Positions 1-37,458 of a DNA stretch of 37,458 nt are shown here, one piece after another. Source of the stretch: Omnitrophica bacterium GWA2_41_15 (GTDB lineage Bacteria > Omnitrophota > Gorgyraeia > Gygaellales > UBA12090); the NCBI GenBank assembly GCA_919901925.1, contig CAKKQA010000094.1, positions 1 through 37,458 of the forward strand, written 5' to 3'. The position numbers were made by a program, and so were the translations under genes. The notes under the pieces are model-generated. The model was given only the letters and a program-made list of their open reading frames with translations. It was not told the origin of the DNA and did no database searches. Each line of letters begins with the position of its first letter. Position 1 is the first letter of the stretch.

Positions 1-63
1 TGAGAGCGCAATGAGCCGCAAACCGTAGCCGACGGCAAAAATTTTCGTGTGCGAACAATGCTT

Positions 64-882
64 TCATCTATCATCTCCATAATTTTTTACAGCGCTTGCG
101 TAGATCTTGTTTGAAATGATCCGCGCCGGTAAAACACGCGAAGCAAAAAACCGCATTTTATTGCCTACTCCGGGTATGATTCTCGCCTTATTCCTGCGTA
201 AACCATCAAGCGCCAGATCCGCCACTTCGCCAGCGGCAATAGCCTTATCCCATTTCTTCTTCTTTCCGCCCGATGCCCGTTCTATAAAATTTGTCGCGGT
301 ATGCCCCGGGTATAGGCCGCTTATATGCACGCCGAACGGCAGCATCTCCATATGCAGGCCGTCGGTAAAACTAAGCACGAAATACTTTGTCGCCCCATAA
401 AGAGTGGATAAGGGCGTGGAAAAAAAAGAGGCGATTGAACCCACATTAAGAATTCCTGTTCCCTGTTTTTTTGTCATCTTAGGCAAAAACGCGCGGCACA
501 AGCTTACCACAGCACTAACATTTACCTCCACCATTGATTCAATTTTATCTTCAGCCATCGGATAAAACTCCCCCATATATCCAAACCCGGCATTATTAAC
601 TAATATGTCGATGTCATACGCTTCCTCTAACCTATTAATGGTGTCTTTAAGTAATTGTTTATCGGAAAAATCCGCAAGAATCCCTTCCGTAGAGCGCCCT
701 GAAATTTCCTTCAATTCCTCAAGCAGGCTGCACATCGCCTCCGGAGACCTCCCGCATGGCAAAACCTTACAGCCATAACGGGCCAGCCTTAAAGAAATCT
801 CTCTCCCGATGCCGGAGGTCGCGCCGGTAATTAACGCTGTCTTATGCGCAAACCAGTCTTCTGTGTTTTTTTTATAAGCCAT
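64..882 (-). CDS. Short-chain dehydrogenase/reductase (DltE/YqjQ-like SDR)
   Basis: TGATSGIG Rossmann motif, NNAGFG, and YGATK (YxxxK) catalytic motif. The ORF track extends to 921, but an internal ATG at 882 (MAYKKNTEDWF...) reduces the overlap with the upstream gene and is the more likely start. Confidence 0.85.
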   Translation of the reverse strand: MAYKKNTEDWFAHKTALITGATSGIGREISLRLARYGCKVLPCGRSPEAMCSLLEELKEISGRSTEGILADFSDKQLLKDTINRLEEAYDIDILVNNAGFGYMGEFYPMAEDKIESMVEVNVSAVVSLCRAFLPKMTKKQGTGILNVGSIASFFSTPLSTLYGATKYFVLSFTDGLHMEMLPFGVHISGLYPGHTATNFIERASGGKKKKWDKAIAAGEVADLALDGLRRNKARIIPGVGNKMRFFASRVLPARIISNKIYASAVKNYGDDR

Positions 883-1864
883 TTGGGCTGTAAATAACGA
901 CTTGACTGCCTTGATTCTCAAATTCGAAAGGGACCAGTAATAAATTCTTCAGTTTGTTTTTAATATTTTCGTGGTCTTGCGGCTTCGCGTAGATAAGCAT
1001 AAACCCGCCGCCCCCTGCCCCCAGGATTTTCCCGCCCAAAGCGCCGGCGTTACGCGCGATATCATATATTCCATCAATATCTTTGTTAGAGACCTTGTCG
1101 GAAAGGCTGCGTTTTAATTTCCAGGATTCATGCAGAAGCTTGCCAAATTCCGTCAAATCGGAATTGCCGGTTAAAATAGATATAGACTGATCAACCATTT
1201 GATGAATAGCGGACAATTCTTTTTTGGTTTTGTCTATCCGGATAATCTGCGCCTTTGCCACATCAGAAGCAATTCTTGAGAAACCGGTAAAAAATAATAA
1301 CAAGTGGCTTTTAAAATCTTTAAGCCTTGCTTTATCCAAGATTATCGGGGCTACCTTAAAAGTATTATCGACGTGAAATGTAACTTTGTTGAAACCGCCA
1401 AACGAGGCGGCAATCTGATCTTGAGACCCGACATTTTCCTTTATCATATTATGCTCTATATGAATGGACTCTGATGCCAGCTTTTCCTTAGTCACCATCT
1501 TCCCCTTTAAGCCATATAAAGCATGCAATAACCCTACGGTAAAAGCAGAACTTGAGCCAAGCCCTGACCGCGCGGGAAGGTCTCCGTCATGATGCACTTC
1601 TAACCCTTCCTCCACATCCATAAACCTGAATATTTCCCTGACCGCGGGATGCATAATCTCATCCAACCTGCTGACCGATTCGGATTTTGAATAGACAATA
1701 CGATGTTTATATTCAAAAAACGGAGGAAGTTTGCGGCAGCTTATATAGCAGTATTTATCAATAGTTGTAGAAACAACCACACCGCCGTTTTCTTTATACC
1801 AGGCCGGATAATCCGTCCCGCCTCCAAAGAATGAAATCCTGAACGGGGTTCTGGTAATAATCAT
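872..1864 (-). CDS. hddA: GHMP kinase, D-glycero-D-manno-heptose 7-phosphate kinase-like (HddA family)
   Basis: N-terminal TRTPFRISFFGGGTDYPAWY, GHMP motif DLPARSGLGSSSAF, C-terminal GGKILGAGGGGFML; typical HddA-family layout. Confidence 0.8.
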   Translation of the reverse strand: MIITRTPFRISFFGGGTDYPAWYKENGGVVVSTTIDKYCYISCRKLPPFFEYKHRIVYSKSESVSRLDEIMHPAVREIFRFMDVEEGLEVHHDGDLPARSGLGSSSAFTVGLLHALYGLKGKMVTKEKLASESIHIEHNMIKENVGSQDQIAASFGGFNKVTFHVDNTFKVAPIILDKARLKDFKSHLLLFFTGFSRIASDVAKAQIIRIDKTKKELSAIHQMVDQSISILTGNSDLTEFGKLLHESWKLKRSLSDKVSNKDIDGIYDIARNAGALGGKILGAGGGGFMLIYAKPQDHENIKNKLKNLLLVPFEFENQGSQVVIYSPNGL

Positions 1865-2841
1865 GGCTGTTGCCTCCTGTCATTTTTGCTATAATTTCTT
1901 TCATACCATTGAAGAGTTTTCCTGATGCCTTCATCTAAGGATATTCCGGGCTGCCAACCAAGAGCTTTTTTTGCTTTAGTTATATCCAGGCAAAGTTTTG
2001 TTTTTATGGTTGGCTTGGATAGATCATGATGGGCAGTAATATCTTTCGCGCTGGCAGATATTATTCTTTGGACAAGGCCCTTAATCGATATCGAACTTCC
2101 GCTTCCGGCATTAAAGAGCTCAAAAGAAGCCTGTTGCTTATCTAATGCCAATTCCACAAAATCAACCAAGTCACTGATATACAAAAGGTCCCTTTCTTCC
2201 TCACCGCTTCCCCAAACGGTAATTTTTCCGCCGGCAGGGGCTGTCATTACTTTAGTTACAGTCGCGCCAAAGACATGCGACCTTTCCAAATCATACTTAT
2301 CATGTGGCCCGTAAATATTAGAATGCCTGATAACGGTATATTTGTTATTGCCTAATCGGGAATAAAATTCAGACATCTTTTCAAGGTATACTTTAGTCCA
2401 GCCGACCCCGAAATAAGCGGGAAAAATATCGTCATTAGCGTTAAAATCAGTTTCTTTTGCAGGCAGGCTTGCGGATTTATACATTACGGTACAGCTGAAA
2501 AAAACCACATGCGCAACCTTATGTTCATACGCGGACCTGAATATGAGCGAATTCATCACGGCATTATCAGTAACATGATAGTATGGCTTTGTAACTATGT
2601 CCTTCGCTCCTGAAGTTGTCGCGGCGGCCTGGATTATTATATCCATTCCTTTTACAACCTTAGCGACTTCATCTTCTTTAGTTAAATCCGCTTTTATAGC
2701 CTCAAATCCGGTATGGCCGGCAAGAGGCGTCTTAAAATATGTCCCATAAACCACAAAATCATCGCGCCTTGCCAATGTTTCAGCCATATTACGGCCGATG
2801 AAACCCGAAGCCCCGCAAACTAAAACTTTTTTCTTCCGCAT
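1861..2841 (-). CDS. NAD-dependent epimerase/dehydratase, GDP-L-fucose synthase-like (extended SDR)
   Basis: GASGFIGRN nucleotide-binding motif; IRHSNIYGPHDKYDLERSHVFGATVTK and VWGSGEEERDLLYISDLVDF resemble GDP-fucose synthase/WcaG. 4-nt ATGA overlap with the downstream GHMP kinase gene. Confidence 0.75.
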   Translation of the reverse strand: MRKKKVLVCGASGFIGRNMAETLARRDDFVVYGTYFKTPLAGHTGFEAIKADLTKEDEVAKVVKGMDIIIQAAATTSGAKDIVTKPYYHVTDNAVMNSLIFRSAYEHKVAHVVFFSCTVMYKSASLPAKETDFNANDDIFPAYFGVGWTKVYLEKMSEFYSRLGNNKYTVIRHSNIYGPHDKYDLERSHVFGATVTKVMTAPAGGKITVWGSGEEERDLLYISDLVDFVELALDKQQASFELFNAGSGSSISIKGLVQRIISASAKDITAHHDLSKPTIKTKLCLDITKAKKALGWQPGISLDEGIRKTLQWYERNYSKNDRRQQP

Positions 2842-2846
2842 TTTAT

Positions 2847-3830
2847 TTACTTTTCAGGCCCTTCAGTAAAAACGTTATACCTTTTACCGACAGAATCCCT
2901 GTTTTCTAAATACCAGGCCATTGTATCTTTTATGCCCTCTTCTATCGTTATCTGCGGCTTAAAACCAATAGACCTTGCCCGGGTTATATCCATCAGCCTT
3001 TTTTTATCTCCGGAAGGCTTGGAAATATCCCAAATTACTTTAGGCTTAAGCTCCAGGTTATCAACAATAAGCTCTACGATCCTCTTAATAGATACCTCGA
3101 TCCCGCTTCCTATATTTACCGCGGACGCGGGCATTTTCTCAAGCGCAAGCAGCATGCCGCTAGCTACATCTTTTGCATGGATAAAATCCCTTATCTGCGA
3201 GCCATCGCCCCACACAGTCAACGGATTCTCACCATCCATTGCGCGTTTGATTAAAGACGGTATTACCATAGCATTGCCGGGGTCAAAATTATCATAAGGC
3301 CCGTAGACATTCGCCGGCCTTACTATTGCGATATTAGAAAACCCATATTCTATTTTGTAAGCCTGCGCCTGTAATTCGCCCATTCTTTTTGCCCAACCGG
3401 CGAACCTGTCGTTTTCAGAGGGAAAGCTTTTCCAGACATCATCCTCATAAAATACTTCTGCCGGTGAATAAACGCCTATAGTTGAAGTATAAAGGTACCT
3501 TTGAACATCGCAAAGCCTGGCAGCCTCCATCATATTGGTATTAAATAATATTGTCGGCACAAAAAAACTGGCCGGTTTTTTCGCTGTCATTGCCGGAGAG
3601 CCTTTTATCCCCACAAGGTTAAAAACAAATTCCATGCCGTCGCAAGCCTTCAGGCAATTATCAAGCCTCGTCAAATCCAGGCGCATAAACTCTGCCTTGG
3701 GATGGCCTCGCGACAGATCATCCAAAGAGACGATCCTCACCTCTGACCCTCTTTCAACAAGCATCCGCACAAGAGGCGTGCCAATAAGCCCTGTGCCCCC
3801 TGTTACCAATATTTTCTTTCCCGCATACAT
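2847..3830 (-). CDS. NAD-dependent epimerase/dehydratase (nucleotide-sugar extended SDR)
   Basis: GGTGLIGTPLV motif, RPANVYGPYDNFDPGNAMVIPSLI, VWGDGSQIRDFIHAKDVASGM. Confidence 0.8.
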   Translation of the reverse strand: MYAGKKILVTGGTGLIGTPLVRMLVERGSEVRIVSLDDLSRGHPKAEFMRLDLTRLDNCLKACDGMEFVFNLVGIKGSPAMTAKKPASFFVPTILFNTNMMEAARLCDVQRYLYTSTIGVYSPAEVFYEDDVWKSFPSENDRFAGWAKRMGELQAQAYKIEYGFSNIAIVRPANVYGPYDNFDPGNAMVIPSLIKRAMDGENPLTVWGDGSQIRDFIHAKDVASGMLLALEKMPASAVNIGSGIEVSIKRIVELIVDNLELKPKVIWDISKPSGDKKRLMDITRARSIGFKPQITIEEGIKDTMAWYLENRDSVGKRYNVFTEGPEK

Positions 3831-3840
3831 AGTTTATCCT

Positions 3841-5859
3841 CTATTTTATAACAGTTACCACCTTCCAGGGCGAACGTTTCAATTCTTTTCTCCAATAATC
3901 CAGTAAATCCTCAAGCGTCTTTTCTAAAGGTATCTGCGGCTGCCAGCCTGTTTCATTTTTGAACTTATCAATGCAGGGAATCTGCAGTGTTACATCCGAA
4001 GGCCTTAATAATTCAGGGTCAACCTTAATTTCAAATTTTTGGCTGGAAAAAGATAATAATATGTCTAAGGCTTCTCCTATAGTTGTTGTCCTGTTTCCGC
4101 CGATATTATAGACCTCCCCGGGCCGGCATTTGTTTACCATTATCCAATACGCCTTTACCGCGTCGCGGACATCGCAGAAAGTGCGCACTGATTTCAAATT
4201 CCCGACGCGGATAACAGGCTCGCTTAATCCTAATTCTCCAGCGGCCGTCTGTTTGGCAAAGAATGACATAGCAAAGGTATCACCCCTGCGCGGGCCTGTG
4301 TTATGCAAAATATTACCTCCTATGCCAGCATGAAACCAATGATTTTCGGTCTCAAAATCCCAAACTTCTTGCGAATACTTTAGGCTTGTTATTTTTATGA
4401 TACTGTTATCGTCTTTTAAAAGCCAACTGCCATTCTTGGTATTCATCTGAGAAAGGCATCTAATTTCAAAATATCTATCATCGCCCCTGTGTTCTACAGT
4501 AATCCTGTATTTTACATTTAACGCGGCTTCAACTAAATAGCATAAACTGGCAGCCAAAATAGGAGATTTAGTTTTAAACCTATAAAATTCGCTTTTAACA
4601 TTGTGACTTTCATCTCCATCTCCAGCATTATACCCGCGTAAAAAAGCTATTTTTGTTTTTTTATCAGCGTTTAGAATAATATTAGGAATTTTTTTATTTT
4701 TGTCTGAAGCGTAACAATCGTAATAAAAACGCCTGGCCATAACAAACGGCTTTCTTAACGATAAACGAAACACGCCATTACCGCTATTTCTTATATCACT
4801 ATTTACCGCTAATCTTTTTAGCAATATCTTTTTGGCTTTTTTTAACTTTACCATGTCTTTATTATCTATTCGCATATGACCGCGGGTAACACATCCTTCG
4901 GCAACAAAAAAACCATAAAGCCATGCTAATTCGCTCGGCATAGAAGTCAATTCTACATTAGGCAAAGAGGTCAATTTAAGTTTATCGTTTATCGTTAATC
5001 TGCCGGCTTTAACTTCTTTACCGGCAGCATTCACTATTGAATGGTTATCTGTTACATCAACAACTGCGCCTCTGCATGCGATTTCCAGCATTTTATGATT
5101 ATTAATAGGATGGCAGGATAAATGTTTTATCTTTGTCCATCTATTATCATTCCATACTTCAAGGCCGCTTCTGGACATATCCCAAATCTGCGTACCATCT
5201 TCAGACATTTTTCCGGATAAGTATCCGCCTTTTTTAAAAGCGCTCCTCATCTCTGAAATATATTTAATATCTATTAAACCGCTTTTTGAATCTCTTAAGA
5301 TAACTGGCGTCCATTTACTTACGCTGTGGGTAAACATCCTAGTGCGTATAGTCCTGATTTTATGCGACAGCCAATACTGCAAGGCAAGCATATCCTCGCC
5401 AACCTTGCTCACTGCATAAGGAGAAGCAGGCCTTAAAGGACATGACTCCTTAATTGGGACATCCTCTTTTGTTACCTGTCCGTACACTTCCGAGGATGAA
5501 CAAATATGCACAATGGGATCTGCCTCATTAATCCTTATTGCCTCAAGCAAGTTTGCCGTGCCGATTATATTTGTCGATAAAGTATGTATAGGCGAATTGA
5601 AACTAGTTAAAACATAGCTCTGCGCGGCTAAATGAAAAATTATATCCGGTTTTATTTCTTTGACAACACGGATAAGCGCGCTTAGATCTATAAGATCTGC
5701 CTCATAAAGCTTTACCTTATTGTAAATATCCGAAAGATTATCCCTGGGGCTCCTCCAACGGCAAATTCCGGAAACCTCATGCTTCTCCTTGAGGCCCAAT
5801 ATATATTCTGCCAAGTGGCTGCCCACAAAACCCGTTATGCCTGTGATCAAAATCTTCAT
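3841..5859 (-). CDS. gmd: GDP-mannose 4,6-dehydratase-family protein interrupted by an in-frame intein
   Basis: N-extein MKILITGITGFVGSHLAEYI...SSSEVYG...SPYAVSK...IRTRMFTH; C-extein TGPRRGDTFAMSFFAKQ...VGNLKSVRTFCDVRDAVKAYW...RPSDVTLQIPCIDKFKNETGWQPQIPLEKTLEDLLDYWR. After removing residues 179-520 the halves read through a normal GMD motif RTRMFTH-TGPRRGD. Confidence 0.88.
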   Translation of the reverse strand: MKILITGITGFVGSHLAEYILGLKEKHEVSGICRWRSPRDNLSDIYNKVKLYEADLIDLSALIRVVKEIKPDIIFHLAAQSYVLTSFNSPIHTLSTNIIGTANLLEAIRINEADPIVHICSSSEVYGQVTKEDVPIKESCPLRPASPYAVSKVGEDMLALQYWLSHKIRTIRTRMFTHSVSKWTPVILRDSKSGLIDIKYISEMRSAFKKGGYLSGKMSEDGTQIWDMSRSGLEVWNDNRWTKIKHLSCHPINNHKMLEIACRGAVVDVTDNHSIVNAAGKEVKAGRLTINDKLKLTSLPNVELTSMPSELAWLYGFFVAEGCVTRGHMRIDNKDMVKLKKAKKILLKRLAVNSDIRNSGNGVFRLSLRKPFVMARRFYYDCYASDKNKKIPNIILNADKKTKIAFLRGYNAGDGDESHNVKSEFYRFKTKSPILAASLCYLVEAALNVKYRITVEHRGDDRYFEIRCLSQMNTKNGSWLLKDDNSIIKITSLKYSQEVWDFETENHWFHAGIGGNILHNTGPRRGDTFAMSFFAKQTAAGELGLSEPVIRVGNLKSVRTFCDVRDAVKAYWIMVNKCRPGEVYNIGGNRTTTIGEALDILLSFSSQKFEIKVDPELLRPSDVTLQIPCIDKFKNETGWQPQIPLEKTLEDLLDYWRKELKRSPWKVVTVIK
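4300..5325 (-). mobile_element. Intein with LAGLIDADG (DOD) homing endonuclease domain, residues S179-N520 of the host ORF (342 aa)
   Basis: Block A SVSKWTPVIL with Ser1; block B VTDNHSIV (TxxH); block C LAWLYGFFVAEG; block D KKIPNIIL; block E FLRGYNAGDGDE; block F/G VWDFETENHWFHAGIGGNILHN followed by +1 Thr. Junction checked on nucleotides: ..ATT TTG CAT AAC | ACA GGC CCG CGC AGG GGT GAT. Confidence 0.93.
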
Positions 5860-5872
5860 TTTTATTTTCCCT

Positions 5873-6916
5873 TTAAAATGGGCCGTTAAACTCCACTTCT
5901 TCTATCTTCAAATTTGCCTTTGGTTTCCACTGCCCTGCCTTTGGATACAACATTTTATACGCCTGCGCGGCGATCATTTTCGCATTGGGATAAAAACTGC
6001 CTTCCAGCGCCGGCGTAGTAGGGCAGGGGGTAAACGCAAAGCCCATCCGCTTAAAAATAAAATCCCCGCCGCTGTTATTCTCCATAATCCTTGAAATAAT
6101 CTCGGCGCCGGCGCCGCAAGGAATCCAGGCGTTATCAACGACAATAAGCTTTCTTGTTTTAATGACTGACTTTTCTATTCTTTCCATATCTAACGGGCTT
6201 AAGGTGACAGGGTCAATTACCTCTGCCTCAATCCCTTTTTCCTGCAGGTATCTTTTTGCCCTCAGACATTCTACCGCCATATGAGAAATACCGACTAAAG
6301 TAATATCCCTGCCCCGGCTAAGGATTCTGGCCTTTCCAAAATCCATAGTGAAAGGCCCGCGCGGACAATAGCCTTTCTGATAATATAAAAGCCTATGTTC
6401 AACAAAAATAACCGGGTTATTATCCCTTATGGCGCTGATAAGGCATCCTTTAGCGTCATAAGGAGTAGAAGGAGCGGCAATTTTTAATCCCGGGATATTC
6501 ATAAATAACGGATAAAAACTCTGCGAATGCTGCGGGCCCTGGCCCCAGCTTTTACCGATGATGCAGCGAATCACAACAGGCACGCTAATCTTTCCAGCGT
6601 ACATATAGCACAACTTGCTTGCCATATTAATCAGCTGATTTAACGCCAAAAGCACAAAATCCATCCTGATATGGACATGAATCGGGCGCAAACCGCTCAT
6701 TGCCGCACCGATTGCCAAACCCGTCATTCCATCTTCCGACAACGGCGTATCAAAAACCCTTTCATGGCCGAATCTACCCGCCAACCCCTTGGTTGTGCCA
6801 AGTATTGCCTTAGGGTCATCAACGCCCATGCCCATAACGATAACCGAGGGATCGCGCGACATCTCCTGTTCTGTTGCCTCGCGGATAGCTTCGGAATAAC
6901 TAAGCACTCTTTTCAT
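5873..6916 (-). CDS. TPP-dependent 2-oxoacid dehydrogenase E1 beta-like / transketolase pyrimidine-binding protein
   Basis: SYSEAIREATEQEMSRDPSVIVMGMGV, RVFDTPLSEDGMTGLAIGAAMSGLRPI, GQGPQHSQSFYPLF, PGLKIAAPSTPYDAKG; E1-beta family hallmarks. Confidence 0.88.
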   Translation of the reverse strand: MKRVLSYSEAIREATEQEMSRDPSVIVMGMGVDDPKAILGTTKGLAGRFGHERVFDTPLSEDGMTGLAIGAAMSGLRPIHVHIRMDFVLLALNQLINMASKLCYMYAGKISVPVVIRCIIGKSWGQGPQHSQSFYPLFMNIPGLKIAAPSTPYDAKGCLISAIRDNNPVIFVEHRLLYYQKGYCPRGPFTMDFGKARILSRGRDITLVGISHMAVECLRAKRYLQEKGIEAEVIDPVTLSPLDMERIEKSVIKTRKLIVVDNAWIPCGAGAEIISRIMENNSGGDFIFKRMGFAFTPCPTTPALEGSFYPNAKMIAAQAYKMLYPKAGQWKPKANLKIEEVEFNGPF

Positions 6917-7866
6917 TCCTTAAACACATTCGCGTAAAGCTCTTCTTGCGCGGGAAAAGGGCTTCTCTCGGCAAATTCAAAAGCCTCGCGAATCTCTCCA
7001 TCTATCTTTTTTTCTATTTTTCCTGCGGCAGAGGCGCCTAAAAGCCTTCTGACCTCTAAAAGCTGATCGCGCTTCATAGCCTGCCGGACTTCCTTCTTTT
7101 CTCTATACCCTAAATAAAAATCATCCCCTGGCCCAACATGCTCTTTCCAGCGGCAGGTAATACACTCAATAAAAGCAGGGCCGCGGCCGCTTCTTACTCC
7201 TTTTAACAACCTCTTGGCCGTATTATAAATGCTAAAAATATCATCCCCTATCCTTTGTGCCGGCATCCCGTAAACAGCAGCCCTTTCGCAAATATTATCC
7301 GAATGATGCCTGGAAAGGTGATGCGAATGTATAGCGTAAAGGTTATTTTCACAGACAAACAGCATTGGCAATTTTTTTAAAGCCGCGAAATTCATCGCCT
7401 CATGAAAAGCCCCTTCATCCACCGCTCCATCGCCGAAAAAACTAACCACTGCTGAATCCGATCCTCTATATTTCAATCCATAGGCATATCCTGCTGATAT
7501 TGGTATAGTCGTGCCGACTATCGCCGAAGTGCCCATAACCATATTACCTATATCAATAAGGTGCATTGATCCGCCCCTGCCTCCTGCGCAGCCGGCAGCC
7601 TTACCGTAAAGCTCCGCGATCATCATCTTTAAACTGCCGCCTCTGGCAAGATACATAGCGTGCCCGCGGTAAGTCCCAAAAACCACATCCCGGCCGTTAA
7701 GCGCCGCGCAGACACCAGCAGAAACAGCTTCCTGTCCGATTGAAAGATGGACCGGGCTCTTTATTTTATCCGTGGGATAAACCCTGATTATCTCCTCTTC
7801 TGTCCTACGGATAAGATACAAAGAGGCGTAAAATCTCTCTAATAATTTATAGTTTTTATTTTTCAA
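6913..7866 (-). CDS. TPP-dependent 2-oxoacid dehydrogenase E1 alpha-like protein
   Basis: HLSIGQEAVSAGVCAAL, TYRGHAMYLARGG, GGRGGSMHL, and TPP-binding FFGDGAVDEGAFHEAMNFAALKKLPMLFVCENN. The track ORF begins at ATG 7908 inside the upstream methyltransferase gene; a TTG at 7866 overlapping its TGA (TTGA) is a plausible start. Confidence 0.88.
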   Translation of the reverse strand: MKNKNYKLLERFYASLYLIRRTEEEIIRVYPTDKIKSPVHLSIGQEAVSAGVCAALNGRDVVFGTYRGHAMYLARGGSLKMMIAELYGKAAGCAGGRGGSMHLIDIGNMVMGTSAIVGTTIPISAGYAYGLKYRGSDSAVVSFFGDGAVDEGAFHEAMNFAALKKLPMLFVCENNLYAIHSHHLSRHHSDNICERAAVYGMPAQRIGDDIFSIYNTAKRLLKGVRSGRGPAFIECITCRWKEHVGPGDDFYLGYREKKEVRQAMKRDQLLEVRRLLGASAAGKIEKKIDGEIREAFEFAERSPFPAQEELYANVFKE

Positions 7867-8621
7867 CTTTTCTTTGTGCCTATACCGAACAAATACATCC
7901 CTAAACAATTAGGCCTGTTTACCCCCAAATATAAATAGTCAACGGCCCTGACGAAGAAACTTAATATACCCTGAAAAAATATCATAATGATATTTTTTAT
8001 TCTCAAGCGCGGTTTTATTTTACTGCTAAAAATATTTATCTCCTTAAAATCGCAAACCTGAAATATCTGCCTTAGCGATACCTCCGCTAACCCCGTTTCA
8101 TGGCCCAACACCAGATATCTGGAATATACTCCGCGGATACCCGCGATATTAGGGACCACGACTATTAGTTTTCCTTTGTCTTTCAAGGCATCGCGCAATA
8201 AATCAAACAACTCGATTAAATCGTATTTGGGAAAATGCTCTACCACATTAGAAGCATGGATGACATCGAACCGTTGGCGGTTATTTTTAAGGTATTCAGG
8301 CAAATCTGTTATCATTTCAGCACGGAAACCCATTTTTTTCGCGTTTTCCGCCTGAATAGGATTATATTCGACACCGCTGATATTCTTATAGCCATTTTGC
8401 CTCATAAAAACCATGAACATACCGAAGCCAAAGCCCACATCAAGTATTTCCGCGCAAGGGTCAGCCGGCAATAAGCTATTATAATTGTCTTCGTAAAATT
8501 CAAATAAAAACCTGTGCTTGCGATGAAATTGTCCGCAGGTTAAATTTAAATAAGGGCCGTTTATATCGACAGGCATCCTTCTATAAAGCTCGCATAAAAA
8601 TTGGTTCGCGTTTTTGTCCAT
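7863..8621 (-). CDS. Class I SAM-dependent methyltransferase
   Basis: EILDVGFGFGMFMVFMRQNGYKNISGVEYNPIQAENAKKMG motif I/II; DVIHASNVVEHFPKYDL; DKGKLIVVVPN. Confidence 0.85.
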   Translation of the reverse strand: MDKNANQFLCELYRRMPVDINGPYLNLTCGQFHRKHRFLFEFYEDNYNSLLPADPCAEILDVGFGFGMFMVFMRQNGYKNISGVEYNPIQAENAKKMGFRAEMITDLPEYLKNNRQRFDVIHASNVVEHFPKYDLIELFDLLRDALKDKGKLIVVVPNIAGIRGVYSRYLVLGHETGLAEVSLRQIFQVCDFKEINIFSSKIKPRLRIKNIIMIFFQGILSFFVRAVDYLYLGVNRPNCLGMYLFGIGTKKS

Positions 8622-8671
8622 TTATATCCATTCTCCCACACTTACAACAAAAATTATATTATAACACCGTT

Positions 8672-10048
8672 TTATAATAAACGCCATGCGCATCTTATCA
8701 GCCCTAAAAATGAGCCGGAATACAGATAAAATATAAGATTGATGCCGATAATAGCCCCGATAGCCGTATACGCGAAGATTTTCCTCTTAAAGCCGTTGTA
8801 AATTGTAAAAATCCCTAAACTCGCTAAAACTATAAGCAAAGGCTCGAAATAATAACGGTGTCTGGGGTCTCCTCCGGTAATCACGACAATAATGGTAGTG
8901 TAAAGAAAAAAAGAAAGGAAAAACAAAATATTTATATTAAATTGCGGCCTTACGGCTTTAGCTATCCCGAAAAGGCTGAACATAAAAACGATTGAATACC
9001 ATACATTATATCTTCTAACGCAGGAACCGGTCACTAAGTCATAATCATTTACGAAAACATCCCATAAAACAGATATTTTCTTAATACACGCCCTGGGAAT
9101 TTGCCTATAGTTCTTAATCATAAAATCCACAGCAACTTTTTTTAAAAACTTGTCTTTCTCTACTTCGTTCATTTTGTCATATTGGCTTTTTTGCTCTGGA
9201 GTAAGCATGCGCTTCATATCTGTCTGCCCGCCTCCGTTAACAAACCGGTTATTTCCGGATATTAGCCCAAACCCGCCCTGGGTAGTCAGCGGGACAAACG
9301 CGCGGTGGACAAAGTAATTTCTTGCTGTCCACGGCAGGATAACTATGGCTATAGCCGCGAAAAAAACAGAAATTTCCTTTATAGCTGACGCGGGCGTTTG
9401 CCTATTTTTATAAATCAAGAAGGCTAATATCGCAGGGTACAACGCTAAAACAGCGCGCGTCAGGATAAGAATGCCGAATAAAATCCCAAGGATAAATTTA
9501 TCTTTTAGGCTGTGGGCCACGAAGGCCCTTTTTAGCATAAAGAGCGCGGTTAATAAAAATAAAACATTGAAAAGGTTTTCAGAAAGCAAAAAAGCCGGCC
9601 CCCCCTGGCTGCTGAAAATAATATAAGGCTTGTAAAAAGCGAGCCAGAAAGCCGAAAGCAATCCGACTTTATCATTAAACATGGCTTTCCCTATATAAAA
9701 AATTATAACGGGTAAGCAAGCGCTCATAACGCACTGGATGATCATTACGGCAAAATAATTTTTAAGGCCGAACAATAAGTATATCAATGCCAAAAATACA
9801 GGGTAAAGAGGCGCGTGATAAGAAGTATGCAGGCCTGTCATATGGTTAACGAAGCCCTTGCCCGCTAATATATCAGTAGCATAGTTGTCGTAATCAGCCG
9901 CGTCCGCCGAAGGCCTCATATACTCTCCCGGCAAATTTAAAACTACTGATACACGCAGGGCTAAAGCAGCAAGAAAAATCAGAAACAGTATTTTCTTTTC
10001 GTTATTCGCAATCATCAATCCAATGTTTTTCATATTCGGCATTAGCAA
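8672..10048 (-). CDS. Polytopic membrane glycosyltransferase-like protein (GT39/ArnT/PMT-like)
   Basis: Multiple hydrophobic helices; N-terminal acidic loop with DAADYDNYATDILAGKG and HAPLYPVFLALIYLLFG, typical of dolichyl-phosphate-mannose-like GT-C proteins. Confidence 0.75.
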   Translation of the reverse strand: MLMPNMKNIGLMIANNEKKILFLIFLAALALRVSVVLNLPGEYMRPSADAADYDNYATDILAGKGFVNHMTGLHTSYHAPLYPVFLALIYLLFGLKNYFAVMIIQCVMSACLPVIIFYIGKAMFNDKVGLLSAFWLAFYKPYIIFSSQGGPAFLLSENLFNVLFLLTALFMLKRAFVAHSLKDKFILGILFGILILTRAVLALYPAILAFLIYKNRQTPASAIKEISVFFAAIAIVILPWTARNYFVHRAFVPLTTQGGFGLISGNNRFVNGGGQTDMKRMLTPEQKSQYDKMNEVEKDKFLKKVAVDFMIKNYRQIPRACIKKISVLWDVFVNDYDLVTGSCVRRYNVWYSIVFMFSLFGIAKAVRPQFNINILFFLSFFLYTTIIVVITGGDPRHRYYFEPLLIVLASLGIFTIYNGFKRKIFAYTAIGAIIGINLIFYLYSGSFLGLIRCAWRLL

Positions 10049-10051
10049 TAA

Positions 10052-11179
10052 CTACTTAAATAAATACAGCGCGGACAATTTTTCAATATAGCCTTGCGGC
10101 GAAAAACGCTTTTTAATCTTCTCCCTGGCGTTCACTCCTAAACTTGCGGCTTTTTCCCTGTCTTTTAATACCTCAATGAGCTTTTCCGCTAACGCCTTAC
10201 AGTCGCCCGGAGGGAATAATAAGCCGTCTTTATTATCTTCTATAATTTCTAAAACCCCTTCTGTCCCCGAGGCAATTGCGGGCAGGCCCAAATACATAGC
10301 TTCTAAAAGAGATATACCCAGCCCTTCGCTAAGCGATGGCAGGACAAAGGCATCTAAAGCCCGAAGTATCTGCGGCACGTCACGACGTTCGCCCAGAAAA
10401 TGGACTTTTTCCAAAAAGTTATTCTCTTGGGCAAATTTCTCTAGCCGGTGCTGGAAGCCGTTATTGTCGCGGCCTATTATATACAATCTTGCCTCAGGAA
10501 ATGTCTTTAGGACATCCCTGAAAGCTTCTAATAGGATATGCTGACCTTTCCAAGGGGCAAGATTGGAAACAGCGCCTATAAGAAAATCCGAACCCGGAAA
10601 ATTCAATTTACTGCGGATAAGGTCTTTATCCGTATCGTAAACACTGTCAAACCTCTCAAAATCCACCGCGTTATAAATCACGGATATTTTGTCCGCGCGG
10701 ATGCGCGAGTATTTCAAAAGATACTCTCTGACCGCGCATGATACGGCAATAATTTTCGTAGTAAAGAAAGAAAGCGTGAAATCAATGCAATAATGATACC
10801 ATTTCTTCAAATTAGAGTGCGTGCCGTGCTCTGTGACTATTACCACAGGCACCCCCGCGAAAAAAGCGGCGATCCTTCCGAAATAGCCGGGGTAAAAAAG
10901 GTTCGCATGCAAAACATCGGGCCTCTCTCTCTTAAATATTTTTATTAACTCCAAAACAATGCCTATGTTATATAAGCTCGATTTTTTATTCAGCAATTTT
11001 ACGGGTATGCCGTTTTTTTCTACTTCTTCCGCCAGCCTGCCCTTTTTACCGATACAATAAACAAGCGGTTTGAATTTGCCGTAATCCAGATACTTCAAGG
11101 TAGTCACAAGCAGCTGTTCTGCCCCGCCGATATTCAGGTTTTCATACAGATACAATACCCTAATCATTTTTCCCGACAC
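10052..11179 (-). CDS. Glycosyltransferase family 4 (GT-B)
   Basis: NIGGAEQLLVTTLKYL, HANLFYPGYFGRIAAF, GAVSNLAPWKGQHILLEAF, FVLPSLSEGLGISLLEAMYLGLPAIASGTEGVLEII. Confidence 0.9.
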   Translation of the reverse strand: MSGKMIRVLYLYENLNIGGAEQLLVTTLKYLDYGKFKPLVYCIGKKGRLAEEVEKNGIPVKLLNKKSSLYNIGIVLELIKIFKRERPDVLHANLFYPGYFGRIAAFFAGVPVVIVTEHGTHSNLKKWYHYCIDFTLSFFTTKIIAVSCAVREYLLKYSRIRADKISVIYNAVDFERFDSVYDTDKDLIRSKLNFPGSDFLIGAVSNLAPWKGQHILLEAFRDVLKTFPEARLYIIGRDNNGFQHRLEKFAQENNFLEKVHFLGERRDVPQILRALDAFVLPSLSEGLGISLLEAMYLGLPAIASGTEGVLEIIEDNKDGLLFPPGDCKALAEKLIEVLKDREKAASLGVNAREKIKKRFSPQGYIEKLSALYLFK

Positions 11180-13034
11180 GACTAATCTGACCCTGCGATA
11201 AACGCTCTATAACATCCTTGGCCCTTAGAGAGGCATTGCCGTCTAACTTATAGGCATGCTCATGGATATAATCCTCCCTGTTTTTTCTTAAATTCAGCTG
11301 CGCCTCCTTATCGTATAAAGCCATACGGATATAACCCTCCAAATCCGACAGGTTCTTAACAGAAAACGCTGTCCCGTAAGATTTTAAATTCCAACAATCC
11401 TGCCCCATAAATTTCGAACTCTCTTCTAAGAATATCACGTTCTTATTTAATAAAATGGCTTCATAGCCGGCCGCGGAAAGATATGTGATCACCAAGTCCG
11501 AGCGGCTTAATAAATCAACCATTTCAATATCCCTTATCAGGGCAAATTCGCTTAATTGAGCCTCGACGGCTGATCTTCGATAGCTGGCGTAATCTTTTTC
11601 AAAAGGGTGTAATTTAACTACTAAATAAACGTCGTCCATTTTCCTTACGGCCTGAAAAACAGCATTTATCTGCTCCTGTTTCTCCTCTCTCATAATCTCA
11701 AGCGGCGCAGGGAAAAGGTCGTGGCCGGTAGCAAAAACCACGAGTTTTTTATTCCGGGGATACCTTAAAGATTGTGAAAAATTATTTTCCTGGCAGCCTT
11801 CAAACCTGGTTAAGCCGGTAATCCAGATTTTCTCCGGATAAGGAAAAAATTTTAAAAGCCGGCCTTTCCAATAATTGCCGTTTACTAAGATCGCGTCCGC
11901 GATAATCCGCCCGTATTTCGAAAAATCGTCAGTATGAATATTCTGTATGGCCACGACCGGGACAGAAAAACCTTTAGCGGTTAAGGCGATTAACGGGTAA
12001 TAATTACATATCACCACCGCCTTTGGGCGAAAGGCGGCCATTATCTTATTTAATATCTCGACTTCCCTCATCATCTCGGGAAAGACTTCTCTGATCAATT
12101 TCTTAAGGATCTCACGCAGCAATTGAATAGGGCAAGGCAGGTCAGAAAATAATTTTTCATTTAAAAAACCCTCAATCGAGAAAACGCTCTCTATTCTATT
12201 TAGAAAAGGAAAATATCCGGCCGGATAAGGATTATAAATTTTACATCCGTAAAAGTTAGTAAAAATTATTTTATTCTTTTTAAGTATTTTATCCGACCCG
12301 TAAGCATGCATATTAACCACTATCCGCTGGCGCTCATTATATTTTTTGATCACCGGCAGCATAGAATTTAAATACCTTTTTAACGGAACGCAGAACATCA
12401 CGCCGCCGGAGCCTATTAGCTTTTTAAACTTACTCCGATTTAAAGAAAAGTAATAAAGGCTGGCCAGAAATCTTTTGATGCGCCGTAAAAAAAGCAGGCA
12501 CCTTTCAGCCGTTTGCGCGAAACAAGGCTTTCTATCATTGGAGAATTTGGTAAAGTTTACTCCCTTTTTAACGCATAAAGATTCAAATATCTTCTCCTGT
12601 TCGGTTTCGCCGCCTGCAACATATACCGACTTCGGCAATTCACAACCAAGAATTAAATTTGCCAAATACTGGCGATAGATTAAAGGTATTAATGCGGACT
12701 GGAGATGATCACTGCATAAATCCCATAAGGGAACGCCTTTAAATGAAGTCATATCCCTTAAATTAGCGCTTCCTTCAAATTCAATGCCGGCTAAATTATG
12801 AATTAAATCTATAGCCTGCTGCCTGAAATCATCATATTTCTGTTGCATAAGGCGATGGTAAAACCGGAAATCGCGAAAGGCATATTTATTTCTTACCGAC
12901 GCGCCTATCGATTCCGCAGGGAATATAGTAATAATTAACGGATTACCTCCTTCCGAGGAAAGCTGATTGCATACCTTCAGGGCTAATGGAAGTTGAAAAC
13001 TGCGCGATACTATAATAAGATTATCGTACTTCAT
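11160..13034 (-). CDS. Putative surface polysaccharide biosynthesis protein with GT-B-like C-terminal domain
   Basis: 624 aa. C-terminal region VVFATGHD...VYLVVKLHPFEKDY...MVDLLSRSDLVITYLSAAGYEAILLNKNVIFLE resembles CDP-glycerol transferase/polysialyltransferase-like GT-B folds; N-terminal half not recognised. Confidence 0.55.
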   Translation of the reverse strand: MKYDNLIIVSRSFQLPLALKVCNQLSSEGGNPLIITIFPAESIGASVRNKYAFRDFRFYHRLMQQKYDDFRQQAIDLIHNLAGIEFEGSANLRDMTSFKGVPLWDLCSDHLQSALIPLIYRQYLANLILGCELPKSVYVAGGETEQEKIFESLCVKKGVNFTKFSNDRKPCFAQTAERCLLFLRRIKRFLASLYYFSLNRSKFKKLIGSGGVMFCVPLKRYLNSMLPVIKKYNERQRIVVNMHAYGSDKILKKNKIIFTNFYGCKIYNPYPAGYFPFLNRIESVFSIEGFLNEKLFSDLPCPIQLLREILKKLIREVFPEMMREVEILNKIMAAFRPKAVVICNYYPLIALTAKGFSVPVVAIQNIHTDDFSKYGRIIADAILVNGNYWKGRLLKFFPYPEKIWITGLTRFEGCQENNFSQSLRYPRNKKLVVFATGHDLFPAPLEIMREEKQEQINAVFQAVRKMDDVYLVVKLHPFEKDYASYRRSAVEAQLSEFALIRDIEMVDLLSRSDLVITYLSAAGYEAILLNKNVIFLEESSKFMGQDCWNLKSYGTAFSVKNLSDLEGYIRMALYDKEAQLNLRKNREDYIHEHAYKLDGNASLRAKDVIERLSQGQISRVGKND

Positions 13035-15039
13035 TGATTAATGTCCATTTAGGCCAGAAATCCTGCGTAAAACCATCGCGATACATAACCTGTAAAGAAA
13101 GGTCGCCGGATTTATTCGCGTGGGTATAATTATTTATTTTTTCCTTAACATTTTTATCGAACTCTGCCATGTATTCATACTTGCCGGAAAAATCCTCAAG
13201 CAGCCTGCCCGATTTCTCTATCCAATCGGGGATATTGTAATCCAAAGATATCCGCGTTTGGCCCATTATCACGTTGGGATCTTTAAAAATATGCTGAATC
13301 CCGCGCGTAGATAAAAATAGCTCCATACTCTTAAGCAAAGCCTCGGCCTTGCCGCCGGTTAAACGCTCGCCTAATAATGTTTCGGCTTCGCAAATAGCCA
13401 GCTTGAGCACTGATTTAAAGCTTCCTGATAAAGCAAGATATTTGTATTTTCTCACTAAATTATCCCCCAGCTTCCCATTGCAAAGGGCCTGGAAATTTTC
13501 AGGCTTGGCAAGAAAATCCAACAAGGCCTGGCGGCTGGCAAAAAGCTCTTCCTCTGTTTCCCGCATAAACTCCTTAAAATACCCGTTTAAATCAGGGAAT
13601 CTTTCCAAACGGCTGTGAATGCCAAAAATCCAGCGGGCGATGTCTACGCCGTATTCAACTAACAGCCTCTTTAACGGGATAAGCTCCATAGCGGCAGAAA
13701 AAACAGTAGTTGTAAAAAATAACCCCCTTACCATTAAATAATCATCAAAGGACATCTTGTTAGTCGCCACTATGACTTCTTCGGTATCAAAAATCTTTTC
13801 TCCGCGCAGGACGCTAAATTGCCTAGGAACAATCCTGTGGCGGATTAAATAACCGTATTTTTTTGCGACTTCTTCCGAAAAAAGCGGCGTGCCTTTTAAG
13901 TTCATCAGAGTAAAAATCACTATATCCTGGACCCCGGAATTTATTACCGCTTTCAAAGTCTCTAAAAATGTCTCCCTGGTTTCTTCGGGCAGGCAGACAA
14001 TGAGTTCCGTTGATGATATCTCGCCGGTCATTTCTAAAACATCGCGCTGGAATTTTACAAAGTCATCGAAAGGGATGTTTTTTCTGTTGATGACTTTCAA
14101 AACCTGCGCCGTCAATGTCTGCAGGGAAAGCGTAGGCGGAAATTTCAGTATATTCAACATCTTGAGTATCTTCTGAGGGATCTTCGCGGTATTAAAATTA
14201 AGGTGCCTTGGCCAATCATATTTCTCCTGCATTTCGCGGATGATCCGCGCAATCTGGAAATCTTCCTGAAAAAGGCCCATATTGGTATTCGCCAAATACA
14301 AAACCACCTCATGGCGGCCGGAAAAACGCTTAGCCAAGTATTCTATATCCTTGCGGAAAAACTCCGGAGAAAGGAATGCCACCTTTGAATAGTACTCATC
14401 CGAGGCATGGCAATAGGCGCAGGCAAAAGGGCAGCCGCGCTGGGTCTGCAGAAAAGGATGAAAGCCATCGTCAAGAAGGCTGTCAAATGTGCCGTCGGCA
14501 TAAATAGCCCCAAAAACATCTAAAGTCGGCAAACTGGGGAATCCAGATTCAGGGTAAAATAATTTTTTATTTTTCCGGTCATAAGCGTAGGCGCCTAACG
14601 GAGGCCTGGCGCGCAGTCCTTCGTTATCTTCTCCGGCAAGCCTGCGTTTTACTATTTCGCTGAAAGGTATCTCGCCGTCATAAGCCACGCATAAATCAAC
14701 AAACGGGTTATCCTGAAAAAACCTCACCCTGCTATTTTCTGTATTATCTAAGTTCGGGCCCCCGGCAACCACCAGACACTTCGGGTTACGCTTTTTTATC
14801 ATCTCGGCCAGATGTAAATTTAAGACGCTATTCCAGCAATACTGGGCTATGCCTAAAATATCAGGCTGCCAGGAATCAAAAACATCCAGCGCCTTATTAG
14901 GATCTTTAAAAATCTTTATCTCTAAAGGATCTTTGACTGTTTTGCGCAAATAACGCGCGATAAAACCCAGGCCCAAGGGGACGGTATTGTTATGCACGCC
15001 TGCGGTCATATGGTTTAAATCTGCCAGGGCTATCTTCAT
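13021..15039 (-). CDS. B12-binding-domain radical SAM protein
   Basis: N-terminal cobalamin-binding-like region (LGLGFIARYLRKTV...PDILGIAQYCWNSVL...CLVVAGGPNLD); radical SAM motif RGCPFACAYCHASDEYY (CxxxCxxC). Confidence 0.87.
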   Translation of the reverse strand: MKIALADLNHMTAGVHNNTVPLGLGFIARYLRKTVKDPLEIKIFKDPNKALDVFDSWQPDILGIAQYCWNSVLNLHLAEMIKKRNPKCLVVAGGPNLDNTENSRVRFFQDNPFVDLCVAYDGEIPFSEIVKRRLAGEDNEGLRARPPLGAYAYDRKNKKLFYPESGFPSLPTLDVFGAIYADGTFDSLLDDGFHPFLQTQRGCPFACAYCHASDEYYSKVAFLSPEFFRKDIEYLAKRFSGRHEVVLYLANTNMGLFQEDFQIARIIREMQEKYDWPRHLNFNTAKIPQKILKMLNILKFPPTLSLQTLTAQVLKVINRKNIPFDDFVKFQRDVLEMTGEISSTELIVCLPEETRETFLETLKAVINSGVQDIVIFTLMNLKGTPLFSEEVAKKYGYLIRHRIVPRQFSVLRGEKIFDTEEVIVATNKMSFDDYLMVRGLFFTTTVFSAAMELIPLKRLLVEYGVDIARWIFGIHSRLERFPDLNGYFKEFMRETEEELFASRQALLDFLAKPENFQALCNGKLGDNLVRKYKYLALSGSFKSVLKLAICEAETLLGERLTGGKAEALLKSMELFLSTRGIQHIFKDPNVIMGQTRISLDYNIPDWIEKSGRLLEDFSGKYEYMAEFDKNVKEKINNYTHANKSGDLSLQVMYRDGFTQDFWPKWTLINEVR

Positions 15040-15045
15040 ATTTTT

Positions 15046-16434
15046 TTAGGTTTGGCGAAAACCCCTGAAATCAGCGTCTCTTTTTAAATATAAATCCTGC
15101 GCCTGTTTAATGAAGCAGGCGGTTTTTTTCTGAAAATAATTTTCAAATAATTTCCTGTTTGCTTCCAATAGGCTGCCGTGAAATTCCTCGTCAGACATAT
15201 CTGTAAAATTAACGCTTAATAAATCGGAGTTAGAGTGTTTGTTCTCATAAAAATCCTGGGCGCCGGCAAGCATCCCTTTTTCCTTGGCATAATAATAAAG
15301 AGGCGACCCCGGATACGGGGTTACCGGACGGATAGTGCGCATCTGCGCGCCATCATCATATTTTAATAAGAATTCCACGCCTTTTTTTAAGGTTTCTTTG
15401 CTGTCGCCGAGATTGCCGAAGATAATATTAAAGCCCGGGCTGATACCGGCTTTTAGCGTCTCTTCAATACCTTTAATAATCTGTTCCACGGTCAAAGACT
15501 TTTTCATGTTCTTAAGGACATCGTTGTCCATAGCTTCTATCCCGTAGTTGATAAAGACACACCCTGCCCTGCGCATCAGTTTTAACACATCGGCGCAGGC
15601 AAAATTAAGCCTGCCGTTACAATCCCATTTAATATTCAAACCGCTTTTTAAAAAACTTTCGCATAAAGATGCCGCCCGCTCCTTAGATACCATCAACAAT
15701 TCATCCGCGAATGCAATATAATTTATCCCGTATCCTTCTTTTAGTAATTTAATTTCATCTATAACGCTTTCATTGCTGCGCAGCCTTACCTGCGTATCCA
15801 TATGATAACAAAAAGCACAGGTATAAGGGCAGCCCCTGCTGGATAAAAGAGGCATTACAAAATCAGTATTTTTAACATGGGGCATCCTTAAAAGCCGGTA
15901 GTAATCTATTGGGAATAAATGGTAGGCGGGAAAAGGTATCGCATCTATATCTTTTAATAACGGGCGCTTATCGTTTATATGGATATCCCCATTTTGCGCG
16001 AAGGCGATGCCCTTCACTTCTTTTAGCGGCGAGTTATTAGAAAGCGCGCCCAATAACTCAACAACAGTCTCCTCTCCTTCGCCGATCACCGCGGCATCCG
16101 CGCCTGTTTTCCTTAAGAAAAACTCCGGCTCCGGAGACGGCCCATGGCCGCCAATGATATAAAACGGCCTATGCCGGGCATTATTTATCGCCTCCGAAAG
16201 CTTGAGTAATTTACGGTATTGATAATAGCCGGCTATCACGCCAACGCCGACAACATCAAAGCGTTTTTCATCAAGATACTGGGTGAGATGTTCATCCGGA
16301 AAATGAAATTTATCCTGGTTGTAGATCTCAACCGTATGGCCATGCTTTAAAAGCGCCGAAGCGATATATGAGGCGCCCTGCGGGAACCAATGAATATAAG
16401 AATCATTATCGTAAATTACCAGCAATACCTTCAT
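15046..16434 (-). CDS. B12-binding-domain radical SAM protein
   Basis: PQGASYIASALLKHGH...VVGVGVIAGYYQY...YIIGGHGPSPEPEFFLRKTGADAAVIGEGEETV; SSRGCPYTCAFCYHM. Confidence 0.92.
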   Translation of the reverse strand: MKVLLVIYDNDSYIHWFPQGASYIASALLKHGHTVEIYNQDKFHFPDEHLTQYLDEKRFDVVGVGVIAGYYQYRKLLKLSEAINNARHRPFYIIGGHGPSPEPEFFLRKTGADAAVIGEGEETVVELLGALSNNSPLKEVKGIAFAQNGDIHINDKRPLLKDIDAIPFPAYHLFPIDYYRLLRMPHVKNTDFVMPLLSSRGCPYTCAFCYHMDTQVRLRSNESVIDEIKLLKEGYGINYIAFADELLMVSKERAASLCESFLKSGLNIKWDCNGRLNFACADVLKLMRRAGCVFINYGIEAMDNDVLKNMKKSLTVEQIIKGIEETLKAGISPGFNIIFGNLGDSKETLKKGVEFLLKYDDGAQMRTIRPVTPYPGSPLYYYAKEKGMLAGAQDFYENKHSNSDLLSVNFTDMSDEEFHGSLLEANRKLFENYFQKKTACFIKQAQDLYLKRDADFRGFRQT

Positions 16435-17138
16435 CTTTTCCGCGCCTTCCGCATCAATAACTCTGCCAGCTTAAAATCCAGATAATCATCAATATCGACA
16501 GACCTCTCTTTAGGCATGATATATATCTTGCTTCCTCCAAGGATTACTTTTCTTTTGCGCGTTAAAACTTCCGTTTTCCAGGCATAAATGGAGGAATTTA
16601 AGTCAAAAACTGAAGGGGCATCCTGGCGATTATTGAAGTTTCCTTTTTTCACCAGTTTCACCCGGCTGTTTCGCCCTATCTCAACCATATTAAAATACGG
16701 GTTGCGCTGCGCCGGCGTAACCGAAAAAACATTCTCTGTGCCGGCTGTAAATAAAAGCTCTATGCATTTATCTATGTCGCCTATATTTCTTAAAGGGGCA
16801 TTGGCATGTAACAGCACAATCGCGTCAAAAACAGCGCCTTCTTTCTCTTTCAGGGCAGCGATAGCATGCAGAAGAGCGTCAATAACACTGCTTTTATCCG
16901 TCGATATCGGCTTAGGCCTTAAGAAAGGCGCTTCTGCCCCGGCCCTAACGGCAATTTTAGCAATACGCGGATCATCCGTTGAAACCACAACCCTGTCTAC
17001 ATACCTGGACTTCCTTGCCTGCTCTATGCTATAAACCATAAGCGGCCTGCCCAAAAGCATCTTTATATTTTTGCCGGGTAAGCCTTTAGAGCCGCTGCGG
17101 CAGGGAATTACGCAGAGAATTTTCTTTTCTTTAAACAT
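16431..17138 (-). CDS. neuA: Acylneuraminate (CMP-nonulosonate) cytidylyltransferase
   Basis: CVIPCRSGSKGLPGKNIKMLLGRPLMVYSIEQARKSRYVDRVVVSTDD, LLHANAPLRNIGDIDKCI; NeuA/LegF/PtmB family. Confidence 0.88.
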   Translation of the reverse strand: MFKEKKILCVIPCRSGSKGLPGKNIKMLLGRPLMVYSIEQARKSRYVDRVVVSTDDPRIAKIAVRAGAEAPFLRPKPISTDKSSVIDALLHAIAALKEKEGAVFDAIVLLHANAPLRNIGDIDKCIELLFTAGTENVFSVTPAQRNPYFNMVEIGRNSRVKLVKKGNFNNRQDAPSVFDLNSSIYAWKTEVLTRKRKVILGGSKIYIMPKERSVDIDDYLDFKLAELLMRKARKR

Positions 17139-18076
17139 GGCTTAGTAAGCAATAATGTTTTTATGCCGTCATCAATGGTTACACGCGGGGCGAAATCCAT
17201 TTTTATCGCTCTTATAAAATGGCTGGCCTCGTCCTTATATGTTTGCCTAAGGTCAAAGTACCTTGGGTCATTAACAACCCTTTTTTTACCACTGTATTGT
17301 TTTAAAATTATCTGGCCGCGGACAAAATCACATACTAATGTGCCTTTGCTGCCGATAATAAAAATACCGCGTTTTTTTTCTCTTTGTAAATAATCTAAAT
17401 GCACGCTGCAAATGAAATCATTCTTATAGCGGTATAGCCCCTCAAAAACATCCTCGCTGTCTGTGCATATGGCGCTTGACCTGCCCTTCATAACCTGCCA
17501 ATATACCGGGTCGCCGAACAAATAGCGCATATAATCTATCTCGTGAGACAAATCTAACGCTACGCCCCCGCCTTTTCTGCGGCTGACACTATATGAAGAG
17601 CGATAATCTGAATTTTTCCTCCAGTCAGGCAAATACTGTCCGGCTTCTATCCTGGCAAAATATAAGTCTCCTAACAACCTTCCCAAGAGGCTTTTTTTTA
17701 TGTACCGCAGGGCAGGAAGAAACCTAAAATTATACCCCAAAAGCAATTTTAATTTTTTTCTTCTTATAAGCTCTTTAAGTTTAATCACAGAATCCATATT
17801 GTGCGACAACGGCTTTTCCATAAATATATGCATCCCCATTTTTGCCAGCCGAAGCGCGGTTTCTATATGCCTATGTGTTTCGTTGCAGATAAAGGCGGCG
17901 TCCGCGTCAATGTCCTCTCCCTTTCCTACCAGCCGCACATCGTGCGGTATTCGCGCCTCCTTATAAGGGTCCTTTATCTTTGTTTTTAGATAGATGCGTT
18001 CAATACCACTTAATCCGGATAAGTTCTTTATGTGCCTTCTTCCAATCGAGCCGCAGCCAACCACTAAGATCTTCAT
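17108..18076 (-). CDS. Gfo/Idh/MocA-family oxidoreductase
   Basis: MKILVVGCGSIGRRHIKNL, AAFICNETHRHIETALRLAKMGMHIFMEKPLSHNMD (EKP motif), GGGVALDLSHEIDYMRYLFG. The track start at 18178 is inside the upstream SDR gene; ATG at 18076 is preferred. Confidence 0.88.
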   Translation of the reverse strand: MKILVVGCGSIGRRHIKNLSGLSGIERIYLKTKIKDPYKEARIPHDVRLVGKGEDIDADAAFICNETHRHIETALRLAKMGMHIFMEKPLSHNMDSVIKLKELIRRKKLKLLLGYNFRFLPALRYIKKSLLGRLLGDLYFARIEAGQYLPDWRKNSDYRSSYSVSRRKGGGVALDLSHEIDYMRYLFGDPVYWQVMKGRSSAICTDSEDVFEGLYRYKNDFICSVHLDYLQREKKRGIFIIGSKGTLVCDFVRGQIILKQYSGKKRVVNDPRYFDLRQTYKDEASHFIRAIKMDFAPRVTIDDGIKTLLLTKPCLKKRKFSA

Positions 18077-18086
18077 AAGTTTAACC

Positions 18087-18860
18087 TTACCAAGCGGTCC
18101 AGCCGCCGTCAACCGGAAGATTGATGCCGGTAATGTACTTAGAGGCGCGGCTTGCGAGAAAAACAACTGCCGCGGCAATATCTTGCGGCTCTGCCATTTT
18201 GGCCAACGGAACTCTTTTTTTGTATTTTCTTACAAAACCGGGATCCTGCCGGTCGAAAACTCCTCCGGGAGAAATAACATTCGACCTGATATTATATTTC
18301 GCGTAATAAGTTGCCAGATACCGGCTTAACCCTATAACCCCCGCCTTAATAGCCGCATAAGCAGCAGGCATAGTTTTATTTGTCCCTTTATATAAGCCGA
18401 AATCAGGCGCTGTCATCCCGTAAATAGATGCGATATTAATTATTGAGCCGCTCCTTCTTTTTCTCATCATTTCCGCCGCCTGCTGGCAGCAAAGAAAATA
18501 ACCGCCTAAATGGTTATTCAAATTAGCGCGCCAAGATTCAAACCTTATATCTTCAAAAATATCCTGCCAATCCGCTGTCCGCGGATAAGCGCAATTTACC
18601 AGTATATCCAGCCTATTCTCTTTAAGGGCAATCTTTAAGAAGGCCTTCCTGACAGATGGAGCGGAACCGATATCCATACGCACAAACTTTAAGCCGTCGT
18701 TTTTTTTCATTAACAAATGGTATTCTTTTTGATTGATATCGGCAATATAAACCTTGGCGCCAAAATCAGCCAACGCGGATGATATTTCTTTGCCGATCAA
18801 ACCGCATCCGCCGGTAACCAAAGCAACTTTATCCGAACAGGAAAATATGTCCTTATACAT
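18087..18860 (-). CDS. SDR-family oxidoreductase (PtmA-like)
   Basis: VALVTGGCGLIGKEISSALADFGAKVYIADI, LVNCAYPRT, YAAIKAGVIGLSRYLATYYAKYNIRSNVISPGG, C-terminal SKYITGINLPVDGGWTAW. Confidence 0.87.
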   Translation of the reverse strand: MYKDIFSCSDKVALVTGGCGLIGKEISSALADFGAKVYIADINQKEYHLLMKKNDGLKFVRMDIGSAPSVRKAFLKIALKENRLDILVNCAYPRTADWQDIFEDIRFESWRANLNNHLGGYFLCCQQAAEMMRKRRSGSIINIASIYGMTAPDFGLYKGTNKTMPAAYAAIKAGVIGLSRYLATYYAKYNIRSNVISPGGVFDRQDPGFVRKYKKRVPLAKMAEPQDIAAAVVFLASRASKYITGINLPVDGGWTAW

Positions 18861-19415
18861 TTGGCCGCCTCAATATTTTGTAGATCTTAACTGATGGATT
18901 TTCAAAAACCAACTCGAATGAATCAATCTTTGAAAAATCCTTTTTATTAAAACGCAAGCTCTGTATAAAAAAGCCTGCTTTTATGGATTTAAGAAGTTCT
19001 TTCTGTTCCTGCGCATTTTGGGAAGCCAAAAATCTATTAATCAACACCCAGCGGCTTGATGCTATATTCCTATATTCTCCTGAGAGTTCCCGCGTCTCGC
19101 CTTCCGCAAAAGCCTGCCTGCCGCTTAAAGCAGTATAGCCATAAAAAGTAGGCTGCTCCATCTTATATACCTCGTGAGCGAAATATCTCCTATCAGTAAA
19201 AAAGGTCTCATGGAGCCCGGTATTATTTCTCATCCACTGCATAGCCTGCCACTAATCGTGATTTACGGTTGCACGTTCGTCACATATCTTTTCTTCTTTC
19301 CATGGCAATTTGCCACATCCGATCCCTACCCAATGCTGCAAATCTTTATTCCAGGAAAATCAAAAAGACACCACATCGAAATAGTTACTAGAAAAAACTG
19401 CCACAAAGCTAAGAG
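18853..19415 (-). pseudogene. Decayed C-terminal copy of the large membrane protein encoded at 21317-23332
   Basis: ORF 18853-19242 (MQWMRNNTGLHETFFTDRRYFAHEVYKMEQPTFYGYTALSGRQAFAEG...) nearly matches the C-terminus of 21317-23332. Upstream of the apparent start the homology continues: CDERATVNHD*WQA vs WDERASINYDEWLA, with an in-frame TAG at 19252-19254; a deletion of about 142 bp near 19345-19352 relative to the intact copy precedes further homology (ggaaaatcaaaaag...). Confidence 0.85.
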
Positions 19416-19446
19416 TATTTCTATTCATTCCTGAATTAGCATTCTT

Positions 19447-20883
19447 TTATTTTACTGTTATATCTGAATGGAATGTGCGATTTACCTTTCGTTTAAAAAA
19501 TAATATAAGGTTTTTTATAAACATATTTAACGACATGTCGTATCTTAAAACCACCGTTCTTATCTTATACCCGTGCAATATATTCCCGAGTATCTTAAAA
19601 ATGAATGGCGGTATTTTAAAAATTATATCTAAAAAGTTAATCAGAATTGGAAAATTAACGACCAAAGGAAAGAAGAAGTGCAACCTTTCAATCTCTTTTT
19701 TATTATCCAGCTTTAAGGGAGTGGAATAATAAAAAGACCTGCTTAACACAAACTTTTCCTCCAATAAGCCAGCATCTTTGGCTATTTGTTCTATGGCGGT
19801 TTGCGGATAAGGTTGGCAAAAATAAGCCCCCGAAAAATCCGCTTTTAAATCTATATTCAACCTTAATGTTTCAATATCATGTTTAAGACTGCCGCAGGGG
19901 ATACCGATTAAGTTCTGGGTATATATTTTTATGTTGTATTTATGTATCAGATGGGCTTTTTCTATCATCTTTTTGTTGCTTATCTTTCTGAAAAGTATCT
20001 TTTCCCGCAATGTTTCATTGCCTGTCTCAACCCCGATAAGCAATGTTTTACACCCTGCCCTGCTTAAATTCCTGACATAGTGTTCAGAGCATACATTGAA
20101 ACTCGTATTCGTAATAAACGGCAGGCCGATTTTCATTTTATACTTATCGGCAAAATCCTCAATCCATTCATCATCAAAAGGAAATATATCATCAAAGAAA
20201 TGAATCATCTTGGCGTGATACCGTTCTTTAAGTTCCAAGCACTCTTCTATTATGTTGCTGACGCTACGAACCCTTAGTTTAGCTCCCAGTCCTTTATACA
20301 TCTGTTGGTATTGATAATTGAAACAATAACTGCACATGTAAGGACATCCGCGGCTGGCAATAACTGAACGGACATCCGAAGCATAGAACTGTTCATATCC
20401 ACGGAATAATTCACGGTCCGGGAATGAAATCTCATCAAGGTTTGAAATTAAAGGCCGAAGTGGATTCTTGTTTGCCTTTGATACCACATTCATCACCGGG
20501 GTTGCTGTTTCTCTTGAGGAAATTTTGTCTAAAAATTCAGCCCACGCTTTCTCCCCTTCACCTACTATCAGATAATTTATTGAATTTTCCTTTATGATTT
20601 CGGGGAAGAATGTTGCGTGTGGGCCTCCCATTATCACAGGTATATCATATCTTTGTTTTACATTATTTACCGTATCAAGAAGATACGGAAAATTCGGCGT
20701 TAAAATGCTCAGCGCCAGCAAATCCGGTTTTTCTTCATTTATCATCTTTTCTATACGATTGTAATTGTTTTCGGATACATAGACCTGGTGGTTTTTCTCC
20801 TTGCAGATTTTAGATAAATACATTACGCCCAAAGGTTCTTCAAACCCCAAGTCTTCCATGTTCACTATAAATAGTATCCGCAT
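19447..20883 (-). CDS. B12-binding-domain radical SAM protein
   Basis: EEPLGVMYLSKICKEKNHQVYVSENNYN...IPVIMGGPHATFFPEIIKENSINYLIVGEGEKAWAEF; SRGCPYMCSYCFNYQYQ. Confidence 0.92.
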   Translation of the reverse strand: MRILFIVNMEDLGFEEPLGVMYLSKICKEKNHQVYVSENNYNRIEKMINEEKPDLLALSILTPNFPYLLDTVNNVKQRYDIPVIMGGPHATFFPEIIKENSINYLIVGEGEKAWAEFLDKISSRETATPVMNVVSKANKNPLRPLISNLDEISFPDRELFRGYEQFYASDVRSVIASRGCPYMCSYCFNYQYQQMYKGLGAKLRVRSVSNIIEECLELKERYHAKMIHFFDDIFPFDDEWIEDFADKYKMKIGLPFITNTSFNVCSEHYVRNLSRAGCKTLLIGVETGNETLREKILFRKISNKKMIEKAHLIHKYNIKIYTQNLIGIPCGSLKHDIETLRLNIDLKADFSGAYFCQPYPQTAIEQIAKDAGLLEEKFVLSRSFYYSTPLKLDNKKEIERLHFFFPLVVNFPILINFLDIIFKIPPFIFKILGNILHGYKIRTVVLRYDMSLNMFIKNLILFFKRKVNRTFHSDITVK

Positions 20884-20887
20884 CTCC

Positions 20888-21298
20888 TTAAGCCCCTTTC
20901 CGCCTCTTAACTTCTTTCATAGCATTTTCAAATATCTCATCATAAGTCATACCATTATATGAATTGCCGGGATGGTCTTTCTTCCAGGCGTCAAGTGTCC
21001 TTGTAACATATCCCTGGATTTCATCCACAGACAATCTATCAAAACACTCTTGGCAAAAAGGCGATATAATCCCGTCCTTTTTATAATAAACAGCGCAACT
21101 ATTTTTAGTTGCCATCGTATCACCGCAAGCGGGACAGAAATTATAAGGCGTCGTTATACAATAAGAATAATTTTTTAGGAGTTTTACTTTAGTAGATACA
21201 ATTAAAAACAATATGGGTATCACCAATATTGCTACTGACAGAATTATCTTCTTCATTTCCCTGGCTCCTTTAATCTTTTTATCCATCGCCAACATCAT
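20888..21298 (-). CDS. Small membrane-anchored protein with paired-cysteine (zinc-ribbon-like) segment
   Basis: N-terminal hydrophobic helix (KKIILSVAILVIPILFLIVS), then CPACGDTMATKNSC...PFCQECFDRL. Confidence 0.6.
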   Translation of the reverse strand: MMLAMDKKIKGAREMKKIILSVAILVIPILFLIVSTKVKLLKNYSYCITTPYNFCPACGDTMATKNSCAVYYKKDGIISPFCQECFDRLSVDEIQGYVTRTLDAWKKDHPGNSYNGMTYDEIFENAMKEVKRRKGA

Positions 21299-21316
21299 AA
21301 ACGACTAACAGGGCCT

Positions 21317-23332
21317 TCATCTTATTATCTCGTATATCCTTACAGACGGATTTTCAAAAACAAGCTTAAGCGTATCTATTTTAGAAAAATCTTTTTTATT
21401 AAAACGTAGACTGTGAATAAAATAATCCGCCCTTATAGACTCGAGCAGTTCCCTCTGCCGTGAAGCATCGACAGAGGTCAGAAATTTATTGACCAAATTC
21501 CACCGGCTGTTCGCTATCTTCCTGTATTCACCAGAAAATTCACGCGTGTCTCCTTCCGCAAAAGCCTGCCTGCCGCTTAAAGCAGTATAGCCATAAAAAG
21601 TAGGCTGTTCCATCTTATATACCTCGTGAGCGAAATATCTTCTGTCAGTAAAAAAGGTCTCGTGGATCCCGGTATTATCTCTCATCCACTGCATAGCAAG
21701 CCACTCATCGTAATTAATGCTTGCGCGCTCATCCCATATCCTTTGCGTTTCCCAAGGAAACCTGCCCCATCCGATTTTTACCCAGTTGTGCATATCCATA
21801 TAAAGAAACCCAGCAGAGAATAACAAAAGCGCTCCCAGCGCGAATTTACTGACGATCTTTTTCTCGCGCAAAATATAGTCCGCGGCGATTACTCCCGGGA
21901 TCAAAAAAACAATCTGCGTATACCATGCGTAATAGATTCTTATCCCCGGAAAATCAAAAAGGCACATCATAGAAATACTTACAAGAAAAAAGAATGCTAC
22001 GAATATAAGGCTGACCTTAAATTGGCCTAAATATTTTCTAAAGTCTCTGCGCACCCAAAAAAGCGCCGCAAAGGTCAAAAACTGCCAATTCAAAAAATAA
22101 TTTAGGATATTACGCGTTAGGCTAGAAAAAAACCTGTAAAAAGGATAAATCATATCGGCATAATTCTTTAAAAAAGCCGTACTCTTCAAGAACGCGTAAG
22201 CCTGTGACCTTGTTGTTTCATAATCATAATATAAATGATGCAGGGTATTATTAAGCATGGTCATCCTAAGTAAAATCAGGCTAATCAATAGGCCTATTCC
22301 TAAAATTATCTGCTTAATCGAAAACGGAAAATATTTCTTGAAAATATTAAGCACAAACAAAAGTAACAGGACAATGGGAATAATAATACCCAGCATAGAT
22401 TTTGTGGCGGTAAAATATGTAAATAAAATTATTAAATAAGCCAGATCCAAATCGCGCTGGCGGTTTAGATAGCTTACGATATAAAACACGAACAAAACAA
22501 ATGCGGGGATACTATAGTAAAGCGTTAAGGGATTAATAAAAAGATGGCCTTGAAGGCCTCTGGCCAAAAAGGCGCCAGTGGCAAATAAACCGAAGGTAAA
22601 CAGCGTGCTCTGGCGCAAAGAAAACCTGGCAATCCTTAAACCGCCGTAAAAAACTAAAAAGGCCATCATGAACCAATCAAATACCGGCTCAATAAAAAAA
22701 TGAATATAGAAAGGCTGTATCCGTGTGTAACTGTATACCACTGCCTGATATATGTTTTTCAGCATATGATATCCGATCAGGACCCCGGAAAATTTAGATT
22801 CTTCCAAAGGAAACCCCCTGATATACGACCAAACAACATCCAGATTCCAGAGCGAATCCGGATAAAATAACCCGGGATATTCCGGGGTTGGAGGGCTGGA
22901 AGGGATAATAAAAAACCTAAACACAATCACGGAACAAAATACATAAAAAAGCATGAATACCGCGTTAGCTAAACCTTCTTCCTGATACTCCTTCACCTTG
23001 CGCTCTCGAATTAATCTGACAACAGCCAAGCCTGAAATAACAAGCACCAAACACTCCGCATATTTAAAACTGAATAGTTTTCCTATCCAGCTTAAAATTA
23101 ACATAGCTATAATGCTTACGGGATAGCCAAAAATAAAACGCTCTATTTTTGTTAATTTTTCTGAAACAAGCCAGCCGCAAAAAATATACCCCGGAAGCAG
23201 CAAGAACAAAATCTGAAAAATGGCATACTTAATAATATCAAGCCTTAAGAATGCGAAATTCAGGGATAGATAAACATACGCCAAAACTAAAGGTAGAATT
23301 ATATAGCATTGTTTTAACCGTAAAACAGCCAT
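21317..23332 (-). CDS. Large polytopic membrane protein with soluble C-terminal domain (possible GT-C-like/oligosaccharide-processing protein)
   Basis: 671 aa with many hydrophobic helices; N-terminal LLLPGYIFCGWLVSEKLTKIERFIFGYPVSIIAML; soluble C-terminus ERASINYDEWLAMQWMRDNTGIHETFFTDRRYFAH. Confidence 0.65.
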   Translation of the reverse strand: MAVLRLKQCYIILPLVLAYVYLSLNFAFLRLDIIKYAIFQILFLLLPGYIFCGWLVSEKLTKIERFIFGYPVSIIAMLILSWIGKLFSFKYAECLVLVISGLAVVRLIRERKVKEYQEEGLANAVFMLFYVFCSVIVFRFFIIPSSPPTPEYPGLFYPDSLWNLDVVWSYIRGFPLEESKFSGVLIGYHMLKNIYQAVVYSYTRIQPFYIHFFIEPVFDWFMMAFLVFYGGLRIARFSLRQSTLFTFGLFATGAFLARGLQGHLFINPLTLYYSIPAFVLFVFYIVSYLNRQRDLDLAYLIILFTYFTATKSMLGIIIPIVLLLLFVLNIFKKYFPFSIKQIILGIGLLISLILLRMTMLNNTLHHLYYDYETTRSQAYAFLKSTAFLKNYADMIYPFYRFFSSLTRNILNYFLNWQFLTFAALFWVRRDFRKYLGQFKVSLIFVAFFFLVSISMMCLFDFPGIRIYYAWYTQIVFLIPGVIAADYILREKKIVSKFALGALLLFSAGFLYMDMHNWVKIGWGRFPWETQRIWDERASINYDEWLAMQWMRDNTGIHETFFTDRRYFAHEVYKMEQPTFYGYTALSGRQAFAEGDTREFSGEYRKIANSRWNLVNKFLTSVDASRQRELLESIRADYFIHSLRFNKKDFSKIDTLKLVFENPSVRIYEIIR

Positions 23333-23336
23333 CTTA

Positions 23337-23804
23337 CTATTTACCCCTTCCCAAAAGCATTAGCCTTAATACTGATAAGGCCCTGGAAATTAAAAGCATA
23401 TGCGGCCTTCCTATATAATACCTATTCGCCCTTAAAATGACCTGCCCATTGTTAATTAATCTTTGTATCCTGTTCTCTAATACCTCTTTGCCGTTATACC
23501 TAGCTAACAGTTCATCTAATGACAACCCTTCCCTGCTGTCATATAACTCCCGCAATAAACGGATCCTGCGGCCGGTTTCGCCTAGATTTATAAAATGAAA
23601 GTATAGATAACTTAACACCAGATACATAACCAGATTAACGGCCAAGGCGTATCTTCCGGAAATAAAAGTTGCCGCCATCCCGGCAAAAAAACCGAAATAT
23701 ACAGACTCCAAAAGCTTATACCTGACGATATATTTATAGCTTAATATCTGAATGAACGCGTTTATAATTAAACCGAAAAATGGCGCGAAAATCTTAAAGA
23801 ACAT
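23337..23804 (-). CDS. Small membrane protein with C-terminal winged-helix-like segment
   Basis: Hydrophobic N-terminal helices, then LRELYDSREGLSLDELLARYNGKEVLENRIQRLINNGQVILRANRYYIGRP. Track start 23855; ATG 23804 (MFFKIFAPFFG) avoids a 47-nt overlap and is preferred. Confidence 0.6.
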   Translation of the reverse strand: MFFKIFAPFFGLIINAFIQILSYKYIVRYKLLESVYFGFFAGMAATFISGRYALAVNLVMYLVLSYLYFHFINLGETGRRIRLLRELYDSREGLSLDELLARYNGKEVLENRIQRLINNGQVILRANRYYIGRPHMLLISRALSVLRLMLLGRGK

Positions 23805-23808
23805 AATC

Positions 23809-24321
23809 CTATCCGCCCTTTTGCTTCTTCCCCAACAAATTGCCATAAGCGACAAAAGCCATAATAAAATTTCTCCCTAGAGGGGTAAGCCTGTATTTGG
23901 CATCTTTCAGAATGGCCATCTTTGAATCTAACAGCTCTTTTAATCTCGGCAAAACCAGCTTTTCGTCAGACATCCGCGCTGCAAGTTCATCGCGGCTTAA
24001 GCCTGCGGAACCCGCCCGCGCAATCCTAATCACCATCTCAATAGATGGGCTCTGTGCCTCTACCGCTGAATAGCTGATTATATAAGCTATTGCTAGGCAT
24101 AAAAACAATAAAATCAACTGAGCTTTCTGAATCCAAACCCATTGAGAAGAAAAACCGAAAAAATTAAATACGGCCAGGACAAACAAACCAAACCCTAAGA
24201 TAATCAAGAAAATCAAACCTAACATAGCGCTGTGGTTTTTAGGCAGATATATTCTCCACATAATAACCTGCACCAAGAATGCAATCCCGAACAGGGCTAA
24301 ACTAAGGATCAAAACAGCCAT
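23809..24321 (-). CDS. Small membrane protein with C-terminal winged-helix-like segment
   Basis: Four hydrophobic segments then MVIRIARAGSAGLSRDELAARMSDEKLVLPRLKELLDSKMAILKDAKYRLTPLGRNFI. Confidence 0.65.
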   Translation of the reverse strand: MAVLILSLALFGIAFLVQVIMWRIYLPKNHSAMLGLIFLIILGFGLFVLAVFNFFGFSSQWVWIQKAQLILLFLCLAIAYIISYSAVEAQSPSIEMVIRIARAGSAGLSRDELAARMSDEKLVLPRLKELLDSKMAILKDAKYRLTPLGRNFIMAFVAYGNLLGKKQKGG

Positions 24322-24330
24322 GGTTTTATA

Positions 24331-25863
24331 TCAAATTCCATTTCTACTGAATACCTTAAAAAAGCTTTTCAGAGAGGTCGCGGTTTCCTTTTTTATCACC
24401 ATGTAATAAAACAGCTGGCAAAATTTAAAAAACAACATAAACCCCAGAATAAACAGGCCCGGAAGCTTCTTGAATATTTTTAGCGGATCGCTTCCGGCAT
24501 TAAACCACCCTGCCCCTTGTTTTGGCTTGGCAAATATTTTCTTAAGCCTGGATAGGTTTAAATAAAAATTAAAATAACTAAAAAGGATATCCCTTCTTAT
24601 TTCCGCCTCCGAAGCCCCTTGCGGCACATAAGAAAATGGCGTTTTCTTGAAAGGGTTTTCTATAAAAGTGGACACCGAAACAAAATTTTCATATAAGCCC
24701 TCAACCTTGAGGCAGCCGCTTTTTTTAGCAAATTCATACAGTTCAGTTCCCGGATATGGGGTTGCGTTATTATACCTAACCATGTCTAATTCTAATTCAT
24801 TGCTTAAATTCACACAATTCATCCTATCGCTATGGCTTTCTCCAGGCAGGCCGTAAATAAAAGTCGCGCTGACATGGAACCCGATCTTTTTTGCCATCCT
24901 TACCGCTCTCACACAATCCGCGACACTTTCTTCTTTTTTTATAACCTTCATAATCCTCTCGGAGGCAGTCTCTAAGCCGAAAAAAACGCTTCGGAATCCC
25001 GCGCTGAATAAATCCCGCAATAATTCATAATCAACGTTATCGCCTCGCGCCTGAAAACTGAATGTCATTTTCCTATGCAAGCCTTTTATTTTTATTAAAT
25101 CTATAAGATTATTTATCCTATCTTTGCTCACGCAGAAATTATCATCCAAAAAAAGGATAAAATTTTTTTTATATTTATCATTGAGTGTTTCTAATTCGGA
25201 AACAATCCTCTCCGATGAATAATGCCTATATTTCCTTCCGGTAGTAATACGGTTACTGCAAAAAATGCATTTATATGGGCAGCCGCGCGAACTTACCACA
25301 AACCCCAAATCATATTGTTTTGAAGTAAAAAGATGATATGGAAAAGGCGGAAAGCTGTCAATATCCTCTATAATTGGTGTTAATGCGTTATTAATTATTT
25401 CGTTGTTTTTTTTATAAGATATACTGCCCAAATGCGTAAAATCCTTGCCTTCTTTTATGTGTTTATATAATTCTAACAACGCCCTCTCGCCTTCTCCTCT
25501 TATTACTATATCTACATGCCCATAAGACAAAGATTCTTCCGGCAGCGCGCTAGGGTGCGCTCCGCCAAAAACTATTATTGAATCAGGATAAAGCCTTTTT
25601 AATTCTCTTGAAACAATTATTGCATTCTTAAAAGAAAGCGTTAAAACACTAAAGCCGAAAATATAAGGCTTTTGCATGCCCTTGACATATTCTGCGGCTA
25701 AACCAAGAATATTATCTTCGACCTGTTCGTCAACAAAATAAGCCTTGATACCCTGCCTCATGGCAGCCCCAAGAATACACCCAATTCCTACCGGAACATA
25801 TATGGGCAAAAACGGCTGGAATATTTTTAACGCGTTTTTGGATGAAGAATTAATCAAAATCAT
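24331..25863 (-). CDS. B12-binding-domain radical SAM protein
   Basis: FLPIYVPVGIGCILGAAMRQGIKAYFVDEQ...IIVFGGAHPSALPEESLSYGHVDIVIRGEGERALLEL; SSRGCPYKCIFCSNRITTGRKYRHYS. Confidence 0.92.
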   Translation of the reverse strand: MILINSSSKNALKIFQPFLPIYVPVGIGCILGAAMRQGIKAYFVDEQVEDNILGLAAEYVKGMQKPYIFGFSVLTLSFKNAIIVSRELKRLYPDSIIVFGGAHPSALPEESLSYGHVDIVIRGEGERALLELYKHIKEGKDFTHLGSISYKKNNEIINNALTPIIEDIDSFPPFPYHLFTSKQYDLGFVVSSRGCPYKCIFCSNRITTGRKYRHYSSERIVSELETLNDKYKKNFILFLDDNFCVSKDRINNLIDLIKIKGLHRKMTFSFQARGDNVDYELLRDLFSAGFRSVFFGLETASERIMKVIKKEESVADCVRAVRMAKKIGFHVSATFIYGLPGESHSDRMNCVNLSNELELDMVRYNNATPYPGTELYEFAKKSGCLKVEGLYENFVSVSTFIENPFKKTPFSYVPQGASEAEIRRDILFSYFNFYLNLSRLKKIFAKPKQGAGWFNAGSDPLKIFKKLPGLFILGFMLFFKFCQLFYYMVIKKETATSLKSFFKVFSRNGI

Positions 25864-25887
25864 GTTTTTCTCGGATTGCCTATAAAA

Positions 25888-26571
25888 TTACTTTACGCTG
25901 CCGGCCCACTTTTTATAAAAGTTGTTTAGCTTTGCGAATTCATCATAAGTCTGTAAGGATATTTTTGCTTCAGAAACCACTAGGCCAGTATAACCGCAAT
26001 CCCTTAATAAGTTCAAGAAATACAAAGAATGACCGGGAGATTGATGAATATGCGTATGCCATAATGACGAGCCATATTTATAACCGGTCAAATGTATATG
26101 GGAAGCCTGTTTTATGGCCCGGGCAAACTCTTCTTCGAATATCCCGCAGCATTCCAGCTGTAAATGTTCCAGGTCAAGGCACCTGCCCATGCCAAATTTG
26201 CGCATAAATTTTAGCGGTTCGTGGACACTGCATGTATTTTCTATGCATAATTTGGCATTAACGCCGCTAAAAATTTTGGCGATCTTTTCCCATTCATTAT
26301 CCCAGTATATGTTGTGGAAAACAACTACGCCGGCGCCTATCGCCGAAACCAACTCGGCTAATCTTGAAAAATCAGAATTATCGTTTGGGGCATGGACTGC
26401 ATACCTAAAACCGAATCTCTTGCAAAGCTTAATAAGGCGTTTAACATCTTTTAGTATTATTCCAGAAAGAAATAATTCTACCGCCCTTAATCCCGCCTTC
26501 TCAATAATTAAAAAGTAATCTTCACTTGGTTCACTCTTGGCGGTAATAATCATGTTATCTTTTATTGGCAT
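25888..26571 (-). CDS. Sugar phosphate isomerase/epimerase-like TIM-barrel (AP endonuclease 2 / xylose isomerase-like)
   Basis: AGLRAVELFLSGIIL...FRYAVHAPNDNSDFSRLAELVSAIGAGVVVFHNI...AKLCIENTC...MGRCLDLEHLQLE...HIHLTGY...GLVVSEAK. Confidence 0.75.
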   Translation of the reverse strand: MPIKDNMIITAKSEPSEDYFLIIEKAGLRAVELFLSGIILKDVKRLIKLCKRFGFRYAVHAPNDNSDFSRLAELVSAIGAGVVVFHNIYWDNEWEKIAKIFSGVNAKLCIENTCSVHEPLKFMRKFGMGRCLDLEHLQLECCGIFEEEFARAIKQASHIHLTGYKYGSSLWHTHIHQSPGHSLYFLNLLRDCGYTGLVVSEAKISLQTYDEFAKLNNFYKKWAGSVK

Positions 26572-26580
26572 AAACTTTTA

Positions 26581-27684
26581 TCAGATAAAATTTGTATGCA
26601 TAGGAGGAGCCCCTTGCGGAGCTTTGTACGCCGCTTTCCCTTGTTTTAAATCCCACAAGAATTCATTTACTTTGTGCTGAAGGCATAGGGTGCCGCAGGC
26701 GCTCTGCGCGTTAAACTTATCCGAGCAAATAGACTCCATAACTTCCGCGTAACGCCTGCTTTGCCATATTTCCTTAAAAGGCGTATCAACAATGTTTCCT
26801 ATATGAAATTTTTTATACTTCGTGTTAAAAAGCATACCGCAGGGGGCAACCAATCCTGAACCTGACATCTGCATTATAAATGCCGGGCCGTAACAGCGGC
26901 TATATTTACGTTTCCCCTCGCTTAGTATTTTAGACCATTTTATTTTCACTTGATACTCATCGTTAGAAAAAGCCTCAGCTTCTTTTAAAATACTTTCCAA
27001 GGCAAAATATTCGGGATAGTTAATACCAAGGCTGCCAAATTCATCGTCACTACAATGTTTAATAACCGTATAATCAACCTTTAATTCCCTGCCCAGCTTA
27101 GCCAAAGGGATTACCTGGTCGGACAACTGCGGCAGTAAAACCATTTGCAACCCCAGCGTAACACCGAGGCTTTTTTCATTCTTTATCCTTACACATTCTT
27201 TTATAGTGCTAATGACCTTGTCAAAGCATGCTTCCTTACAACCCATAATTTTCGCGTAACGGCCGGGTTCGGCCGCTGAAATATTAAACCGCAAATAGGT
27301 CAAACAGGGTAATATCTCTTCTAATTTATCGTCTTTAAGCAGAAACCCGTTAGTTCCGAGCGCAACGTCCAAGCCATTCGCTTTTCCTCTTAAAACAGCA
27401 TCATAAAGATGGGGCGAACATGTGCTTTCGCCATCGCTGACAAAACTTACCGCCTTTACCCCAATATCGACCGCATCATCTAAGAACCTGAATATCACAT
27501 CCCGTGTTAATTTTTTTTCATCATTCGCCTGTAACTGTCCATAACAATAAACGCAGCGATACGTGCACCGCCGGGTCAGGGCGCAATCAATAGTAATTGG
27601 GGCTATATGCTCACCCCTCTGCCAGGCCTCTAACCTTTCCCTATGCCAGGATAGCTTATGGCCATCAAGTATTAAATTTTGCAT
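26581..27684 (-). CDS. Radical SAM protein with SPASM-like C-terminal cysteine region
   Basis: IDCALTRRCTYRCVYCYGQLQ (CxxxCxxC); ALGTNGFLL; C-terminal GSGLVAPCGMLFNTKYKKFHIGNIVDTPFKEIWQSRRYAEVMESICSDKFNAQSACGTLC. Confidence 0.9.
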   Translation of the reverse strand: MQNLILDGHKLSWHRERLEAWQRGEHIAPITIDCALTRRCTYRCVYCYGQLQANDEKKLTRDVIFRFLDDAVDIGVKAVSFVSDGESTCSPHLYDAVLRGKANGLDVALGTNGFLLKDDKLEEILPCLTYLRFNISAAEPGRYAKIMGCKEACFDKVISTIKECVRIKNEKSLGVTLGLQMVLLPQLSDQVIPLAKLGRELKVDYTVIKHCSDDEFGSLGINYPEYFALESILKEAEAFSNDEYQVKIKWSKILSEGKRKYSRCYGPAFIMQMSGSGLVAPCGMLFNTKYKKFHIGNIVDTPFKEIWQSRRYAEVMESICSDKFNAQSACGTLCLQHKVNEFLWDLKQGKAAYKAPQGAPPMHTNFI

Positions 27685-29512
27685 TTTTTCCGCGCCTTCT
27701 TATAAAAGTCAATGAATCCCTGGGAATAAGCTCTAAGTTTTTATTATCTTTTGGAAAGTAAAAATCTTTTACCAAATTCAAGTAGCCATTGGCTACCTGC
27801 AGAAAAGAGGGAAAAGAGAGCGCCTTTGATACGCCATGCTCCCTTATGCTTAACCTATAGGGCACTTCGGCAAAAAGGTAATTTTTCTTTATTAGCCTTA
27901 TCAGGATATCAGACTGAAAGAAAAAACTCTTATTCCGAGAGCTTAGTTTTTTTAATACAGCTTTTCTATATATGACGGTGCCGTTTGTGTAATTCAAGTT
28001 AATTAGGAAGGTGGTATTAACTATCGTGCGATAAACAAGAGAAAGTATATTGCGCCACAACGGCCTTACTTCCCGGTTATAAATGAAAGGTATTACAATA
28101 TCAACATGTTCGAGTAATTTACAATAACGTAATATTTCCCACGGATCATTTTCGTTATCTCCGGGCAGCATAACTACAGCTTCCCCTAAAGAATTATCAG
28201 CTCCCTCCCAAAAAGACAAGCCTATGCCGCAAGGATGCTTATGGCTTATAATTTTAACCCGCTTGTCGTTTTCTATAATACCTTGGACAAGGCATGCTGT
28301 CTTATCAGTAGAGCCGTCGTCAATCGCGATAATCTCTCCGTTTATGCCTAACTCATCAAAAGCCAAAAGCGTATTATTAACCGCTTTTGTAATATTATCC
28401 TCTTCATTAAGCGCCGGCATAATCACAGAAATATCATATTTATCTATTAATAGATTTTTCGCGGGCTTGCTTATATTCTTTTTAGATACTACCCTATTTA
28501 CCGCGCTGACAATATGTTCCGTGCCGGGATAATAGGCTTTTTCCAAGGCCGAACTGGCAGGTATCGGCGTATCAGGCGCGGAAACCCTCTCTACAGGGCC
28601 TTTAAAAGAAGCCTTTTCTACGAGCCTGGCGATTATTTCACTCGCGAAACCGCAAGTTATATGGCCTAAATCGGCAACAACAAGGCACCCTGTCTTTGTA
28701 ACAGATTCAATAATCAACCCGTCGTCCAAAGGCTTTAAACAGCGTATGTCTATTATCTCGGCGTCAATTCCCTGGGTTTGTAATTCGTTCGCAGCCTTAA
28801 TTGCAAAATAAACCATCTGCGACGCCGCCACTATCGTAACATCTTTTCCCTGCCTCCTGATGATTCCCTTCCCTATGGGCACCTCATATAGCTCTTCAGG
28901 CACATAGCCTATATAATCATAAATCCAGCGGTGTTCTACAAACAAGACAGGATTACCGTCGCGAACGCTTGAGATCAATAAACCTTTAGCATCATAAGGA
29001 GTTGCCGGCATCACAACCTTTAACCCGGGAACGTGGGTAAACAATGAATGTAATGCCTGCGAATGCTGGGCCGCGGAACCCCATCCCCTGCCAATAATAC
29101 TTCTTATAACCAACCCGGCATTAGCGTGGCCTCCGGTCATATACGACCACTTTGCCGCGTGATTGATAATCTGGTCCATACACATAGGAAGAAAATCCAT
29201 GCGCATATGTATAAATATTGGCCTCAAACCCGCAATTGCCGCTCCTATTGCTACCGCGGTCAAGCCATTTTCGGCAATAGGAATATCCATAACCCTGTCC
29301 TTGCCAAATCTCTCTTGCAATCCTAATGTAGTCCCAAACGTCCCACCCGAATCATCAATCCCTTCACCGATCAAGAAAACACGTTTGTCTGTTTCAAGAA
29401 GTTGGATTTGCGCCTCCTTGATTGCTTCACGATAAGAAAGGCCCCGCAGGCCTTCTTTCGCCAGGGTATTCTCAAAATCCGCTTTTTCCGTATAAACTTT
29501 CGTCCAAGGCAT
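27665..29512 (-). CDS. Fusion protein: E1 beta-like TPP enzyme (about residues 1-345) + family 2 glycosyltransferase (about residues 359-600)
   Basis: Residues 1-345: SYREAIKEAQIQLLETDKRVFLIGEGIDD...RVMDIPIAENGLTAVAIGAAIAGLRPIFIHMRMDF...GSAAQHSQALHSLFTHVPGLKVVMPATPYDAKG. Residues 359 on: YDISVIMPALNEEDNITKAVNNTLLAF...GEIIAIDDGSTDKTACLVQGI...VVMLPGDNENDP. One uninterrupted 615-codon frame. Confidence 0.88.
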   Translation of the reverse strand: MPWTKVYTEKADFENTLAKEGLRGLSYREAIKEAQIQLLETDKRVFLIGEGIDDSGGTFGTTLGLQERFGKDRVMDIPIAENGLTAVAIGAAIAGLRPIFIHMRMDFLPMCMDQIINHAAKWSYMTGGHANAGLVIRSIIGRGWGSAAQHSQALHSLFTHVPGLKVVMPATPYDAKGLLISSVRDGNPVLFVEHRWIYDYIGYVPEELYEVPIGKGIIRRQGKDVTIVAASQMVYFAIKAANELQTQGIDAEIIDIRCLKPLDDGLIIESVTKTGCLVVADLGHITCGFASEIIARLVEKASFKGPVERVSAPDTPIPASSALEKAYYPGTEHIVSAVNRVVSKKNISKPAKNLLIDKYDISVIMPALNEEDNITKAVNNTLLAFDELGINGEIIAIDDGSTDKTACLVQGIIENDKRVKIISHKHPCGIGLSFWEGADNSLGEAVVMLPGDNENDPWEILRYCKLLEHVDIVIPFIYNREVRPLWRNILSLVYRTIVNTTFLINLNYTNGTVIYRKAVLKKLSSRNKSFFFQSDILIRLIKKNYLFAEVPYRLSIREHGVSKALSFPSFLQVANGYLNLVKDFYFPKDNKNLELIPRDSLTFIRRRGKNAKFNT

Positions 29513-29517
29513 ATTAT

Positions 29518-30687
29518 TTATCGAAACCTTAAATCATAAAAACTTTTTTTAAAATCATTTGATTTTCCTATCGTTTTCTTTATAACTCGGTATATCTTTT
29601 CCGCGGCATGGCCGTCTCCGTATGGGCAGTTGACAGCCTTGCAAGATCGCTTGAACTCTACAGATAATGCCCTACTGATTGCTTTTCTTATATCTTTTGC
29701 CATTGGAGGACAATCAATAACACTATCCGGCTTTACCCTTCCTTTTTGCCGGTCCCCAATATTCACAGTTGGCTTTTTGAGTGCCGGCGCCTCTATTATT
29801 CCGCTGGAAGAATTGCCAACAACCGCGTTAACATATTTGATTGTTGATAAATACCTTATCCGGCCTAAAGACGTAAAACTCACCGCTCGGCGTGAATTTT
29901 TGCCTACATAATCGTCTATAAGGCTGCATATTATCTTGGCACCGATATCCGCGTTCGGCTTTGTAAAAATAACTTTTAAATCCTTAAAATTATCCAATGC
30001 CTTTAATAATTCCTTGAATTGAGGGCCTGATGTGTTTTCCTCAAGTGTCGCGGGATGAAATGTCACCAAAAGTGTTTTCGCCCCGAAATCTAAGCCTAAT
30101 TCCTTCTGAAGTTCATCCTTCTTTAACAAATTCAGATTCTTTATGTTGTCTATGGCTAACGCGCCGGTATTAAATACCCGTGCAGGAAGCTCTCCCAACT
30201 GAATTACCCGCCTTCGATATTCTTCCGTAGAAGTGAAATGCAATAGGCTCATTTTCGTAATTGAGTGCCTGAATGCATCGTCTATGGCCCCTTCAGTCAG
30301 CTCGCCGCCGTGTATATGGGCTAAAGGTATCCCGGCAATAAATACTGCTTGGGAAGCGGCAAAAATCTCAAAACGGTCTCCAAGAACAACTACCATATCC
30401 GGTTTAAGCCTGCTTAAGCAATCGGAAAAAGAAATCAACCCTATGCCCAACGACTTGGTTATCCCTGCCTTTGTATCAGAAGATAACAGCATTTCAATTC
30501 TTTCGCTTATTTTGAAGCCGTCACTTTCTATTTCTCTATACGTCAGGCCAAACTCCCTTAAGAAGTGCGAGCCGGTAACAAGAAGCTGTAAAATAAAATC
30601 TCCGGAATCCTTTATCTTCTTTAATAATGGATACAGCAGGCCATATTCAGCGCGGCTTCCGGTAATAACACAGATTTTTTTTCTCAT
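29518..30687 (-). CDS. neuC: UDP-N-acetylglucosamine 2-epimerase, hydrolysing (NeuC/LegG family)
   Basis: ICVITGSRAEYGLLYPLLKKI, VVVLGDRFEIFAASQAVFIAGIPLAHIHGGELTEGAIDDAFRHSITKMSLLHF, NSSSGIIEAPALKKPTVNIGDRQKGR. Confidence 0.95.
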   Translation of the reverse strand: MRKKICVITGSRAEYGLLYPLLKKIKDSGDFILQLLVTGSHFLREFGLTYREIESDGFKISERIEMLLSSDTKAGITKSLGIGLISFSDCLSRLKPDMVVVLGDRFEIFAASQAVFIAGIPLAHIHGGELTEGAIDDAFRHSITKMSLLHFTSTEEYRRRVIQLGELPARVFNTGALAIDNIKNLNLLKKDELQKELGLDFGAKTLLVTFHPATLEENTSGPQFKELLKALDNFKDLKVIFTKPNADIGAKIICSLIDDYVGKNSRRAVSFTSLGRIRYLSTIKYVNAVVGNSSSGIIEAPALKKPTVNIGDRQKGRVKPDSVIDCPPMAKDIRKAISRALSVEFKRSCKAVNCPYGDGHAAEKIYRVIKKTIGKSNDFKKSFYDLRFR

Positions 30688-31691
30688 AACTCTATAAGCT
30701 CATCTTTTTCAAATGCCCTTTTGGCAAGCGCGCCTATCGCTTCATCCCACCTCATAGGGCTGATTCCTGTGCCGGGCCTCTTGACAGCGATATTACTCTC
30801 TGTAAGGCGCTCCCCGCGCTTTATATTCCTCGCGGCTACGATACTTTTACGCACAACCCCGATATTGGCGCTCTCCGAACGCGATGGCTTTTTTATCCCG
30901 CCACCCATTGCAATACCCACATTACGGATTGACCTTGCCATAGCTGTAAATTCCCGCGGATTAAGGCTTGCTTTATGGTCAGGCCCAAGCATATTTCTAT
31001 CCAATGTAAAATGTTTCTCTATAACGCTCGCGCCTAATGCAACGGCGGCAAGCGCGGCATCATAGCCTTGCGTGTGGTCGGAATAGCCGACCCTTACCTT
31101 GAATTTATCCTTAATAACCAGCATAGCTTTTAAATTCACGTCTTCTATAGGCGTAGGGTAACCTGTATTGCAATGCAAAACTGTGACATCTTCTTTCTTA
31201 GTGCCGCTAGAAATCAAGATATTTAAAGCAGCCGCTATTTCTTTCAAAATACTCATCCCTGTTGACAATATTATTTTTTTACGCAAAGAGCCGATTTTTC
31301 GCAAATAGGGCAGGTTAGTTATCTCGCCAGAAGGTATTTTAAATATCTCTAGGCCTAATTCGCTTAAAAACTCTATGCTGTCCATATCAAATGCCGTAGA
31401 TAAAAATAAAATCCCTTTTTTCCTGCAATGCGCGAATAATTTTTTATGGGCACCCCTGCCTAACTCCAATGACTTTAACATCTCAAATTGTGATTCATCC
31501 CTATCTGTGGTTAAGTCTTGATAAGGGGCCTTAGGCGCGTTTCTTGAAACAACAAGTTCAGCTCTGAACGTCTGAAATTTAACCGCGTCAGCTCCTGACG
31601 CGTAAGCAGCGTCTATCAATCCCTTGGCTGTTGAGTATGAACCATTATGATTTACGCCCGCTTCCGCGATAATAAATACCCTATCGAACAT
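30684..31691 (-). CDS. neuB: N-acetylneuraminate/legionaminate synthase (NeuB/LegI family)
   Basis: FIIAEAGVNHNGSYSTAKGLIDAAYASGADAVKFQTF, VTVLHCNTGYPTPIEDVNLKAM, VGYSDHTQGYDAALAAVALGASVIEKHFTLDRNMLGPDHKASLNPREF, C-terminal SAF domain. ATGA overlap with neuC. Confidence 0.97.
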   Translation of the reverse strand: MFDRVFIIAEAGVNHNGSYSTAKGLIDAAYASGADAVKFQTFRAELVVSRNAPKAPYQDLTTDRDESQFEMLKSLELGRGAHKKLFAHCRKKGILFLSTAFDMDSIEFLSELGLEIFKIPSGEITNLPYLRKIGSLRKKIILSTGMSILKEIAAALNILISSGTKKEDVTVLHCNTGYPTPIEDVNLKAMLVIKDKFKVRVGYSDHTQGYDAALAAVALGASVIEKHFTLDRNMLGPDHKASLNPREFTAMARSIRNVGIAMGGGIKKPSRSESANIGVVRKSIVAARNIKRGERLTESNIAVKRPGTGISPMRWDEAIGALAKRAFEKDELIEL

Positions 31692-32328
31692 TATTCCTCA
31701 CCTTCACTAAAGGATTACCGTAAGCAATGGCGTTATCTGCCACATCTTTCAATACTACGCTGCCGGCGCCGATAATACAATTCTTGCCCACTTTTACTGA
31801 TTGTATAATAGAAGCGCCTGTGCCAATATGCGAACACCTTTTTATGCTTACGCCTCCGCTTAATGCTGCGCCCGAAGCGATATGCGCGAAATCCGCTATC
31901 CTACAATCATGCTCAATTATCGCCCCTGTATTTATTATACAGTTACTGCCTATCCTAACCCCGGCATTAATAATTGCCCCGGGGCCGATATAATTTCCTT
32001 CGCCAAGTTTAGATGATTCAGATACAACAGAACAAGGATGAATAACATTCGGCAATTTAAACCCTATTTTTTTTACCTTATTGAATAGCGAGATCCTTAA
32101 ATCCGGGTTTCCGATACCGCCCACAGCTATAAAGCAATTTTTTATCCCTTTCCTGAAACAACTTCCCAAAACACTGTCGTTGCCTAAAACAGGCATGCCG
32201 AAAATTATTTCACCCTTCCTCTTATTTACATCCGTTAGCCCTGCTATTTCAAATCTTTTACCGCTTAGAATAGCATCTATAATAACCCTGCAATGCCCGC
32301 CAGAGCCTAGCAAAATAATTTTTTCCAT
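31681..32328 (-). CDS. neuD: NeuD-family sugar O/N-acyltransferase (left-handed beta-helix hexapeptide)
   Basis: IILLGSGGHCRVIIDAIL PglD/NeuD N-terminus; hexapeptide repeats IGPGAIINAGVRIGSNCIINTGAIIEHDCRIADFAHIASGAALSGGVSI. Confidence 0.92.
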   Translation of the reverse strand: MEKIILLGSGGHCRVIIDAILSGKRFEIAGLTDVNKRKGEIIFGMPVLGNDSVLGSCFRKGIKNCFIAVGGIGNPDLRISLFNKVKKIGFKLPNVIHPCSVVSESSKLGEGNYIGPGAIINAGVRIGSNCIINTGAIIEHDCRIADFAHIASGAALSGGVSIKRCSHIGTGASIIQSVKVGKNCIIGAGSVVLKDVADNAIAYGNPLVKVRNNVR

Positions 32329-32329
32329 C

Positions 32330-33394
32330 TTAATAAGTAACCCCGAATTTTTTCAATGTCTTCTGCAATTCCTGACATTCTCCTATGTCAAGCCATGATT
32401 TTTCCGAAACAGGATAAACAGAAACCTTCTTTTTAGCATCTATGGCCTTGTTAATCAAATCGGTAATGTTAAAATACTCATTTTTTGGCAACAGCTCCAA
32501 TATGCCTTGTTTAAGCACATACATCCCGGTATTCACTAAAAGGTCGTATTCCGGTTTTTCCTTAATGGCTTTCAGCGCTCCCCCTTCGTTAATATCACAT
32601 ATGCCGTAAGGTATAACATAGTGCTTCATGGATACGACTAACGTTATATCGTCTTTATTTGCTTTATGAAATTCTAAAATATCGGAGTAATCCGCGTCTA
32701 TCAGCGTATCGCAATTAGTCACGAAGAAACTCTCTCCTATTGAGCCGCCCAGTAAAAACAAACTTCCCGCTGTGCCTAATGGCTTTTTCTCCTCGATATA
32801 GCTTATATTATACTCATGGCAGCAATCATCAAAATATGCCTTTAAAATGTTCGCTTTGTAATTAACGGACAGGTAAAAATCCTTACACCCGTATTCAGCG
32901 AATCTTTCCATAATGACTTCTATTACAGGCTTATCGCCTATAGGTATGAGGGATTTAGGAAGGATATTTGTAAATGGCGACAGCCTCTTGCCTTCTCCGC
33001 CAGCCATTATAACCACAGAGGCATCTATCGATTTTTGTTTATTTATTTTTTTTTCAAAAAAGTCCAGCCACCATATCGCGGAAATAACCCTTTTATGAGC
33101 GTCAACTATCGGAAGGCACCCTATTGCCTTAGATAACATTAAATCCTTTGCTTCTTCTTTTGCATAGCCATTTTGAAGATAATGAGGGTTCTTATTCATC
33201 ACGCAAGTAACGCCCTTTTCTAAAGTAGCGCCCTTAAGTATCCACCTTCTTATATCGCCATCAGTAACTGAACCAAGGAGCTTATTCTCTTCATCTGTTA
33301 CAAATAATGTCTTCTCTCCTGCCTCATCCATCCGTTTCAAGGCTTCTTTAATAGTCATACCGCAACCAACAAGAGTATGTTTTAGCTTTTCCAT
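32330..33394 (-). CDS. ptmE: CBS-domain nucleotidyltransferase (PtmE-like sugar-1-phosphate guanylyltransferase candidate)
   Basis: N-terminal CBS pair (IKEALKRMDEAGEKTLFVTDEENKLLGSVTDGDIRRWIL...KAIGCLPIVDAHKRVISAIWW) then NTP transferase VVIMAGGEGKRLSPFTNILPKSLIPIGDKPVIEVIMERF. Confidence 0.85.
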   Translation of the reverse strand: MEKLKHTLVGCGMTIKEALKRMDEAGEKTLFVTDEENKLLGSVTDGDIRRWILKGATLEKGVTCVMNKNPHYLQNGYAKEEAKDLMLSKAIGCLPIVDAHKRVISAIWWLDFFEKKINKQKSIDASVVIMAGGEGKRLSPFTNILPKSLIPIGDKPVIEVIMERFAEYGCKDFYLSVNYKANILKAYFDDCCHEYNISYIEEKKPLGTAGSLFLLGGSIGESFFVTNCDTLIDADYSDILEFHKANKDDITLVVSMKHYVIPYGICDINEGGALKAIKEKPEYDLLVNTGMYVLKQGILELLPKNEYFNITDLINKAIDAKKKVSVYPVSEKSWLDIGECQELQKTLKKFGVTY

Positions 33395-34575
33395 ATTGTT
33401 TCCTTAAGCTCACCTATAGTCAGAGCTACTTTTCTTACCTGGTTTTCGGTCAAATTAGTACTGCAAGGTATATTTAAAACCCTATTCCAAAACCAAAAAG
33501 CCCTCGTTATACTATAAGCCTGATTTTTTAGATATGGCCTCTGCATATGGCATAAATACCAAAGCGGCCTTGTTTCTATGCCTTTACTCGCGAGCTCAAG
33601 CATCAATTTCTTTCTATCGCATCCGTATTTTTCTTTTTCAATAATTAATGAATAAAACCAATAATTAGGGATTGTCCCATCGGGTATACCTAAGACTTCC
33701 AAACCTTCCATGCCTTTAAGCTCTTCTTTGTATAATCCGTAGTTGATTTTTTTTATTTTGATAAAACTATTTAACTTTTCCAACTGAGATATCCCCAGCG
33801 CCGCCTGTAAACTGCTCAAACGAAAATTATAGCCCACTTCATTATGCACCGCGTTTATAGGGTCATCTTTTGCCTGATTTGTTAAATATTTTGCCCTCTC
33901 GGCCAGGTTTTTATTGCCTGTAACGATCATTCCGCCGCCAGCGGCCGTGATGATTTTGTTCCCGTTAAATGAATAAACACCAAAGTCGCCGATGGTGCCG
34001 GTGAATCTATTACGATATGCGCCTTTTGTATAGTATGCCCCTAAGCTTTCTGTGGCATCTTCTATTACCTTAAGCCTAAATTTCTTGGCTATTTTCATTA
34101 TTGCTTCCATATTACAAGGATTGCCGAAAACATGGACCGGCATAACCGCTTTAATAATCCTTGCGCTTCTTTTATTTTTTAAACCGTTCTTGGTAAGTAC
34201 GCATTCTTTTTCGCAAAACCGGCTAAATTTATCAACATCTAAATTTAAATAATCATCGCAATCCATAAAAACCGGCTGTCCCCCTGTATATCTTACTGTG
34301 TTTATCGGAGCGATAAATGAAACGGTTGGAACAATAACCTCATCATTATATTTGATGCCGGATAATTTTAAAGCAATAAACAAACCCGCGGTCCCATTAA
34401 TACAGGATACCGCGTATTTGGCGCCCGTATACCCTGCGACTGCTTTTTCAAACCTATCTACAAATGGGCCTGCCGAAGAAACCCATCCCGAATCAAGGCA
34501 TTCCTTCAGATACTTATATTCATTATCGTCTATATTCGGAATAGAAAGAGGTATCAAGTTCTTATGCTTAGACAT
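33382..34575 (-). CDS. legC: DegT/DnrJ/EryC1 PLP-dependent aminotransferase (LegC-like)
   Basis: AKYAVSCINGTAGLFIALKLSGIKYNDEVIVPTVSFIAPINTVRYTGGQPVFMDCD, VIEDATESLGAYY, GTIGDFGVYSFNGNKIITAAGGGMIVT (K in SFNGNKIIT). Confidence 0.88.
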   Translation of the reverse strand: MSKHKNLIPLSIPNIDDNEYKYLKECLDSGWVSSAGPFVDRFEKAVAGYTGAKYAVSCINGTAGLFIALKLSGIKYNDEVIVPTVSFIAPINTVRYTGGQPVFMDCDDYLNLDVDKFSRFCEKECVLTKNGLKNKRSARIIKAVMPVHVFGNPCNMEAIMKIAKKFRLKVIEDATESLGAYYTKGAYRNRFTGTIGDFGVYSFNGNKIITAAGGGMIVTGNKNLAERAKYLTNQAKDDPINAVHNEVGYNFRLSSLQAALGISQLEKLNSFIKIKKINYGLYKEELKGMEGLEVLGIPDGTIPNYWFYSLIIEKEKYGCDRKKLMLELASKGIETRPLWYLCHMQRPYLKNQAYSITRAFWFWNRVLNIPCSTNLTENQVRKVALTIGELKETIWKS

Positions 34576-35551
34576 TGTATATGCCCGGTTTATATTGCCC
34601 TTTATGCAGTTTAAACCATTCGATTGTTTCTTTTAACCCTTGCTCCAAAGAATATTTAGGGGCGAAACCAAGCAGTTCTTGCGCCTTTTTTATATCCGCG
34701 CGCAGCCTTGTAACTTCGCTATTTTTAGGCCTTTGCCGTTCCTTGTCTTTTACAACTTTAATATTAGAGCCAATAAGTTTCTTAATAGTTTTTATCAAAT
34801 CTTTAATTGATATCTCAAAATTTGAGCCTATATTTATAATCTCACCTATACACTTCTTGGATTCAGCAGCTTTTATAAATCCTTCTACAGTATCCTTTAC
34901 AAAGGTCAAATCCCGCGTAGGGAATAAAGAACCCAGCCTTAAGCTCTCCTTTCCGCTAAGCATCTGGGTGATAATTGTAGGAATTATGGCCCTGGCTGAT
35001 TGGCGCGGGCCATAAGTATTAAACGGCCTTATAACAGAAACAGGTAAATTAAACGAGCTATGGAAAGACATAGCCAGGAAATCCGCGCCTGCTTTCGTAG
35101 CCGCGTAAGGAGACTGGGGATTCACCGGATGCCCTTCATGGATAGGGACAAACTGCGCGCTGCCATATACTTCGCTTGTGGAAGTATGCACAAACCTTTT
35201 TATGTCGGAATCGCGGGCTGCCTGTAATAAATTCAAGGTACCTTTTATATTAGTATCCACATAGGCATCGGGCGAATAATAAGAATAGGGAATCCCTATT
35301 AACGCTGCCAAATGAAATACAACCTTCACATCCTGCATTGCAAATCGGACGCTGTCATAATTCCTTATATCGCCGCTTACAACTTCAAGCCTTTCTTTAT
35401 ATGGCAATGTTTCAAGCCACCCCCAGAAATTACGGGAGTTATACCGCAGGAAAACCTTTACCTTATAATCTTCTGCAACCAGCCTTTCGCATAAATGCGA
35501 ACCAATAAATCCCGCTCCCCCTGTCACCAAAACCTTATTTCTTGCAGCCAT
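34568..35551 (-). CDS. legB: Nucleotide-diphospho-N-acetylglucosamine 4,6-dehydratase, LegB-like
   Basis: KVLVTGGAGFIGSHLCERL, FHLAALIGIPYSYYSPDAYVDTNIKGTLNLLQAA, TSTSEVYGSAQFVPIHE, SPYAATKAGAD, RPFNTYGPRQSARAIIPTII. Confidence 0.88.
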   Translation of the reverse strand: MAARNKVLVTGGAGFIGSHLCERLVAEDYKVKVFLRYNSRNFWGWLETLPYKERLEVVSGDIRNYDSVRFAMQDVKVVFHLAALIGIPYSYYSPDAYVDTNIKGTLNLLQAARDSDIKRFVHTSTSEVYGSAQFVPIHEGHPVNPQSPYAATKAGADFLAMSFHSSFNLPVSVIRPFNTYGPRQSARAIIPTIITQMLSGKESLRLGSLFPTRDLTFVKDTVEGFIKAAESKKCIGEIINIGSNFEISIKDLIKTIKKLIGSNIKVVKDKERQRPKNSEVTRLRADIKKAQELLGFAPKYSLEQGLKETIEWFKLHKGQYKPGIYNV

Positions 35552-35566
35552 CTTCTCTCCCTTTTC

Positions 35567-37342
35567 TTATTTTATTGAAGCCTCTAAGGTCTGAAGCCTA
35601 GCCATATTGCTAAGACTGCCGTTTGCCAGAATAAGTTCAGAGTATCTTCCTTCTTCTATAATTCGGCCATTTTTAAGGACATATACATAATCAGCATTTA
35701 TAATCGTTGAAAGCCTGTGCGCCACAACAACAACCGTAGTTTCTTTAGCAATATTCTCTATTGCCTGTTGGATTAAACGTTCAGAATGCGTATCCAGGGC
35801 GCTGGTAGCCTCATCCAGAATCAATAGCTTAGGTTGGCGAAGTATTGCCCTGGCTAAAGCGATACGTTGAATCTGCCCGCCGGATAACCTGACCCCGCGG
35901 TCACCTACGATTGTTTCGTAACCATGGCTTAACTTTCCAATAAATTCTTCGGCATTGGCTTGTATACAGGCCTGCTTAATTTTATCGTCGCCTGCCATAT
36001 CATTTGCCCAGCGTAAATTATCGCGGACACTCATATTAAACAAAACACTTTCCTGCGGCACATATCCGATATTGCGGCGCAATGAATTTATATCGAATTC
36101 CTGAAGGCTAACCCCGTCAAAAGCAATACTGCCGCTTGAAGGCTGAAGAAAACCCATAATCAAATCAATCAGCGTCGATTTACCCGCTCCCGACTCTCCG
36201 ACTATTGCTATCATCTTTCCTTTAGAGATGCATATATTTACGCCGCTCAATATAGGCCGGCTGCCATCATAACCAAAGGCGAGATTCTCTATGTTTATTT
36301 CACTACTGAAATCCGTGAATTGCTTCGCGCCTGATGGCTGTCTCATCGCACAAGCGCTGTCTTTTAAGCTTATAACCTGTTCATAGCTGGGGAAAAAGTT
36401 ATCCAAGCAGTTTTTATACTCCGCGGCATTACCGATTAAAGGAACCACGCGGGCAAGGGCATAAAATAATACCGCTGTCTCCGATAACGGAAGGGTAAAA
36501 CTTCTTGCAACGAATAAACCAATAGACAAGACTAATATGCCGAATGGAAAATACGCTAGCGGCATTGCAAAATTAAGGACTTGGGATTTTATTGTTACCT
36601 CTCTATGGGCGTCAAAAGCAAAAGCTAGCGCCGAGACGCTTTTATCTTGCTTGCCGAAACCCAAGACCACTTTCGCCAAGCTTAAATTTTCCTGAATAAC
36701 CGTGCTAATCTTATTAGCGGTAGATGTATTCAATTTACCTAATTTATAGCTTATTTTCCCAAGCCAAAAAAACGGCATTACAAAAATTACAGCGCTTGCA
36801 ATTGTAACGGAAGTAACCTGCCAGGAAAGATAGAAAGGGACAACTAGATACAGGGCTATTTGAAAGATGCAGGAAAAATAGCGCCCCATAGCGCTAAGCG
36901 CGTCGCCAATTACCGTCATTTCACGGATAAAGGTATTAATTAACACGCCTTGGTTATTTTTGGTAAAAAAAAGCCAGCGGGCATTTAAAAAATCTTCAAA
37001 TGTCCCCAGCATTAATTCGCGCAATAACGCGTATTTAGTCTTTAAAATCGCGCGCTGGGCAAAAATCTGGAAACCGGACTTAAGGATATTAAAAAACATG
37101 AATACAGCCAATAGCCACCCCAAAGTTACCGGTAATCCTGTAAATTTTATTACAGCCGTTATCTTTTGCGTAACTATACTGGCATTGGCTAAATTAGGAT
37201 TAAGGAACAAATCCACAATAACAACCAATGAAAAGATGGACGCGGCGTCAAAGATATTTGCAAAGAAAAGCAACGCCGTGTTAATAACAACTAACCGGGG
37301 ATATTTCTTAAAGATAACGCGCGTGAATGTTATGGCTTTCAT
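35567..37342 (-). CDS. ABC transporter, fused permease-ATPase (MsbA/PglK-type exporter or flippase)
   Basis: N-terminal TM helices; Walker A GESGAGKSTLID, signature RLSGGQIQRIALARA, Walker B LLILDEATSALD, H-loop VVVAHRLSTI. Confidence 0.93.
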   Translation of the reverse strand: MKAITFTRVIFKKYPRLVVINTALLFFANIFDAASIFSLVVIVDLFLNPNLANASIVTQKITAVIKFTGLPVTLGWLLAVFMFFNILKSGFQIFAQRAILKTKYALLRELMLGTFEDFLNARWLFFTKNNQGVLINTFIREMTVIGDALSAMGRYFSCIFQIALYLVVPFYLSWQVTSVTIASAVIFVMPFFWLGKISYKLGKLNTSTANKISTVIQENLSLAKVVLGFGKQDKSVSALAFAFDAHREVTIKSQVLNFAMPLAYFPFGILVLSIGLFVARSFTLPLSETAVLFYALARVVPLIGNAAEYKNCLDNFFPSYEQVISLKDSACAMRQPSGAKQFTDFSSEINIENLAFGYDGSRPILSGVNICISKGKMIAIVGESGAGKSTLIDLIMGFLQPSSGSIAFDGVSLQEFDINSLRRNIGYVPQESVLFNMSVRDNLRWANDMAGDDKIKQACIQANAEEFIGKLSHGYETIVGDRGVRLSGGQIQRIALARAILRQPKLLILDEATSALDTHSERLIQQAIENIAKETTVVVVAHRLSTIINADYVYVLKNGRIIEEGRYSELILANGSLSNMARLQTLEASIK

Positions 37343-37352
37343 ATATTAGTAA

Positions 37353-37457
37353 TTATTTTAGAAATTCCCTGTTTGCGCGTAAAAATTCCGCGCCAATACG
37401 GGTTGTAATTACGCCTTGCGGCTGGCAATTATTTAAAAACGACCAAAAACACTGCTG
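37353..37457 (-). CDS. C-terminal end of an upstream CDS truncated by the window edge
   Basis: Open frame from the window edge reading QQCFWSFLNNCQPQGVITTRIGAEFLRANREFLK*, stop 10 nt before the ABC transporter start, matching the tight spacing elsewhere in the locus. Confidence 0.45.
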   Translation of the reverse strand, partial: QQCFWSFLNNCQPQGVITTRIGAEFLRANREFLK

Positions 37458-37458
37458 C

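Follow-up and report, generated by a model that had tools for sequence, protein, structure and literature searches.

The window analysed here, a stretch of 37,458 nucleotides, is contig C94 of a 1.79-Mb, 201-contig Omnitrophota genome. Profile matches identify it as a predicted surface-sugar (polysaccharide) gene cluster, with NeuB, NeuC, NeuD and LegB above their cutoffs and an HddA-like heptose kinase below its own; the latter is a GHMP kinase (872..1864, minus strand) whose best NCBIfam match is the D-glycero-D-manno-heptose 7-phosphate kinase HddA (148 bits, cutoff 600). The gene under study, a dehydratase open reading frame (ORF) that carries an intein (3841-5859, minus strand), is flanked on the same strand by genes for an epimerase/dehydratase-family SDR protein (2847..3830), a dehydrogenase E1-beta-like protein (5873..6916) and a dehydrogenase E1-alpha-like protein (6913..7908). 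In an intein-free Omnitrophota locus, L098, the genes follow one another as in the window (E1-alpha, E1-beta, dehydratase, epimerase, epimerase) at 56-76% identity (E1-alpha 56%, E1-beta 72%, SDR 76%). The window was also considered as a possible phage or prophage, a reading rejected on the grounds of this agreement in gene order and identity with other Omnitrophota. Elsewhere in the cluster, a transketolase/E1-beta-type enzyme fused to a family 2 glycosyltransferase (27665-29512, minus strand) constitutes a second E1-beta-like protein, and a 671-aa ORF (21317-23332, minus strand) has no Pfam match at 1e-5.

The dehydratase ORF is one uninterrupted frame of 672 aa. The first-pass annotation, which gave no strand, had placed an intein at 4300-5325; ORF residues 179-520 map exactly to these positions, and we confirm that they constitute, on the minus strand, a complete 342-aa class-1 LAGLIDADG-bearing intein. 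It starts with SVSKWTPVIL and closes with GGNILHN, and all of the motifs quoted in that annotation were found, namely Ser1, the TxxH motif, both DOD motifs with their acids, the terminal His-Asn and the +1 Thr. Block A, SVSKWTPVILRD, with the nucleophile Ser1, lies at 5290..5325 (here and below, minus strand), as delimited in alignment A4, which comprises the window insert and 68 relatives and which also served for the profile and AlphaFold work; position 1 is Ser, Cys or Thr in all 69 sequences. Block B (5041..5052) reads TDNH, its Thr and His being intein residues T92 and H95. The two LAGLIDADG motifs, supported by Pfam and by the alignment, are Block C, LAWLYGFFVAEG, with catalytic acid E143 (4894..4929), and Block E, FLRGYNAGDG, with catalytic acid D236 (4615..4644). 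Blocks F and G, VWDFETENHWFHAGIGGNILHN, occupy 4300..4365 and end in His341-Asn342, after which the +1 Thr follows directly. The N-extein (5326..5859; dehydratase residues 1-178, the Rossmann half, ending ...RTRMFTH) is 73-82% identical to intein-free orthologues, and the C-extein (3841..4299; residues 521-672, 152 aa, plus stop), delimited by the ORF split and by empty sites, opens with this Thr in TGPRRGD. Ligation of the exteins would give a 330-aa product with a predicted mass of 37.3 kDa, and the intein would have a mass of 39.0 kDa. The joined, intein-free 40-bp site at the extein junction is ...ATGTTTACCCAC|ACAGGCCCGCGCAGGGGTGAT...

Profile and fold comparisons place the insert among known inteins. 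Pfam LAGLIDADG_3 matches two stretches of the ORF (E 9e-11), while Pfam Intein_splicing reaches 20-23 bits, below its cutoff of 35.8, so that the HMM search proposed in the first-pass annotation for residues 179-520 was positive for the endonuclease and sub-cutoff for splicing. A profile built from the 69 sequences matches the solved V-ATPase (5e-21) and KOD polymerase (5e-18) inteins, and the AlphaFold model based on the same alignment (pLDDT 92.2, pTM 0.92) finds in Foldseek the TliVMA intein as its best match (7qsu, E 1e-22), followed by PhoVMA, KOD Pol and PI-PfuI. A Hint fold, whose absence had been named beforehand as grounds for abandoning the intein assignment, is thus present by both approaches. 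Residues T92, H95, D323, H341 and N342 do not vary across the 69 sequences. An endonuclease acid is missing in 9 of the 69 at the first LAGLIDADG motif and in ~10 of the 69 at the second (A4 columns 143 and 236), which suggests probable endonuclease decay in some intein lineages.

Such losses, together with the sub-cutoff Intein_splicing score, would fit a decayed intein that neither splices nor homes, the dehydratase being lost or the fusion tolerated. We consider this improbable, however, as every splicing residue and both endonuclease acids are intact in the window, the frame is single and free of stops, and the viral relatives described below have kept the same splicing residues and both acids; the low HMM score, moreover, is general in these inteins, with Intein_splicing matching just 14 of the 69 sequences even at E 0.01. 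The Pfam splicing model therefore mostly overlooks dehydratase inteins, and a pattern for the HN plus PRRG junction is a cheap way to find them.

The first-pass annotation had assigned the host to the GMD family, which holds at the level of the superfamily and fails for gmd itself, the spliced extein scoring 162 bits against NCBIfam gmd (TIGR01472) with a cutoff of 415. Among solved structures, its best relative is the GDP-D-glycero-D-manno-heptose 4,6-dehydratase 7us5 (284 bits, E 1.3e-83), followed by the GDP-6-deoxy-hexulose reductase 2pk3 (233 bits) and E. coli GMD 1db3 (138 bits), so the proposed alignment of the exteins to GMD structures spoke against GMD. The alignment with 7us5 extends over residues 3-321 and includes the TH(S/T)GPRR loop, which in 7us5 is without an intein. 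GDP-mannose 4,6-dehydratase was accordingly rejected as the host's identity, and the host is best described as a putative GDP-heptose/GDP-mannose-type 4,6-dehydratase.

A search with the spliced extein against 128 genomes of the same order, corresponding to the survey of intein-minus homologues that the first-pass annotation had recommended, recovered intein-free Omnitrophota orthologues with 82, 79, 79, 76 and 73% identity across all 330 extein residues, each encoded by one frame some 330-370 codons long. In four orthologues examined at the junction, ...RTRMF(T/S)H|TGPRRGD... is read without a gap; removal of residues 179-520 from the window ORF restores RTRMFTH-TGPRRGD, as had been claimed, which is the continuous reading of these orthologues. 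The insertion is therefore precise and lies in a conserved site of the host.

Among 384 genomes of the class, the junction HNTGPRRG was found in the window alone, and a gmd-type junction was found in 4. In the viral collection, by comparison, HNTGPRRG occurs on four contigs, L094 (219 kb), L095 (63 kb), L096 (24 kb) and L097 (66 kb), whose inteins are 67, 65, 55 and 60% identical to that of the window, respectively. Terminase large-subunit genes were identified on the contigs of L096 and L097, and L092, which is on the same contig as L096, encodes a phage major head protein. This contig also contains a free-standing ORF (L092 8078-8911, minus strand) with two LAGLIDADG-like motifs (GFMMADG and GVIDGDG), possibly a separate homing endonuclease. 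The viral status of L094 derives from IMG/VR and one strong PHROG match (phrog_8638), and terminase and sheath searches of this 219-kb contig gave no match. L094 carries a cassette resembling that of the window, with the intein-bearing dehydratase, E1-alpha (39% identity), E1-beta (51%) and an epimerase (49%), that is, 39-51% identity outside the intein gene. When the window intein and two gmd inteins were searched against cultured/GenBank phages and plasmids, a single PolB intein was the only match.

The five inteins at this site (window and L094-L097) form one clade with 99/99 support. In the extein tree, by contrast, the window falls within a clade with five intein-free Omnitrophota genes (99/98), while L096/L097 group as sister to a further two intein-free Omnitrophota genes (100/100); intein presence requires 4 changes on this tree, at least 3 of them forced by well-supported branches. 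Inteins are more similar than their exteins in L094-L095 (71 vs 52% identity), window-L095 (65 vs 52%) and window-L097 (60 vs 49%), and equally or nearly equally similar in L096-L097 (66 vs 67%) and window-L096. Third-position GC content (GC3) is lower in the intein than in its own extein in the window (0.30 vs 0.46) and strikingly so in L097 (0.29 vs 0.62 and 0.79); intein and extein are also mismatched in GC3 in L095 and L096. Taken together, the tree conflict, the excess of intein identity and the GC3 mismatch support the view, expected under homing, that a resident gene received the intein horizontally more than once, within a gene pool that phages and Omnitrophota would have in common. 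The direction of transfer, presumably from phage to bacterium, is not rooted, and an intein divergence of at least 33% from the viral relatives implies that the transfer was not recent or that the true donor is unsampled. The 384 class genomes contain a single carrier and so provide no group of closely related bacterial carriers from which recent homing could be demonstrated.

The matching cassette on L094 (dehydratase with intein, E1-alpha, E1-beta and epimerase, at 39-51% identity) raises the alternative that intein and dehydratase moved together as a phage-borne glycan-gene cassette and that the bacterium acquired the whole interrupted gene from a phage. This is already disfavoured, and we regard it as very unlikely: the window extein shares 73-82% identity with intein-free Omnitrophota genes but only 60% with the L094 extein, the neighbouring genes are also nearer to those of Omnitrophota (L098, 56-76%), and the intein differs in GC3 from its own extein. 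Ancient vertical inheritance, in which the intein would date back to an ancestral dehydratase and have disappeared from most lineages, could draw on the possibility of precise intein loss and on pairs with similar intein and extein identities such as L096-L097, yet it seems no less unlikely in the face of the conflict between the two trees, the GC3 mismatch in the window, L095, L096 and L097, and the many exact losses needed given multiple intein-free close relatives. The idea that this is a domain native to the dehydratase family, or else a bacterial intein-like (BIL) Hint domain, has nothing beyond the common Hint fold in its favour and can be dismissed, since orthologues are without the segment at the exact position, the segment has LAGLIDADG motifs and a C-terminal HN followed by the +1 Thr, and insertion in a highly conserved site is usual for inteins, unlike BILs (PMC2814812).

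The reading that we consider probable, with good confidence, is that of a class-1 LAGLIDADG intein in the conserved (F/M)xH-TGPRRG loop, predicted to splice itself and to home, which would have come by horizontal homing and not by descent with the dehydratase gene, its likeliest source being phages with a homologous intein-bearing dehydratase. Class-1 splicing proceeds by an N-terminal acyl shift, attack by the +1 residue, Asn cyclisation and a final acyl rearrangement. In the window protein, an acyl shift at Ser1 would be followed by transesterification through attack of the +1 Thr, the N-terminal bond being activated by T92 and H95; Asn342 would then cyclise with the assistance of His341, and the final rearrangement would create a native His178-Thr bond and hence an intact 330-aa enzyme. 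The endonuclease would recognise and cut the joined DNA around the FTH-TGPRRG codons of intein-free alleles, and repair would copy the intein in. With the insertion in a highly conserved loop, imprecise loss of the intein would be harmful.

The relatives first found within the phylum are inteins in genuine GMDs at FNHE|S...HN|SPRRG. When the exteins are aligned, which requires no gaps, this site falls one residue downstream of FTH|S...HN|TGPRRG in the window. Scanning a GTDB-based collection and viral contigs with a DNA pattern for C-terminal HN-(S/T/C)-PRRGxxFVTRKI yielded 59 prokaryotic loci and 13 viral contigs, all of which show an intein-like C-terminal end ahead of the junction. The 59 loci are distributed over Cyanobacteriota (18), Actinomycetota (12), Vulcanimicrobiota (Eremiobacterota; 8), Chloroflexota (7), Omnitrophota (3) and other phyla, archaea included, with one to few each. 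The whole intein was delimited at 64 loci, each with TxxH, HN and +1 Ser; the first residue is Cys in 41, Ser in 17 and Thr in 6. The six inteins with the rare Thr1 (FNHE|T...; L046, L064, L083, L084, L086 and L089) belong to one clade that has longer inteins (about 390-400 aa). In 2022, the gmd of Thermosynechococcus was noted to contain a type II intein (PMC9403480), and no survey of sugar-nucleotide dehydratase inteins was found in the searchable literature. An intein in a sugar-nucleotide dehydratase thus has precedent and the host class is not unique, which weakens the description of the host as atypical in the first-pass annotation, inteins occurring in the homologous GMD loop in many phyla and phages. 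The window's own insertion site, the heptose-dehydratase FTH|S..HN|TGPRRG, is without a report in the searchable literature; this site and its link to viruses appear to be new. At L099 (2513-3403), an intein-free true GMD gene adjoins an intein-free orthologue of the window dehydratase, so both paralogous target sites can adjoin.

Both intein groups lie just before the nucleophile that the loop offers, the Ser of HES in GMD and the Thr of HTG in the heptose-type enzyme. The dehydratase inteins fall into two reciprocally monophyletic clades (99/99 and 95/95), and the long-branched phage PolB intein falls between them, while a joint clade of both groups is not rejected (AU p 0.33). A common intein ancestor that would have crossed between the paralogues with a one-codon shift is attractive but not proven, and these trees are also compatible with independent invasion of the same loop by two intein groups. 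We advance tentatively, as somewhat short of an even chance, the broader proposal that a single intein lineage has a hot spot in the (N/T)H-(x)-(S/T)-(G)PRRG loop of nucleotide-sugar dehydratases; this lineage may have crossed between the paralogues with a register shift of exactly one residue, always just before the only available Ser/Thr nucleophile, with glycan-gene phages as possible vectors between phyla.

The window's genome contains at least four further inteins on contigs C167, C184, C76 and C169 (L001, L002, L003/L004 and L005/L006), in hosts identified by eye as a UvrD/Rep-type helicase, a pyruvate:ferredoxin oxidoreductase beta-like subunit, GyrA and ribonucleotide reductase; the oxidoreductase subunit is another metabolic host. 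Separately, a 439-aa intein in Omnitrophota radical-SAM proteins (L013, L014 and L016) is inserted inside the iron-sulphur-cluster cysteine motif (HCGYC / HCSYC) and ends in HN|C.

Inteins are thought to be concentrated in replication proteins, and phages are suspected, though rarely caught, as their carriers. Here, a single loop of a metabolic enzyme is the target in more than ten phyla and also in uncultured phages, at positions one residue apart in two paralogous enzymes. The same intein occupies a bacterial gene and phage copies of that gene, whereas close relatives among bacteria have empty sites. Since the intein is shared in this way and the paralogous sites are one residue apart, both phage-mediated transfer and movement between paralogues become directly testable.

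The window thus holds a known kind of element at an apparently new insertion site and in an apparently new host, and the signs that it spread in connection with phages are unusually clear. Its nearest known counterparts by host are the gmd inteins, exemplified by that of Thermosynechococcus (PMC9403480), which share its architecture, its position in the loop of a homologous enzyme, the HN and TxxH motifs and the LAGLIDADG endonuclease, but differ in having true GMD hosts, the junction HE|SPRRG in place of H|TGPRRG and mostly Cys1, and are 23-33% identical to the window intein and form a separate clade in the tree. The best profile and fold matches, the TliVMA, PhoVMA and KOD Pol (PI-PkoII) inteins (7qsu, 7qss, 7qst, 2cw7), likewise consist of a Hint domain with an inserted LAGLIDADG endonuclease, yet they have other hosts and insertion sites and are 15-22% identical to the window intein. 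Finally, the PolB intein of an uncultured 484-kb phage (LR756508) is 26.5% identical over its full length and resembles the window intein in Ser1 and the +1 Thr; it differs in being inserted at YTD|TDS of DNA polymerase B, and it sits on a long branch whose place in the tree is tentative.
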